A stretch of DNA of 64,000 nt from Fructilactobacillus florum DSM 22689 = JCM 16035 (lineage in GTDB: Bacteria; Bacillota; Bacilli; Lactobacillales; Lactobacillaceae): NCBI RefSeq assembly GCF_001436645.1, contig NZ_AYZI01000001.1, positions 124,001 to 188,000 of the forward strand. Direction: 5' to 3'. Position numbers and translations under genes: made by a program. The notes under the pieces were generated by a model that saw nothing but the letters and a program-made list of their open reading frames with translations, ran no database searches and had not been told where the DNA came from. Positions 1 to 64,000 of the stretch are shown here, piece by piece (the first letter of the stretch is position 1; each line of letters starts with the position of its first letter).

Positions 1-560
1 TGCGCCGATTGAATGACGACATTGGTTTTTGTATCAATTAGTTTGATCTTAGCACGTGCCGCTCGTCCCCATAAAATGAAGACTACCGGTTCAGCTCGTT
101 GTGACAATTTGGCAATCGCATAGTCAGTCAGTGCTTCCCAGCCATGATTGCGATGAGAATAGGCTTGTCCCTGACGAACGGTGAGTACCGAATTTAAGAG
201 GAGCACTCCTTGTTCCGCCCAACTTTTTAGATAACCATGCTGAACGGGCTTAATCCCCAAATCATGTTCAAGTTCGAGATAAATATTGCGCAACGATGGC
301 GGGATCGAAACTCCCGGTGCCACAGCAAAGCTAAGCCCAATTGCTTGTTGTGGTTCATGATAGGGATCCTGCCCCAGGATAACTACCTTTGTTTTACTAA
401 AGGGTGTCCACTCAAACGCTTGAAAGATATGTTGCATAGCTGGATAAACTTGGTGCTGATTATACTCAGTAACCAAAAAACGCCGGAGTTCTTGATAATA
501 TGGCTTTTCAAATTCCGGCTCGAGCACCGGCCACCAGTCGTTAGCAATAAATTGTTTCAT
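1..560 (-). CDS. ung: Uracil-DNA glycosylase, C-terminus cut by window edge
   Basis: Removes uracil from DNA as the first step of base excision repair. 186 codons are visible from the ATG at 560. The frame stays open to the left edge, so the C-terminal part, including the HPSP DNA-intercalation loop, lies outside. The family signature GQDPYH is at residues 63-68, with Asp65 as the catalytic base, followed by the GLSFAV segment. The start is supported by GAGGTG five bases before the ATG, and a possible extended -10 (TGATAAAAT) lies just upstream. The gene follows the smpB terminator, so it is probably its own unit. Identification is secure from the signature; only completeness is unknown. Confidence 0.95.
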
Positions 561-590
561 GATTTCACCTCGTGCATATTTTATCATATC

Positions 591-624
591 AAAAGAAAAA
601 GCAGTGCGAGTTTCCGCATCTGCT
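591..624 (-). terminator. Intrinsic terminator after smpB
   Basis: A GC-rich stem (GCAG-TGCG pairing with CGCA-CTGC around a GAAACT loop) starts at the smpB stop codon. A run of T residues follows on the minus strand (591-600). It should end the secG/rnr/smpB transcripts before ung. Confidence 0.7.
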
Positions 625-1097
625 CAATAATGTTTCATAACACGCTCAATTTGTCTTTCTTGATCACGCTTTTTAAGCGTTTCTCGTTTGTCATAGACAT
701 GTTTTCCTTTGGCAACTCCAATTAAAACCTTTGCAAAATTGTGCTTGAGGTATACTTTTAACGGAACCACTGTTACACCCTTGGTTTGAACCGCTGTTGC
801 CAACCGCTTCAACTCCTGCTTGTGTAAGAGTAGCTTTCTTCGCCGGAGCGGGTCATGGTTAAACTGATTTCCTTCGGTGTACTCATTAATGTGAACATTC
901 ATTAAATAAGCTTCCCCAGCCCGCACTGCGACAAACCCATCTTTAAGATTTAAACGTCGATTACGAACTGATTTGATCTCAGTTCCAGTCAGCGCAATTC
1001 CGGCTTCATAGGTCTGTTCGATAAAATAATCATGCCGCGCTTTGCGATTGGTTGCCATCACATTGGTGTCTGCCTGATTGTGACGTTTTTTCGCCAT
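624..1097 (-). CDS. smpB: SsrA-binding protein SmpB
   Basis: Binds tmRNA and delivers it to stalled ribosomes for trans-translation. The 157 residues match the normal family length. Recognisable parts are the N-terminal [17 protein letters not shown] segment, GTEIKSVR, and the basic tail ending in RVMKHY, which folds in the ribosome decoding centre. It starts 14 bases after the end of rnr. This is the usual rnr-smpB pairing, in which RNase R degrades the faulty mRNA released by trans-translation. The ssrA gene itself is not in the window. Confidence 0.97.
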
Positions 1098-1111
1098 TCC
1101 AATTCACCCTT

Positions 1112-3415
1112 TTATTTTCTTTTTTGAACAGTAAAACGGTGTCTAGTTCCAAGTTGTTTGCCATGTTTCTGCTTAACTGGCGATTGATGGCGCCGTTCGC
1201 CTTGACTTCCATGATGAGAAGCATGCGAGCGCGTTGGTAATAAATCTGTTTTCGGGGTGTTTTCGGGGTGTAAGATTTCAAAATCAACTGTACTTTGATC
1301 AACATCCACCGCCACACACTTCACTTGGATATCCTGACCAATTTTATAAGTTCGTTTGGTATTACTACCAACCAATGCCATATATTTATCAACATACTGA
1401 TAGTAATCATCTTTCATTCGGCTGATATGCACCAGACCTTCAACCGTGTTTGGCAATTCAATAAAAGCTCCAAACTTCATCACAGAACTGACTACTCCGT
1501 CGAATTCTTCTCCAATCCGATCGCTCATGTACTGGGCTTTCATCATGGCATCAACGTCGCGCTCTGTGGTAACCGCACGCCGTTCATTATCAGAACAGTT
1601 GGCGGCAATCTCATTTACCACCTCTGCATAGGTCTGCTTCGTAGTATCGTTGATTCCATGATCCAAATAATAGTGAATCAGACGATGAATAAACATATCC
1701 GGATACCGCCGAATTGGTGAGGTAAAGTGCGTATAGTACTGAGCCCCTAGCCCAAAATGACCTACACATTTGTCGGCATATTTAGCCTGTTGCATGCTCC
1801 GTAATAACATCACGGATACCATGCTTTCTTCCGGTGTCCCGGCAACCTTAGTCAACACATTTTGTAACGTCTTCGGTTGCAGATGATCAGGATCAGCCTT
1901 AACGTTAATCCCAAATGCAGTTAAAAATTCAAAAAATGACTTGACGCGAGTTGCATCTGGATTTTCATGTATTCGATAAATAAACGGAACCTTTGCCTTA
2001 TGATAAGTCTCGGCCACGGTTTCATTAGCAGCTAACATGAATGATTCCACTAAGCGCTCAGCTACCCCACGATTCCGTAACTGAATGTCAATGGGATGAC
2101 CATTTTGATCGACAATAATTTTGGCTTCATCATCATTAAAATCAATGGCGCCTCGACGTCGGCGTGAACGATATAAGATGCGATGAAGCTCACCCATCGC
2201 ATCAAACATTGGCACCAAATCTTCATATTGCTTCCGAACAGCGGCGTCTTTAGTTTCCAAGATGGCATTAACAGCGTTATAAGTCATTCGTTTAGTCGAA
2301 CGCATCACACTAGGATGAATTCGTGATCGAATCACTTTCCCCTGAGGATTGATCTCCATCTCACAACTCATACAGAGACGTAATTCACCCTCATTTAACG
2401 AACAAATTCCATTTGAGAGGCGCCGCGGGAGCATTGGAATCACTCGATCGGTTAAATAAACCGACGTGCCTCGCTTATAGGCTTCGCGATCCAACAGACT
2501 CCCTTGTTTAACATAATGACTCACATCGGCAATGTGAACTCCTAAATGATAATTCCCATTCGGTAATTTCCACGCAGTGACCGCATCATCCAAATCTTTG
2601 GATTCTTCAGCATCAATCGTCACCAATTGCTGGTCAGTGATGTCTTCGCGGTTTTTCATTTCTTCTGGTAAGACATGGTCAGGAATGGCATCGGCTTCCT
2701 CCATGACATCCTCAGGGAATTGGGATGGAACATCATTAGCATAAACAATCTGTAAAATATCAATTCCCGGATCATCGACACTTCCGATAACTTGTTTAGC
2801 CACCCCGACTAGGTATTCTGGATGCTCATTGCTTGGATACTCAGTGATGTCACAAGTAACTACCTCACCAGGAGTTGGATGCAAACCAGCATCGGCAACG
2901 TAAAAGCGATAACCAGCTAGTTTTTTATCTTTTAATTTAATTTGACCCACAAAACCTAGGTCGTTATTGGTTTTAAAAAATTCGCCCACCACGTGATCGT
3001 AGTGATGTTCCAGAATTTTAACTACCTGTCCCTGAGGCCCGCGATCCGTTTTTTGATCAGCTGGTTTCAGCACTTGCATTGCAACCCGATCCAAGTTCAT
3101 TGCCCGTAACGTCAAATCAGGGGCAACAAAAGCATCCGGCTGTTCTTCGTCATATGCCACAAACCCAAAGCCTTTAGGGTTTGAATGAAAGACTCCTTCA
3201 AATTTCAGCTCAGCCGGATTTAGTTTAAAACTTCCATCACCTGTAACTAGCACAAGTGCTTGACGCTCTAAATCAGCCAGTTCTTGAATAATCAGTTTGA
3301 AGGCCGCTGATCCATGATATCCAAGGGCGTCCGCCAATTTTTCCACTGTATAACTTCGTTCAGGATGAGCCCGCAGCTCCGTTTCTAGTTCATACTTTAA
3401 TTCATTATCATGCAC
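1112..3415 (-). CDS. rnr: Ribonuclease R
   Basis: Processive 3'-5' exoribonuclease that degrades structured RNA and acts with SmpB/tmRNA. 767 residues. Domain order is an N-terminal winged helix (about 1-75), cold-shock domains (about 80-230), the RNB catalytic domain (about 265-585, with the metal-binding EESKDLDDAV segment and the IRRYPD segment), an S1 domain (about 635-715) and a Lys/Arg/His-rich tail. The start is GTG at 3415, chosen because GAGG lies eight bases upstream and the frame has no better ATG. Downstream of secG, in the Bacillus/Lactobacillus order secG-rnr-smpB. Confidence 0.97.
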   Translation of the reverse strand: MHDNELKYELETELRAHPERSYTVEKLADALGYHGSAAFKLIIQELADLERQALVLVTGDGSFKLNPAELKFEGVFHSNPKGFGFVAYDEEQPDAFVAPDLTLRAMNLDRVAMQVLKPADQKTDRGPQGQVVKILEHHYDHVVGEFFKTNNDLGFVGQIKLKDKKLAGYRFYVADAGLHPTPGEVVTCDITEYPSNEHPEYLVGVAKQVIGSVDDPGIDILQIVYANDVPSQFPEDVMEEADAIPDHVLPEEMKNREDITDQQLVTIDAEESKDLDDAVTAWKLPNGNYHLGVHIADVSHYVKQGSLLDREAYKRGTSVYLTDRVIPMLPRRLSNGICSLNEGELRLCMSCEMEINPQGKVIRSRIHPSVMRSTKRMTYNAVNAILETKDAAVRKQYEDLVPMFDAMGELHRILYRSRRRRGAIDFNDDEAKIIVDQNGHPIDIQLRNRGVAERLVESFMLAANETVAETYHKAKVPFIYRIHENPDATRVKSFFEFLTAFGINVKADPDHLQPKTLQNVLTKVAGTPEESMVSVMLLRSMQQAKYADKCVGHFGLGAQYYTHFTSPIRRYPDMFIHRLIHYYLDHGINDTTKQTYAEVVNEIAANCSDNERRAVTTERDVDAMMKAQYMSDRIGEEFDGVVSSVMKFGAFIELPNTVEGLVHISRMKDDYYQYVDKYMALVGSNTKRTYKIGQDIQVKCVAVDVDQSTVDFEILHPENTPKTDLLPTRSHASHHGSQGERRHQSPVKQKHGKQLGTRHRFTVQKRK

Positions 3416-3467
3416 AATTATTTCCTCTTATTATTCTTAATTTTCCAATTATCATGTTTTACTTTTA

Positions 3468-3499
3468 ATAAAAAAAACTCCTGTAGTTACAGGAGTTTC
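3468..3499 (-). terminator. Intrinsic terminator after secG
   Basis: Perfect stem ACTCCTGTA/TACAGGAGT followed by eight T residues on the minus strand. It sits between secG and rnr, so rnr-smpB would rely on read-through or an additional promoter. Confidence 0.8.
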
Positions 3500-3503
3500 A
3501 TAA

Positions 3504-3740
3504 TTAGCGTTGTGCCATCATCATTAACAGTAATGCGATTGCAAAAAACAAAATACCCAGTACCACCGTAACTTTTTGAATGAAGGACTCAAAGCCTCGT
3601 GATTTTGACTCCGAGAACAAATCACTTGCTCCACCCGAAAAAGATGACATTGCATCGTTATTTTTAGAAGGCTGCATTAGCACTGCCATAATAATCAAAA
3701 CACTGACAATCCAAAGTGCCACCATTAAGAAGTTAGCCAC
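3504..3740 (-). CDS. secG: Protein-export translocase subunit SecG
   Basis: Small membrane subunit of the SecYEG channel that assists SecA-driven export. 78 residues with two hydrophobic segments (about 4-22 and 57-75) flanking the conserved loop with GGASDLF and a Lys/Arg-containing SRGFESF stretch. GTG start with AGGAGG seven bases upstream. A possible extended -10 (TGTTACAAT, minus strand, about 3790) suggests its own promoter after the eno terminator. secA, another Sec component, lies at 26651-29017. Confidence 0.93.
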   Translation of the reverse strand: MANFLMVALWIVSVLIIMAVLMQPSKNNDAMSSFSGGASDLFSESKSRGFESFIQKVTVVLGILFFAIALLLMMMAQR

Positions 3741-3858
3741 AATATTCCTCCTAACTACTTAGTCAAAGACCATACAACTCCTGTCTATGATTGTAACACA
3801 ACCCATTATTTTCTTCTACGGTTTCTCTCATTTGCCCAAATGTTAATAATTATTCAAA

Positions 3859-3888
3859 ATAAAAAAGCCTTCAGTTCTGAAGGCTTTT
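3859..3888 (-). terminator. Intrinsic terminator after eno
   Basis: Stem AAGCCTTCAG/CTGAAGGCTT with A and T tracts on both sides. It ends the glycolytic transcript. Confidence 0.85.
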
Positions 3889-3892
3889 TGAA

Positions 3893-5224
<1,332 letters not shown>

Positions 5225-5301
5225 TTAGTAGTTTTTTAAAACTTTTCCTAAATCCACTCTAATTTTACATTTTTTAAAACGGCTTTGCAATCTAAAACCG
5301 C

Positions 5302-6066
5302 CTATTTCAGCGTTTCAAAGTTGGCTAATTTTAAGAACTCAGCCGGATTCACACTAGCCTTTCCTGCTAGTACTCCATCGATGTTGGGTTCAGCCATCAA
5401 ATCTTTAATATTTTCATCAGTAACGCTACCGCCATACAGAATTCGAGTTTGATCAGCAACTTCATCCGAATAAAGATCCGCTACCGTCTGCCGAATTAAG
5501 TAGCAACCATCCTCCGCTTCTTGACTAGGGGCACTGTGACCAGTACCAATTGCCCAGCTCGGTTCATAGGCAATTATTAGCTTGCTAGCATCCGTCGCTG
5601 ACACTCCTCGAAGGGCTGCTGTAACTTGCCCAACTGCCCATGAAACCCGATCACCGTTTTCAAAGCGGCCCATCGTTTCATCGCAACACAAGATTGGCGT
5701 CATTTGATTTTTAAACACCGCTTGGACTTTCTTATTAATGATATCATCGGTTTCATTAAAATACTTACGCCGCTCCGAATGACCAACAATCACATAGGGA
5801 ATTGCAAGTTCTCGTAAAGCTTTGGGACTTACTTCTCCAGTATAGGCCCCTTCGTCACGATAAAAACAATTTTCCGCAGCAATTTGTACCGGACCGTCTC
5901 CTTGAACTGCCTGCATGGAAGTCAAAAAAAGCGGAGATGCCGCAATTACGGTTTCAACCGCCGAACGTGGCGGTAATTTTGGTTGAATTTTTTGCACAAA
6001 GGCAACAGCAGCTGTCGGAGTTAAATTCATTTTCCAATTGCCACCAATAAACGGAATTCTTGTCAT
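5302..6066 (-). CDS. tpiA: Triosephosphate isomerase
   Basis: Interconverts dihydroxyacetone phosphate and glyceraldehyde-3-phosphate. Starting at the ATG at 6066 gives 254 residues with the normal N-terminus [22 protein letters not shown] lies seven bases upstream, so an in-frame ATG 24 bases earlier is rejected. Catalytic residues are visible: Lys12 in NWKMN, His in GHSERR, Glu in [11 protein letters not shown], and the phosphate-binding GGSV near the end. It follows pgk after an intergenic hairpin that may lower its expression relative to the upstream genes. Confidence 0.98.
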
Positions 6067-6137
6067 TGCAAGCTCACCTCTTGACCACATCTAGTAACTT
6101 AATTCTAATTGATTGCTTCCAAAAGTACCAGTCTTAA

Positions 6138-6170
6138 CAAAAAAACTGCCAACTTTTTGACAGTTTATTT
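6138..6170 (-). terminator. Hairpin with T tract between pgk and tpiA
   Basis: Stem AACTGTC/GGCAGTT (one G-U pair) followed by TTTTTTTG on the minus strand. It has the form of an intrinsic terminator inside the glycolytic cluster and probably acts as a partial terminator. Confidence 0.6.
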
Positions 6171-6175
6171 TGTTA

Positions 6176-7390
6176 CTATTTATTTGAAATGCAAGCAATT
6201 CCTGGAAGCGTCTTTCCTTCAAGATATTCTAAAGAAGCTCCCCCACCAGTCGAGATATGGGTTAACTTGTCAGCCACCCCTAACTGTTTAACTGCTGCTG
6301 TCGAATCGCCTCCACCTACAATCGTCGTGGCATCATCGAGCGTTCCTAAGAAACGACCGATTGATAAGGTTCCTTCAGCAAATTTTGGCATTTCAAAGAC
6401 GCCCATCGGTCCATTCCAAACGACCGTCTTAGCATCTGCCAACACTCGTTCAAAAAGTTGAATCGATTTTGGTCCGATGTCAAGCGCCATCATTCCATTT
6501 GGAATTGAACCATCGACTACTTCAGGGTTGGCATCATTATCAAATTTATCAGCGATGACGGAGTCAACTGGTAGAACGATCTTATCGCCACCTTTTTGCA
6601 AAATTTCTTTTGCAACTGCGATCTTATCATTTTCAACCAATGAATTTCCGATCCCAATCCCCTTGGCAGCGTAGAAAGTGTAGGTCATTCCCCCACCGAT
6701 AATAATTTTGTCAGCTTTTTCAAGTAAGTTGTCGATTACGCCAATCTTGTCAGAAACTTTGGCACCACCTAAAATTGCCACAAAGGGATGTTTGGGATGA
6801 TCAACAGCATTCCCTAAGAACTTGATTTCCTTCTCCATTAAAAAGCCCGCAGCAACTGGTTTGTGTTCCTGTTCCATGGCAGTTGCAATTCCGACATTGG
6901 AAGCATGACTTCGATGCGCAGTCCCAAAAGCATCATTAACAAACATATCACCAAGTGAAGCCCAATAAGCCCCAAGCTTAGGATCGTTGCCAGACTCGCG
7001 CTTAACCTGTTCACCATCAACCACATCTTGATACCGCGTGTTTTCAGCTAGCAAGATTTGTCCATCTTGAAGCTGAGCAATGGCCTCTTCGAGCTGAGGA
7101 CCCTCGTTCACCGGCACAAAGGTAACTGGTTTATTAATTAGTTTGGCTAATTTTTCAGCAACGGGACGCAAGGATAGCCCCGGCTTGTCGGCCTCAGATT
7201 TGATTCTTCCTAAGTGTGAAAACAGGATCGCTTTCCCACCATTATCAGTGACCCACTTAATCGTCGGAATCGCAGCAACAATTCGATTATCGTCACCAAC
7301 TACCCCATCTTTAATGGGAACATTAAAATCAACCCGCATGAGGACTTTTTTATCCTTAACATCTAAATCATTAACAATTAATTTATCCAT
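6176..7390 (-). CDS. pgk: Phosphoglycerate kinase
   Basis: Makes ATP from 1,3-bisphosphoglycerate in glycolysis. 404 residues, slightly longer than the typical 394-398. The N-domain substrate motif ([14 protein letters not shown], then FSHLGR) and the C-domain nucleotide motif ([10 protein letters not shown] and [12 protein letters not shown]) are intact. ATG start with a GGAGG-type site upstream. It lies 84 bases after gap, separated by a very stable hairpin. Confidence 0.98.
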
Positions 7391-7420
7391 CGTGGTTCCT
7401 CCAACTTCTCTGCTAAATAA

Positions 7421-7455
7421 GAAAGGCGGGGGAGGTTTTCCCTCCTCCGCCTTCT
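7421..7455 (-). terminator. Very stable GC-rich hairpin between gap and pgk
   Basis: About 13 base pairs (GGCGG.GGAGG against CCTCC.CCGCC) around a TTTTC-type loop. On the minus strand it is followed by TTTCTTATTT, a poor T tract. It could be a partial terminator or a 3' stabiliser of the gap message; the sequence alone does not decide. Confidence 0.55.
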
Positions 7456-7474
7456 CAAATCAAGATTCAAAAAC

Positions 7475-8479
7475 TTAGATTGTAGCAAATTTTTGTAACG
7501 TACGAACCATGTTACAAGTGAAGCCCCATTCGTTGTCATACCAAGCAACTGTCTTAACTAATTGCAAATCACCATTTTCAGTGATTTCAGTTTGGCTAGG
7601 GTCAAAGACAGAACCGTGATCGTCGCCGATAATGTCGCTTGAAACAATCTCATCATCAGTGTAACCAAATGAATCGCTTTCGTGTTTCTTCATCGCTTCA
7701 TTGATTTCATCAGCAGTTACGTTTTTGTCTAATACGGAAACTAATTCCGTCAAAGAACCATCAACAACTTGAGAACGTTGTGCGTGTCCCTGTAAAACAC
7801 CGTCAAGTTCTGGAATAACCAAACCAATAGCTTTGGCAGCACCTGATGAATGTGGAATCGTGTTCACAGCAGCAGCCCGATTGTTACGGAACTTGCCACT
7901 GCGAGGACCATCTTGTAATGACTGAGAAGCAGTATAGGCATGAATCGTAGTCATCGTACCCAGCTTAACCCCAAATTCTTTGTTCAACCAGTATGCCATT
8001 GGAGCTAAACAACTCGTAGTACAAGAACCAGCAGAAACGATCTTGTCATCATGTTCCAAAGTGTCTAAGTTAACGCCAGGAACAACCGTCCGCATTGCAC
8101 CAGCTGGAGCAGAAACTAGTACCCGTTTAGCACCAGCATCTAAATGTGCTTGTGCCTTGTCTTTAGAAGTGTAGAAACCAGTACATTCAAGAACAAAGTC
8201 GACACCATCGTTCTTAACCCATGGAATGTTTTTGGCATCACGTTCAGCATAAACTGGAATTCGTTTGCCATCAACGATGATTGCATCTTCAGTGGACTCT
8301 ACTTTGCCAGGAAAACGACCATGAACAGAGTCATACTTCAATAGGTAAGCTAACATTGAAGGGGTCGTTAAGTCGTTAATTGCGGCAACTTCAATCCCCT
8401 CGGAGTTTAATTGACTAATGCGTCTAAATGCTAGACGACCAATTCTTCCGAAACCATTAATACCAATCTTTGTAGTCAT
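7475..8479 (-). CDS. gap: Glyceraldehyde-3-phosphate dehydrogenase (type I)
   Basis: NAD-dependent oxidation of glyceraldehyde-3-phosphate, the entry of the lower glycolytic pathway. 334 residues. N-terminal Rossmann motif [15 protein letters not shown]; catalytic Cys in [13 protein letters not shown]-terminal WYDNEWGF, typical of the phosphorylating NAD enzyme. First gene of the cluster, with its own promoter at 8523-8551. The central glycolytic repressor gene cggR, which precedes gap in Bacillus and several lactobacilli, is absent: the upstream DNA holds only the promoter and a tRNA. Confidence 0.98.
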
Positions 8480-8522
8480 AAAAGGTTTCCTCCCTCAAAT
8501 ACTTTAATATAATACAGTAGTT

Positions 8523-8551
8523 ATTTTAGCACTTCGCAACCGATTTGTCAG
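8523..8551 (-). promoter_or_regulatory. Promoter of the gap-pgk-tpiA-eno cluster
   Basis: CTGACA (-35), a 17-base spacer and TAAAAT (-10) preceded by TGC (extended -10), reading on the minus strand about 44 bases before the gap ATG. Both hexamers match five of six consensus positions. No clear operator palindrome was seen between it and gap. Confidence 0.7.
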
Positions 8552-8620
8552 TGATTTCAATCGACTTAGTTGCCCACCCGTTTCGAACCACTAGCATTGT
8601 TTCAATCTAGCAAAAACTGC

Positions 8621-8649
8621 TTGCCAGATAATCAAGTTTCCTGTATAGT
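8621..8649 (+). promoter_or_regulatory. Promoter of tRNA-Arg
   Basis: TTGCCA, 17 bases, TATAGT, ending 18 bases before the mature tRNA start. Confidence 0.75.
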
Positions 8650-8667
8650 ATTAACCGTAGTTTGTTT

Positions 8668-8739
8668 GCACTCCTAGTGTAATGGATAGCACGTAAGATT
8701 CCGGTTCTTGAGATCCCGGTTCGACTCCGGGGGAGTGCA
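8668..8739 (+). tRNA. tRNA-Arg (anticodon CCG)
   Basis: A full cloverleaf can be folded. The acceptor stem is GCACTCC/GGAGTGC with discriminator A. The anticodon stem TAAGA/TCTTG carries loop TTCCGGT with anticodon CCG, reading CGG. The T arm is CCCGG-TTCGACT-CCGGG. The CCA end is not encoded. It is a single gene with its own promoter and terminator, between gap and an unrelated membrane-protein gene. Confidence 0.93.
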
Positions 8740-8744
8740 TCAAT

Positions 8745-8784
8745 AAAAAAGAGGCGTTGATAATCACCAACGCCTCTTTTTTAT
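8745..8784. terminator. Bidirectional terminator (tRNA-Arg and the 8817-9653 gene)
   Basis: Stem GAGGCGTTG/CAACGCCTC flanked by six A residues on one side and seven T residues on the other. It can stop the tRNA transcript and also the converging minus-strand transcript. Confidence 0.85.
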
Positions 8785-8816
8785 TGTAACCATTTATCTC
8801 AACTGGATTTATTTTA

Positions 8817-9653
8817 TCAAAAAAATAGTCTCTTAAAATAATTAAAAATTGGACTATAAATTACATAATAAAAATCCATTGAATATAATATGGACGATGA
8901 TAACCAAAACCCAACCGTTACGTAAAACTTGTCGAGGCGACCATAATTTTTATTTGTAAACAACATGCTAACCGCACCTAAAAAGTTAACCCCCAAACCG
9001 ATCATCAGTAATAGGGTGCTTATAGATAAAACATTTATTCCGATCGGTCCCATCAGAAAAATCAGCGATACAACAAACAACAAGGAAGAAAGATTCAAAA
9101 ATGTTGCGAGTTGATTAAGCATAGCCAAAAGTGATAACTGATTTTTCATCACTAAGCGAAGGATCACAAATAAAAGTAGTGGGGCACCCACCACCATAAT
9201 GATTACAAACTCACCAAGCATTTTAGTCAGTTGATCATCTAATCCTCGCAGAAGCGATTTATTAACAGTAACTTGCATAATTAACATAAGTATTGAAAAA
9301 ATCAGTATTCCGTTAATGATTAATGCAATAATTCCAAAATTAGACTTTGAATTCGGCTGATAGCTTAGCGGGTGCTTAATAGATGCAAACCAACGATTCC
9401 ACCATTTTGTTACCTTAGTTTTGCTTGGCTCCATGGATTCGTTCAAGGTTGCCGAGCTTACCATGCTACCACTGGTTTCAGAACTACTAATCGAACTGAC
9501 TGATTGGCTAGCAGCAAGACTTGCTTGCGAATTAACTGCCGTACTTGTTTTGACACTATCTGATTGTTGACTTAAATCCAAAGATGCTCCACAATTCTTA
9601 CAAAATTTTGCTTGCGGATTGTTGAGAGTATGGCACTTGGAACATGTAATCAT
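8817..9653 (-). CDS. Zinc-ribbon multi-pass membrane protein, function unknown
   Basis: I do not recognise a characterised homologue. 278 residues. An N-terminal zinc ribbon has Cys4, Cys7, Cys18 and Cys21 (CSKC...CKNC). A Ser/Thr/Ala-rich linker follows (about 30-75), then a short Trp-rich basic stretch (WWNRWFASIKHP, 84-95), and about five hydrophobic segments (about 106-130, 148-168, 183-202, 208-233, 244-268). This layout (cytoplasmic zinc ribbon, flexible linker, membrane domain) recurs in uncharacterised Firmicute proteins. It is monocistronic between clpP and the tRNA. Base composition is more AT-rich than its neighbours. A membrane sensor or a partner-binding protein is possible, but that is a guess. 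Confidence 0.8.
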   Translation of the reverse strand: MITCSKCHTLNNPQAKFCKNCGASLDLSQQSDSVKTSTAVNSQASLAASQSVSSISSSETSGSMVSSATLNESMEPSKTKVTKWWNRWFASIKHPLSYQPNSKSNFGIIALIINGILIFSILMLIMQVTVNKSLLRGLDDQLTKMLGEFVIIMVVGAPLLLFVILRLVMKNQLSLLAMLNQLATFLNLSSLLFVVSLIFLMGPIGINVLSISTLLLMIGLGVNFLGAVSMLFTNKNYGRLDKFYVTVGFWLSSSILYSMDFYYVIYSPIFNYFKRLFF

Positions 9654-9686
9654 ATTTATTCTCCGTTCTTACAATAGATTTGATTA

Positions 9687-9714
9687 TACTATTTATAGCT
9701 TAAGTACTATTTAT
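9687..9714. repeat. Direct repeat TACTATTTAT x2 in the 8817-9653 upstream region
   Basis: TACTATTTAT occurs at 9687-9696 and 9705-9714 with an 18-base period, just upstream of the zinc-ribbon membrane protein gene. The minus-strand copies contain or abut TATAAT-like sequence, so this may simply be AT-rich promoter DNA. Confidence 0.4.
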
Positions 9715-9778
9715 ATTTTAATATATTAACTACTATAAAACTAGTCCCATTGGAAATTATCTAAAACAAGCCAATAAA

Positions 9779-9794
9779 TTGACCTTATTTGACC
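9779..9794 (+). promoter_or_regulatory. CtsR operator of clpP
   Basis: The minus strand reads GGTCAAATAAGGTCAA, matching the CtsR heptad direct repeat GGTCAAA-N3-GGTCAAA except for the last base. It overlaps the -35 element of the clpP promoter, so bound CtsR would block RNA polymerase. ctsR itself is not in the window. Confidence 0.9.
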
Positions 9795-9807
9795 AAGGTT
9801 GTATGAT
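9779..9807 (+). promoter_or_regulatory. Promoter of clpP
   Basis: TTGACC, 17 bases, TATGAT; both hexamers match five of six positions. It lies 52 bases before the chosen clpP start and shows that an in-frame ATG at 9799 cannot be the start. Confidence 0.8.
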
Positions 9808-9858
9808 AAGAATACGAATTTAATAATTCAATCTAATTATGAAAGAAGCGAAGTTATT

Positions 9859-10452
9859 ATGCCTTTAGTTCCTACAGTTGTTGAAAACTCGCCCCAAGGT
9901 GAACGTGCCTACGATATTTATTCTCGATTACTAAAAGATCGGATTATCATGCTGTCTGGTCAAATCGAAGACAATATGGCTAACGCCATCATTGCCCAAC
10001 TACTATTCTTGGATGCTCAAGACTCAGATAAAGATATTTATTTATACATTAATTCTCCCGGCGGGGTAATTACTTCCGGAATGGCTATCTATGATACTAT
10101 GAACTTCATTAAATCTGACGTTCAAACAATTGTGATGGGAATGGCTGCTTCAATGGCCAGTGTCTTGGCAACTGCCGGGACCAAGGGGAAGCGGTTTGCT
10201 TTACCTCACTCTCAGATCATGATTCACCAACCTTCCGGTGGAGCACAGGGTCAACAAACGGAGATTGAGATCGCTGCAAAAGAGATTCTCAAAGCTCGCA
10301 AGATGATTAACGAGTTACTCGCTGAACATTCTGGACAACCACTTGAAAAAATTGATCGCGATACGGAACGAGACAATTACCTAACAGCGCAAGACGCCGT
10401 TGACTATGGTTTAATTGATGGAATTATGAAAAACAGTTCTGATCGAAAATAA
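9859..10452 (+). CDS. clpP: ATP-dependent Clp protease proteolytic subunit
   Basis: Serine protease that forms the double heptamer chamber for ClpC/ClpE/ClpX in protein quality control. From the ATG at 9859 the product is 197 residues, beginning [20 protein letters not shown]. The catalytic triad is visible: Ser in GMAASMAS, His in [12 protein letters not shown], Asp in DTERDNYL. An upstream in-frame ATG at 9799 lies inside the promoter and is rejected. The gene is controlled by CtsR (operator 9779-9794), as in other Firmicutes, and points toward whiA, sharing its terminator. Confidence 0.98.
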
Positions 10453-10464
10453 TTAGTGCCTGAT

Positions 10465-10507
10465 TAAAAAAGACGGATTCTAAATTCTTTAGAATCCGTC
10501 TTTTTTA
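10465..10507. terminator. Bidirectional terminator between clpP and whiA
   Basis: Long stem AGACGGATTCTAAA/TTTAGAATCCGTCT with A and T tracts on both sides. It serves the converging clpP (+) and rapZ-yvcK-whiA (-) transcripts. Confidence 0.9.
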
Positions 10508-10520
10508 TTTCTTCAATTAA

Positions 10521-11471
10521 CTAACGCTCGAGGAAAGTCTGATTTTCAATGCGAAGTTGCTGGGCAAAATCGTTAATTTTATGCAACCGGTGATTAATCC
10601 CTGATTTTGAAATCGGTCCATCTGCGACTAACTCACCTAATTCTTTCAAACTAACTTCCTGGTGTTTGAGTCTCGTTTCCGCAACATTTCGCAATTTAAT
10701 TGGGAGGGCTGCTAACCCAACGGTCGCTGCAATAAATTTAATGTTTTCTAATTGTTTGGTTGACGCATTAGCGACCTTATTCAGATTAGCATTCTCACAA
10801 TTAACTAAGCGATTAACTGAATTCCGCATATCACGCATAATTCGAATATCTTCAAATTTTAGCATCGCGTTTGTTGCTCCAATTAGTTGCAAAAAATCAG
10901 CGATTTTTTCCGCTTCTTTCAGATAGACGATGTACCCGCTCCGCCGTTGCGTTTGTTTAGCCCCTAGTTGGTAACGATTAATCATCTCCAACAACATTTG
11001 ATTGTGCTCCTGATACAAAGAGTAAATCTCTAAATGATAGCGCGATGTTTCTGGATTATTAACAGAACCCCCTGCCAAAAAAGCTCCCCGTAAGTAAGAC
11101 CGCACCTGCAGATCATTTTTAAGCAGTTCAACTGGAACCCGCTCCTTAATCTGATTGTCAGCAAAAATCCCTAAATCTTGCAACAATTCTGATACATGGG
11201 AACGCAAACGGACAACATAAAAATTATTTTTGTGTAGCTTCATTTTTCGTCGCACTAACACTCGGGTTTCAATATGATAAAAATGAAGCAGAAGCTGGTA
11301 GATACGACGCGCAATTACAGAGTTTTCCGACTGGACTTCCAAGGTCAAATTACCATTAGCTAGCTTTAGACTACCATTCATCCGAATCAAGGCCATTAAC
11401 TCCGCCTGTGCGTTTAGTCGATGAACCTCCAACTGGGTCAGCTCTTTTTTTACCTCGCTGGCATATGACAT
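10521..11471 (-). CDS. whiA: Sporulation-type regulator WhiA
   Basis: DNA-binding protein linked to cell division and chromosome segregation in Firmicutes. 316 residues from the ATG at 11471. The N-terminal part has the degenerate LAGLIDADG fold ([15 protein letters not shown] segment near 125-140), and the C-terminal part is the WhiA helix-turn-helix domain (about 225-310, with LKELGELV and [12 protein letters not shown]). The start was chosen because GAGGAG lies about ten bases upstream; a GTG 12 bases earlier overlaps that site. It is translationally close to yvcK, whose stop lies nine bases before the start. Confidence 0.94.
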
Positions 11472-11479
11472 GTGAAAAA

Positions 11480-12493
11480 TCACTCCTCATTAGGATTGTT
11501 AGCTCGTTTTAATAATCGCATCAATTCATCCGTCACTAATTTACCATTATGAAACGCACCATGATCACGTAATTCAAGAAAATCGGAAGGAATCACTCGA
11601 CACCCAAGCTCTTGTAAGCCCTGATAATCAGCTGCCACTGGCTGAGCTTCGTCCCCCCACCGCTGATGGTCAATATAAGTCGCTGGTACCGGTCGATCAT
11701 TAACTAATACGGTATCAACAAAAGAACTACCCAGTTGGCGATCGAGGACGCGGACGTGATCAGCATCTGTAAAGTGATCTGTTTCCCCTTTTTGGGTCAT
11801 AATATTACAAATGTAAATCACTTCTGCTTTGGTCGTGCGAACCGCTTGCCCAACATTGCCGACCATTAAATTCGGTAGAATACTGGTATACAGGCTTCCT
11901 GGTCCCAGGACAATCTGATCTGCATTCATGATTGCCTCAACGACTGCAGGAACTGCTGCTGGTTGGTGCGGCTTTTCGGCTGATTCAACCCACACGCGCT
12001 TAATCATTTTATCAGCAGCCGTAATCTCGGCTTCTCCGGCAAGTTGAGTACCGTCCTGAAATTCGGCATGCAGCTCAAGAATTTCATCACAAACTGGAAA
12101 GACATGTCCCTGAACCCGCATCATCTTGGCAAGCTCCTGAACCGCTACAAAAAATCCTCCCTCCATTTCAGAAAGCGCCGTAATAATCAAGTTACCAATG
12201 GCATGACCGGATAAGAACCGATCTGTAGACTTAAATCGATATTGGAAAATATCCAGATCAATTTGGGGTAAGTTCGACAGAGCTACTAAAACATTACGAA
12301 TATCCCCGGGGGGCAGAACATTAATATAATTTCGTAGGATCCCAGATGAGCCCCCGTCATCAGCAACCGTCACAATCGCAGTAATGTCAACGGCACGTTT
12401 TTTTAAGTTACGTAAAATAACCGGGAGACCTGTTCCTCCACCAATTACTACCATTCGAGGTCGCCGAGATTGGTGCTGCTTTCGTGCTATCAT
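11480..12493 (-). CDS. yvcK: YvcK/gluconeogenesis factor family protein
   Basis: CofD-like nucleotide-sugar-binding protein needed for growth on gluconeogenic carbon and for correct peptidoglycan synthesis in Bacillus. 337 residues. N-terminal Rossmann-like [17 protein letters not shown], then [13 protein letters not shown] and [12 protein letters not shown], all family hallmarks. [14 protein letters not shown] lies in the second half. The ATG overlaps the rapZ stop codon (ATGA), indicating translational coupling in the conserved rapZ-yvcK-whiA trio. Confidence 0.96.
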
Positions 12494-13371
12494 TTACCAA
12501 TTCCCTCATGTCTATCAATATCTCGATGCGTAACATTCACAGTATAGCCCGCTTGTTGCAAGTTCTGAGCTAAACGTTCCGTCATTGCCACCGACCGGTG
12601 CTGTCCACCCGTGCATCCAATCGCAATCGTCTCACTCGCTTTAGAACTATTTTTAATTTGTGGAAGCTGAAAATCCAGCAGTGCTGCTAATCTAGTGAAG
12701 AAACCTTCTGCCGTCGGCTGATTCATTACATACTGATAGACTGGCGCATCCCGACCGGTTTGGTTGCGTAGTTCAGGCAAATAGTACGGATTACTAAGAA
12801 ATCGCACATCAAACAGCATGTCAGCATCAAGTGGTAACCCATATTTAAACCCAAACGACATTAATTCAACATGAAATGGATCAAACCCATGTTGTTCAAA
12901 ACTCGCAATAATTTTTTCTCGTAATTGATTCGAAGTTAGATCCGTCGTGTCAATCACTAAATTGGCGTCCGCCTTAACTGCCGCCATCTCAGAACGTTCT
13001 TTTTCTATTCCATCAACAATGCGACCGTTTCTAGCCAATGGATGATTTCTGCGGCTTTCCTCATAGCGGGAAACCAAAACGTTGGTTGCCGCATCTAAAA
13101 AAATCACATTTTCTTGTTCGTGTTGATTGCGTGCCAGTGAACGCAAAGAATTTACAAATTCTTGGTTAGTTCCTGGTGATCGTAAATCAATAACCACTGC
13201 AACTTTATTAATTTCAGTTGAAGTCTGCAATAAATCAATAAATTTATGGAGGAGCGCGGTTGGCAAATTATCGACACAAAAATAACCTAAATCTTCAAAA
13301 GTCTGAATTGCTTTTGTTTTTCCGGCACCACTCATTCCGGTAATTACTACAAACCGGTCATCTTTTTTCAT
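12490..13371 (-). CDS. rapZ: RNase adapter RapZ/YvcJ, nucleotide-binding protein
   Basis: P-loop NTPase family; in E. coli RapZ controls glmZ RNA decay, while the Bacillus YvcJ role is less clear (competence). 293 residues from the ATG at 13371, with GGAGG eight bases upstream; a TTG 15 bases earlier lies within the ribosome-binding site. Walker A is GMSGAGKT near residue 12. The C-terminal domain has [10 protein letters not shown] followed by HRDIDRHE. First gene of the trio with yvcK and whiA; an extended -10 promoter lies at 13397-13405. Confidence 0.95.
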
Positions 13372-13396
13372 AAGCACTCCCTCCAAACGTTATTTT

Positions 13397-13405
13397 AGTA
13401 TAGCA
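13397..13405 (-). promoter_or_regulatory. Extended -10 promoter of rapZ-yvcK-whiA
   Basis: TGCTATACT on the minus strand, 26 bases before the rapZ ATG. The -35 is weak (TTATCG at a 16-base spacing), as often seen with extended -10 promoters. Confidence 0.5.
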
Positions 13406-13433
13406 CACCCGGCTAATTCGATAAATCAAACGA

Positions 13434-13468
13434 CTAAAAAACGCCTAGTAGCATCTCACTACTAAACG
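13434..13468 (-). terminator. Intrinsic terminator after uvrA
   Basis: A stem built from TAGTAG/CTACTA, extended by ACG/CGT, begins at the uvrA stop codon and is followed by six T residues on the minus strand. Confidence 0.75.
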
Positions 13469-16326
13469 TGATCGTGGTTCGCCATTGCTTTAGTTTTAGC
13501 CGTATCAGCAACTAAAATTGGCTCTAAATACTGTCCAGTATAACTAGCAGCTACCTTAACCAGCTGCTCGGGCGTCCCCGTTGCCACGATTTGACCACCG
13601 CCAGCTCCGCCTTCTGGACCTAGATCAATTAAATAATCTGCTTGTTTAATCACATCCATATTATGTTCAATGATTAAAACGGTATTCCCCGCATCCGTGA
13701 GCTGTTGCAGCACTGCTAATAAATGCTTAATATCTTCACTATGCAGCCCCGTAGTTGGCTCATCCAAAATATAAAAATTATTTCCACTAGAACGTTTATG
13801 CAGTTCTGACGCTAGTTTCATCCGCTGAGCTTCACCACCAGATAAGGTAGTCGCTGGTTGCCCCAACTTTACATAGCCAAGTCCGACATCAACAATTGTC
13901 TGCAATTTTCGTGTAATTTTGGGAAGGGCTGCAAAGAATTCTAGCGCTTCGGCAACCGTCAGATCCAAAACATCTGCAATGCTTTTACCCTTATATTCAA
14001 CCTCTAAAGTTTCGGCATTATATCGCTTACCATGACAAACTTCGCAAGGAACAAATACATCCGGCAAAAAGTCCATTTCGATTTTTAAAATGCCATCACC
14101 ATGGCAAGTTTCACAACGACCACCCTTCGTATTAAAACTAAACCGCCCCTTCTGATAGCCCCGCAGCTGGGCTTCATTAGTCTGAGAAAACAACGTTCGA
14201 ACGTCGTCAAAAACACCCGTATACGTTGCTGGATTACTCCGTGGAGTTCTGCCAATGGGACTTTGATCGATGCTCACTAATTTTTCGATGTTTTGGTAGC
14301 CCGTTAGGGAGCGATATTTGCCCGGTTTTTCAGAATTATGGTTCAATTTTTGCGCCAACACCCGCTTTAAAATATCATTCACTAACGTTGACTTGCCAGA
14401 CCCGGAAACTCCTGTGACCACATTTAATTCTCCCAGCGGAAAGCTAACCGTTAAATTTTTTAAATTATTAGCAGCGGCTCCTTTGAGGGTTAATTTTTTT
14501 CGACTATGGCGCCGGTGGAGGGGTACCGGAATAAATTTTTTCCCAGCAAGGTACTGTCCCGTAAGCGAAGCTGGATTTTTAGCTACCTGTGCGGGAGTTC
14601 CCGTCGCCATAATCCGCCCTCCATTTTGACCAGCGCCGGGACCAACATCAATCAAATAGTCAGCAGCAAGCATTGTATCCCGATCGTGTTCTACAACTAC
14701 AAGCGTATTTCCAAGGTCACGCATCTGTTTCAAAGATTTGATCAAACGCGCATTATCATGTTGATGCAGACCAATCGACGGCTCATCTAAAACGTATAAA
14801 ATTCCAGAAAGATTAGACCCAATCTGGGTAGCTAATCGAATCCGTTGGGCTTCCCCACCAGAGAGGGTCCGAGCTGCTCGAGCTAGAGTCAGGTAACTTA
14901 GACCAACATTAACCAAGAAATCTAACCGATCTGTAATTTCTTTTAAAATTGGTCGGGCAATCAACTCATTTTGTTCACTAAAAGTTAGTTGCTGGAAAAA
15001 TTGCTTGGTCGCTGCGATATTTTGGGCACAAACGATGCCAATGTGCTGGTCACCAATCCGAACTGCCAACGCCTTTTCGTTTAGACGATATCCGTGACAA
15101 ACTTGACAAGTTAATTCGCGCATATATTTCCGCATCTGATCACGAGTAAAGTCACTATTGGTCTCTCGAAAACGACGTTCCACATTCTTAACAACGCCCT
15201 CAAAAACTGCATCCACGTCCCGAACCCCACCAAAATCATTTTCATAATGAAAATGAAACGTTCGCTCTCCAGAACCGTACAACAATAGCTCCCGTTGCGA
15301 TTGAGAAAGTTTTTGATAAGGCGTATCTAGATTAATTTTAAAAGCCTGAGCTGCCTGCGCTAACATCTCGGGATAATACTTGGAACTAATGGGATTCCAT
15401 GGTTCTAACGCCCCATCACGCAAGGATTTAGTGGGATCTGGTACAACAAGGTCTTCATCAACTTCAAGTTTCACTCCCAGCCCATCACAAGCCGGACAAG
15501 CACCTTGCGGAGAGTTAAACGAAAATAGGCGCGGTTCTAACTGACCCACAGTAAAACCACAACGCGGACAAGCATAGTGCTCAGAAAATAGCAACGGCGC
15601 TCTTTCCCCCAGAAAATCAATTGTGGCATAGCCTTCGCTCAGCCGTAACGCCGTTTCCAAAGAATCTGATAGGCGCGCATTAATTCCTTCTTTCACAACA
15701 ATCCGATCAATCACAATACTGATGCTGTGGCGCTTGTTTTTATCGAGATCAAACTCTTCCCCAATGTCCGCCATGTTACCATCGACCACCACCCGTACAA
15801 AGCCTTCGCGTTTAATCTGGGCAAATATTTTCTTATGTTGTCCTCGTTTGTCACGAACGATCGGCGCCAATATTTGCATTTTGGTCCGATCTGGCAACTC
15901 ATTAATCCGAGCAATCATCTGGTCAACGGACTGGCTCTTGATAACGGTCCCATCATTAGGACAGATTGGCGTTCCCACCCGAGCCCACAGTAGCCGCAAA
16001 TAGTCATTTATTTCTGTGACCGTGCCGACGGTCGATCGGGGATTTTTAGAGGTCGTCTTTTGATCGATCGAAATCGCCGGACTAAGTCCTGTAATCGAAT
16101 CAACATCTGGTTTATTCATCTGACCCAAAAACTGCCGAGCATACGAAGATAAGCTTTCCACATATCGGCGTTGCCCTTCAGCGTATAAAGTGTCAAAAGC
16201 CAATGAACTTTTTCCGGATCCAGATAACCCGGACATCACTACTAATTTGTTTTTGGGGACCTCCACATTTACATCCTTAAGATTGTGCTCTCGAGCCCCA
16301 CTAATTTTAATTACATCATTTTGCAC
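13462..16326 (-). CDS. uvrA: Excinuclease ABC subunit A
   Basis: Damage-recognition ATPase of nucleotide excision repair; loads UvrB. 954 residues with two ABC modules. The first has Walker A GLSGSGKSS (near 32) and zinc finger CPRCG...CPACDG (near 255-280). The second has GVSGSGKST (near 645) and zinc finger CETCHGDG...CEVCHG (near 745-770). The LSGGEAQR signature appears twice. GTG start at 16326 with GAGG eight bases upstream. It lies ten bases after uvrB and shares its LexA-controlled promoter. Confidence 0.98.
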   Translation of the reverse strand: MQNDVIKISGAREHNLKDVNVEVPKNKLVVMSGLSGSGKSSLAFDTLYAEGQRRYVESLSSYARQFLGQMNKPDVDSITGLSPAISIDQKTTSKNPRSTVGTVTEINDYLRLLWARVGTPICPNDGTVIKSQSVDQMIARINELPDRTKMQILAPIVRDKRGQHKKIFAQIKREGFVRVVVDGNMADIGEEFDLDKNKRHSISIVIDRIVVKEGINARLSDSLETALRLSEGYATIDFLGERAPLLFSEHYACPRCGFTVGQLEPRLFSFNSPQGACPACDGLGVKLEVDEDLVVPDPTKSLRDGALEPWNPISSKYYPEMLAQAAQAFKINLDTPYQKLSQSQRELLLYGSGERTFHFHYENDFGGVRDVDAVFEGVVKNVERRFRETNSDFTRDQMRKYMRELTCQVCHGYRLNEKALAVRIGDQHIGIVCAQNIAATKQFFQQLTFSEQNELIARPILKEITDRLDFLVNVGLSYLTLARAARTLSGGEAQRIRLATQIGSNLSGILYVLDEPSIGLHQHDNARLIKSLKQMRDLGNTLVVVEHDRDTMLAADYLIDVGPGAGQNGGRIMATGTPAQVAKNPASLTGQYLAGKKFIPVPLHRRHSRKKLTLKGAAANNLKNLTVSFPLGELNVVTGVSGSGKSTLVNDILKRVLAQKLNHNSEKPGKYRSLTGYQNIEKLVSIDQSPIGRTPRSNPATYTGVFDDVRTLFSQTNEAQLRGYQKGRFSFNTKGGRCETCHGDGILKIEMDFLPDVFVPCEVCHGKRYNAETLEVEYKGKSIADVLDLTVAEALEFFAALPKITRKLQTIVDVGLGYVKLGQPATTLSGGEAQRMKLASELHKRSSGNNFYILDEPTTGLHSEDIKHLLAVLQQLTDAGNTVLIIEHNMDVIKQADYLIDLGPEGGAGGGQIVATGTPEQLVKVAASYTGQYLEPILVADTAKTKAMANHDHV

Positions 16327-16336
16327 TGGGTATGCC

Positions 16337-18346
16337 TCACTTCATTTGTTTTCGTAACTTTTTGATCGTATCCCGAAGCGCCGCTGCCTGTTCAAAATCA
16401 AGTTGCCGAGCTGCTGTTTGCATCTCATCACTAAGATTCTGAAGCATCTCGTGCTGTTCATGATCAGACATCTGTTCAAAATCTGATTCTGCAAAGGGAT
16501 GCTCTGAATCAGCAGGCTGCTCAATTGTATCCGCTTTATAGGCAGAGATTGCCGTTGGAATCGCTTTAATAATCGTCTTCGGCGTCACATGATGTTCTTG
16601 ATTATAGTCTAACTGCAACTGTCGTCTACGATTAGTTTCGTCCATTGCCGCCTGCATTGAATCGGTCACGTGATCCGCATACATAATCACGTGTCCATCA
16701 GCATTTCGAGCAGCACGACCAATGGTTTGAATTAAAGAGCGCACGTTTCGTAAGAAACCTTCTTTATCGGCATCTAAAATTGCAATCAAAGAAACCTCGG
16801 GAACGTCAATGCCTTCTCGCAATAAATTAATCCCCACTAACACGTCAAATTTACCTAACCGCAGATCACGAATAATTCTCGTTCTTTCTAACGTTTTAAT
16901 ATCACTATGCAAGTATCGGACCTTAATGCCTAAATCTTTAAGATAATCGGTTAAATCCTCTGCCATCTTCTTTGTTAGCGTCGTCACAAAAGTTCGCTGT
17001 TGGTTTTTAATTCGTTGATTGATTTCACCCACTAAATCGTCCATCTGATCTTTAGTTGGTCGGACTTCCACGGTAGGATCTAACAAACCGGTTGGTCGAA
17101 TAATTTGTTCAACCACTTGGCTACTATGGTCTAATTCATAGTCCCCAGGCGTTGCAGACATGTAGATAACTTGATGAATGTGCCCTTCAAACTCTGAAAA
17201 GTTTAATGGGCGGTTGTCATAAGCACTTGGCAACCGAAATCCGTAATCGATGAGCTGGGTCTTACGGGCTCGATCACCTTTTAACATCCCACGAACCTGC
17301 GGAATGGTTTGGTGCGATTCGTCGACAAACATCAAAAAATCTTTTGGAAAGAAATCTAGCAAGGTGTAGGGAGCTTCACCGGGCTGCCGCCGATCCATGT
17401 AACGCGAGTAATTTTCAATTCCGTTGGTATATCCCATCTCACGCATCATCTCGATGTCATAAGTGGTTCGCTGCTTGAGGCGCTGGGCTTCTAGCAACTT
17501 CCCGTGCTGCTCTAGTTGCTTAACTTGAGTGTCCATGTCTGCTTTAATCTCTGGCAAAGCCACCTTCATAATCTCATCGTTCGTCAAAAAGTGGGTAGCG
17601 GGAAATAGCGTCACAACTTCGGGCTGTCCAAGCACTTCCCCAGTCAGGGTATTTATTTCCGTAATTTTATCAATCTCATCCCCAAAAAATTCGATGCGGT
17701 AAGCATTCTGCGTTCCGGCAGCGGGAAAAACTTCGACCGTGTCGCCATGGACTCGGAAACGACCGCGATCAAAATCAATGTCATTACGTTCAAATTGAAT
17801 GTTTACTAGTTGCCGCAGTAAAACATCTCGTTCTAATTCCTGCCCAACGTGTAAAGAAATCGTATGATTTTGATACTCAACTGGGCTTCCTAGTCCAAAA
17901 ATTGAAGAAACTGAGGCAACTACAATTACATCATTTCGAGCTAGAAGCGCCGCGGTCGCTGCATGTCGCAATTGATCGATTTCATCGTTAATCGAAGCAT
18001 CTTTTTCGATATAAGTATCGCTGGAAGGAACATAGGCTTCGGGTTGATAAAAATCATAGTAACTGACAAAATATTCAACCGCATTTTGCGGGAAAAATTT
18101 TTTTAGCTCGTTATAGAGTTGTCCGGCCAAGGTTTTATTGTGAGCTAGCACTAGCGTGGGACGATTTTGATCACGAATAATGTTAGCCATCGTAAATGTT
18201 TTTCCTGTCCCGGTTGCTCCAAGCAAGGTTTGCTCTTTATCACCAGCATTCAACCCCGCATCCAGCGCCTTAATTGCTTCCGGTTGATCTCCGGTCGGTT
18301 GATAATCAGACACCAAGTTAAATTTTTTCTCTAATTTAGTTACCAT
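16337..18346 (-). CDS. uvrB: Excinuclease ABC subunit B
   Basis: Helicase-like subunit that verifies damage and recruits UvrC. 669 residues. Walker [11 protein letters not shown] near residue 43; beta-hairpin [18 protein letters not shown]-like DESHQT; helicase motif QTIGRAARN; a C-terminal UVR domain (about 630-665, [20 protein letters not shown]) that binds UvrC. First gene of uvrBA. A LexA box lies 60 bases upstream. Confidence 0.98.
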
Positions 18347-18405
18347 GATAACTCCTGTCCCCAGTTCTTGATGTAATTCCTCGTAATAACATTAATCTTA
18401 GCATA

Positions 18406-18419
18406 CGAACATACTTTCG
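18406..18419 (-). promoter_or_regulatory. LexA (DinR) box upstream of uvrB
   Basis: CGAACATACTTTCG matches the Firmicute SOS box CGAACRNRYGTTYG at 13 of 14 positions. It lies in the spacer of a probable promoter whose extended -10 (TGCTAAGAT, minus strand) is immediately downstream. uvrBA is a classic SOS target. Confidence 0.85.
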
Positions 18420-18484
18420 AAAAGGCTCGCTGATCCCTCGGTTTTTAGACCCATTTTGTTGATATAACTTGTTAACTACAGTCA

Positions 18485-18536
18485 ATAAAAAAATACCACT
18501 AAAGTTAACTTGAACCAGTAACTTTAAAGGTATTTT
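18485..18536 (-). terminator. Terminator after trxB
   Basis: Long imperfect stem with outer arm AATACC/GGTATT and inner arm TAAAGTTA/TAACTTTA. Seven T residues follow on the minus strand. Confidence 0.7.
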
Positions 18537-18552
18537 AATTAATCAGCGTCCA

Positions 18553-19485
18553 TTATTTTTCTAATTTCTGAGCTTCAACATAATCAAAGACGGCCTGACC
18601 GGCAATGCCACCGTCACCAACTGCCGTGGTAATTTGTCGGAGCGGTTTGTGGCGCACATCACCCACCGCAAAAATTCCAGGAACTTTGGTTGCCATTTGT
18701 TCGTTGGTTTCAATCCAACCCTGGTCATCAGTGATTCCTAACTGCTGAAAGGCCGTAGTCAGCGGGAGAATTCCTACATAAATGAATACCCCACTAGCTG
18801 CCAGCTGCTGCTCTTCATTGGTTTGTTGGTTTTTAATCGTTACGCCTGTGACTTTTTTGTCATCACCATCAATGTGTTGTACCGTACTATTCCAGACAAA
18901 ATCAATGTTGTCTTTTGAAAATGCTTGTTGTTGCAGAATTGGCTGGGCACGTAATTGATCCCGACGATGAACTACGGTCACTTGGTTAGCGATGTTTGAT
19001 AGGTAAGTTGCCTCTTGAACTGCTGAGTCACCCCCACCAACAACAATCACATCTTCTTGTTTGAAGAAGGCCCCATCACAAACAGCACAGTAGGAAACTC
19101 CTCGTCCTCCGAACTCTTCTTCGCCAGGAACTCCAAGTTTGCGATACTCCGCCCCTGCTGCCAAAATAACTGCGACCGCTTCATATTGCTGATCAGCTGT
19201 ATTCACTAATTTAGTCGCGCCATCGGTCGTGATCCCCGTTACTTCACCGTATGCATACTCCACTCCAAACTGGGTGCTGCTATCATACATTGCTTGTGAT
19301 AAATCGGGACCCAAAATCGATTTAAAGCCAGGATAATTTTCGATTTCAGCTGTGTTGTTCATTTGCCCACCAAAAACACCCCGATCCAACATCAGAACCG
19401 AAAGTTCTGCTCGAGAGGCATATAAGGCTGCTGTCATCCCAGCTGGACCCGCGCCGATTACAATCACATCATATTTTTTTGTCAT
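18553..19485 (-). CDS. trxB: Thioredoxin reductase
   Basis: FAD/NADPH enzyme that reduces thioredoxin. 310 residues. FAD site GAGPAGMTAALYASRA at the N-terminus; redox pair CAVC in SYCAVCDGAFF (near 134-137); NADPH site VVGGGDSAVQEA; C-terminal FAD motif GIFAVGDVRHKPLRQ. It lies 13 bases after tpx, so the thiol peroxidase and the enzyme that recharges its electron donor are probably co-transcribed. Confidence 0.97.
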   Translation of the reverse strand: MTKKYDVIVIGAGPAGMTAALYASRAELSVLMLDRGVFGGQMNNTAEIENYPGFKSILGPDLSQAMYDSSTQFGVEYAYGEVTGITTDGATKLVNTADQQYEAVAVILAAGAEYRKLGVPGEEEFGGRGVSYCAVCDGAFFKQEDVIVVGGGDSAVQEATYLSNIANQVTVVHRRDQLRAQPILQQQAFSKDNIDFVWNSTVQHIDGDDKKVTGVTIKNQQTNEEQQLAASGVFIYVGILPLTTAFQQLGITDDQGWIETNEQMATKVPGIFAVGDVRHKPLRQITTAVGDGGIAGQAVFDYVEAQKLEK

Positions 19486-19498
19486 CAGGATTACCTCA

Positions 19499-20011
19499 TT
19501 ATTTTGGATTAGTTAAAAGCTGTTGTAGCGCTTTGATAACCGGTTGATAGTCTGGTTGATGAGAAATTTCTGACACCATTTGGCAAAATGTAATCTTACC
19601 AGTAGCATCAACTAAGTAAACCGCCCGTGCTAGATGACGAAAAATTGGAATATACAAGTGAGTCGCTTTTCCAAACGACCCCTCGGCATCTGACATAATT
19701 TCCATCTGCGTAACGTCGTGCGCTGCACACCAGTTCTTTTGATACTTAACTGGATTGTTAGAAACCGTCACGAATCGGACGTCACGAAACTGACTGGCCG
19801 TTTGATTAAATTGGGCGGTTTCTAAACTACAAACTTTCGTCCGCAAATCAGGGACAACGCTCAATAATAATGGTTTCCCAATTAGATCTGTCGTTGTAAG
19901 CTGCTTCCCCGCCTGATCACGCAAAGTGAAATTAGGTAGTTCTTCTCCCACTTGTGGTTGCTGGTTTCCCATTAGCCATTGAATTGGAATTCCACCTAGC
20001 TTAATTGTCAT
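19499..20011 (-). CDS. tpx: Thiol peroxidase (atypical 2-Cys peroxiredoxin)
   Basis: Reduces hydrogen peroxide and alkyl hydroperoxides with electrons from thioredoxin. 170 residues. The peroxidatic Cys61 lies in a VVPDLRTKVCS context (a variant of the usual VPSLDTPVCS), and the resolving Cys95 lies in NWCAAHD. The 34-residue spacing equals that of E. coli Tpx (Cys61/Cys95). The LGGIPIQ start and the VGEELPNFTL segment are also family-like. ATG start with AGAGGTGAC upstream. Operon with trxB. Confidence 0.93.
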   Translation of the reverse strand: MTIKLGGIPIQWLMGNQQPQVGEELPNFTLRDQAGKQLTTTDLIGKPLLLSVVPDLRTKVCSLETAQFNQTASQFRDVRFVTVSNNPVKYQKNWCAAHDVTQMEIMSDAEGSFGKATHLYIPIFRHLARAVYLVDATGKITFCQMVSEISHQPDYQPVIKALQQLLTNPK

Positions 20012-20114
20012 CTAAGTCACCTCTCATGTATAAATTAGTATTTTCATCCTAACATCTTACTTACTATAAGTCAGTAATTTTGCTTATTGGCTCTCTAGAA
20101 GACGAAGACCGCCG

Positions 20115-20163
20115 TAAAAAAAAGCCCATGATGGACCAGCAATTGCTAGCCTTCATGAAGCTC
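20115..20163 (-). terminator. Terminator after galU
   Basis: Long stem on the minus strand: outer AGC.TCATGA against TCATG.GGCT, inner CTAGCAATTGCTGG self-complementary core. Eight T residues follow. It closes the secA-to-galU gene run before tpx. Confidence 0.7.
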
Positions 20164-20201
20164 GATTCAATCATCATGCACAACAGGCGCCCGATAATCG
20201 A

Positions 20202-21086
20202 TTAGTTTTCTTTTTTCAGCTGCTCCGCCAGTTCTAGCAGGTATGCCCGCAAATCAGCTTTGATTTCCGGATGGTTAATCCCATATTCAATATTGGTTTC
20301 AAGCCAGCTTAACTTGTTTCCAGTATCAAATCGTTGTCCTTTAAACTCATGCGCATAAACGTCTTCACTTTTATTGAGCGTGTCAATCGCATCAGTCAAT
20401 TGTACTTCATTTCCCTTACCGGGCTTCGTATGCTCTAGCACGGAAAAGATCTCGGGAGTGAAAAGATATCGTCCAATAATTGCTAAGTCGCTAGGAGCAA
20501 CCTCTGGATCTGGTTTTTCGACAAAGCTCTTTACATCATACAAGCCCGTTTCAATCTCACTAACTGGGTCAATGACTCCATACTTTGAAGTTTCTTGATG
20601 GGGTACCCGGGTGACTGCTAATGTCGATTTTCCTGATTTTTCGTAGCTATTAATTAGTTGCTTCGTCAAAGGCACCTGATCACGCATCAGATCGTCACCT
20701 AACATCACCACGAACGGATCATTGCCAATAAAACTCTGTGCAGTTAAAACAGCATCACCAAGCCCATTGGGATAAGGTTGCCGAATGAAATAAATATTCA
20801 TTTCATTCGATTTTTGAACCATTTCTAACATTTCTGTTTTATTTTTTGATTTTAGATTGGCCTCTAGCATATAGTTCGGCGAAAAATGATCTTCAATCGC
20901 CCGCTTGCCTTTTCCAATCACGATCACTAAATCAGTAATGCCTGATTCTTTGGCCTCTTCAACGATATACTGAATCGTAGGTGTATCAACAATTGGCAAC
21001 ATTTCTTTTGGCATCGCCTTTGTTTCTGGCAAAAAGCGAGTTCCTAATCCGGCAGCCGGAATAATTGCTTTGGTAACTTTTTTCAT
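20202..21086 (-). CDS. galU: UTP-glucose-1-phosphate uridylyltransferase
   Basis: Makes UDP-glucose for galactose metabolism, cell-wall glycolipids, teichoic-acid decoration and exopolysaccharide. 294 residues. Nucleotide-binding AIIPAAGLGTRFLPETKAMPKE at the N-terminus, VIGKGKRAIEDHF, GLGDAVLTA, and VEKPDPEVAPS, typical of bacterial GalU. Last gene of the run starting at secA; only 23 bases separate it from gpsA, and a terminator follows. Confidence 0.97.
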   Translation of the reverse strand: MKKVTKAIIPAAGLGTRFLPETKAMPKEMLPIVDTPTIQYIVEEAKESGITDLVIVIGKGKRAIEDHFSPNYMLEANLKSKNKTEMLEMVQKSNEMNIYFIRQPYPNGLGDAVLTAQSFIGNDPFVVMLGDDLMRDQVPLTKQLINSYEKSGKSTLAVTRVPHQETSKYGVIDPVSEIETGLYDVKSFVEKPDPEVAPSDLAIIGRYLFTPEIFSVLEHTKPGKGNEVQLTDAIDTLNKSEDVYAHEFKGQRFDTGNKLSWLETNIEYGINHPEIKADLRAYLLELAEQLKKEN

Positions 21087-21109
21087 CGTAATTTGAATCT
21101 CCTGTATTA

Positions 21110-22126
21110 TTAGCCGATTTCAGCGCGGCCTTCGCGAGTCATTAATTTTTGAATAGCAACTGCTACTGTTTCTTCACCGTTCAGAACAGCATGAATTGCT
21201 TCTGTAATCGGCATTTCAACTCCCGTCAACTGTGCCATTTCATAAGCAGCCTGACTGGTTGCAATGCCTTCAATTACCATTCCCATGTTATTAATGACTG
21301 TTTCTAATGCTTTTCCCTGACCAAGCTGGTAGCCCGCTCGCCAGTTACGAGAGTCTTGACTGGTCGCTGTTACAATCACGTCACCAACCCCAGACAATCC
21401 TAAAAATGTGAGCGGATTAGCACCATATGACACCGCTAAGCGAGAAATCTCTGCAAGCCCACGCGTCATTAACGCCGCCTTGGCATTATCGCCATAGCCG
21501 AGCCCAGCTAGCGTCCCGGCAGCAAGTGCAATAATATTTTTTAACGCCCCACCAAGCTCAACCCCGATTATATCATGGTTTGTATAAACGCGAAAATAAT
21601 TATTCATAAATAATTGCTGGAAATGGCGGGCTGCCTGTAAATCTTCACTGGCAACAGTAACCAACGTGGGGTCTTTTCGAGCAACTCCCTCGGCCTGGCT
21701 GGGCCCTGAAATTACTGAAATAGAAGCACGGTACTGACTAGCAATCGTCTCTTCAATTACCTCTGACATGCGTTTGAAAGTGTGCTGTTCTAAGCCCTTA
21801 CTTCCATGAATTAAAGCCGGCTTGCTGTTTAGCTCTGTCAGGACTTGGTTTAAATCACTCGCTACCGCCCGAGTCACTTGAGAGGGAACAATGAGCAAAA
21901 CATCATCTGCTCCTTGTACCACTGCTTTCATATCAGTGTCAGCCCGCAGACGCTCTGAGAACCGAAAACCTTTTAAATATTTTCCATTAGTATGCTGTTC
22001 ATTTAACTCCTGAACTTGGTCCGGATTATATGACCAGATTCGAACCTCGTGTCCATTTTCAGTCAAAATATTAGCCAGCATACTCCCCCATGAACCGGCA
22101 CCAAGAACTGCAATTTTCTCTGTCAT
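21110..22126 (-). CDS. gpsA: NAD(P)-dependent glycerol-3-phosphate dehydrogenase
   Basis: Reduces dihydroxyacetone phosphate to sn-glycerol-3-phosphate, the start of phospholipid and lipoteichoic-acid synthesis. 338 residues. Rossmann motif VLGAGSWGSMLANIL; SGPSQAEGVARKDPT; catalytic Lys in ELGGALKNIIALAAG; DVIVTATS. It starts three bases after lgt, which uses phosphatidylglycerol, so the two lipid genes are tightly coupled. Confidence 0.97.
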   Translation of the reverse strand: MTEKIAVLGAGSWGSMLANILTENGHEVRIWSYNPDQVQELNEQHTNGKYLKGFRFSERLRADTDMKAVVQGADDVLLIVPSQVTRAVASDLNQVLTELNSKPALIHGSKGLEQHTFKRMSEVIEETIASQYRASISVISGPSQAEGVARKDPTLVTVASEDLQAARHFQQLFMNNYFRVYTNHDIIGVELGGALKNIIALAAGTLAGLGYGDNAKAALMTRGLAEISRLAVSYGANPLTFLGLSGVGDVIVTATSQDSRNWRAGYQLGQGKALETVINNMGMVIEGIATSQAAYEMAQLTGVEMPITEAIHAVLNGEETVAVAIQKLMTREGRAEIG

Positions 22127-22129
22127 TTT

Positions 22130-22954
22130 CTACTCCTTAAGCTTGCTGGGCCAATACCAATTCAATGTGGGTTGTTGCCTTCTTCGCCAACATATCAAGG
22201 CAAGTGCCCCGATAAACAGTAAAACTGAGAGCCCTTGGGAAACTCGTAAACTACCCCACATGAGACTATCAGTCCTCATTCCTTCCACAAAAAACCGACC
22301 AAACGAATACCACATTACGTATGCTAAGAAAACTTCTCCCCGTTTAAACAATTGGTTAGAATGTCGCATTACCATCAATAATACAAATCCTGTCAAATCC
22401 CACATGGATTCATATAAAAAGGTAGGTTGGCGATAAAAACCGCTAATCTCCATTTGCTGAATTAACCAACTAGGTAACTGTAATCGCTGAAGAAAGTTTC
22501 GTGATGTTATGGCACCATAAGCCTCTTGATTCATAAAATTGCCCCAGCGACCAATTCCCTGGGCCATGATAACCGTTGGAGCGGCAATATCAAAAATTTG
22601 CCAAATCGATAGCTGATGTCGCCGACAAAAACAGAAAATAAAGGTGCCGCCGCCAAGCAAGGCGCCATAAATAGCGATGCCTCCATCCCAGATGGCAACA
22701 ATTTCACCTAAATGATGTTGATAGTATGACCATTGAAAAACCACGTAATAGATTCTCGCCGAAATAATGGCCAGCGGAATCGACCACAGAATCAAGTCAT
22801 AGAGTAGGTCTTCGTTTAACTTTTGCCGACGTGCTTCTCGCAATGATAACCATACCGCCAATAAAACAGCAGTAGCAATAAAAATTCCATACCAGCGAAT
22901 TTGCAACGCTCCGATTTTAATTGCAATCGGATTAAGAATGCTATTAATTACCAT
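22130..22954 (-). CDS. lgt: Prolipoprotein diacylglyceryl transferase
   Basis: Membrane enzyme that transfers diacylglycerol from phosphatidylglycerol to the lipobox cysteine of prolipoproteins. 274 residues from the ATG at 22954, chosen because GAGG lies five bases upstream; an extension 45 bases upstream would overlap hprK. About seven membrane segments. Signature GRWGNFMNQEAYG near residue 137, and the IRWYGIF and HPTFLYE-like (RQPTFLYESMWD) segments. It follows hprK in the conserved hprK-lgt pair. Confidence 0.96.
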   Translation of the reverse strand: MVINSILNPIAIKIGALQIRWYGIFIATAVLLAVWLSLREARRQKLNEDLLYDLILWSIPLAIISARIYYVVFQWSYYQHHLGEIVAIWDGGIAIYGALLGGGTFIFCFCRRHQLSIWQIFDIAAPTVIMAQGIGRWGNFMNQEAYGAITSRNFLQRLQLPSWLIQQMEISGFYRQPTFLYESMWDLTGFVLLMVMRHSNQLFKRGEVFLAYVMWYSFGRFFVEGMRTDSLMWGSLRVSQGLSVLLFIGALALICWRRRQQPTLNWYWPSKLKE

Positions 22955-22961
22955 AAGTACC

Positions 22962-23927
22962 TCATTGTTTCTTAGTTTGATCTGGATGTTCTTGATCATG
23001 CTCAGAATTGGTTTTAATCAAACCATTTAATTGCCGATCAAAATCGTCCGTCGCATTATAGCCCATGCTATTGGCTCGAAAGTTCATTGCCGCAGTTTCA
23101 ATGATAACGGCCATGTTTCGACCGGGCTTAACCGGAATATTAATCGTTTTAACGCGAACATCAAAGATTTCGGTTGCATCCGTTCCAGTTCCTAAACGAT
23201 CATATTTCTTTCCCTGTTCCCAAATATCTAGATGAACAATTAAATCAACCTTGGTTTCTGAGCGAACTGCCCCAGTCCCAAACAGAGTCATCACATTAAT
23301 AATTCCAATCCCGCGAATTTCCAACAAGTGATTTAAAATTTGGGGGGCTTGCCCGATCAAGGCTTGTTCGTCTTGCTGATAGACATCAACTCGATCGTCC
23401 GCAATTAGTCGATGACCTCGTTTAACTAACTCTAGCGCTGTTTCACTTTTTCCGATGCCGGAATCACCAGTAATCAGCACCCCTAGTCCATAAACTTCTA
23501 CCAATACCCCATGAAGGGATTTACGTGGTGCTAACCGTGCTTCTAGAAAGTCGGTCATATTACTCAGCACCCGTGATGTATTTAATTTCGATGTTAAGAT
23601 TGGAATTTGCGCTTGCTGGGCGGCCTTCACTAGCTGAATTGGCGGCTCTAGACTTGTCGATATCACAAAGGCAGGTGTATCAGGCTGGCACAAACGTGTC
23701 ATATAATCGTCCAATTCTTGATCAGACAAATGCTTGGCAAAAGAAATCTCTGTAATCCCTAGTAATTGGATTCTTTCTGAGGGATAGTAAGAAAAATAGC
23801 CAGTTAACTCCAGTCCCGGTCGAGAAATATCACTAGTTGGAATCGGGCGGTCAAGATTATCGCCACCGGCCAAAACACTCAAATGAGTATTTGCTACTAA
23901 TTCTTTAACACTTACGCTCTTATGCAT
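22962..23927 (-). CDS. hprK: HPr kinase/phosphorylase
   Basis: Phosphorylates and dephosphorylates Ser46 of HPr, the switch for CcpA-dependent carbon catabolite control. 321 residues. Walker A GDSGIGKSETALEL near 155; HRLIADDRVDV; the family signature EIRGIGIINVMTLFG near 205; C-terminal KPGRNMAVIIETAAMNFR. ATG start with GAGGGG five bases upstream. Part of the secA-to-galU run, ahead of lgt. Confidence 0.97.
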   Translation of the reverse strand: MHKSVSVKELVANTHLSVLAGGDNLDRPIPTSDISRPGLELTGYFSYYPSERIQLLGITEISFAKHLSDQELDDYMTRLCQPDTPAFVISTSLEPPIQLVKAAQQAQIPILTSKLNTSRVLSNMTDFLEARLAPRKSLHGVLVEVYGLGVLITGDSGIGKSETALELVKRGHRLIADDRVDVYQQDEQALIGQAPQILNHLLEIRGIGIINVMTLFGTGAVRSETKVDLIVHLDIWEQGKKYDRLGTGTDATEIFDVRVKTINIPVKPGRNMAVIIETAAMNFRANSMGYNATDDFDRQLNGLIKTNSEHDQEHPDQTKKQ

Positions 23928-23951
23928 GCGAACCCCTCTTCTTTTAGCAGT

Positions 23952-24299
23952 TTAATTCTGCCATGATCCCTTAGTAAACAAGGTAGTACATAAAGACATC
24001 AATAATGAAATACCCACTAATGCTGTCAGTGATGAAAACTGGAATTTATCGCCGAGAGCGAAGGACGTCAACCACAGCATTCCCGCATTAATCACAAATG
24101 TAAACAAACCAACGGTTAACAAGTTTAACGGTAAAAACAAAAGTAAACACAGTGGTCTAACCAGTAAATTAAAAATCACCAATACGACCGCTGCCAGCAA
24201 AGCAGTTTGCCAATTTCTGACAAAAAAGGCTTCGGGAAACACTCCAGAAAATGCCATAAATAGCAAAAAATTAAGTAAGATCCGTCCAAATAACCACAT
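23952..24299 (-). CDS. YvlD/phage-holin family 4 membrane protein
   Basis: 115 residues, four predicted membrane segments (about 5-22, 33-50, 58-80, 92-108), with the family-typical NLLVRPLCLLLFLPLNLLTVG stretch. Despite the holin name of the Pfam family (PF04020), these chromosomal proteins are not part of prophages and their role is unknown. In Bacillus, YvlD belongs to a cell-envelope-stress operon. It starts eight bases after the PDZ gene and runs into hprK, in the same order as in other lactobacilli. Confidence 0.75.
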   Translation of the reverse strand: MWLFGRILLNFLLFMAFSGVFPEAFFVRNWQTALLAAVVLVIFNLLVRPLCLLLFLPLNLLTVGLFTFVINAGMLWLTSFALGDKFQFSSLTALVGISLLMSLCTTLFTKGSWQN

Positions 24300-24307
24300 A
24301 GACCCTC

Positions 24308-25471
24308 CTATTTTTCATCACTAGGAAAAGTAACAATCCCGATTTCATGGGGTCCACCAGCAAAGATCGAAGACTCTTTTAACTCCAAGTCCCCCCGACG
24401 ATTCTTGATTTTTAGCCGACAGAAGGTTGGACTGGTCTGTAACGCTCGATAGAGGCTTTGTTCATCGGTAACGTGGATCCCATTAACCACTTGAATCAGA
24501 TCTCCAATTTCCAGCTTCATTTTACTAGCTGGGGTTTGTGGTTTCACTGCCAACACTCGTACGCCATCCAAGGCCTCTTCCACCTGGTTTTGATCCTTGC
24601 GATCGACCTTACGAAAATGATACATAATTAAACAATAAACAACTGCCAAACATCCGATTGCTAGTACTTCAAATAAAGGACTCTTCCAGAAAAAAGCATC
24701 GATGGTAATTCCCAGAGAAGCAAGGGCTAACCAACCAATTGCATTTGCTAACCGTTGCATAATTTTTGCTGGTTGTTCGCCAATGAATCGAAAGTTCAGT
24801 CCAATTAAGAATGGCACAATCAAAATCGAAAGCTTTACTCCAAAAATTTTGAAAACCGGCCAAAAAGGACTGGTGGTTTCAAATAAATCACCTGGAACTA
24901 ATAGCACTAACGGTACCACCGAGACCTTATCAAACAAATAAGTTGCCACCCGGTTCCCCCGAATATTTTTCCCAATCACAGGTGAATTAACTGATTTACG
25001 GTTAAATTTAATAAATAGGTATTGTAGAAATAGCAAAATCGTCAAAAGTGCTAAAAAATCAATCCCTTCTGGTAAGGGATTTTGTAAAACCATGTGTTTT
25101 TTACCAATAAAAGATAGCGTGTAGAATTTATCTCCAAACAACTGCACAATTATCATGGGTAAAAAGAGCGCTAAAAAAGGAAGCGTCGTGCCTGGTAAGA
25201 ACAAAGCTACTACTGCTAGCAGCTCATAAAAAACAATCCAAGTATATGAAACTTCAACCCCTACCGCAAGCGAACACAGTGAACCAACAATCCCTAATAC
25301 TATCATCGCAATAAAAAACGTCCGCATTTCGGAATTTTTAGGATTAATAGCACTTTCATACAAGTGACGTTCCCGCTTAACTCGCTGACGGTATTTATAT
25401 TGCGTATGAAGCAGTCCTAACCAAAAGAGCGGAGAAATTATAAAAAAACCAAAATTAAATATTTCTTGCAT
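24308..25471 (-). CDS. PDZ-domain membrane protein, possibly MinJ-like
   Basis: 387 residues. Seven or eight hydrophobic segments occupy about 1-275, and a PDZ domain follows (about 285-375: GVRVLAVKPQTPASKMKLEIGD, then IQVVNGIHVTDEQSL). No protease or peptidase motif is visible. The layout (multi-pass N-terminus, C-terminal PDZ) and the position after prfB and near hprK/uvrBA match Bacillus MinJ, which links DivIVA to MinCD and controls septum placement. The MinJ assignment is inference; a generic PDZ scaffold is the alternative. It starts ten bases after prfB, with AGGTGA upstream. Confidence 0.65.
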   Translation of the reverse strand: MQEIFNFGFFIISPLFWLGLLHTQYKYRQRVKRERHLYESAINPKNSEMRTFFIAMIVLGIVGSLCSLAVGVEVSYTWIVFYELLAVVALFLPGTTLPFLALFLPMIIVQLFGDKFYTLSFIGKKHMVLQNPLPEGIDFLALLTILLFLQYLFIKFNRKSVNSPVIGKNIRGNRVATYLFDKVSVVPLVLLVPGDLFETTSPFWPVFKIFGVKLSILIVPFLIGLNFRFIGEQPAKIMQRLANAIGWLALASLGITIDAFFWKSPLFEVLAIGCLAVVYCLIMYHFRKVDRKDQNQVEEALDGVRVLAVKPQTPASKMKLEIGDLIQVVNGIHVTDEQSLYRALQTSPTFCRLKIKNRRGDLELKESSIFAGGPHEIGIVTFPSDEK

Positions 25472-25481
25472 AATTATTCAC

Positions 25482-26598
25482 CTATTTTAAATTTTTATGC
25501 TGTAAATTCCACTGTAGATATGCCGTGATAAATGGATTTAAGTCCCCATCCATAACTGCCTTTCCGTTGGCAGTTTCATAGTTAGTTCGATGATCCTTAA
25601 CTAAGGTATACGGATGAAAAACATAGGAACGGATTTGTGAACCCCAACCAATTTCGAGTTGTTTCCCCTCTAGTTGCGCTTTTTCCTGGGCCTGTTTCTC
25701 CAGTTCCAGTTCATACAGCTTCGATTTTAACATATTCATTGCAGTGACTCTATTCTGTAATTGGGAACGCTGAGCCTGACTACTAGTAACAATCCCGGTC
25801 GGTAAATGTGTAATTCGAACCGCCGAGGACGTTTTGTTAATATGTTGTCCTCCCGCTCCGCTTGAACGAAACACGTCAACTCGCAAATCATCCGGATTAA
25901 TCGTTACCTGTACTGTCTCATCTAACTCCGGCAACACGTCAACCGAGGCAAACGAAGTATGTCGCCGACCAGCCGCATCGAACGGTGAGATCCGAACTAA
26001 CCGGTGAACCCCCTTTTCCGATTTTAGATAGCCGTACGCATTATGACCAGTAACTGTGAGCGTTACCTGACTAATACCAGCCGTTTCTCCGGGCTGATCA
26101 GCGACCACGGCAACTTGAAACCCATTTTTTTCCCCCCAGCGAGTATACATACGCAACAACATGGCAGTCCAGTCACAGGCTTCTGTTCCCCCGGCTCCTG
26201 AATTAATTTCTACAATTGCATTGTTAGCATCGTACTTTCCATTTAATAATAAGCTGAGGCGGTATTGATCGACCGCTTCCTGTTCTGTTGCTAACTCTTT
26301 GTTAAATTCAGCCTCTAATTCTGCATCCGGAAGCTCCGCCAAGACCTCCAAAGTGTCTTGCAAACTATGCAAGTTCTCTGCTAAGGACTGCAACTGATTA
26401 TACCGTTCTTTATCATGATTAGTGACAGCAATCAGTGCTTGCGCCTGGGTAGGATTCTCCCAAAAATCAGGTGTCGCCATTTTTGCTTCGTTGATCGCAA
26501 TATTTTCTTGCAGCTGATCTAAGTCAAAGAGACCCCCTAAAACCGTCAATTGCGGTTTGTAATTTATTTAACTGTGCTTGAACTGCATTAATTTCCAT
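25482..26598 (-). CDS. prfB: Peptide chain release factor 2 (with programmed +1 frameshift)
   Basis: Terminates translation at UGA and UAA. The gene starts at the ATG at 26598 (AGGAG eight bases upstream). Its zero frame ends at an in-frame TGA, codon 25, within CTT-TGA-C (26523-26529). A +1 shift there joins it to the long frame, giving about 371 residues, the normal RF2 size. An SD-like AGGGGG lies three bases before the CTT codon, as in the known autoregulatory signal. The stop-codon recognition loop SPFDAAGRRHTSF and the catalytic GGQ (GAGGQHINKT) are intact. It follows secA. Confidence 0.97.
26523..26540 (-). promoter_or_regulatory. Programmed +1 frameshift site of prfB
   Basis: The minus strand reads AGGGGG-TCT-CTT-TGA-C: an internal Shine-Dalgarno-like sequence, a slippery CTT and a UGA stop followed by C. 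This is the classic RF2 feedback element: low RF2 lets the ribosome slip and make more RF2. Confidence 0.95.
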
Positions 26599-26650
26599 TT
26601 TAATTACTCCTAACTAGTAAAAAGCGAAGAACCGAAGTCCTTCGTCGTAA

Positions 26651-29017
26651 TTACCGTTGCATATTTTGTCGAATTTCTGCTTTCATAAATAAACGAGTTA
26701 CATCATAATCCGTATCCGCAATCATTTCTTCAAACATTCGGTAGCCTTCCCGTTGGTACTCAACCAACGGATTAAGTTGACCATAGCCACGTAACCCAAT
26801 TCCTTCGCGCAGACGATCCATCGCATCAATATGATCAGTCCAGTGGGAATCAACCACGCGTAAGACAACAACCTTTTCAAATTCTAGCAATTGTTGTGGA
26901 TCACCCAGTTCTTGACCCTTGGCATCATAATTTTTTTCAGCCAAGGAGTTCAGAAATTGCTTAATTTCTGCCGCACTCTTATTTTTAAGATTACTTAACC
27001 CAATTTCATTAGGACTCACTAGGGCACTAATAGAGAAATCTAAAATCGTATCTAAATCCCAATGCTTTTGGTCACCTTGCGTATGCAAATCAACGATTCG
27101 AGAAATCGTTCGTTTGATCATTGGCATAATTACCCATTTCAGGGATTCGTTCTCCTCAATGACCCGGTTTCGTTCTCCATAAATCACATCTCGTTGTTCT
27201 GACATCACATTATCGTATTTCAAAACATTTTTTCGAGAATCGTAGTTATTTCCTTCGACCCGTTTTTGTGCGGATTCAACCTGTTTGGTAATCATTCGGC
27301 TCCTAATCACCGCATCATCATCCTCAACTCGGAGTCGTTTCAAAATGGTCTTGATCCGATCAGAACCAAAGCGACGCATCAGATCATCTTCCAGCGATAG
27401 GTAGAATTGTGAGTATCCCGGATCACCCTGGCGACCAGCCCGTCCTCGCAGCTGATTATCAATTCGTCGGGACTCGTGTCGCTCGGTTCCAATAACCGCT
27501 AAACCGCCAAGTGCAACTACTCCTGGTCCCAATTTAATGTCAGTTCCTCGTCCAGCCATGTTAGTAGCAATCGTGACTGCACCCTTTTGACCGGCATTTG
27601 CAACAATATCCGCTTCTTTAGCATGGTTTTTAGCATTTAAGACCACATGTTTAATATGAGCCTGAGTTAATCGTTGTGCTAAGTATTCTGAAGTTTCAAC
27701 CGCAACTGTCCCTAACAAAATCGGTTGCTGGCGTTCGTGTAATTCCTTAACCCGATCGATCACCGCATCAAACTTAGCTTGTAACGTCGGATATAAGATG
27801 TCAGCCTCATCCAACCTAATCACTGGTTTATTGGTTGGAATCGAAACAGCGTTCATATTGTAGATCTCACGAAATTCTTCCTGTTCGGTTTTAGCAGTTC
27901 CGGTCATCCCAGCTAGTTTTCGATACCGCCGAAACAAGTTTTGATAGGTAATGTTGGCCATCGTTTTACTTTCTTCCTGGATGGTAACACCTTCTTTTGC
28001 CTCCAAAGCTTGGTGTAGCCCATCTGAGAACCGCCTACCGTCCATAATTCGTCCGGTAAACGAATCGACAATTAAAACCTCGTCATCCTTAACCACATAA
28101 TCCTTATCCCGCTCCATTACATAATTCGCACGAAGCGCCTGATCAATATGATGAGTCAACGCCGTATTATCAGTATCATAGATGTTTTTTAGATTAAAGA
28201 ACTTGTCGGCTCGGTTGATTCCAGTTTCCGTCAACGAAACCGTTTTAGTTTCTAAATCAACTTTGAAGTCCGTCTCTGGCTTAAGCGTCTTAGCAAATTG
28301 ATCTGTTTGTTGGTATAACTGGTTAGACCCTTGCGCGGGACCAGAGATGATCAGCGGGGTTCTTGCTTCATCAATCAAAATCGAATCAACCTCATCTACC
28401 AGTGCAAAATTTAGCGGTCGTTGAACACGGTCTTCTTTGTAGACCACCATATTATCACGAAGATAGTCAAATCCAATCTCACTGTTTGTCGAATACGTAA
28501 TATCAGCTTGATAGGCCGCCCGCTTTTCTTCTGGAGTTTGATCGGCCTTGTTAATTCCAACCGAGAGTCCCAGCCAGTTATAGAGTTGTCCCATTTGCTC
28601 GGCATCTCGCTCGGAAAGATATTCATTAACGGTTACAACGTGCACCCCTTTACCTGAAAGGGCGTTTAAATAGACCGGTAACGTCGCGGTTAAAGTTTTA
28701 CCTTCCCCGGTCTTCATTTCCGCAATGTTCCCTTCATGGAGGACAATTCCTCCCATAATTTGAACGCGAAAAGGCGTCAGTCCCAACACCCGACGAGCTC
28801 CCTCACGGGCAACTGCAAAAGCTTCTGGTAACAATTCATCTAGCGTGGTTCCAGCTTGGTAGCGCTGTTGAAATTCTGGTGTTTTGGCTTGTAAGTCAGT
28901 GTCACTGAGCTTTTGATATTCTTGTGAATACTCACTAACTTGATCAGCTAGTTTTCCCAGCTGCTTAATCCGACGCTGGTCACTCTCCACCCACTTCTTT
29001 AAAACGTTCGTTGGCAT
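26651..29017 (-). CDS. secA: Preprotein translocase ATPase SecA
   Basis: Motor that pushes preproteins through SecYEG. 788 residues. Walker [10 protein letters not shown] near 100; Walker B region [20 protein letters not shown]; preprotein cross-linking, helical scaffold and wing domains follow; NMAGRGTDI and [10 protein letters not shown] are the second-motor motifs. It stops at [14 protein letters not shown] and lacks the C-terminal linker and Cys-rich SEC-C metal domain of Bacillus SecA, a shortening I believe is common in lactobacilli. Its promoter is at 29183-29211; prfB follows after 52 bases. Confidence 0.98.
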
Positions 29018-29182
29018 TCCTGAAATTCTCCTTGTTTAATTCTCATATAGTGATTATTAGCTTACCAATTAGCCGATTGATGACCTCTGCCTGAGATCAT
29101 TAATTTGTGGTGACAAACATCCTGCTAGTTGGCTAACTGCCAAATGTTTGTATTGATTCCAATTATTGCCATCATTATTTTC

Positions 29183-29211
29183 ATTATAATGAATTATTCG
29201 CCAAATAACAA
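29183..29211 (-). promoter_or_regulatory. Promoter of the secA-prfB...galU gene run
   Basis: TTGTTA, 17 bases, TATAAT (perfect -10) on the minus strand, between comFC and secA, giving a leader of about 160 bases. No terminator is seen between comFC and this promoter. The space where hpf normally lies contains only this promoter and leader. Confidence 0.75.
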
Positions 29212-29215
29212 TTAC

Positions 29216-29899
29216 TCAGTGAGCTAGGGTTACACTTCGAATGTGCCGAGCCCCCGCTGACTGCAATAACCAGGCAGCTTCATGTAATGTTCGTCCAGTC
29301 GTATAGATGTCATCTACAAGACAAATATCGCGGTTTAAGCACGCCGACCGCAATTTTTCATTGACGACAAACCGTTGGGGACCACTTAAACGGTCATGAC
29401 GTCCCTTGGCAGCCTGCGGTCGATCTTTTGGCAGGGCCAGTAGCGCTGGAAACAGCTGGTTCGAGCCAAACCAACCGCTAACTTGGTTAAACCCCCGTTG
29501 TTCGATTGTCGTAGCTGTTACCGGGATAGAAACCAGCATTTCATTGGTTCGAGCTAGGTTTGAAAACAACGGTTCCATAATTAAGCGCAACCGATAGTCC
29601 CCTCGTAGTTTGTACTGCTTAATATATTCCTTGATCTGATCCTTATATGGAAAAAAAGCACGATTACTAATTAAAGGAGCCTTCATCCGATCGTTCCAAT
29701 GCCGGCAGTCTGAGCATTGCTGCGTAGTAGCTTGAAACTTACCACATTTAGGACAATGCGGGGCGGCAACCGGTGTAAATTGGTCCAGACATCCTGCACA
29801 TAAGCGCGTAGGCGCTACGCTACTAAAACTGACTAAAAAGTGAACTGAGAAATCATAGTTCAACGACCGTTGACACCATAAACACTGAAGTTTATTCAC
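29216..29899 (-). CDS. comFC: Competence protein ComFC, phosphoribosyltransferase-like
   Basis: Late competence protein needed for DNA uptake/processing; partner of ComFA. 227 residues. The N-terminal zinc-binding part carries CxxC pairs (CLWC, CAGC, CPKC, CSDC). The C-terminal PRTase domain has the PRPP loop CLVDDIYTTGRT near 193-204. GTG start at 29899 overlaps the comFA end and has AAAGGGGC five bases upstream. Presence of comFA-comFC indicates potential transformability, although the regulatory genes are not in the window. Confidence 0.93.
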   Translation of the reverse strand: MNKLQCLWCQRSLNYDFSVHFLVSFSSVAPTRLCAGCLDQFTPVAAPHCPKCGKFQATTQQCSDCRHWNDRMKAPLISNRAFFPYKDQIKEYIKQYKLRGDYRLRLIMEPLFSNLARTNEMLVSIPVTATTIEQRGFNQVSGWFGSNQLFPALLALPKDRPQAAKGRHDRLSGPQRFVVNEKLRSACLNRDICLVDDIYTTGRTLHEAAWLLQSAGARHIRSVTLAH

Positions 29900-31196
29900 A
29901 ATGAGCCCCTTTTCGATTTAAAAATGCAATCTGGGCGGTCGCTTCACAAAGTGCAGTTGAGTAATGTCCCAACAAACAATGAACCATTCCAGTAGGACGA
30001 CTGCTGCTACGTCCCACTCGCCCTGCAATTTGAACTAGGGTAGCAGCCGTAAACACCCGGTCATCTGCACCCAAAATAATTACATCAATCCCAGGGAAAG
30101 TTACCCCGCGTTCTAAGATGGTAGTGGTAATTAAAAACAGAACTTGCTGTCTTCTCATCTTTTCTACCTTAAGCCCCCGCTCTTCATCATTGGCATAAAC
30201 GGTCGCCCACTTTGCGGTCGTTTTCAAGCGCATTCGCAAAACTCGATCAACAACGCTAAGATCCTTAATTCGCGGGACGAATAGTAAAAAACGCTGTCCC
30301 GCAGCAACTTTTTTCCGAATCAGGCGCAACAAGCGGGCTGGAATCTTGTGGCGAGATAGACAACGATTCCAACCCCAGCAGAATTCTAAGTGTAGCTGCG
30401 GTAACGGTTTTCCATGAAAACGGCGTGGCAAATAACTAATGGATTTCTGCCGTTGCAGTTTGCGATTTGGCGTAGCTGTCAGCCATAATTGAACCCCGGT
30501 CGCTTTTAACGAGCGCTGAGCTGCTAGTTCTAACATGGTATTATTAGCAAAGGGAAATGCATCTACCTCATCTAAAATCAACAAATCAAATGCCGCAACA
30601 AACCGCATTAACTGATGAGTTGTACAAATCGTTAGCTGACAATAACGATACTTCAATGGACTAGTGCCATGAAGCAGTACCATTTCAATGGAACGAAAGG
30701 CGGCTTGGTAGCGCGGAAATAGTTCTATACATACGTCGACGCGGGGACTAGCAATTGCAATCCGCCATCCTTGCGTCATCGCCCAAGCAATTGTGGGAAA
30801 GGTGATCTCTGTCTTCCCAGCTCCAGTAACCGCCCACAATAAATGGTTTTGTCCCTGCTGAACCGCAGTTAAAACCTCTGCAGCCACACGAGCCTGGATT
30901 TTAGTTAGCTGCCCTGACCAACTCAACGGCTGCCGTGAACTGGTAAAGTGGTTTGGTTCAGGAATGGTTAACAATTGCATATGCGAATCAAGTCGTCCTA
31001 GTTGAATACACTGATAACAGTAATAAGCGCCGTTCGGCAATTGGGTAAGCTTCGTGTCGCTCGCTTGCTGACACCGATTGCAGTACACAGACTGCTGACT
31101 AACTTGTAGTGCCGGTTGCAACTGTACGTTTACCCAATCAGCTGGAACCGTTCCTCGCCAAGGGACCAAACGCCCATACGCCAACTCTTGTTCCAT
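29892..31196 (-). CDS. comFA: Competence helicase ComFA
   Basis: DEAD-box ATPase that helps pull single-stranded DNA into the cell during transformation. 434 residues from the ATG at 31196, chosen because GAGGTG lies six bases upstream; a GTG nine bases earlier overlaps that site. Four-Cys zinc finger CNRC...CYQC near 38-63; Walker A AVTGAGKTE; Walker B LILDEVDAFPF; helicase C-domain with RGVTFPGIDVIIL and QIAGRVGRS. Divergent from yigZ, overlapping comFC. Confidence 0.93.
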   Translation of the reverse strand: MEQELAYGRLVPWRGTVPADWVNVQLQPALQVSQQSVYCNRCQQASDTKLTQLPNGAYYCYQCIQLGRLDSHMQLLTIPEPNHFTSSRQPLSWSGQLTKIQARVAAEVLTAVQQGQNHLLWAVTGAGKTEITFPTIAWAMTQGWRIAIASPRVDVCIELFPRYQAAFRSIEMVLLHGTSPLKYRYCQLTICTTHQLMRFVAAFDLLILDEVDAFPFANNTMLELAAQRSLKATGVQLWLTATPNRKLQRQKSISYLPRRFHGKPLPQLHLEFCWGWNRCLSRHKIPARLLRLIRKKVAAGQRFLLFVPRIKDLSVVDRVLRMRLKTTAKWATVYANDEERGLKVEKMRRQQVLFLITTTILERGVTFPGIDVIILGADDRVFTAATLVQIAGRVGRSSSRPTGMVHCLLGHYSTALCEATAQIAFLNRKGAHCE

Positions 31197-31242
31197 CTTT
31201 TTCACCTCGCACTATAATACGCAAAATAAAAAGGAGCTCATT

Positions 31243-31881
31243 ATGAAATCAACGTTTTTAACGATCAGCCAACCTGCGCGTGCCAGCTACGTGATCAAAA
31301 AATCAAAGTTCATTGCTGACATTGCTCCCGTCAGCAATGCAGCAACCGCAAAGGGCATGCTAGCGCAGTTAACGGCTGCAACTCCTAAGGCGAATCATCA
31401 TTGCTATGCCTATCGTCTGGTCGAAAATCCACCCGCAGAACGCTTTAGTGATGACGGAGAACCGGTGGGCACTGCTGGCAAACCGCTGCTTGAAATTCTG
31501 CACCATCACCAACTAGAAAATACTTTGATTGTAGTAACGCGTTACTTTGGTGGAATTAAGCTGGGGGCTGGCGGATTAATTCGTGCCTATGCGCAAGCTG
31601 CTAATGCCGCCGTTGCTCAAACAACCCTATTCCAAAAAACCTTAGCTCGGCAACTTATCATCAGTCTGGATTATCCACAACTTAATAAATTACGTTCATT
31701 TTTAAACCAGCAACAATTGCCGATTTTAAAGACTACCTATACCGAACAAGTGACGATCACCACTGCCGTTCCCATTGCGCAGGTTTCAACATTTCAAGCC
31801 CGTGTCACAGAAAGTTTAACCGGTCAAGCCCACTACCAGCTGGGAGCGAAATGTTATCTAACCTCTCCTCCACAACCTTAA
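31243..31881 (+). CDS. yigZ: YigZ/IMPACT family protein
   Basis: UPF0029/IMPACT-type protein; related proteins affect ribosome or tRNA-linked stress signalling, but the bacterial role is not settled. 212 residues. N-terminal IMPACT domain with KSKFIADIAPV and the signature FSDDGEPVGTAGKPLLEIL, then VTRYFGGIKLGAGGLIRAYA (near 100-120). A C-terminal DUF1949 ferredoxin-like domain is present (about 135-200). AAGGAG lies seven bases before the ATG. Divergent from comFA, as in Bacillus, where yvyE adjoins the com/secA region. Confidence 0.92.
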   Translation: MKSTFLTISQPARASYVIKKSKFIADIAPVSNAATAKGMLAQLTAATPKANHHCYAYRLVENPPAERFSDDGEPVGTAGKPLLEILHHHQLENTLIVVTRYFGGIKLGAGGLIRAYAQAANAAVAQTTLFQKTLARQLIISLDYPQLNKLRSFLNQQQLPILKTTYTEQVTITTAVPIAQVSTFQARVTESLTGQAHYQLGAKCYLTSPPQP

Positions 31882-31887
31882 ATCCGA

Positions 31888-31915
31888 TTGTATTTTGCGG
31901 TGTTTCTGCTATAAT
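31888..31915 (+). promoter_or_regulatory. Promoter of lrgAB
   Basis: TTGTAT, 16 bases, TATAAT preceded by TGC (extended -10). It begins just after the yigZ stop and lies 38 bases before the lrgA ATG. Confidence 0.75.
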
Positions 31916-31952
31916 ACATAGTGAAAAACATCACAATATGGAGGTAATTTTT

Positions 31953-32369
31953 ATGCACATTCAGTCAGATCCTCAGAAAAAAACACCTATTATCACTCAA
32001 ATGGGGATCTTCGCCGTGATTTTATTCGTGTCATACTGCTTGTCAAACCTATTTCCGGCTACTTTCCCCGTTCCGGCTCCCGTAATTGGATTGCTAATCC
32101 TTTATTTCTTATTAACCATCGGTCTGATTAAACCACAACAAATTGAAACGCTAAGCAATTTTTTGATCAGCTTACTGGCCTTTCTCTTTGTTCCATCGGG
32201 AATTCAGTTAGCCACTTCTCTGGATATTATGAAGCACAGTGGCTTACAACTGGTGGTAATGATTATTATTTCCACCGTTGTTATGTTAGTTTCGGTAGCG
32301 CTGGTTGCCACCGGCTTAATTTGGTTACGACAACGATTCTTCCCAATTAAAGATCAGCAGGAGGACTAA
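31953..32369 (+). CDS. lrgA: CidA/LrgA family holin-like membrane protein
   Basis: 138 residues from the ATG at 31953 (GGAGG eight bases upstream); the frame extends further upstream but across the promoter. Four hydrophobic segments, with PVPAPVIGLLILYFLL and FLFVPSGIQLA typical of the family. LrgA/LrgB form a membrane system that modulates murein-hydrolase activity in staphylococci and acts in pyruvate uptake in streptococci and Bacillus; either role is possible here. Two-gene operon with lrgB. Confidence 0.88.
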   Translation: MHIQSDPQKKTPIITQMGIFAVILFVSYCLSNLFPATFPVPAPVIGLLILYFLLTIGLIKPQQIETLSNFLISLLAFLFVPSGIQLATSLDIMKHSGLQLVVMIIISTVVMLVSVALVATGLIWLRQRFFPIKDQQED

Positions 32370-32370
32370 A

Positions 32371-33108
32371 ATGCAGGTAGAATTATTAAAATTTTTGGGC
32401 ACCCCAATGTTTGGAATTGCACTTTCCCTCGTAGTCTATCTAATTGGAACGTGGTTGTTCAAAAAATCACATGGGTTTTTTCTTTTTCAACCATTATTTG
32501 TCAGCATGATTTTAGGTATTTTTTTACTCTGGCTACTAGCTAAGGGCAGTAACCTCCCAATTACTTGGATTTACAAAAATTTATATAAGCCTGGTGGCGA
32601 CATCATCTTTTGGTTTCTATTTCCAGCAACCATTGCTTTTGCCCTGCCACTCTATCGGCGAAACGATGTTGTCAAAAAGTATTGGCTTGAAATTCTTTTA
32701 GCACTGATTATTGGTCTCTTAATTTCACTCATAATTATGTACTACGTTTCAAAATTACTTGGACTAAATCATGCGGCAATTGCATCGATGTTACCACAAG
32801 CAGCAACAACAGCGGTTGCTATGCCGATCGCTACTGGGATCAAAGGGATTCCTGCCATCACTGCCATGGCCTGCATCTTAAATGCCGTCATTATTTATGC
32901 CGCAGCCGATTGGATTATTAAAATTTTCCACCTAAAAAATCCGATCGGGATTGGTCTTGGGCTGGGAACAGCTGGGCATACCTTAGGTTCTGCCAAGGCA
33001 CTCGAGCGAGGACCTATTGAAGGTTCCATGGCTGCCATCTCCGTTGTAATTATTTCCATTGTCGTTGATGTCATCGTACCAATTTTTGCCAAGATTGTCG
33101 GTCTCTAG
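32371..33108 (+). CDS. lrgB: LrgB family membrane protein
   Basis: 245 residues and about six or seven membrane segments. Conserved LrgB parts include MLPQAATTAVAMPIA (near 140-155), GIPAITAMACILNAV, and GTAGHTLGSAKALE near the C-terminus. It starts one base after the lrgA stop, with AGGAGGA upstream, so the two are co-translated as an LrgAB pair. No lytSR two-component system, the usual regulator, is nearby. Confidence 0.9.
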   Translation: MQVELLKFLGTPMFGIALSLVVYLIGTWLFKKSHGFFLFQPLFVSMILGIFLLWLLAKGSNLPITWIYKNLYKPGGDIIFWFLFPATIAFALPLYRRNDVVKKYWLEILLALIIGLLISLIIMYYVSKLLGLNHAAIASMLPQAATTAVAMPIATGIKGIPAITAMACILNAVIIYAAADWIIKIFHLKNPIGIGLGLGTAGHTLGSAKALERGPIEGSMAAISVVIISIVVDVIVPIFAKIVGL

Positions 33109-33119
33109 ATTTTTTACCA

Positions 33120-33170
33120 AACAACAATAAAAGAGTCTCGATTAATCATCGAGACTCTTTTATTGTTGTT
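33120..33170. terminator. Bidirectional terminator between lrgB and the LPQTG protein gene
   Basis: Long, nearly perfect dyad: ACAACAATAAAAGAGTCTCG against CGAGACTCTTTTATTGTTGT, with AT-rich outer arms acting as the tails for both directions. Confidence 0.9.
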
Positions 33171-33183
33171 AATTAATTCATTT

Positions 33184-36138
33184 TTATGAATGTTTCCGTT
33201 TTCTAAAGCCGAGGTAAGAAGCCAGCGTGATGAATCCAGTTCCCAATAGTTGCCAGAGACTAGCCTGATTAGTTTGACCAGTCTGTGGTAAGTGCTGTTG
33301 TCCTGAAGCTGATTTTGTTGCTGTTGGAGCTACTAAGCGTTGATTTACCGGCAAACTAGAATTTATGGTCGCCGGTGTCGTGCCCACTACTGTAATCATA
33401 ATCGTGAACACTTGACCATCAGCCGTTGTAATTATTACTGGATAGGTTCCTGGAACTAATGGGTTTACCTGAGAAAAGTCTGCGGTAAATCGAACCGGGT
33501 TCCCAAATTGATCGGTTACATAAATTCCCAGCTCACTAGCTGTTGGCACTCGACTTCCAACATTAATCACAGCATTATTACCATGAATAATCAGACCGTT
33601 ACGATTAACATCATTCTTTTTGGGAAGCACCGTAACTATCACTGTCTTGGTTTGTCCATCTGCAGTTGTTAGGGTCACTGGGTAATTACCAGGTACCTGA
33701 TTATTAACTTGCGAAGTATCTACCGTTACGTCGATCGGATTGCCAAACTTATCCGTCGCCGAAACACCTAGTTCGCTGGCCGTTGGGATGCGATCGCCGA
33801 CGGTAATTGTCGCATTATTGCCGTCAATTTTCTGTTTATTTGGCAACACTGTAATCGTGATTGTCTTAGTTTGTCCGTCCGCGGTTGTTAAAGTGACTGG
33901 ATAATCCCCAGGAACCTGATTATTAACTTGCGAAGTATCTACCGTTACATCAATCGGATTCCCAAATTTATCCGTTGCTGAAACACCCAGCTCACTAGCT
34001 GTCGGGATGCGATCGCCAGCGGTAATTGTCGCATTATTGCCGTCAATAGTTTGCTCATTTGGTACCACCGTAACCGTGACCGTCTTGGTTTGTCCATCCG
34101 CTGAAGTAATCGTAACCGGATAATCGCCAGGAACCTGATTGTTAACCTGCGAAGTGTCCACCGTTACATCAATCGGATTCCCATGTTTATCAGTCGCGGA
34201 TGCCCCTAACTCAGCAGCCGTTGGCACCCGATCGCCAACTGCAATCTTAGCATTATTGCCGTCAATGGTTTGCTCATTTGGTACCACCGTAACTGTGACC
34301 GTCTTGGTTTGACCATCAGCTGAAGTAATCGTGACGGGGTAATCGCCAGGAACTTGGTTATTGACTTGTGAAGTATCAACGGTTACAGCAATTGGGTTGC
34401 CCTCAGGGTCAGTCGCTGCTGCTCCTAATTCTTCAGCCGTCGGTACCGCATCTCCAACCGTAATTGTTTTATTATTACCGCTAATACTACTCTGATCTTC
34501 AATATACTGGACCTGCGTATCAGTACCGGGATCATCAATTGCAACTGGATAGGGATCACCTGGTTTTAAGTACGTTTTTCCTGACGGATCGCGAGGATCT
34601 AAGGCTAAGAAACCGGGAATGTTCGGAATTTTTGGTGCTACAATTTTAGTGCGATCATTTGGATCCGTTTCATAGAGAACGTCGTCATCACCATTGTTAA
34701 ATGGCTCACCGGTCGCTTTATTCACTGGGACTAGCTTGGCCAGCCGATTTACATAATAGACGATGTCATTAGACTGGGGAACGTAAATTGATCGAACGTT
34801 AATTGGACCTTCCGGGGTATCATAGTAATAATTAGTAGTATCCCCATTCTTTTGGTAGTTAGCATCAATTCGATAGGTTTGCCCCACTTTATTACCGGCA
34901 TCATCATACAAATTGACATCCATGGTTCCCTTGCTGTCAACTTCGGTGTATACCAACGTATACTTTCCGCCTACAAAGGTCTTGGTCCACTTAGTCCCTG
35001 GAATCCCAAAAGAAGACACTAACCCCTGATGATTATCAGGAATACTTACAACATAATCCTGCGCCACAATTTCTTTTGGAATCCCGTCAATCAAGTAATC
35101 CTGACCAGACATCCCCGAAATATCTCGAGTTGAAACAACTTGGTTCGTATCTTTATCGATATACGTAACTTTTTGATTAATTCGTTTAGGCACGAAAAAA
35201 CCAATGTTACTATACTGCGGACTAATCACGTTATCATCATAAAACCAGTCTTTGGAAAACCGACCACTCCCAGATTGACTAGCAGTAACACTGTATTCAC
35301 TATACTTTGTGTAAGTAATTCCAGGATTACTCTTTGAAGTGACCGAATCCTTTTCACCAGTTAGTGTATATGAATTTAATAAATTATTTTGCGCATCAAA
35401 TTCATAAATATAAACAGTTCCATCACCATTGCGATTGGTCGAAAAGACAACGTTTTCGACCGGCTGACTCGTACCATCAGTTTTTAAATAACCGAACGTA
35501 TAATGATCTGAATTCGGATCCTGCCACTTTCCTGCCGGATAATCCGGATCGGTGACATTTGCATTAAAGGTTTCCCCATTTTCAGCTGCGAGGGTCATTG
35601 TCGACGGCATTACTGACTTCTCGCTGACTTGTGGTTGCTGAGAAGTTACTACCTGCGAACCCGTCGCTTCTGACTGAGTGGCACTAGCAACTGAGGCTTG
35701 TGAACTTGTAGTTTGTGAAACCGGTGCTACCTGTGCGGATTCTACCGGAGCATTTGAAACTTGTTCGCTTGGTTTGCTTGCTGACACGGACGAAGTCTCG
35801 GTACTAGTCGAGTTTCCAATTGAATCAGTCGTTTGTGAAGTGGTTGCTTCCGAGGTAGCTGCTTGGGAAGTGGTTGCTTGTGATTGAACCGACAAATTTG
35901 CTGAATCAGGTTCCGCCGCAACACTTGTGGATGCTAAACTATCATTGCTTACCGTGCTACGATCAGACTGATCTTGCTGGGTGGCAGTTGCTTGGTTTGC
36001 TTGATCGGCATGGACTTTGGCGCCCTGATTCAAAAACAGAAATCCACCAGTTACTACCATGGTAGTTATCCCGGCATAAACCCACTTACCTTTAGCTTTA
36101 TACATTTTGTAATGGATTTTATCATTTTGAAAATTCAT
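33184..36138 (-). CDS. LPXTG-anchored repeat adhesin (MucBP/Ig-like repeats)
   Basis: Cell-wall-anchored surface protein of 984 residues. The N-terminus has a KxYKxGKxW-type signal variant (KMYKAKGKW, residues 11-19) with an A/V-rich core and likely cleavage after HA in VHADQ. A Ser/Thr/Gln/Ala-rich region follows (about 45-185), then a central part (about 190-550) with MucBP-like segments (VTYIDKDTNQVVSTRDISG). Next come five Ig-like repeats (552-923, unit 73 residues). The end is a sortase signal: LPQTG (950-954), a hydrophobic segment and RKRKHS. ATG at 36138 with GAGGTGAT upstream. Probably mediates adhesion; the ligand is unknown. Confidence 0.9.
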   Translation of the reverse strand: MNFQNDKIHYKMYKAKGKWVYAGITTMVVTGGFLFLNQGAKVHADQANQATATQQDQSDRSTVSNDSLASTSVAAEPDSANLSVQSQATTSQAATSEATTSQTTDSIGNSTSTETSSVSASKPSEQVSNAPVESAQVAPVSQTTSSQASVASATQSEATGSQVVTSQQPQVSEKSVMPSTMTLAAENGETFNANVTDPDYPAGKWQDPNSDHYTFGYLKTDGTSQPVENVVFSTNRNGDGTVYIYEFDAQNNLLNSYTLTGEKDSVTSKSNPGITYTKYSEYSVTASQSGSGRFSKDWFYDDNVISPQYSNIGFFVPKRINQKVTYIDKDTNQVVSTRDISGMSGQDYLIDGIPKEIVAQDYVVSIPDNHQGLVSSFGIPGTKWTKTFVGGKYTLVYTEVDSKGTMDVNLYDDAGNKVGQTYRIDANYQKNGDTTNYYYDTPEGPINVRSIYVPQSNDIVYYVNRLAKLVPVNKATGEPFNNGDDDVLYETDPNDRTKIVAPKIPNIPGFLALDPRDPSGKTYLKPGDPYPVAIDDPGTDTQVQYIEDQSSISGNNKTITVGDAVPTAEELGAAATDPEGNPIAVTVDTSQVNNQVPGDYPVTITSADGQTKTVTVTVVPNEQTIDGNNAKIAVGDRVPTAAELGASATDKHGNPIDVTVDTSQVNNQVPGDYPVTITSADGQTKTVTVTVVPNEQTIDGNNATITAGDRIPTASELGVSATDKFGNPIDVTVDTSQVNNQVPGDYPVTLTTADGQTKTITITVLPNKQKIDGNNATITVGDRIPTASELGVSATDKFGNPIDVTVDTSQVNNQVPGNYPVTLTTADGQTKTVIVTVLPKKNDVNRNGLIIHGNNAVINVGSRVPTASELGIYVTDQFGNPVRFTADFSQVNPLVPGTYPVIITTADGQVFTIMITVVGTTPATINSSLPVNQRLVAPTATKSASGQQHLPQTGQTNQASLWQLLGTGFITLASYLGFRKRKHS
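33370..34485 (-). repeat. Five tandem 219-base repeats in the adhesin gene
   Basis: Copies start (minus strand) at 34485, 34266, 34047 and 33828 with an exact 219-base period. A fifth, degenerate copy starts at 33588 after a 21-base insertion. Each encodes a unit beginning I(D/S)GNN and containing VPGDYPVT and ADGQTKT. Neighbouring copies differ mainly at silent positions. Confidence 0.95.
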
Positions 36139-36199
36139 GTTTATCACCTCGAAAAAACAAGACATTCATAGTAACATTAATCTTTCTATAATTAAGGTC

Positions 36200-36228
36200 A
36201 CTATACCATTACTACTAATAAAAAACAA
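36200..36228 (-). promoter_or_regulatory. Promoter of the LPQTG adhesin gene
   Basis: TTGTTT, 17 bases, TATAGT on the minus strand, about 60 bases before the ATG. Confidence 0.55.
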
Positions 36229-36239
36229 GTAATCATTAT

Positions 36240-36288
36240 TAAAAGGGGCTTGTTTAAACAGGATTACTGTTTAAACAAGCCCCTTTTA
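36240..36288 (-). terminator. Terminator after the KimA-like gene
   Basis: Perfect long stem AAAAGGGGCTTGTTTAAACAG against its complement around GATTA, with A and T tracts on both sides. It separates this gene from the adhesin promoter. Confidence 0.9.
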
Positions 36289-36300
36289 ATTATCTACTTT

Positions 36301-38139
36301 TTAATTATCTAAATGATAGTTATACGTTGAAACAATAATGTCTTGGCGTGAATTTAAGGCCGCCCGCAACCGCAAAGCAGTTTGATTATGCAAAACATGT
36401 TGCCAGTGTCGTCTTGGAACAAACTGTGGCACCAAAACCGTTGTGGAATAGTTTTGCTCCGTATCCTTTCGTGAAATCACATCACAAAATCTCAACACCG
36501 GATCATTAATTGAGCGATAAGAAGTATGCAAGTTAACGAAACGAATGTCCGGATACTCATCCCGAAATCGTTGTTCAATTTTAACCTCATGCTCTGGATT
36601 GGAATCAAAAGAGACATGAACGGCAATTACCATGTCACCAATTGATTTGGCATAGCTAATCGCTTCACGAGTAACCTGCGTGACGTTGCCAACTAGAACG
36701 ATTACCGTTGAACCATCGTAATGATGTTCTAACTGTTTACTATCCAAATTCCGAATTCGAAGCTGTGCGGCTACCAATTTATAATGATTATGAATCAAGT
36801 TAAACATGTAGAGAATCAGTGGCATAATGATCAAATAAGGCCACACGTTTACAAAATGAAGAATAAACAAGAAGACTACTAAAATTGCCGAGATGGCAGC
36901 TCCGACTAAATTAATCAGAGCTTTCCCGGGCCAAAAACCATCTCGATGATGCAACCAATGAACAATCATTCCCGATTGTGACAAAGTAAATGGAACAAAG
37001 ACTCCGACCGCATACAACGGAATCAATAAATTAGTTTTCCCATTGAAGATTAAAATCAGTACAATCGCACCAATTGCTAAAGAAATGATTCCGTTGGAAT
37101 AGCCCAACCGATCACCCTTATCAAGGTATGCGTGTGGAAGATATTTGTCCTTTGCCATGTTAAAAGCCAGGATTGGAAAGGCCGAAAAACCAGTGTTCGC
37201 AGCAACTGCCAAGATCAAAGCAGTTGCCATTTGCAATACATAGTAGAAAAAGCCGTGTCCAAAAACGCCCATCCCAATTTGAGATAAAACTGTATCTTTC
37301 GCACTTGGTACAATCCCCATGTAATAACTCAAAAACGTAATTCCAGCAAAGAAAAGCGCCAAAATAATTGCCATCAACGCCAACGTATTGGCAGCATTTT
37401 TTCGCTTTGGATCCTTAAAATTGGGAACCGCATTACTAATCGCTTCCACCCCAGTTAACGAAGCTGACCCCGATGAAAATGCTTTAAAAAAGAGTAGTAA
37501 ACTCATTCCCTGGACAGATGAAGTAACTGGTGCAGTTGCCCGATAAGTAATATTTCCACTCAGAATGTTGTAACCACCCCAAACAATCATTACCAGGATC
37601 ATTAAAATAAATAGATACACTGGAATCACTAGAAAAGAGGCTGAATCGCTCATTCCACGAAGATTTAAGACCATAATAAAGAGCACAATAAAAATGGCAA
37701 TGGGAACCTGGTAAGCATACAACGACGGAATCGCCGAGGTAATTGCTTCCGTCCCAGAAGTCGTTGACACAGCAACCGTCAACATATAGTCAACTAGCAA
37801 TGAACCGCCGGCTACCAATCCAGCCCCCTCACCCCAGTTCGTCCGAGCAACCACATATGCACCACCCCCAGAAGGATAGGCATAGATAATCTGTCGATAA
37901 GAAAGGGTAATGGCGGCTAACAAGATGAGCACCAGCAAAGCAACCCACATCTGATACATCAATGCTGCAGTTGAAAGCGTAATCAGCACCGCCGTAATCT
38001 GTTCAGTTCCATAGGCCACCGAAGATAGCGCATCAGATGATAATAATGCTAATCCTTTGAATTTAGTTAGTGATTGTCCCGAAACATCACTACTTTTGAG
38101 CGGTCTACCAATAATAAGTCTTTTTAAATATCGCCACAT
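36301..38139 (-). CDS. KimA-like potassium/proton symporter (APC superfamily)
   Basis: 612 residues from the ATG at 38139 (GGGAG eight bases upstream; an ATG 15 bases earlier lacks a ribosome site). About twelve membrane segments to residue 460, then a cytoplasmic alpha/beta domain of about 150 residues. The segments FKGLALLSSDALSSVAYGTE, YRQIIYAYPSGGGAYVV, TGVEAISNAVPNFK and NTGFSAFPILAF closely resemble Bacillus KimA (YdaO), whose transport is inhibited by c-di-AMP. A generic amino-acid permease is the alternative. The short upstream region has no room for a ydaO-type riboswitch. Confidence 0.75.
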   Translation of the reverse strand: MWRYLKRLIIGRPLKSSDVSGQSLTKFKGLALLSSDALSSVAYGTEQITAVLITLSTAALMYQMWVALLVLILLAAITLSYRQIIYAYPSGGGAYVVARTNWGEGAGLVAGGSLLVDYMLTVAVSTTSGTEAITSAIPSLYAYQVPIAIFIVLFIMVLNLRGMSDSASFLVIPVYLFILMILVMIVWGGYNILSGNITYRATAPVTSSVQGMSLLLFFKAFSSGSASLTGVEAISNAVPNFKDPKRKNAANTLALMAIILALFFAGITFLSYYMGIVPSAKDTVLSQIGMGVFGHGFFYYVLQMATALILAVAANTGFSAFPILAFNMAKDKYLPHAYLDKGDRLGYSNGIISLAIGAIVLILIFNGKTNLLIPLYAVGVFVPFTLSQSGMIVHWLHHRDGFWPGKALINLVGAAISAILVVFLFILHFVNVWPYLIIMPLILYMFNLIHNHYKLVAAQLRIRNLDSKQLEHHYDGSTVIVLVGNVTQVTREAISYAKSIGDMVIAVHVSFDSNPEHEVKIEQRFRDEYPDIRFVNLHTSYRSINDPVLRFCDVISRKDTEQNYSTTVLVPQFVPRRHWQHVLHNQTALRLRAALNSRQDIIVSTYNYHLDN

Positions 38140-38195
38140 GAACCTTACTCCCATAACTTTAGCTTTAAATTGGGTTAATCCCTGTTTTCCATTGT

Positions 38196-38224
38196 ACTAT
38201 ACTACGTTCATTTTGCGGCAACAA
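38196..38224 (-). promoter_or_regulatory. Promoter of the KimA-like gene
   Basis: TTGTTG, 17 bases, TATAGT on the minus strand, 57 bases before the ATG and just after the groEL terminator. Confidence 0.5.
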
Positions 38225-38233
38225 GCTTAGAAA

Positions 38234-38262
38234 ATAAAAAAAGCCCGCCATTGCGAGCTTTT
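38234..38262 (-). terminator. Terminator after groEL
   Basis: Stem AAGCTCGC/GCGGGCTT around AATG, followed by seven T residues on the minus strand. Confidence 0.85.
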
Positions 38263-38273
38263 CTTAATTTAAA

Positions 38274-39908
<1,635 letters not shown>

Positions 39909-39944
39909 TCACCTCATAAAAATTTATTTTGAGTCTGATTTAAT

Positions 39945-40229
39945 CTATTTTAAAATTGCCAACAAGTCATTCTCATGCATTACCAAGTATGATTCCCCTT
40001 GATAGTCGACGTTAGTCCCTGCATACTTGTCAAACATTACCCGATCACCAGTTTTAACAACTGGTGCAACGGTCTTCCCATCATCAAGGACTTTTCCAGC
40101 TCCGACTGCAACTACTTCGCCTTCCGTCGGTTTTTCTTTGGCATTATCTGCCAAAACAATCCCACCAACTTGTTGGTTTTCTGGTTCCTGAACCTTAATA
40201 ATAATTCGATCTCCAATTGGCTGTAACAT
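39945..40229 (-). CDS. groS: Co-chaperonin GroES
   Basis: Lid of the GroEL chamber. 94 residues: [28 protein letters not shown] at the start, the mobile loop, and [10 protein letters not shown] near 67-76. ATG start with GGAGGG upstream. First gene of the operon. Confidence 0.98.
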
Positions 40230-40253
40230 GCTAATCCCTCCAACAAATTAATT

Positions 40254-40280
40254 TTGGCACTCAAACTATTCAAGTGCTAA
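40254..40280 (-). promoter_or_regulatory. CIRCE element (HrcA operator)
   Basis: TTGGCACTC, nine bases, AAGTGCTAA: the inverted repeat bound by HrcA, with one mismatch in each arm relative to the consensus TTAGCACTC-N9-GAGTGCTAA. It lies between the groES promoter and the ATG, in the 5' untranslated DNA. Confidence 0.95.
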
Positions 40281-40291
40281 TTACATTTTCT

Positions 40292-40320
40292 AATATAGTC
40301 TGCTTTTCTTAAAATTGCAA
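40292..40320 (-). promoter_or_regulatory. Promoter of groES-groEL
   Basis: TTGCAA, 17 bases, TATATT on the minus strand. The CIRCE element follows 11 bases downstream. Confidence 0.8.
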
Positions 40321-40334
40321 GAACTTTGTTCAGT

Positions 40335-40369
40335 AAAAAAGGCGAATTGTCTCTGACAGTTCGCCTTTT
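40335..40369 (-). terminator. Terminator after rex
   Basis: Stem AAAGGCGAA/TTCGCCTTT with inner GTC/GAC, ending in a T run on the minus strand, overlapping the rex stop. Confidence 0.8.
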
Positions 40370-41003
40370 ATTTCTGATCGTAGTGGTCAATAAAGTAGAT
40401 TAAAGTTTGGAGCTCGTTCGTTAAATCAACGTTGTGGACGCGAATTCGATCTGGAACTGACAACCGGATCGACGTGAAATTCAAAATCCCCTTCACCCCA
40501 GTTTCAGCGACTTGATTCGCCACCTCCTGTGCTACTCGCGAAGGAACTGTGAGAATTGCAACCGTAATTTGCTGATCCTGTAACTGCGTCACTAGTTGCT
40601 CAATGGGATAGATAGGAACCCCGCTCTGAACCGTATTAATCTCCTGAGAATTAATGTCAAAAGCGGCCGAAATGCGGATGTTACTATCCTGATGAAAGCT
40701 AAAGTTAAGTAGAGCATGACCCAGATTACCAACCCCGACGAGTGCAACATTGGTTAGTCGATCCTGATCGAGAATATCCTTAAAAAATGCCAGCAAGTTA
40801 TCAACATCATAACCATAACCGCGCTTGCCCAAAGCCCCAAAATACGAAAAATCGCGCCGAATGGTTGCTGAGTCAACTCGAATTGCATCTGCTAATTCAT
40901 TCGATGAGACCCTTGTTTTCCCACCATCATGCAAAATATTAAGGTAGCGATAGTACAATGGTAACCGCTTGGCTGTTGCACGCGGAATCTTTGTTTCTGT
41001 CAT
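40368..41003 (-). CDS. rex: Redox-sensing transcriptional repressor Rex
   Basis: Senses the NADH/NAD ratio and represses fermentation and respiration genes when NADH is low. 211 residues. N-terminal winged helix ([25 protein letters not shown], about 33-57), followed by KRGYGY. Rossmann domain with [11 protein letters not shown] near 89-99, then a swapped C-terminal helix. ATG with GGAGGAA upstream. A Rex-like operator lies 67 bases upstream, suggesting autoregulation. hicD, an NADH-linked dehydrogenase, is elsewhere in the window. Confidence 0.97.
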
Positions 41004-41041
41004 TTAATTTCCTCCACCTGACTATTATCGAAAGCCTGATA

Positions 41042-41070
41042 AGAATTATTTTAACATAAAACAATTCTTT
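41042..41070. promoter_or_regulatory. Extended dyad around the rex -10 region
   Basis: AAGAATT...AATTCTT with inner TTTT...AAAA around a five-base centre. It encloses the extended -10 TGTTAAAAT (minus strand, 41049-41054). The dyad abuts the Rex-like site and could bind a second regulator or extend the Rex site. Confidence 0.45.
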
Positions 41071-41089
41071 GTGAAAATATTTTCAAAAA
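41070..41089 (-). promoter_or_regulatory. Rex-like operator upstream of rex
   Basis: Left half TTGTGAAAAT and right half ATTTTCAAAA form a dyad with nine of ten positions matching. The half-site TTGTGAA is that of Rex, but the halves stand two bases further apart than in the consensus TTGTGAA-N4-TTCACAA. It overlaps the expected -35 region of the rex promoter. Confidence 0.6.
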
Positions 41090-41113
41090 ATTACTGCCGT
41101 TCTGAACCTCCGT

Positions 41114-41148
41114 AAGAAAAACACTAGCCGCTGGACTAGTGTTTTTTT
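41114..41148 (-). terminator. Terminator after tsaD
   Basis: Stem AAAACACTAG/CTAGTGTTTT that begins in the last codons of tsaD; T residues follow on the minus strand. It ends the nine-gene run starting at tmk. Confidence 0.75.
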
Positions 41149-42167
41149 AATTGGATTCGTTCAAATTCTAAGCTAGGATTAGCATTTAAGTCTAGATCAG
41201 CTCGCACCTGATGCTTTTCTAACATCCAACCAGCGGCACCAATCATGGCAGCATTATCACCACAAAACTGTGCTGGCGCCATTACCAATCGGACTTGGTT
41301 GGCTACCGCGCTAGCGAGACGTTGACGTAATTCGTGATTAGCCGCAACTCCCCCAGCCAGGATCAACTGCTGTGCTGGATATTCATGGAGTGCGCGGACA
41401 GTTTTATCAACCAAGACATCCACTGCAGCTGCTTGGAAACTAGCTGCCAAATCGACTTGAGAAAGCTGTTCGTGTACCTGTTCTGCATGATGAACTCGGT
41501 TAATAAAGGAGCTTTTCAGCCCACTAAAGCTAAAATCATAGCCAGCTTCATCCTGCATTGCTCTCGGAAAAGCAAAAGTATCATGACCTTGCTGTGCCAG
41601 TTGATCGACTTGGGGTCCGGCTGGATAAGCCAACCCCATCGTCCGACCAACCTTGTCATAGGTCTCGCCAACTGCATCGTCTCTGGTTTCACCAATGATT
41701 TCAAACTGGTTCTCGGTTGGCATCCATACTAATTCCGTATGCCCACCAGAAACCACCAACGCCATGGCAGGAAATTTAATTGGTTGCACAAACTGAGCTG
41801 CATAAATATGCCCAGCAATGTGATTTACCGGTAAAAGTGGTAGATGGTGCGCCCAAGCCACCGTTTTAGCTGCTGTAACTCCCACCAGCAAAGATCCCAC
41901 TAATCCCGGTCCGTATGTAACTGCAACCGCACTCAAATCCGCATAGTCTACCTGAGCCGTTTGCAACGCCTGCTCTAGACAAATTGTAATCTGTTCGATG
42001 TGATGTCTGCTAGCGACCTCTGGAACTACTCCACCAAATCGTTGATGGCTTTTAATCTGCGTTGCCACTTCGTTAGCAAGCACTTTTCGACCATCACGAA
42101 TTACGGCCACGCTGGTTTCATCACAACTTGTTTCAAAGGCGAGAATTAAACTTGTTTTGCTCTTCAT
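41136..42167 (-). CDS. tsaD: tRNA N6-adenosine threonylcarbamoyltransferase
   Basis: Catalytic subunit that attaches threonylcarbamoyl to A37 of tRNAs reading ANN codons (t6A), with TsaB and TsaE. 343 residues from the ATG at 42167; a TTG 27 bases earlier overlaps rimI and has no better ribosome site. N-terminal [14 protein letters not shown]; metal-binding [11 protein letters not shown] (His near 114 and 118); [23 protein letters not shown] near 265. Last of tsaB-rimI-tsaD. Confidence 0.97.
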
Positions 42168-42183
42168 TTTCAACTCACAATCA

Positions 42184-42780
42184 TTATCTACCAAAATTTT
42201 TAGAAGCTAAAACATTCCGTTTTTCCAAGTTCAACTGAAATTCAGTCAGCCCAGTTTCAGCCCGATCCTGTTTAGCTTCTTCCTTGGTCACAAAGCCCAA
42301 ATCAGTCAAAATACCCTGAGTTTTGTCATCATCATCTGAACAACAAACTAAAACTTGTTGTAACTCCATTTCACGCGCGCGTTCAATGCAAGTGGTAATT
42401 AAAAAGTAACCTAAGCCATGGTGCTGGAACTCTGGTAAGATTGCCAACGAATCAATGATACAAAGCCGTTGGTCCCGTTTGATCACAGCATCGATAAAGC
42501 CTACCAATTCATCATGATACCGTAAGATGAAATAAAAGCGATCATGATCGTTACGTAATCCAAGTTGAAACCGTTTGCGACTCCATTTGAAACGTCCTCG
42601 GCCAGCTGCCCGACTAACCTTAACAATGTCTGGAAGATCCGTTAGCGTTCCTTTCCCTAAAAAATAATGATTCCCACAGATTTCAACCTGACGATTTTTA
42701 AAAACTAGCGCATTATCAATCTTGTTTTCCAAACGATCGTTAACGTTTTTACGATACCATTCTTTAAAGGTGCTCCACAT
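42184..42780 (-). CDS. rimI: GNAT acetyltransferase, RimI-type
   Basis: 198 residues, about 40 longer than typical RimI because of an N-terminal extension (about 1-45). The GNAT core follows: [19 protein letters not shown] holds the acetyl-CoA loop (a variant of Q/RxxGxG/A). RimI acetylates ribosomal protein S18 in E. coli; the exact substrate here is unknown. Position between tsaB and tsaD matches the conserved tsaB-rimI-tsaD cluster. The ATG lies inside the tsaB end (17-base overlap), implying translational coupling. Confidence 0.85.
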
Positions 42781-43489
42781 AATTGTGCTGTTCCTCTCCT
42801 GGATGTTCTCGTTGCCAATCTGCTTCCGCCTGGGTCAATCGCAAGTATCTTGGCACAAAATGATCTACATCGGTAACCACTGCTTGTTTCTGCCCGGCTA
42901 ATCCCAATTCTCCAGCTTGGGGAAGGGCTTTTGGTCCTGATACTACTACTGCCGTAGGAAAAGATTCCTTAATCTGATCCACAAAATGTAGCGTATCTTG
43001 ACCGACAAACAACAAGTTATCATGGAATTTTTGTAGTTCTAAAATCCACCGCGAGAATGCCACATGTCGATCAGGGAGTACCGTTTTCAAACCAGCTGGT
43101 TCGGTTTGGTAAACTCCCGAAAATACCAAGTCATTACGCGCATCAAATAATGGAACAATCAAACGATTAGTATCACTAAAGTTCAGCGCTAAAGTGGCTA
43201 AACTAGAAATTCCAACTAATTGAATCTTAAGGGTGGTCGCTAGTACTTTCCCAATCGTAACTGCAACCCGCAGACCGGTATATGAACCCGGTCCATTAGC
43301 TACGACGACTCGATCAAGGTCGGTTGGCTGCAAGTGCGCCCGCTCTAACAACTCTGCTACTAAGGGCAAGGCAAATGCGGCATGTTTTCGTTCCGTTGTA
43401 ATAGTCGTCGTTGCTAATAGCTGGTTGCCGTCCAACACCGCCGCGGTTAGCGGGCGGTTGGAGGTGTCCAGTGCCAATACTTTCATCAT
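42764..43489 (-). CDS. tsaB: t6A synthesis partner TsaB
   Basis: Non-catalytic paralogue of TsaD that forms the threonylcarbamoyl-transfer complex. 241 residues from the ATG at 43489; the adjacent ATG at 43486 is equally possible. N-terminal VLALDTSNRPLTAAVLDG; VVVANGPGSYTGLRVAVTIGK near 63-83, the signature of the family. It starts nine bases after the thioesterase gene, which is an unusual neighbour. Confidence 0.94.
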   Translation of the reverse strand: MMKVLALDTSNRPLTAAVLDGNQLLATTTITTERKHAAFALPLVAELLERAHLQPTDLDRVVVANGPGSYTGLRVAVTIGKVLATTLKIQLVGISSLATLALNFSDTNRLIVPLFDARNDLVFSGVYQTEPAGLKTVLPDRHVAFSRWILELQKFHDNLLFVGQDTLHFVDQIKESFPTAVVVSGPKALPQAGELGLAGQKQAVVTDVDHFVPRYLRLTQAEADWQREHPGEEQHNYVEHL

Positions 43490-43498
43490 TATCACTTC

Positions 43499-44251
43499 TT
43501 ATTCTAAGTTTTCCCATTTAATTTGGGCTGTCGCAGAAACTTGTTCTTGGACTAGTATTTGGTGAACCGACCAATCATAACCAGTTTCAGCAGGAAGGAC
43601 TGTTGCTCGGCTGGTAACCGCGTCACCATAACGAACTTCATCAGCAAACTTAATGCTAAATCCGACCGCCCGGTGCGCTTTTAAAAATGAAAACGGTAGG
43701 GTATCGACCATCCAACCAATATAATGAGTATTACTAACATGTCCATTAAAGTCAATATCCGAAAATCGAACCGGATAATTAGTACTAATAACCTCTTCTG
43801 AAGGTAATTTTTGGATCTTTTGCATCCGCCCAATTCGATGAACTCGTTCACTGCCGTATGGCGTCACCATCTCCGGATTTATTTTTACCATCTTGCGAGT
43901 TTTTAAATCCATCGTTACCCAAAGGCTAGTAACTGAAACTAACAACTGACCATCAGTAGTACGAGCCCAAAAATTACGCCGCGCAAAATTATTGGTATAT
44001 TCAGAGCCTTGGGTTGAAACTTCCAGGCGTTCATTGGCGCGTGGCAAGCGCATAATAGTGACGTCGTATTGAATTACAACCCAGGTAGCCCCCGCTTGTT
44101 GGACTCGATTAATTCCAACTGCCAAATCATTAGACTGATCCTCAGAAACTTGCACAATGGTATCAATTAAATACTGCAGATTAATATCACCATGAAGATC
44201 TGTTTCAAAATTTGCAACCTGAACCGGTTCTGAAAAAATTTTTGCTACCAT
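43499..44251 (-). CDS. Acyl-ACP thioesterase
   Basis: Hydrolyses acyl-acyl-carrier-protein to release free fatty acid (FatA/FatB family, PF01643). 250 residues with two hotdog domains. The first covers about 1-130. The second has the catalytic DIDFNGHVSNTHYIGW segment near 168-183, holding the Asp/Asn/His set of the family. Standalone acyl-ACP thioesterases are known in lactobacilli and clostridia. It sits between rsmI (15 bases) and tsaB (9 bases) on the same strand, so probably in the tmk-tsaD transcript; fatty-acid synthesis genes are not nearby. Confidence 0.9.
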   Translation of the reverse strand: MVAKIFSEPVQVANFETDLHGDINLQYLIDTIVQVSEDQSNDLAVGINRVQQAGATWVVIQYDVTIMRLPRANERLEVSTQGSEYTNNFARRNFWARTTDGQLLVSVTSLWVTMDLKTRKMVKINPEMVTPYGSERVHRIGRMQKIQKLPSEEVISTNYPVRFSDIDFNGHVSNTHYIGWMVDTLPFSFLKAHRAVGFSIKFADEVRYGDAVTSRATVLPAETGYDWSVHQILVQEQVSATAQIKWENLE

Positions 44252-44266
44252 AATACATTAACGCTC

Positions 44267-45145
44267 CTAAGTAAGCTGATGATATTCATTGTATACATCT
44301 TGTCGAACTACCTGGTTTAACTTTGCTACTTGCTTAATGGCTTCATTTGGTTTTGCTCCGTGGTTAATTAATGCTTGCACTTGTGCTCTCAAGGTCAGTT
44401 TAGCCATCGGGTTAACCGGCTGATCCGGTTCTTGATTAGAATTACCTGCAACCAAAATCACAAACTCACCCCGAATGTTAGTCGCTTCACTCCAGACCAC
44501 GAGCTCACTTAAGGTTCCCCGCACGTATTCTTCGTGCCGCTTAGTAAGTTCACGTCCCAACGCTGCATCCCGATCTCCCAGAACCTGCAGAAGTTGCTTT
44601 AATGTTTGCTTAAGTCGATGGGGAGCCTCATAAAAAATCAAAGTTGCTGTAATCGACTGTAAGTGTTGTAACTCGGTTCGTTGCTCTCGGGGTTTCCGTT
44701 TTAAAAAACCATAAAACATAAACGGTTGCGCCGGCAACCCGGAAGCAATTAAACTCGTTAATCCAGCATTTGCTCCTGGCAGGCTCACCACTGGGATTTG
44801 GTGCGTTAGACATTGCTGCACCAAATCCTGCCCTGGATCACTGATTGAGGGCATTCCTGCATCACTAACTTGGGCAATCGTCTGCCCCATTTTCAATTTT
44901 TGGATTAATTCTGGAGTTCGTGTGGTTGCGTTATGCTCATGAAAACTAATTTGTTTAGTTTTAATCTCAAAATGATTTAATAGCTTTTGCGTGTTGCGGG
45001 TATCTTCTGCAGCAATTAAATCTACTAATTTTAAAATCCGTAAAGCCCGCAAGGTAATGTCTTCGAGGTTGCCAATCGGAGTGGGGACTAAATATAAAGT
45101 TCCCATCGTCATGGACTTAAAACTAGATTGCGTCTGAAGCGTCAT
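44267..45145 (-). CDS. rsmI: 16S rRNA 2'-O-methyltransferase RsmI
   Basis: Methylates the ribose of C1402 of 16S rRNA in the P site. 292 residues. SAM-binding tetrapyrrole-methylase fold: GTLYLVPTPIGNLEDITLRAL, DLIAAEDTRNTQKLL, SDAGMPSISDPG (near 97-108), and SLPGANAGLTSLIASG. The N-terminal 14 residues before GTLYLVP are longer than usual, but GGGAG nine bases before 45145 supports this ATG. It starts three bases after yabA, as in Bacillus. Confidence 0.96.
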   Translation of the reverse strand: MTLQTQSSFKSMTMGTLYLVPTPIGNLEDITLRALRILKLVDLIAAEDTRNTQKLLNHFEIKTKQISFHEHNATTRTPELIQKLKMGQTIAQVSDAGMPSISDPGQDLVQQCLTHQIPVVSLPGANAGLTSLIASGLPAQPFMFYGFLKRKPREQRTELQHLQSITATLIFYEAPHRLKQTLKQLLQVLGDRDAALGRELTKRHEEYVRGTLSELVVWSEATNIRGEFVILVAGNSNQEPDQPVNPMAKLTLRAQVQALINHGAKPNEAIKQVAKLNQVVRQDVYNEYHQLT

Positions 45146-45148
45146 CAG

Positions 45149-45463
45149 CTATCGCTCCCCGTAAATAATTTCCGTACAAAAGATACAACTTTCATTTTGT
45201 AATCGGCTTTTACCATAATACTGATTACAAATATGATAACCGTCATTATAAAGTTTCTCTAAATTTTGCTTTGATTTGGAAAGTACTTGCACACCCTGAT
45301 GCTTTTTTTCATGGGCATCCAATAAATCATGCAGGTGCTGGTTTTCAATCCGAAGCTCCTCATTTTCTGCCAACATCTTCACCACCTGGTGCTGCATGGT
45401 TGCGAGATTGGCAGTCAACTGCTTGAACTCCATTATTAAATCATCAGTGTTTTCAGTCGGCAA
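45149..45463 (-). CDS. yabA: Replication initiation control protein YabA
   Basis: Binds DnaA and DnaN to restrain over-initiation of replication. 104 residues. N-terminal leucine-zipper coiled coil (about 10-60), then a C-terminal zinc-binding domain with Y-H-x-C (YHICNQYYG) and CIFC (SCIFCTEII). The start is taken as TTG at 45463, with AAGGA about ten bases upstream. An ATG ten codons downstream is the alternative. It sits between holB and rsmI in conserved order. Confidence 0.92.
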   Translation of the reverse strand: MPTENTDDLIMEFKQLTANLATMQHQVVKMLAENEELRIENQHLHDLLDAHEKKHQGVQVLSKSKQNLEKLYNDGYHICNQYYGKSRLQNESCIFCTEIIYGER

Positions 45464-45483
45464 AATTGGTCATTCCTTTCACA

Positions 45484-46497
45484 TTACTGAAATTCCCTAA
45501 GGCTTTTAAGCGTAATTGCTTCTAAAATATTTTGAAAACTAACGTTATTTTGCTGAAAACGACTAATGGTTAAAACATTTTCAATAATAGCGATTAGTTG
45601 CTGATCAGACAAGGAGTTTGCTGCTTGCTGCATCATTTTGTAATCATCACCAAAAGCCAGCTGTTCCGAACCAGTGCCTTGATATTTAACTTGAAGGACC
45701 TCTTGAAAGAGGAAACAAATCATTTGAATTGTAACGTCTTGATCATTACGATCTCTCATCAGCGGCACCAGATTGGTTTGAACCGTTAAAAAAGCCTGCC
45801 AATCACCCTGGAGCAGCCAGCGAAACCAACGCTCTAACCCCTGCTTACTCTTTACAATCCAGTCGTCCTCTGTGAGTCGCTCAATTTGTCGAGCATCACT
45901 AGTCAAGTTTAACAGTAATTGGATTGTACTGTGAGGTAAGGGACCCTGCTTTAACTTAGTTTTTAGCTCCGCTTGATCTTGAACAGCTAATTCCACTACT
46001 TGTGTCCGTGAAATAATGGTTGGCAATAAGCGGTGGTAATTATTTGTCAACAAAAAGACCGTTACGTGCGTGGGGGGTTCTTCTAATGACTTTAATAAAC
46101 TATTAGCCGCTTCCGTCGTCATGGTTTCGGCTTCAGAAATAATAAACACCTTTTGTTGTCCTTCAACCGCACTCTTAGAAAATTCGCGGCGAACCTCTCG
46201 AATCTGGTCAACTTTCAAACTGCTCCCGGTTGGTTTCACCATTAAAACATCCGGATGCTCCCCGGCTGCAATTCGCAAACATTCGTTGCATTTACCGCAA
46301 GGAACCCCAGTTGCTTGCACATTACTACAAAATAGTCGCATGGTGAGTAGCAACGCTAAATTTTTTTTACCGACGCCACTAGTTCCGCTAAACAAATAAG
46401 CATGACTTAACTCATGCTTAGCAATTACTTGTAAGAAGTGATGCTCTAACTCCGGTTGTTGCATTTCTACTGCCGTCAACACTTGAGCCGCTTTCAT
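45484..46497 (-). CDS. holB: DNA polymerase III delta-prime subunit
   Basis: Clamp-loader subunit that works with DnaX and HolA to load the beta clamp. 337 residues. AAA+ fold with FSGTSGVGKKNLALLL (P-loop-like, near 37-52), a Cys4 zinc site (C..CGKC..C), EAETMTTEAANSLLKSLEEPP, and SRT sensor TIISRTQVVEL. ATG start with GGAG upstream. The order tmk-darA-holB-yabA is that of Bacillus. Confidence 0.95.
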   Translation of the reverse strand: MKAAQVLTAVEMQQPELEHHFLQVIAKHELSHAYLFSGTSGVGKKNLALLLTMRLFCSNVQATGVPCGKCNECLRIAAGEHPDVLMVKPTGSSLKVDQIREVRREFSKSAVEGQQKVFIISEAETMTTEAANSLLKSLEEPPTHVTVFLLTNNYHRLLPTIISRTQVVELAVQDQAELKTKLKQGPLPHSTIQLLLNLTSDARQIERLTEDDWIVKSKQGLERWFRWLLQGDWQAFLTVQTNLVPLMRDRNDQDVTIQMICFLFQEVLQVKYQGTGSEQLAFGDDYKMMQQAANSLSDQQLIAIIENVLTISRFQQNNVSFQNILEAITLKSLREFQ

Positions 46498-46508
46498 GGT
46501 CTCGTCTC

Positions 46509-46835
46509 CTAAAAATGATAAAAATTATCCATGGGCAGCACCATGACTGTTGCTCCGCCAACTTGTACTTCAACCGGGTATGACGTATCACTAATACTTC
46601 CGACTAGGTTAATCGGTGGGGTCACGTACTGTGAGCGTGCCTGACAAACTTCCTTAATGGTATCTAGGACTTCCTTAACCCGTTGATCCTCAATTCCAAT
46701 TAAATACGTGATATTTTTAGCCTTCAAAAAACCACCCTTAGTTGCTAACTGCGTTGCAATGATTTTTTGGTGGTTAAGCTGATTTTGTAGCTTGGTAGAA
46801 TCTTTTTCCTGAACAATTGCTACCACAAGTTTCAT
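46509..46835 (-). CDS. darA: Cyclic-di-AMP receptor DarA (PstA/YaaQ)
   Basis: PII-like trimeric protein that binds c-di-AMP; its downstream target is still unclear. 108 residues: MKLVVAIVQEKDSTKL at the start, the T/B-loop region with TKGGFLKAKNITYLIGIED (about 32-50), and a C-terminal GGATVMVLPMDNFYHF. It lies between tmk and holB, each 11 bases away. The KimA-like transporter at 36301-38139 may belong to the same second-messenger network. Confidence 0.93.
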   Translation of the reverse strand: MKLVVAIVQEKDSTKLQNQLNHQKIIATQLATKGGFLKAKNITYLIGIEDQRVKEVLDTIKEVCQARSQYVTPPINLVGSISDTSYPVEVQVGGATVMVLPMDNFYHF

Positions 46836-46846
46836 AAGCGTCTCCT

Positions 46847-47485
46847 TTACAAAAAATAGGATGCAAACTGTTGCGAAATTACCGCTAAAACTTTTTGAGT
46901 TACTACTGCAACTGGCTGCGTGGCATCAATCACAACCATTCGCTGGGGATTATTAGCGGCAATTTTATCATAGGCTGTCTGAACCCGCACATAAAAATCA
47001 CGTTGTTGCTGGTCTAATTGATTTTGCTGCTTTGTTTCTCGGGTTTGAATGCGTTCCAGTGCCACCGCAACGGGTAATTTTAAGTAAAAAGTCAAGGTTG
47101 GTAGCACTCCCTCCGTCGCGAACTGATTCATTTCCAGGATATTTTCAATTCCCAGCTGCTGACCACCGCCTTGATACGCTAGTGAACTATCGAGATATCG
47201 GTCACATAAAATCAGTTGATTATTATGAAGCGCTGGTAAAATCCGCCGTGTAAGGTGTTGTCGGCGAGCTGCTGCAAAGAGGAGTGCCGTACTCCGTGGA
47301 TCCAATGCGTTATTGTGATCAAAAATAAAAGAGCGAATCTGTTCGGCCAGTTGATCTCCGCCAGGTTCCCGAGTGGTGACCAGCTGCGCCCCCAATCGGG
47401 GAATTAGATCCTGAACAACCTGCTGCATTACCGTCGTTTTTCCAGAGCCATCGAGACCTTCAAATGTGATAAGCTTCCCTGTCAT
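46847..47485 (-). CDS. tmk: Thymidylate kinase
   Basis: Phosphorylates dTMP to dTDP. 212 residues. Walker A FEGLDGSGKTTVMQQV at the N-terminus, TREPGGDQLAEQIR (DR/EPGG motif), and CDRYLDSSLAYQGGG (near 95-110). First gene of the run to tsaD, with a probable promoter at 47512-47541. Confidence 0.97.
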   Translation of the reverse strand: MTGKLITFEGLDGSGKTTVMQQVVQDLIPRLGAQLVTTREPGGDQLAEQIRSFIFDHNNALDPRSTALLFAAARRQHLTRRILPALHNNQLILCDRYLDSSLAYQGGGQQLGIENILEMNQFATEGVLPTLTFYLKLPVAVALERIQTRETKQQNQLDQQQRDFYVRVQTAYDKIAANNPQRMVVIDATQPVAVVTQKVLAVISQQFASYFL

Positions 47486-47511
47486 CTGTTTTGCCGTCCA
47501 ATCATTAATCT

Positions 47512-47541
47512 AATCTAATTGTACTTTAAAATCGTTGTCTA
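47512..47541 (-). promoter_or_regulatory. Possible promoter of the tmk gene run
   Basis: TAGACA, 18 bases, TAGATT on the minus strand, 27 bases before the tmk ATG and just after the terminator of the ABC transporter gene. A shifted TAGATT lies five bases downstream. Confidence 0.4.
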
Positions 47542-47563
47542 TTCTAGTTAAACTGTTTCCAAA

Positions 47564-47593
47564 CAAAAAAGGCTGATTAATCTCAGCCTTTTT
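47564..47593 (-). terminator. Terminator after the MacB-type ABC transporter gene
   Basis: Stem AAAGGCTGA/TCAGCCTTT with AT tracts; T run on the minus strand. Confidence 0.8.
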
Positions 47594-47597
47594 AAAA

Positions 47598-49535
47598 TCA
47601 TTCTGCACTTAAGCTTACCACTGGGTCAACTCGCGCAGCCTTTAATGCAGGTGCTAACGCTGCCAGTAAACAAATTACCACCGAAACAATTACTCCAAAG
47701 AGTACATTTCCAACACTAATTTGCATTAGTGAGTAGTGAATCCCAGAATTAGTGAGATGATTAATCCCCAATTCTAAGACATAGGCTAAAATCACTGCGA
47801 TAAGTGATGCAAAAAATCCTAGGATGGCCGCCTCAAAAATAAAGAGGTGCCGAATATTTCGTTTAGTAAAGCCCAAAGCCCGTAAAATTCCAATTTCTTG
47901 GGTTCGTTCAGAAACACTGATATATAGAACTACAATGATCATAATGGTAGAAACTAATAATGAGATCGCAGCAATTGAAGTCAACACTCCCACTGCAATG
48001 TTAACATACGTATTCAAAGTCGATACAATGCTACCAGCTCCAGTAATTTGAAAATCAGCTTTGCCGGTACTACTGTGTAAAGCTTTTATTTTATTTTGAA
48101 CCGGCTCCACATTTTTTACTCCGCCGGCAATATCAACCGACAAAAAGTTTGGACTAAAGTCCACCCCACCGGCACGATACATCGAAGCCAACGTATCATA
48201 AGAAATCACTGCTGGCGTGCCACTTAAGCTATCAGAAACGCCACTTATTGTAACTTCTTGCTGTAAAATTTTAGGTTGCGCCTGACTGCCCCCTGCATTA
48301 ATGTACAGCATCAGCTTGTTTCCTTTAACAGCGTATGGATTCTTTTTGTTGATTTTTTGGGCGTCGCCCTTACTAATGAGAATTTCATTTTTACCGGGGA
48401 TTTTCCCCGTCTTGATATTCTTCGTCTTGATGGTGTGATCGTAAGTTTGAATGGTTTGCAGATGGATATTCTTGTTGCCTTGGCGAAGCTGACCACCAGT
48501 GACTGCAAAATAACCCTTTGAAACACTTTTTACATGCTTAATTTTTTCTAATTTTTTCTGGTCCTGGTTGGTTAGTTTGATCTGTTTTGTCTGATCGTCC
48601 CCCGTTTTTTTAGTCACTTGAATCGTGTTAGGGTTGATTTGCGAGTAAATCTCATGGTTAATATATCCCTTTGCTCCATTACCCAGCCCCAACATGATAA
48701 TCACACTAAAAATACCAATGGCTGCACCAATCATAATCAAAATATTTCGTTTCAGATTATAGCAAAAATGTTCCCAGGCCATCCTGAACATGGCGAATGA
48801 GCTAGCTACCTTAGAATGGAATGAGTTGTTTTCTTGAACAACTGGGAATGGATCTTTTAGCTGATGATCACTATCAATCACTCCATTTGCCAGATGGACA
48901 ATTCGCGTCCCATAGTCGGCTACGATTTGTGAATGAGTAACCGCAATGACTAACTTGCCAGACTTAGCAATGTCATTCATCAGCTTCAAAATCTCATCAG
49001 TATTCTGGGCATCGAGTGCTCCAGTAGGTTCATCTGCGATAATGATTTCAGGATCTGCTGCTAACGCTCTCGCAATCGAAACTCGTTGCTTTTGACCTCC
49101 CGAAAGCTGGTTAGGATATTTATTTTGATGATCAGCCAGCCCAACTTGTTTTAACAAATCACGAGCCCGCTGTTCTTGTTCTTGTTTATTCATCGTAGTC
49201 ATCTCAAGCGCTACGATTACATTTTCTTTAACCGTTAGATGACTAACTAAATTAAAACTTTGAAAAATGAACCCAATGGTACTCCGCCGGTACTCATCCA
49301 ACTGTTGGCTAGTCTCGCGTTTGAGCGACTTTCCATTTAACAGCACATCTCCTTGATAGTTACCATCGAGACCAGCAATGATATTCATTAAAGTGGTCTT
49401 TCCCCCACCAGATTCGCCTAAGATGGAAACAAATTCTCCCTTAGAAAACTGGAGGTTGATTCCATTTAAAACTTGAAAATGTTGATTATCAACTTCATAA
49501 CTTTTCTTAATATCCTTTAGTTCTAGATACGCCAT
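47598..49535 (-). CDS. MacB-type ABC transporter, ATPase-permease fusion
   Basis: 645 residues. An N-terminal ABC ATPase (about 1-225: Walker A GESGGGKTT, signature LSGGQKQR, Walker B IIIADEPTGALD) is fused to a permease with a first membrane helix near 262-285, a large extracellular MacB-PCD-like domain (about 290-510) and three C-terminal helices (about 515-635, FtsX fold). MacB-like systems use mechanical force on envelope substrates or export peptides/antibiotics; no fusion protein or bacteriocin gene is adjacent. It lies 11 bases after yaaL. This position between yaaL and tmk is unusual. Confidence 0.88.
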   Translation of the reverse strand: MAYLELKDIKKSYEVDNQHFQVLNGINLQFSKGEFVSILGESGGGKTTLMNIIAGLDGNYQGDVLLNGKSLKRETSQQLDEYRRSTIGFIFQSFNLVSHLTVKENVIVALEMTTMNKQEQEQRARDLLKQVGLADHQNKYPNQLSGGQKQRVSIARALAADPEIIIADEPTGALDAQNTDEILKLMNDIAKSGKLVIAVTHSQIVADYGTRIVHLANGVIDSDHQLKDPFPVVQENNSFHSKVASSFAMFRMAWEHFCYNLKRNILIMIGAAIGIFSVIIMLGLGNGAKGYINHEIYSQINPNTIQVTKKTGDDQTKQIKLTNQDQKKLEKIKHVKSVSKGYFAVTGGQLRQGNKNIHLQTIQTYDHTIKTKNIKTGKIPGKNEILISKGDAQKINKKNPYAVKGNKLMLYINAGGSQAQPKILQQEVTISGVSDSLSGTPAVISYDTLASMYRAGGVDFSPNFLSVDIAGGVKNVEPVQNKIKALHSSTGKADFQITGAGSIVSTLNTYVNIAVGVLTSIAAISLLVSTIMIIVVLYISVSERTQEIGILRALGFTKRNIRHLFIFEAAILGFFASLIAVILAYVLELGINHLTNSGIHYSLMQISVGNVLFGVIVSVVICLLAALAPALKAARVDPVVSLSAE

Positions 49536-49546
49536 TACTTGCTCCT

Positions 49547-49789
49547 TTAATTATCGTAGACACTGGGTTGAATCCGAGTATTTTTTAAACGTCGTTTACG
49601 TGATTGTCGGTACATAAATTCGTACTTTTGTTTGGCGAGTTCCGTCTGAGCAATAACTTGCGGATCAACATCAGCAACCGCCTGTTCTGTTTGCTGAGCT
49701 TGATCCCAGTCCTGCTTGAGCAGATTAATTGAAGTTAACAATGACTCATCATACATTTGTTTGAAGTTTTTTTGTCTAAATTTGAACAT
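49547..49789 (-). CDS. yaaL: YaaL family protein (DUF2508)
   Basis: 80-residue soluble, charged protein of unknown function, conserved downstream of recR in Firmicutes. Mostly helical, with LAKQKYEFMYRQSRKRR near 50-67. ATG with GTAGGTGAT upstream, seven bases after recR. Identification rests on size, composition and position. Confidence 0.8.
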   Translation of the reverse strand: MFKFRQKNFKQMYDESLLTSINLLKQDWDQAQQTEQAVADVDPQVIAQTELAKQKYEFMYRQSRKRRLKNTRIQPSVYDN

Positions 49790-49796
49790 ACATCAC

Positions 49797-50396
49797 CTAC
49801 ATCTCGGTGCGTCCTTCCACCGCTTTATATAATGTCATTTCATCAGCATATTCAATATCACTTCCTACAGAAAGCCCCCGCGCTAGTCTGGTTACCCGTA
49901 ATCCTGCTGGCTTTAATAACCGAGCTAGGTACATTGCCGTCGCATCTCCTTCGGGAGTGGCATTTGTTGCAATGATTACTTCTTTAATCGCTTCATTTTT
50001 CTGCAGTCGCTGAATTAATGAACTAATGTTCAATTCTTCTGGACCCCGACCCTCAATTGGTGACATTACTCCATGCAAGACATGATATAAACCGTGGTAA
50101 TCTTTCATTTTCTCCATCGTCATCACATCTTTAGCTTGTTCGACCACAACCACCTGACTCTGATCTCGAGTCGGATCAGAACAAATTGCACAAGGGTCAT
50201 GTTCAGTTAAGTTACCACAAATCGAACAAAATGTCAGTTTATCTTTTGTATCCAATAACGCTTGAGAAAAATTTTTAACAACATCGGCATCCATATCAAC
50301 TGTAAAGAACGCCAGCCGGGTGGCTGTTTTTTCCCCAATTCCCGGAAGATGCATATAACTATCAATCAATTTAGCAACTGGTTCTGGGTACTGCAT
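49797..50396 (-). CDS. recR: Recombination mediator RecR
   Basis: Acts with RecF/RecO to load RecA at gaps. 199 residues from the ATG at 50396 (GGGAG eight bases upstream; a GTG nine bases earlier overlaps that site). Helix-hairpin-helix [14 protein letters not shown] at the N-terminus; zinc finger [16 protein letters not shown] near 54-69; Toprim domain [20 protein letters not shown] and [14 protein letters not shown]. Third gene of dnaX-ebfC-recR-yaaL. Confidence 0.97.
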
Positions 50397-50408
50397 ATAA
50401 ATCACTCC

Positions 50409-50729
50409 CTACATTCCGGGAATGTTCATTCCCTGGGTATACTTACCCATTTTTAATTTTGTAGTTTCTGCAATCTGATTTAAGCCATCATTTACAGCAC
50501 TAATAACTAAATCAGACAACATTTCAGTATCACTCGAATCAATGGCCTCTGGCTTAATTTGTAGATCTTTCAATTGGCGATCACCAGTAAAAGTTGCTGT
50601 AACCAGTTCCTTTGGTGCCTTGCCAACAAACTCTGTCTGATCAATCGTCTCCTGTTCAGAAGCTAATTTTTTTTGCATCTCTTGCGCCTGCTTCATCAAT
50701 TTTCCCATGTTCATGCCATTCATTCCCAT
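50409..50729 (-). CDS. ebfC: Nucleoid-associated protein EbfC/YbaB family
   Basis: 106-residue DNA-binding protein of the YbaB family that forms tweezer-like dimers. N-terminal Met-rich MGMNGMNMGKLMKQAQEMQ and the ATFTGDRQLKDLQIKPEAID core are typical. GGAGG nine bases before the ATG. Always found between dnaX and recR, as here. Confidence 0.93.
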   Translation of the reverse strand: MGMNGMNMGKLMKQAQEMQKKLASEQETIDQTEFVGKAPKELVTATFTGDRQLKDLQIKPEAIDSSDTEMLSDLVISAVNDGLNQIAETTKLKMGKYTQGMNIPGM

Positions 50730-50746
50730 TGTGTAATTCCTCCATC

Positions 50747-52435
50747 TTAGTTATTTTCAATTTTAATTAATTCACTACCGAACAAATCCTTAGCCTTTGT
50801 AACAAGCGGAGTTTCTACCGTCTTTTCTGTCGTCGGAATCGCTTGCTTGGGCTGCTTTCGATCAAGATATTCTTGTCTGATCTTGGGCCATTCAGCTTGG
50901 GCCACAAATAATAACGGAACGGTCGTGCCAAACACTTGCTCTAAACCAGTTTGCAGGGCTGTTTGCAATTCTTGATCATGCCCAGCTTTTTCATACAAAA
51001 AGTCATAATCAAATGCCACGACAACCCCCTGATCACTAGCAGCTACCGGTTTAGAAACGTGCATAACTGCCCGTTGTGTTACTGATAAGGAACCTAACAG
51101 CTGCTCCCAGTGTTGCTGATAATTTGTCAACGCTTTGCGCGTTGCCGTTTGGAGGACCTGAAAAATTGCAGTAAGATCTGCCTTAAGCGGGCGTGGTTTT
51201 TCAGAAACAGTCGTCCGTGGAGCGGGCGTTGCTGTAGTTGAAGTAGCCGGTTGCTCGTCTCGTTTTTCTCTTTGCAAATCAGGTTTAAGTTGCTGCTGTA
51301 AAGTCGTCACTTGCTGTTGGAGTTGGTGCACCTCGGCTACTAAATCATTTGGTTTTGGATGTGCTAACTTAACGGTTAATAATTCTAAATACACATCCGG
51401 TTGATAGGTTGCACGCAACTGCTGTTGCACCTGCCCCATGGTCTCGATTGCCTGATAAATCAATGTTGCATCCGTCGCTTGCGCCATTGTGGGGAAGCGT
51501 TCCCCGAGCATTGCTAGTTCGTTTGCGGGAATCATCGTTTGATCCTGCTGGTACAGCAACATTTTTTGCGCATAATCAATTAGATCCTCAATAAACTGGT
51601 GGGCATCCTTCCCTTGGCTTAAAATCGTCTGCACCATCGCTAACCCAGTGGCCACCTCATGCCTAAAGACAGCCACAAAATAATTTTGCAATTCCACCCG
51701 AGCGACGCTCCCAGTGACCTGTAACGCATTCTCATACGTAACCCGATCTTGCTGATAAGCTAGCGCCTGGTCGAGCATGCTGAGCGCATCTCTAAGACCA
51801 CCTTCAGCACTTTGAGCAATTACTTTAAGACCTTGGTCATCGTAAGTAATTTGTTTAGCTGCCAAAATTTTTTCCAACTGCGCTACAATTGCGGTTGCTG
51901 AAATTCGTTTAAAGGAAAAACGCTGAACCCGTGAAATGATAGTAGCAGGTAACTTATGCGGTTCCGTCGTAGCTAGAATAAAGATCACCTGTGCCGGCGG
52001 TTCTTCCAGTGTCTTTAGTAGCGCATTAAACGCTCCTGTAGAAAGCATATGAACTTCATCGATAATGTAAACCTTGTAGGCTGCCTCAGTAGGAGCATAT
52101 TTTGCCTTATCACGAATATTACGGATCTCTTCAACCCCATTATTAGAAGCCGCATCAATTTCGATCACATCATTGAGTGCTCCTTGATTAATTGCTAAAC
52201 AAATCGGACATTGGTTACAGGGTTCCCCATCCTGCTGTTTTGGGCAGTTAACCGCTTTGGCTAAAATTTTAGCTGTCGAGGTCTTACCAGTACCTCGAGG
52301 GCCGCTAAAGAGATAGGCGTGACTAATCTGTTTTGTAATCAATGCATTTTTCAAAGTCTTGGTAATCACCGGCTGACCGACAATCTCATCGAAACGTTGT
52401 GGTCGCCAAACCCGATATAAAGCCTGATAGCTCAA
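50747..52435 (-). CDS. dnaX: DNA polymerase III gamma/tau subunit
   Basis: Clamp-loader ATPase that organises the replisome. 562 residues. AAA+ Walker A FSGPRGTGKTSTA near 43-55, zinc site CPKQQDGEPCNQCPIC near 64-79, Walker B/DEVHM, SRC-like TIISRVQRF. The C-terminal half (380-562) is variable with a Pro/Ala/Thr-rich linker. The start codon is TTG at 52435, with AAAGGAG six bases upstream. A 5' leader hairpin (ATCTGT/ACAGAT, 52451-52468) precedes it, and an extended -10 (TGTTAAAAT) lies at about 52487. Confidence 0.96.
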   Translation of the reverse strand: MSYQALYRVWRPQRFDEIVGQPVITKTLKNALITKQISHAYLFSGPRGTGKTSTAKILAKAVNCPKQQDGEPCNQCPICLAINQGALNDVIEIDAASNNGVEEIRNIRDKAKYAPTEAAYKVYIIDEVHMLSTGAFNALLKTLEEPPAQVIFILATTEPHKLPATIISRVQRFSFKRISATAIVAQLEKILAAKQITYDDQGLKVIAQSAEGGLRDALSMLDQALAYQQDRVTYENALQVTGSVARVELQNYFVAVFRHEVATGLAMVQTILSQGKDAHQFIEDLIDYAQKMLLYQQDQTMIPANELAMLGERFPTMAQATDATLIYQAIETMGQVQQQLRATYQPDVYLELLTVKLAHPKPNDLVAEVHQLQQQVTTLQQQLKPDLQREKRDEQPATSTTATPAPRTTVSEKPRPLKADLTAIFQVLQTATRKALTNYQQHWEQLLGSLSVTQRAVMHVSKPVAASDQGVVVAFDYDFLYEKAGHDQELQTALQTGLEQVFGTTVPLLFVAQAEWPKIRQEYLDRKQPKQAIPTTEKTVETPLVTKAKDLFGSELIKIENN

Positions 52436-52510
52436 AAAGCACTCCTTTCCATCTGTAAAATCACAGATAAGTTAATCACTAGCTCCATTTTAACACGTTC
52501 ATAATTTTTC

Positions 52511-52545
52511 TATAAAAAAATCTCTCGATCAATTTGATCGAGAGT
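52511..52545 (-). terminator. Terminator after the SRP RNA
   Basis: Stem CTCTCGATCAA/TTGATCGAGAG, then seven T residues after one A on the minus strand. Confidence 0.85.
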
Positions 52546-52561
52546 TAGTTAACTATAACGA

Positions 52562-52652
52562 GAAGCACAGGACGAAACAAACTTAGTGCTGCTTCCTTCC
52601 GGACCTGACACGGTTCGTAAGTCCATCCTTGCCTCAAGGCCTTACGGCACTT
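52562..52652 (-). ncRNA. ffs: Signal recognition particle RNA (small, 4.5S-like)
   Basis: The minus strand contains the universal SRP tip TGTCAGGTCCGGAAGGAAGC. The ends pair (AAGTGC near the 5' end, GTGCTT near the 3' end). A promoter lies directly upstream and a terminator downstream, giving a small bacterial RNA of about 90 nucleotides. The exact ends are estimates. It scaffolds Ffh for co-translational targeting to the membrane. Location between tadA and dnaX is the standard Firmicute arrangement. Confidence 0.92.
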
Positions 52653-52655
52653 AAT

Positions 52656-52684
52656 ACTATAATCCATTTCGACTAGCTTGTCTA
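52656..52684 (-). promoter_or_regulatory. Promoter of the SRP RNA
   Basis: TAGACA, 17 bases, TATAGT on the minus strand; the -35 overlaps the tadA stop codon. Confidence 0.8.
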
Positions 52685-53146
52685 GTCCCTAGAGCCTCGT
52701 TGGCGCTTATTTTTAAAAAATGACTGCATCAATCGACGGGCTGCTATCGTCTGAACCCCGCTGCGCACACTCACTTGATGATTTTGGCGAGGATCCGTCA
52801 AGCAGTGGTACAGACTCTTTACCGCTCCCGCTTTAGGATTCATTGCTCCATAAACTACCCGTGCCACTCGGGCATTCAGGATTGCTCCCGCACACATCAA
52901 GCAGGGCTCAATCGTGACGTACAAAGTACATTCATCCAACCGCCAACTATGAAGTTTTTGACAGGCCATGTCCAAAGCGATCAGTTCAGCATGTTGAGTT
53001 GCTAGCTGGCTATGTTCCCGTAAATTATGTCCCGTTCCAATGATTTGGTCGTGGAAAACGACCACTGCTCCAATCGGTATTTCTCCAACCTGACCAGAAA
53101 ATTCTCCTAACTTTAATGCCTGCCTCATATAATAATCATCATTCAT
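52682..53146 (-). CDS. tadA: tRNA-specific adenosine deaminase
   Basis: Deaminates A34 to inosine in tRNA-Arg(ACG). 154 residues from the ATG at 53146; in-frame upstream codons would extend it into the methyltransferase gene, and the core MNDDYYMRQALKLGE is typical. Zinc site: HAE in TQHAELIAL (His near 56) and PCLMC in EPCLMCAGAI (near 86-90). It overlaps the upstream methyltransferase by eight bases. Confidence 0.95.
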   Translation of the reverse strand: MNDDYYMRQALKLGEFSGQVGEIPIGAVVVFHDQIIGTGHNLREHSQLATQHAELIALDMACQKLHSWRLDECTLYVTIEPCLMCAGAILNARVARVVYGAMNPKAGAVKSLYHCLTDPRQNHQVSVRSGVQTIAARRLMQSFFKNKRQRGSRD

Positions 53147-53759
53147 TTTTAGAACCATCCCGGCGCTCACTCACTAAAATATAATAACCCTTGGAACGCT
53201 TAACAATCCGGACATTCCCAAAGACATTTTTCAACGTTTGCTGAGCAGATGGGGCTCCTTGTTTTTTTTGCAAAACGACCGTAATCGTTCCCTGTGGCAA
53301 CAAATGATCATAGGCTCCTGCAAGCATCCGTGTTACCACCGCTTTCCCAGCCCGCACTGGTGGATTCGTCACAATGGCGGCGAATTGCTCGCTAAGCGCT
53401 TGATAACCGTCGGATTGCTTCACTAAAACGTTCTCCAGTTGATTTGCCCGAGCATTTCTTGTTGCGAGACTAAGCGCTCGCTGATTGACGTCAGTTAACA
53501 AAAACTGCCGATTAGGGGCTTGCCGCGCCAAGAAAAGCCCAATTGGCCCATAACCACAACCCAAATCCAAAATTGGTCCAGCGGGGATCTGTTCTAAATT
53601 GGTATTCTCAATCAGCAGTCGGGAACCATAATCAATCGTATTTTTAGAAAACACTCCGTTGTCTGAGATGAAACTTAACGTGGTTTGCTTCAGCGTAAAA
53701 TCCCAGTGCTTTTCATTGTGCGCAACCGTCGGATTAGTACTATAGTAGAAACTATTCAA
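53139..53759 (-). CDS. Class I SAM methyltransferase, RsmC-like
   Basis: 206 residues from a TTG at 53759, with AAAGGG eight bases upstream. An in-frame GTG at 53795 would give 218 residues but lacks a ribosome site and lies in promoter-like DNA. The N-terminus FYYSTNPTVAHNEK is typical of the YbxB/RsmC family. SAM motif DLGCGYGPIG near 60-69, and NPPVRAGK replaces the NPPFH catalytic region of RsmC. Probably methylates guanine in 16S rRNA; the exact position is unknown. Located upstream of tadA, divergent from nrdH. Confidence 0.88.
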   Translation of the reverse strand: MNSFYYSTNPTVAHNEKHWDFTLKQTTLSFISDNGVFSKNTIDYGSRLLIENTNLEQIPAGPILDLGCGYGPIGLFLARQAPNRQFLLTDVNQRALSLATRNARANQLENVLVKQSDGYQALSEQFAAIVTNPPVRAGKAVVTRMLAGAYDHLLPQGTITVVLQKKQGAPSAQQTLKNVFGNVRIVKRSKGYYILVSERRDGSKNE

Positions 53760-53795
53760 AATCTCATCCCTTTCAAAAATTTTTTTGTGTTTCAC

Positions 53796-53813
53796 ACACC
53801 ATATATAGCGTGT
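53796..53813 (+). promoter_or_regulatory. NrdR-box-like site 1
   Basis: ACAC-CATATATAG-CGTGT, an imperfect palindrome containing CCATATATAG at 53799-53808, similar to the NrdR box (ACACWATATWTWGTGT-like). It overlaps the minus-strand -10-like TATATA in front of the methyltransferase gene. Confidence 0.65.
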
Positions 53814-53827
53814 TTCTCAAATACTTG

Positions 53828-53844
53828 ACCCCACATGTAGGGGT
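53828..53844 (+). promoter_or_regulatory. NrdR-box-like site 2
   Basis: ACCCC-ACATGTA-GGGGT palindrome containing CCACATGTAG at 53831-53840. It matches the site-1 core at eight of ten positions and lies exactly 32 bases downstream, about three helix turns, the spacing typical of paired NrdR boxes. Confidence 0.6.
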
Positions 53845-53851
53845 TCAGTAG

Positions 53852-53879
53852 TTGAAAGATTCACTTTTCGTAGTAAACT
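53852..53879 (+). promoter_or_regulatory. Possible promoter of nrdH-nrdE-nrdF
   Basis: TTGAAA, 16 bases, TAAACT, 32 bases before the nrdH ATG and directly downstream of the NrdR-like pair. A second TTGACC overlaps site 2 but lacks a good -10. Confidence 0.45.
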
Positions 53880-53911
53880 TTAAAACAGTAAGTAAAAAGG
53901 AGCTGATTACT

Positions 53912-54157
53912 ATGGAAAAAGTTACTGTTTTCACAAAAGATAATTGTATTCAATGTAAACTGACAAAACGTTTTTTAAAGGAACACAATGTGACCTTTAC
54001 GGAGAAAAACACCTCCACTAATCCGGAGCTAATTGGACACTTAAAAAAGCAAGGATTTCAAGCGGTTCCAGTCGTTGAAAGTCAGTTCATCGAATCATTC
54101 AGCGGATTTCAGCCGGCTAATCTCAACAAATTACTAGCCGCCCTTCAATCAGCCTAG
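53912..54157 (+). CDS. nrdH: Glutaredoxin-like protein NrdH
   Basis: Electron donor for class Ib ribonucleotide reductase. 81 residues from the ATG at 53912 (AAGGAG eight bases upstream; a longer in-frame extension crosses the promoter). Redox motif CIQC at residues 11-14 and the NrdH-type C-terminal FSGFQPANLNKLL. First gene of nrdH-nrdE-nrdF. There is no nrdI between nrdH and nrdE, although NrdI (flavodoxin) is needed to form the manganese cofactor of NrdF. Confidence 0.94.
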   Translation: MEKVTVFTKDNCIQCKLTKRFLKEHNVTFTEKNTSTNPELIGHLKKQGFQAVPVVESQFIESFSGFQPANLNKLLAALQSA

Positions 54158-54187
54158 TCCTGACTTCATTATACACGTAAATATCAC

Positions 54188-54236
54188 TTCTAAATTTCTG
54201 AAGTTAGTAATTACTAACGCGGATTTTTTTATCTAG
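54188..54236 (+). terminator. Weak hairpin with T run between nrdH and nrdE
   Basis: Palindrome GTTAGTAATTACTAAC, with weak outer pairing, then GCGGA and seven T residues. It could lower nrdE/nrdF relative to nrdH; the T run is separated from the main stem, so confidence is limited. Confidence 0.35.
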
Positions 54237-54264
54237 ATTAAAATATTGAGGGGAATTCAGAATC

Positions 54265-56433
54265 ATGTCACTAAAAGACCACCAGGATGTTTCTTATTTC
54301 AGTTTAAACAACGAAATTAACATTCCCACTGCCGATGGAAAAATCCAATTGGAAAAAGATCGCGAGGCACTAGCAGCCTTTCTAGCAGAGAACGTACGCC
54401 CCAATACCATGCACTTTAATTCCTTACGAGAACGCTTCGATTACTTAATTGAGCATGACTACGTTGAGGCTCGTACCATCAAAAATTACCCGTTTACCTT
54501 TATCGAACAACTCTATCAGTATCTCGAAACCCAAAACTTTCACTTCCATTCTTTTATGGCAGCTTACAAGTTTTATGCTCAGTATGCATTAAAGACCAAT
54601 GATGGCAATCAATACCTCGAAAATTATCTCGACCGAACGGCTCTTAATGCCCTATACATGGCTGATGGTAATCAACAACTAGCCATGGACTTGGCTAGCG
54701 AACTGATCAACCAGCGCTTTCAGCCCGCTACTCCTACGTTTCTAAATGCCGGTAAGAAACGGCGTGGTGAATTAATTTCCTGCTTTTTAATTCAGACAAC
54801 CGATGACATGAATAGTATCGGTCGGACAATTAATTCAGCGCTGCAACTCTCAAAAATCGGTGGTGGGGTTGGAATCAACTTATCTAATCTCCGCTCGGCT
54901 GGTGATCCTATCAAAGAGATTGAAGGTGCTGCTAGCGGAGTTTTACCCGTCATGAAACTTTTAGAAGATAGCTTTAGTTACTCCAATCAACTAGGGCAGC
55001 GTCAGGGAGCCGGCGTCGTTTATCTTAGTGTTTTTCACCCCGATATTATCGACTTTTTGTCTGTTAAACAAGAAAATGCCGATGAAAAGATCCGGGTTAA
55101 TACCCTTTCGTTAGGCGTTACCATTCCAGATAAATTTTATGAGTTAGCTAAGCATAATGACCAAATGGCGTTATTTAGCCCTTATGATGTAGAAAAAGTT
55201 TATGGCGTTCCTTTCTCATACGTTGATCTCACCACCGAGTACGACCGAATGGTGAACAACTCCGCAATTCACAAAAAATATATCAAGGCTCGAGATCTAG
55301 AAACTGAACTAGGTAAACTCCAACAAGAATCAGGATATCCGTATGTCATGAACATTGACACCGCTAATCGTGATAATCCAATCGAGGGTAAGATCGTGAT
55401 GAGCAATCTTTGTTCCGAAGTTATGCAAGTTCAAACCCCCTCGATTATCAACGATCTTCAGGAATATGAAAAACTCGGCACCGATGTTTCTTGTAATCTA
55501 GGCTCGACTAACGTTGTTAACTTGATGCGCTCAACTAACTTTGGCAAATCAATTACCACCATGGTGCGCGCCCTGACCTTTGTCTCTGACTCCAGTAAAA
55601 TCAACGTTGTCCCTTCGATTCGCCATGGGAATGACCTCAGTCACTCGATTGGACTCGGCGCTATGGGACTCCATTCCTATCTTGCCTTACATCATTTATA
55701 CTATGGTGAGCCTGACTCCGTCGAATTCACCAGTGTTTATTTTATGTTACTTAATTACTGGACCCTCGTCGCTTCTAACCAGCTCGCAAAAGAACGGGGC
55801 ATAACCTTCGATAATTTTGAAAATAGTAAATATGCTGACGGTAGCTATTTCGATAAATATACTAGCAAAGACTGGGGACCACGTTCCGAGCGGGTTAAAT
55901 CACTATTTCAGAACATCGACATCCCAACCCCAAACGATTGGCAACAACTCCAAGCAGCGGTTCAAGAATTTGGTCTGTACCATCAAAACCGCATGGCGGT
56001 TGCTCCTAATGGTTCGACAGCCTACATTGGTGATGCCACCGCTAGCTTAGCTCCGATCGTTAGCCGGATTGAGGAGCGCCAAGAAGCCAAAATTGGAACT
56101 ATTTTTTACCCTGCGCCTTACCTTTCGAATGAAACTCTCAAATACTATCAGTCCGCCTATGATCTTGACATGCGCAAGGAAATTGATATTTATGCCGCAG
56201 CACAACAGCACGTCGATCAAAGTCTCAGCATGACGATGTTCTTACGTTCCACCATTCCGAAGGGCTTGTACGAATGGAAAAATGGACGTTCGGAAAAAAT
56301 GTCAACCAGAGACCTGTCCATTTTACGCAACTATGCCCACCAAAAAGGGATTAAATCCATCTATTATGTCAGAACTTTTACGGACAACAACGATACGGTG
56401 GGTGCTAATGAATGTGAAAGCTGTGTCATTTAG
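54265..56433 (+). CDS. nrdE: Class Ib ribonucleotide reductase, alpha subunit
   Basis: Reduces ribonucleoside diphosphates to deoxyribonucleotides aerobically. 722 residues. The N-terminal domain is short, lacking the ATP-cone, as in NrdE. The catalytic-site Cys lies in NLCSEV near 387 and the redox Cys in ELISCFL and SCNLGSTN. AVAPNGSTAYIGDATASLAPI lies near 577-597. The C-terminus ends CESC-VI, the mobile redox pair recharged by NrdH. GAGGGG lies about 11 bases before the ATG. 15 bases before nrdF. Confidence 0.98.
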   Translation: MSLKDHQDVSYFSLNNEINIPTADGKIQLEKDREALAAFLAENVRPNTMHFNSLRERFDYLIEHDYVEARTIKNYPFTFIEQLYQYLETQNFHFHSFMAAYKFYAQYALKTNDGNQYLENYLDRTALNALYMADGNQQLAMDLASELINQRFQPATPTFLNAGKKRRGELISCFLIQTTDDMNSIGRTINSALQLSKIGGGVGINLSNLRSAGDPIKEIEGAASGVLPVMKLLEDSFSYSNQLGQRQGAGVVYLSVFHPDIIDFLSVKQENADEKIRVNTLSLGVTIPDKFYELAKHNDQMALFSPYDVEKVYGVPFSYVDLTTEYDRMVNNSAIHKKYIKARDLETELGKLQQESGYPYVMNIDTANRDNPIEGKIVMSNLCSEVMQVQTPSIINDLQEYEKLGTDVSCNLGSTNVVNLMRSTNFGKSITTMVRALTFVSDSSKINVVPSIRHGNDLSHSIGLGAMGLHSYLALHHLYYGEPDSVEFTSVYFMLLNYWTLVASNQLAKERGITFDNFENSKYADGSYFDKYTSKDWGPRSERVKSLFQNIDIPTPNDWQQLQAAVQEFGLYHQNRMAVAPNGSTAYIGDATASLAPIVSRIEERQEAKIGTIFYPAPYLSNETLKYYQSAYDLDMRKEIDIYAAAQQHVDQSLSMTMFLRSTIPKGLYEWKNGRSEKMSTRDLSILRNYAHQKGIKSIYYVRTFTDNNDTVGANECESCVI

Positions 56434-56447
56434 AGGAGGATTTTACC

Positions 56448-57467
56448 ATGAACTTAAACGAGGTCTTAACTGGCAAATTAACTGGCGCATATCAAGCCAT
56501 TAATTGGAATCAGGTTAGTGATCAGATCGACCAAGCTACTTGGCACAAGTTAACTGAACAATTTTGGCTGGACACTCGAGTCCCAGTTTCTAATGATTTA
56601 AAAGACTGGCGGGAATTAGATGATGATCATAAGTGGTTGGTCGGACATGTGTTTGGAGGATTAACCCTTCTAGACACACTCCAGTCACAAGATGGCATGG
56701 CCGCCCTACGCAATGATGCCACTACCCAACATGAAATTGCAGTCCTTAATAATATTCAATTTATGGAATCAGTTCATGCTAAAAGTTATTCCACTATTTT
56801 TTCAACATTAAATACACCGAGTGAAATTAATGAAATCTTTGCTTGGAGTGATTCTGAGGAATTTTTGCAAAATAAAACTAAGCGCATCTATGAACTATAT
56901 CATAGCGAAGGTGATCCATTAAAAAAGAAAATTTCAAGCGTTTTCCTAGAAACCTTTCTCTTTTATTCCGGATTTTTCACTCCCCTCTGGTACCTAGGAA
57001 ACAATAAGCTCACAAATGTAGCCGAAATCATCAAACTAATCATTCGTGATGAATCAGTTCATGGAACTTACATCGGCTATAAATTTCAGGTTGCTTTCAA
57101 CAAACTTGACAACCAGCGTCAACAAGCTTTGAAGGATTGGATGTACAATTTCTTGTATGATTTGTACGATAATGAGGAAAAATATACCCACCTCTTATAT
57201 GATCAAGTTGGACTAACTGACAAAGTTTTAACATTCATTCGCTACAATGCCAATAAAGCACTCATGAATTTAGGTCAAGATCCTATGTTTCCAGACACTG
57301 CTGCCGACGTAAACCCCGTCGTCATGAATGGAATTTCAACTGCAACCGTTAACCATGACTTCTTCTCTGAGGTTGGCAATGGTTATCGTCTTGGTAATGT
57401 TGAAGCAATGAGTGATCAAGATTATCAGCTTAGTTCCTGGGAAGCTCATCACCAACCTAAAAAATAA
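56448..57467 (+). CDS. nrdF: Class Ib ribonucleotide reductase, beta subunit
   Basis: Carries the tyrosyl radical generated by a dimanganese (or diiron) site. 339 residues. Ligand segments are visible: LTLLDTLQSQDG, EIAVLNNIQFMESVHAKSY (Glu/His near 109 and 113), and LIIRDESVHGTYIG (Glu/His near 202 and 205). ATG with AGAGGAGG seven bases upstream. Last gene of the operon. Confidence 0.97.
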   Translation: MNLNEVLTGKLTGAYQAINWNQVSDQIDQATWHKLTEQFWLDTRVPVSNDLKDWRELDDDHKWLVGHVFGGLTLLDTLQSQDGMAALRNDATTQHEIAVLNNIQFMESVHAKSYSTIFSTLNTPSEINEIFAWSDSEEFLQNKTKRIYELYHSEGDPLKKKISSVFLETFLFYSGFFTPLWYLGNNKLTNVAEIIKLIIRDESVHGTYIGYKFQVAFNKLDNQRQQALKDWMYNFLYDLYDNEEKYTHLLYDQVGLTDKVLTFIRYNANKALMNLGQDPMFPDTAADVNPVVMNGISTATVNHDFFSEVGNGYRLGNVEAMSDQDYQLSSWEAHHQPKK

Positions 57468-57474
57468 CGTTATC

Positions 57475-57519
57475 TAAAAAGGATTTGCGCTTGAATCATT
57501 CAAGTACAAATCCTTTTTT
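57475..57519. terminator. Bidirectional terminator between nrdF and hicD
   Basis: Stem AAAAAGGATTTG..CTTGAA/TTCAAG..CAAATCCTTTTT around TCA-type loop; A and T tracts on both sides serve both converging genes. Confidence 0.9.
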
Positions 57520-58442
57520 TAACCTAAATATTTTGCAACATTACTCTTAATAAAGTCAGCAGAATGTTGTAGTTGTTCTAGTTCTTGTTTCGTTAACTGT
57601 AGCGGATTATCCTGCAAGACTCCATCACGTCCAACTATAACTGGATATGATAAGTAGACCTGGTATTCTGATCGAAAATTAGAAATCGGTAAAACCAGAT
57701 GCGCATCACTCATAATCGCTAGCGCTAGCCGAACCGCAGCCGTTGCCACTCCGTAACTAGTGTACCCTTTCCCTTTAAAAACCGCAAAACCTCCTCGACG
57801 AGCTTCACTATCAAGCTCAGCTAAGTCTAGTCCTCTAGCTGGCGCTAACTTTGTTAAGGGTTGGTCAAGAGCATAAACGGTGGACCAGGCCGTAAATTGA
57901 GAATTGCCATGCTCACCCAAATTATAGCCACTCACTGCCCGTGGATCAAGCTTCAGGCGTTCGGACACCGCACGTTTCATGCGAGCTGAATCTAGTAAGG
58001 TTCCCGTTCCTAAAACATGTTTTTGCGGCAATCCCGTCACTTGCTGATAAATTTGAGTGATGACATCGACCGGATTAGTTATCGCAATAATAATTCCATT
58101 AAAACCGACATCACGAATTCGAGCAGCCACCTGTTTGACGTTCTCACTATTAAACGGCAATTCGACAAACCGATCCTCGTTAGCTTGATCATTCAACCGA
58201 ATATTTCCTAAGGCTGAGATAATGATATCTGCATCACGTAAAGCACCATAGTCATTCACAATAATTTCCGTATGGAATGGTAAATTTGGCATCGCTTCAC
58301 GAAAATCAAGCGCATCGGCTTCAACTTTCTTTGTATTAGTATCAATCAAAACTAATTCATCAGTGAATCCATTTGCAACTAAATAGTGGGCAACGGTACT
58401 CCCAACATGACCAACGCCAATGATTCCAATCTTTCTTGTCAT
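57519..58442 (-). CDS. L-2-hydroxyisocaproate dehydrogenase (L-HicDH)
   Basis: NAD-linked reduction of branched 2-keto acids (from Leu, Val, Ile, Phe) to 2-hydroxy acids. 307 residues. Rossmann GIIGVGHVGSTVAHYL, then ISALGNIRL, TNPVDVIT, GTGTLLDSARMKRAV, and catalytic His in GYNLGEHGNSQFTAWSTV. The Asn after GEHG and GKGYTSYGVAT are features of L-HicDH, whereas ordinary L-lactate dehydrogenase has GEHGDSEF. Lactate dehydrogenase is the alternative. ATG with GAGGAGG upstream. A palindrome in the leader (58470-58484) may regulate it. Confidence 0.8.
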   Translation of the reverse strand: MTRKIGIIGVGHVGSTVAHYLVANGFTDELVLIDTNTKKVEADALDFREAMPNLPFHTEIIVNDYGALRDADIIISALGNIRLNDQANEDRFVELPFNSENVKQVAARIRDVGFNGIIIAITNPVDVITQIYQQVTGLPQKHVLGTGTLLDSARMKRAVSERLKLDPRAVSGYNLGEHGNSQFTAWSTVYALDQPLTKLAPARGLDLAELDSEARRGGFAVFKGKGYTSYGVATAAVRLALAIMSDAHLVLPISNFRSEYQVYLSYPVIVGRDGVLQDNPLQLTKQELEQLQHSADFIKSNVAKYLG

Positions 58443-58469
58443 TTTAAGACCTCCTCATAATTGTAAATA

Positions 58470-58484
58470 TTGTAACAGTTACAA
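58470..58484. promoter_or_regulatory. Perfect palindrome in the hicD upstream region
   Basis: TTGTAAC-A-GTTACAA, 15 bases, 28 bases upstream of the ATG. On the minus strand a TACAAT lies inside it and another just downstream. No clean -35 was found. The regulator is unknown; it is not a standard Rex site. Confidence 0.5.
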
Positions 58485-58551
58485 ACTTGTTTTCCTAGTT
58501 AATCTTGATTAATAGCAAATAAATTATGTTCCTCACTAATTTAACCCAATT

Positions 58552-58584
58552 AAAAAGCCTGCAAATAAAAATTTGCAGGCTTTT
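58552..58584 (-). terminator. Terminator after mprF
   Basis: Stem AAAAGCCTGCAAAT/ATTTGCAGGCTTTT with a short loop and T residues on the minus strand. Confidence 0.85.
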
Positions 58585-58586
58585 AC

Positions 58587-61148
58587 CTAATTTAACCGCT
58601 GTGGTTTTTCGTTGACTACTACCAATAGTTGTAACATGGTAAAGACCAACGAATTATGTCGACGATAAACGAAGTACTTTGATTCCCAGCGATCAACATA
58701 TTTTTGCTTATAGGACCGTAATCCCTGAAAACTATAAAACGCATCGCCATATTCATAAATTAAATGCGCGATTTTTTCGTTAATAAAACTAAACCGTGAA
58801 TTCCCAACGTTGGCTAGCGGTGCCATCCCAAGATTAAACCACTGGTAGCCAACTTCTTTTGAGTAGTTAAATAAATTAATGAAAATTGCATCCATAATTC
58901 CAGAAGGTGCTGTTCCCCCTGACCGCATTAAATCGATCGAGGTCGTTTGATGATCACCAGTTGGCATCAGATTAGCAAAGGCCACAATTTCATCATCCTG
59001 ATCGTGAATTACCGCAATCGGAGCTTGATTTAAATAATAGTCATCAAAGAACCCAAGTGAAAAGCCTTTTTCCTCCCGACCTTCGAGCCATTCTTCAGAA
59101 ATTAACCGTAGTTTAGCAAGCGTGTTCTCTGAAAAGGGCGGTTGTAAGATGTCAAAGTGGTATCCATCCCGACTAAATTTATGCATCAACGCGCGTTCAC
59201 CACGATGTCGCTTCCCGACAAGGGTGAAGTCTTTCAGATTGACATATCCTTCTTCTCCAGCCTTGATAAAATCAAAGCCCTTGTCATGTAACAACATCGT
59301 CAGCGACTCGCTCACCTCATAGAAAACCAAGGTCAAATCAACATTATCAGCATCTAACATAAACTGATCAATAGCTGCTTCTAACTTTTCCTGATTACCA
59401 AAGGGTTCTCCCATTACAATTAGCTTGTTCGCTTTTTGGCGATACATAAACACCATTTGGTCTTGATGATCCTCTTGATAAAAATATAATTTCTTATCCC
59501 GTAAAAAAGCCAGGTGACTATCTTCATTTCCACCGAAGTTATTAATCACTGTGCGCACGCGCTCGGCATCAAATTTTTGATAAAGCCAGGCCGTCTTACT
59601 TGGACTAGAGTAACTTAAATAGCGATAGAGACCGTATAGAATACAAATTGCGATCACAAAGCCAATTAAACCAATAATCCAAACTTGTTGGGAAGGTAAT
59701 AGGTAGGCATTGGTTAGTTTAATAACCGACCGTCCATTTCCCATCAGTAACCCAACCAAAACATAAATCACAAAAGTAGCAATAAAAATCCCGGCATCCG
59801 TTAGTAGTGCCCCCCACGAATAGGTGAGGCGCTCGCGATACATTCCTTTCCGGGCAAACCACAAACAAACCATAATCACAAACAAGAAAATTGCTAGACC
59901 CTTGGGGAAATCTTCCTTCCATAAAGTATTTCCAATCGCAAAGACTAGTAGCGCAACCGTTGGCCAAAAGGCTTTTTTGACCTGTGAACCAACCCCGCGC
60001 GCCAAGCCAACTAGTAAACAACCAATTACCACATTTGAAAGTTGTCCCAGAAAATACAAAGTATAGGGAGCTAGCGATAAATATAATCGGTTGGTTAAGA
60101 CCACATTAGGAACCGTGGCCAGTAAAATCATCATAATCCCAGAAAAATACATAAAAATGGTAATGATAATCTGAGCTGACCGTTGCACGATACTCATTGG
60201 GATGTCATCCAAAAAATGGTTAACCCGAGCCAACAACTCTTGGGCAAAAAGGAATACCCCAACTGCAAACGGTAAAAAGTAGTAAAAAATCCGATACAGT
60301 AGCACCCAGACAGTTGCTAATGTCGGTGATACTCCTAACAATCCCAAGCCAATAATCATGGTGCCATCAAAGGTCCCAAGTCCCCCTGGTAGCATCGAAA
60401 CAACTCCGATTACGTTTGCTGCGATAAAGAGCGGAAAGACATTAAAAACATTGATTGGCAACGACATAAAACTTCCAATGATCAAAAATAGGCTCGCACA
60501 GGAACTCCACTCTAAACAAGAACCCACAATCAATTTTAATTCCCGTTTAATGGTTAAATCTGCAAAAAATTCAGAGTTGTTCAACCGTGTAACCATAAAA
60601 ATAATTGGAAAATAAACACCACCGCCTGCTAACCAAAACCAGTAACCGGCATATTGGCGACCAATGCCAAATCCAAACAACAAAATAAGTGCTAACAAAC
60701 ACAACATCGATAATCCAGCCAATAAGAACAAAGCAATTTTAGAAATCGCATATAAAATCTGCTTCTTAGTCGCTCCTTTACTATAAAAGCTGGCCCGTAA
60801 GCTAGCTCCCAAGAAGCCTCCAAAACCAGCAATGTTCGTAAAAGAATTCGTAATCCAACCACTTTTTATTACATACAGTGATTTGAATTTAGTTGGCAAG
60901 AATTCTGTAAACGTAAAATCATAAAACAACATGGGGGTGACTGCTAAAAATCCTAAAATAGTCATCCACAATAAATTGCTAGGGGACTGTGATGCTAAAC
61001 TTTGGCGCATCTGCTGTCCATTAATCTCATGAATGATTTCACGACCTTCAATAATCACAAAAATGATAATGACTAACAAAAAAATGGCCTTAATCCAGTT
61101 CAAATATCGATTAAATAGATTCACCAAGCGCTTAATAAAATTTTTCAA
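58587..61148 (-). CDS. mprF: MprF bifunctional lysylphosphatidylglycerol synthase/flippase
   Basis: Adds lysine (or alanine) to phosphatidylglycerol and flips it outward, giving resistance to cationic antimicrobial peptides. 853 residues. The N-terminal membrane part (1-520, about 14 segments, with FGGFLGASLRASFYS near 116 and GLGTFDGTMIIGLGLLG) is the flippase and synthase membrane region. The C-terminal cytoplasmic domain (about 530-845, GNAT-like DUF2156, with VMGEPFGN and DLMRSGGTAPSGIMD) is the aminoacyl transferase. TTG start at 61148 with GGAGG about six bases upstream. Monocistronic. Confidence 0.94.
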   Translation of the reverse strand: MKNFIKRLVNLFNRYLNWIKAIFLLVIIIFVIIEGREIIHEINGQQMRQSLASQSPSNLLWMTILGFLAVTPMLFYDFTFTEFLPTKFKSLYVIKSGWITNSFTNIAGFGGFLGASLRASFYSKGATKKQILYAISKIALFLLAGLSMLCLLALILLFGFGIGRQYAGYWFWLAGGGVYFPIIFMVTRLNNSEFFADLTIKRELKLIVGSCLEWSSCASLFLIIGSFMSLPINVFNVFPLFIAANVIGVVSMLPGGLGTFDGTMIIGLGLLGVSPTLATVWVLLYRIFYYFLPFAVGVFLFAQELLARVNHFLDDIPMSIVQRSAQIIITIFMYFSGIMMILLATVPNVVLTNRLYLSLAPYTLYFLGQLSNVVIGCLLVGLARGVGSQVKKAFWPTVALLVFAIGNTLWKEDFPKGLAIFLFVIMVCLWFARKGMYRERLTYSWGALLTDAGIFIATFVIYVLVGLLMGNGRSVIKLTNAYLLPSQQVWIIGLIGFVIAICILYGLYRYLSYSSPSKTAWLYQKFDAERVRTVINNFGGNEDSHLAFLRDKKLYFYQEDHQDQMVFMYRQKANKLIVMGEPFGNQEKLEAAIDQFMLDADNVDLTLVFYEVSESLTMLLHDKGFDFIKAGEEGYVNLKDFTLVGKRHRGERALMHKFSRDGYHFDILQPPFSENTLAKLRLISEEWLEGREEKGFSLGFFDDYYLNQAPIAVIHDQDDEIVAFANLMPTGDHQTTSIDLMRSGGTAPSGIMDAIFINLFNYSKEVGYQWFNLGMAPLANVGNSRFSFINEKIAHLIYEYGDAFYSFQGLRSYKQKYVDRWESKYFVYRRHNSLVFTMLQLLVVVNEKPQRLN

Positions 61149-61178
61149 AGGTTGCCTCCAATTGATTAGGTCCTTTTT

Positions 61179-61207
61179 ATTATCTCAATTTCCTCGTTAT
61201 TCTACAA
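61179..61207 (-). promoter_or_regulatory. Promoter of mprF
   Basis: TTGTAG, 17 bases, GATAAT on the minus strand, 30 bases before the TTG start and just downstream of the rplL terminator. Confidence 0.65.
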
Positions 61208-61214
61208 GAAAAGC

Positions 61215-61250
61215 AAAAAGGACGCATGGCCAAAACCACACGTCCTTTTG
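61215..61250 (-). terminator. Terminator after rplL
   Basis: Stem AAAAGGACG/CGTCCTTTT with inner GTGTGG/CCATGC pairing; T run on the minus strand. Confidence 0.8.
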
Positions 61251-61259
61251 CTAAGAAAA

Positions 61260-61625
61260 CTACTTCAAAGTAACAGTTGCGCCCTCGGCTTCAAGCTTTT
61301 CCTTGATGTCGTTAGCATCTGACTCAGAAAGTCCTTCTTTAACGATTGATGGAGCACCATCAACCATTTCCTTACATTCTTTAAGACCTAGCCCGGTAAT
61401 ATCCTTTAAGGCCTTGATAACCTTAATCTTACCAGAACCACCAGCAGTTAATTCAACATCAAAAGTACTCTTAGCAGCACCTTCACCACCAGCAGCGCCG
61501 GCAGCAGCAACTGGAGCAGCAGCTGATACATCGAATTCATCTTCGATTGCTTTTACCAAATCATTTAAATCGGTAATCGAAGCATCTTTTAATTGTGCAA
61601 TAATACTATCTTTATCAAAAGCCAT
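61260..61625 (-). CDS. rplL: 50S ribosomal protein L7/L12
   Basis: Flexible stalk protein that recruits translation factors. 121 residues: [36 protein letters not shown], an Ala/Gly hinge (about 37-52), and the C-terminal domain with [30 protein letters not shown]. It lies 36 bases after rplJ. Confidence 0.99.
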
Positions 61626-61661
61626 GATTATTCCTCCTAATAGGACGTTTTTAAATTATAA

Positions 61662-62180
61662 TTAAGCAGCGTCGCCGTCATCAGAATCAGCATCTTTTTC
61701 AGAAACTGCCTTAACAGCATATGCAACTTGGCGGATTGGAGCTTGTAAAATATTGGCAAGCGTTGATAGTAATTCTTCTCGACTTGGCAAGGTAGCAAAC
61801 TCATTAATCTTATCAAGGGAAGCAACTTCACCTTCGATAATTCCACCCTTAATCTCCAAAGCCTCATGCTCTGAAGCAAACTTCTTTAATACTTTAGCGG
61901 GGGCAACCGGATCCTCTTTAGAAAAGGCAACGGCACTTGGTCCCTTGAAAATTGATTTCAAATCTGCTTGACCAACCTGGTCAGCAGCCCGTTCTAAAAC
62001 TTTGTTCTTAATAACTACTAATTTAACATCGTTGGCACGAAGTTCTTTACGAAGCTCGGTATCCTGAGCTACGGTCAAACCACGAGAGTTAACTACAATA
62101 GCGGAAATAGCAGCGTTAAAATCATTGGCAACTTCGTCGACTTGGGCAGCTTTAGCAGCAATAACATCTTTCTTTGGCAT
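61662..62180 (-). CDS. rplJ: 50S ribosomal protein L10
   Basis: Base of the L7/L12 stalk. 172 residues from the ATG at 62180 (AGGAGGTGA upstream). The open frame continues upstream through the leader, but the ribosome site and homologous N-termini ([14 protein letters not shown]) favour this start. VVNSRGLTV and KVLERAADQ are typical. Translation and transcription are probably autoregulated through the leader (62181-62315). Confidence 0.98.
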
Positions 62181-62315
62181 CACATTCACCTCCTGTATAG
62201 TTAGTGAATCGCATAAAAAATCCCCATGCTCGCTAAAACACAGGGAAAAGTCGTTAAACTCCTCGGCAGGCAAAATTAAGACCAATCGGTCACCTGAGTC
62301 TTAGGCGATTCATAT
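62181..62315 (-). promoter_or_regulatory. L10 leader RNA (rplJ leader) with attenuator
   Basis: The minus strand carries the L10-binding kink segment TTTGCCTGCCGAGG. A terminator-like hairpin follows (CCCTGTG/CATGGGG, then TTTTTT), with alternative pairings. This matches the L10 leader known in Firmicutes, where the L10/L12 complex stabilises the terminator form to shut off rplJL when ribosomal protein is in excess. Confidence 0.85.
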
Positions 62316-62321
62316 ATTAAT

Positions 62322-62350
62322 AATCTATCACACTAGTGATCAACCGTCAA
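62322..62350 (-). promoter_or_regulatory. Promoter of rplJ-rplL
   Basis: TTGACG, 17 bases, TAGATT on the minus strand; start expected near 62315, just ahead of the L10 leader. Confidence 0.65.
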
Positions 62351-62366
62351 ACTCTGTAACTAGTCG

Positions 62367-63059
62367 CTAAAAAGATTCTGGTGCGACCTTAACTCCAGGG
62401 CCAAAAGTTGATGAAACTGAGATGTTTTGCACATACGTTCCACGAACTGATGCAGGACGATTTTTAATGATGATATCTTGAATGGTTTTAAAGTTTTCTA
62501 CTAACTTGTCAGCTGAGAAAGAAGCCTTCCCGATCGCAGCGGCAACGTTGCCGTCTCGATCAGTCCGGTACGTAACTTTGCCGGCTTTAGATTCCTGAAC
62601 CGCTTTAGTAACGTCCATAGTAACCGTTCCCGTTTTAGGATTTGGCATCAAACCCTTAGGTCCTAATACTCGTCCCAAACGACCAACCTGAGCCATCATA
62701 TCTGGAGTTGAAATGGCAACGTCAAAGTCAAGCCAACCATCCATAATTTTTTGAGCTAAATCTGCTTCACCAACCACGTCAGCACCAGCTGCAGTTGCTT
62801 CTTTCGCTTTATCGCCCTTGGCAAAAACAATTACTTTTTGATCTTTACCAGTTCCGTTTGGTAAAACGACAGCACCACGCAGCTGTTGATCAGCTTGTTT
62901 GGTATCCACATTTAATTTAATAACTGCTTCAATTGAATCATCAAAGTTAGCCGTATCCAATTTTTGGACTAAAGCAACTGCTTCTTCAACTGTGTAAGCT
63001 TTGTTTTTATCGACCTGCTCTGCAGCTGTACTGTATTTTTTTCCTCGTTTACGACTCAT
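62367..63059 (-). CDS. rplA: 50S ribosomal protein L1
   Basis: Binds 23S rRNA at the E-site stalk and represses its own operon. 230 residues: [34 protein letters not shown], the L1 signature [15 protein letters not shown] near 133-147, and [21 protein letters not shown] with GGAGGAAA upstream. Preceded by an L1-operator-like structure (63079-63108). Confidence 0.99.
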
Positions 63060-63078
63060 GTTTTTCCTCCTTGCAAAT

Positions 63079-63108
63079 GTGGTGTTGACGGAAAGAAAAT
63101 CCTCCCAC
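63079..63108 (-). promoter_or_regulatory. L1-operator-like RNA site before rplA
   Basis: GTGG-GA-GGA ... TCC-GTCAACA-CCAC: stem, asymmetric internal loop, short upper stem. It resembles the L1 binding site in 23S rRNA and shares GTGGGAG with the site before rplK. Confidence 0.55.
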
Positions 63109-63155
63109 TTTCAAATATTATCTTTTGATAATACCGCGACTACTCTCAGTTAAAA

Positions 63156-63581
63156 TTAGCCTTCAACTGTAAAGCCCATGCTGCGAGCAGTTCCTTCGAT
63201 CATCCGCATTGCTGCTTCAACATCAGCTGCGTTTAGATCCTGCATTTTAGTTTCGGCGATTTCCTTTACTTGATCCTTAGTTACCGTAGCTACTTTTTTA
63301 GTGTTAGGTTCGCCAGAACCGGATTCCACTCCTGCTGCTTTTTTCAACAGAACAGCGGCTGGTGGAGTTTTAGTAATGAAGTCAAAGGAATGATCTTCAT
63401 AAACTGTGATGACAACTGGAATCAGCATTCCAGCTTGCTCGGCTGTCCGAGCATTGAAATCCTTCGTGAATTCCATGATGTTAACTCCAGCTTGCCCTAA
63501 AGCGGGTCCAACTGGAGGAGCAGGGGTTGCTTTCCCCGCTGCAATCTGCAATTTGACAATATCAGCTACTTTTTTAGCCAC
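63156..63581 (-). CDS. rplK: 50S ribosomal protein L11
   Basis: GTPase-associated centre protein. 141 residues: [31 protein letters not shown] at the N-terminus, [15 protein letters not shown], and TARSMGFTV at the end. The start is GTG at 63581, with GAGGAGG about ten bases upstream. An ATG between them is out of frame and stops after four codons. First gene of rplK-rplA. Confidence 0.98.
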
Positions 63582-63603
63582 GAGACATACCTCCTCTGAG
63601 TCC

Positions 63604-63639
63604 GTGTGTGGTCAATGAAGATAAATTTTCTTCTCCCAC
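63604..63639 (-). promoter_or_regulatory. L1-operator-like RNA site before rplK
   Basis: GTGG-GA-GAAGA ... TCTTC-ATTGA-CCAC: stem, asymmetric internal loop and a perfect five-pair upper stem, in the rplK 5' untranslated region. L1 is known to bind such a structure and repress translation of the L11 operon. Confidence 0.7.
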
Positions 63640-63665
63640 GTTGATCATGCAAAATACACTTGACA

Positions 63666-63694
63666 ACCATAACACAATCACTGTGATTTAACAA
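63666..63694 (-). promoter_or_regulatory. Promoter of rplK-rplA
   Basis: TTGTTA, 17 bases, TATGGT on the minus strand, just after the nusG stop codon. Confidence 0.5.
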
Positions 63695-63705
63695 CTGTTG
63701 CTGCT

Positions 63706-64000
63706 CTAAATAGCTAGTGGTTTAACTTGGTGGAAGTCTAGTTCCGTGCTGGTTTCTCGACCAAACATGTCAATATTAACCTTGAGCTTTCCTTTTTCGT
63801 TGTCAATACTGGTGATTTTACCTGAAAGACCATTAAAAGCTCCTTCAGTAATTGTGACCGTATCACCAACTTGGCTTTCCAGTGGCGTCACGTTTTGTTT
63901 AACCCCAAGGCTTGCCATTACTTGGTCAACTTCTTCTGGCAAAAGTGGGTTCGGCTTAGAACCCTGTCCATGTGAACCAATAAATCCGGTCACTCCTGGA
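63706..64000 (-). CDS. nusG: Transcription antitermination factor NusG, N-terminus beyond window
   Basis: Binds RNA polymerase and links transcription to translation and termination. Only the last 98 codons are visible; the frame stays open to the right edge. They hold the end of the NGN domain (PGVTGFIGS, then LPEEVDQVMASLG) and the complete KOW domain (VGDTVTITEGAFNGLSGKITSIDNEKGKLKVNIDMFGRET). A GTG within PGVTG is internal, not a start. Position before rplK-rplA is standard. Confidence 0.96.
   Translation of the reverse strand, partial: PGVTGFIGSHGQGSKPNPLLPEEVDQVMASLGVKQNVTPLESQVGDTVTITEGAFNGLSGKITSIDNEKGKLKVNIDMFGRETSTELDFHQVKPLAI

Follow-up and report, generated by a model that had tools for sequence, protein, structure and literature searches.

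Two questions are raised by the region upstream of rex, the gene for a redox-sensing transcriptional repressor. Is the Rex-like inverted repeat in its promoter a variant operator with widened half-site spacing, or an ordinary site through which Rex would control its own gene? And does the second dyad, which adjoins this repeat, belong to another regulator that shares the promoter? The initial annotation of the window (the whole 64-kb stretch of DNA that was analysed) had placed the two dyads at 41042-41089; both are present, each one base lower, and they span 41041-41088.

The rex gene and its promoter

Judging from its sequence, the rex product is an intact, full-length Rex with both the DNA-binding and the NAD(H) domain predicted to be present. 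It matches the Rex equivalog NF003989 at 344.5 bits over residues 2-210 (NCBIfam; cut-off 177) and aligns to solved Rex chains over residues 3-209, best to 2vt2 (E 5.6e-79). One copy of rex was found in the 1.35-Mb genome, and the named relatives of the protein are those of Fructilactobacillus lindneri (87%) and F. sanfranciscensis (84%). Upstream of rex lies tsaD, and the intergenic region upstream of rex is 132 bp long. A hairpin at 41115-41148 ends in a T-run. By eye this hairpin looks like a terminator; the terminator scan left it unflagged. The features of rex and its promoter are as follows.

40371-41003, minus strand: rex, redox-sensing transcriptional repressor, open reading frame of 211 aa (stop codon 40368-40370)
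41070-41075, minus strand: predicted -35 of rex, TTCACA, within the operator (promoter prediction)
41048-41053, minus strand: predicted -10 of rex, TAAAAT, preceded by TG (extended -10), 16 bases from the -35
41069-41086, minus strand: Rex-like operator in the 18-bp register, TTGAAAA-TATT-TTCACAA; 12/14 Rex letters, gap of 4
41069-41088, minus strand: Rex-like operator in the 20-bp register, TTTTGAA-AATATT-TTCACAA; 13/14 Rex letters, gap of 6
41041-41069, no strand: second dyad, AAGAATT...AATTCTT, 13-base arms (12 pairs) separated by 3 nt; encloses the predicted -10; not conserved

Promoter prediction thus assigns rex its own promoter (TTCACA-16-TAAAAT), the -35 of which is part of the Rex-like site. 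In congeners, TTGTG or TTATG is seen before the -10 of rex. We set aside a reading of these words as a further Rex half-site, because they are also compatible with a Gram-positive TRTG extended -10. Separately, a CIRCE-like element precedes groES at 40254-40280 (TTGGCACTC-N9-AAGTGCTAA); it differs by two letters from the CIRCE consensus.

Operator register in the window and across the family

The same bases (TTGTGAAAATATTTTCAAAA at 41069-41088) allow two readings. With the standard four-base gap, the right half TTCACAA is perfect, the left half agrees with TTGTGAA at 5/7 letters, and the outer TTG...CAA of the 18-bp operator (G3 and C16) is retained. The description of the half-sites as two bases further apart than usual holds for the six-base-gap register, which matches 13/14 letters, but the standard gap also fits, at 12/14. 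The 132-bp intergenic region was dinucleotide-shuffled 1000 times; no shuffle reached 13/14 at gap 6, and two reached 12/14 at gap 4, so that locally both readings exceed chance.

Neither spacing stands out across the genome or the window. With up to two mismatches, the organism's own genome holds 8 gap-4 sites versus 9 in the control (no enrichment) and 11 gap-6 sites versus 7 (no clear enrichment); with up to three mismatches, the 64-kb window holds 6 versus 7.2 expected at gap 4 and 7 versus 6.8 expected at gap 6. We also scored the site with a matrix made from 16 published Rex sites of L. oligofermentans, taken from table passages of PMC4972977, and with a variant to which adhP sites were added. 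The window's own site scores 4.42 at gap 4 and 3.49 at gap 6 with the first matrix, and 3.58 and 3.29 with the variant. Because these scores are nearly alike, the register has to be decided by the family rather than by the site.

For this comparison, 70 rex loci were drawn from 70 of 289 matching genomes, namely from the better-scoring part, so that distant genera are under-sampled; 20 more loci were viewed and left uncounted. TTCACAA occurs within 200 bases upstream of rex in 56/70 of these loci (shuffled mean 2.04) and is absent from this interval in 14/70. A TTCAC-type -35 with a -10 was found in 50 of the 70, the other 20 giving none, and removal by hand of three implausible cases (L167, L169, and L175) left 47 promoters, including that of F. 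lindneri (L002) despite its doubtful -10. These were aligned on the -35 TTCACAA, and the left half played no part in their selection. In this alignment, the TTG of the 18-bp register (-11 to -9) is present in 31/47 loci from 9 of 13 genera, and the TTG of the 20-bp register (-13 to -11) in 0/47. The "altered site" is hence not borne out as a conserved feature. Within the window's own genus, the two halves fare differently: TTCACAA stands at the rex -35 in 10/10 genomes, but the TTG is kept in one of ten, the window itself, and the nine congeners keep the left half of neither register. The choice of register therefore rests on other genera.

The matrix scores agree with the TTG counts. The genus-weighted mean is -0.08 at gap 4 and -2.81 at gap 6, with each of the 13 other gaps in the range 0-14 at or below -5.54. 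Locus by locus (gaps 2-9, n=47), the best gap is 4 in 30 cases and 6 in five; the variant matrix with adhP sites changes these numbers to 26/47 and 9/47, the latter including all five g14 loci.

Some of these promoters carry a further copy of the right half. A second TTCACAA lies exactly 44 bp after the first, beyond the -10, in 24/70 loci from six genera, and elsewhere among the 70 the spacing is 45 bp in five, 46 bp in three, and 40 bp in two. Examples from other genera are L047, L034, L048, and L043. Among the loci viewed, a left partner is not evident; none of the 10 loci of the window's genus has a second copy. Half-sites may thus be arranged in pairs at rex promoters.

Rex-like sites before other genes were also compared. 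Orthologues of adhP, named from the own-genome protein, are present in 10/10 genomes of the genus, and in 8/10 an 18-bp site of at least 11/14 lies within 81 bases of the start; gap 6 scores at most 10/14 in these upstream regions. On these sequence matches, adhP is likely a Rex target. The own-genome 18-bp Rex-like site before adhP is at G000:C49:45207-45224 (L185), and the adhP loci are L195-L204. In two congeners, G001 (L187) and G004 (L188), TTGAAAA-N4-TTCACAA, with the same left half as the rex site of the window, precedes an AEC-like transporter gene (match below the family cut-off) by about 85 bp. G002 has an 18-mer identical to that of G001, and in L188 a D-lactate-dehydrogenase-like frame (likewise a match below the family cut-off) follows. 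Exact half-site pairs at gaps 2-9 are absent from the ten genomes of the genus, and a plasmid search with the rex upstream region gave no match. Relaxed pairs among the matches listed (TTGTKAA/TTMACAA, gaps 3-7, 201 genomes) give no spacing count, and the controls were often equally high.

Could the operator nevertheless be truly widened, such that Rex here binds the 20-bp TTTTGAA-AATATT-TTCACAA across a six-base gap? The higher letter count, the shuffles, and the nine loci with gap 6 as best gap under the variant matrix all speak for it, as does the presence of TGAA, the inner part of the 20-bp left half, at the matching place in 13/47 promoters from five genera. Across 201 genomes of the family, moreover, exact TTGTGAA/TTCACAA pairs occur 16 times at gap 6 and never at gap 4. 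Ten of the 16, however, lie inside reading frames, two are in hairpin-like stretches, and one is unclear, leaving three, in three genomes of one genus (g4; L056, L057, and L058), where a perfect TTGTGAA-N6-TTCACAA stands 190 bp before adhE (named by its N-terminal match). We regard these three as real candidates for a 20-bp site. Between the pair and the gene lie several more TGTGAA words, and an 18-bp-type site of 11/14 is nearer the gene. The cited passages on S. aureus Rex (PMC2883068) bear on both registers. Binding there suffers most from substitutions at positions 4 and 5 of the half-site; should the numbering start at the outer end, the 18-bp left half has lost exactly these two letters and the 20-bp one has kept them. 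The same passages report strong impairment by changes in spacer length, which argues against a six-base gap. The spacer effect, the complete lack of TTG at the 20-bp position among the 47 promoters, the lower family score of gap 6, and the loss of the left half in all nine congeners make a widened operator improbable. A broader version, in which some Lactobacillaceae Rex tolerates or uses a 20-bp operator (at rex here, at adhE in g4), so that one repressor would serve two spacings with the dimer seated in either register, appears to us similarly doubtful.

A different objection is that TTCACA could be merely the -35 of a constitutive promoter, its likeness to a Rex half-site being coincidental and rex not being autoregulated here. 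Promoter function by itself conserves such hexamers, and the left half is absent in nine of the ten genomes of the genus. The word kept in 10/10 is, however, the seven-letter TTCACAA and not TTGACA, a TTG 11 bases upstream is kept in 9/13 genera, and a second copy lies exactly 44 bp on in 24/70 family loci. We therefore judge a coincidental resemblance unlikely.

The second dyad

The second dyad encloses the -10, as the initial annotation had stated (TAAAAT, 41053-41048 on the minus strand), and is longer than was described there. Its score is reached by 0/500 shuffles of the 55-nt promoter segment. Comparable dyads number 13 in the real window and 0-2 in each of five block-shuffled whole windows, so that one per window can be chance; several of the 13 look like terminator hairpins. 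Two further dyads with 13-base arms lack an obvious T-run (20782-20809, CGAATGAAATAAATATTCATTTCATTCG; 52520-52546, ATCTCTCGATCAATTTGATCGAGAGTT). An RNA hairpin was rejected as an explanation, because the predicted transcription start, inferred to lie about 7 bases past the -10, is near the far arm.

The claim that another regulator shares the promoter finds little to sustain it. In its favour, the dyad has 12/13 pairs around the -10 and a score reached by 2/300 shuffles of the rex upstream region. Against it, the ten genomes of the genus (its own and nine congeners) contain no match to it with up to three mismatches except itself, although regulators tend to have several sites. At the corresponding place, the nine congeners can form 1-7 of the 13 pairs, and other genera up to 9; shuffled windows, moreover, commonly contain a dyad of this kind. 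An operator of another regulator in this species thus seems very unlikely. The initial annotation had named a lack of conservation in close relatives as refuting, and by that standard the second dyad fails. We regard it as either accidental, in an A/T-rich promoter, or specific to the species.

Probable Rex autoregulation and known Rex systems

From the Rex-like site and its overlap with the predicted -35, from the retention of TTCACAA, and from the register counts, we conclude that rex quite probably carries an ordinary, slightly imperfect 18-bp Rex operator for its autoregulation. On this reading, the seeming 20-bp dyad reflects an A/T-rich left half that can be paired with the right half in two registers. 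Binding by Rex, repression of rex, and a response to NADH are what we infer from this arrangement. At a high ratio of NAD+ to NADH, the 18-bp site TTGAAAATATTTTCACAA would be occupied by a Rex dimer; as the strong half TTCACAA contains the rex -35, bound Rex would exclude RNA polymerase. NADH would then release Rex and allow rex to be transcribed. The weak left half, in which TTG is kept and the next letters are changed, would render the site asymmetric and its affinity probably moderate, and a lowered affinity would suit a repressor that must still be made.

The proposal that rex is autoregulated thus gains support from the -35 position of the site, from the conservation of TTCACAA (10/10 in the genus, 56/70 in the family), and, by analogy, from streptococcal precedents. 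These make autorepression of rex likely in a Fructilactobacillus-like species, which is a modest addition. More generally, TTCACAA is often retained as the -35 word of the family's rex promoters as the other half drifts, and A/T-rich Rex sites can be readable in two registers, such that relatives should be compared before a spacing variant is called.

The closest counterparts of the window's putative operator are Rex-bound sites in Streptococcus, another genus. In both S. suis and S. mutans, the site overlaps the rex -35, as the window's site does the predicted -35. The S. suis site, as printed in PMC6154617, has the same build as that of the window: its right half, TTCACAA, is intact, its left half is degenerate, and the fragment bearing the promoter is shifted by Rex. 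According to the cited passages of PMC3441419, S. mutans has two rex sites, one of which overlaps the -35 and is bound by Rex, and guaA is co-transcribed; the second site and the co-transcription are features of S. mutans that set it apart from the window. In S. agalactiae, according to passages of PMC8376106, autorepression by Rex exceeds 200-fold, and the consensus, TTGTWNNNNNNTTCACAWNNT, is asymmetric like the site described here, differing from it in that the window has A, not T, after TTG. There, C14 and C16 are important, and binding was unchanged when one site was given greater symmetry.

Beyond the streptococci, the S. aureus Rex operator is given in PMC2883068 as TTGTGAAW4TTCACAA, which has the 18-bp frame, A/T-rich spacer, and identical right half of the window's site; the 18-bp left half departs from it in two letters, which are probably those that matter most in the passages on half-site changes. 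In the part of PMC8836258 that describes the T. maritima Rex complex, Arg48 contacts a G, which we take to be the G of TTG. Within the family of sites that served as our matrix, finally, rex does not appear in the table passages of PMC4972977, which place the L. oligofermentans sites before genes for NAD(P)H re-oxidation and others, and which are predictions rather than binding tests. These predicted sites are 18 bp long with conserved G3 and C16, and their left halves include ATGCAAA and also TTGAAAA, the very left half found at the rex promoter of the window.
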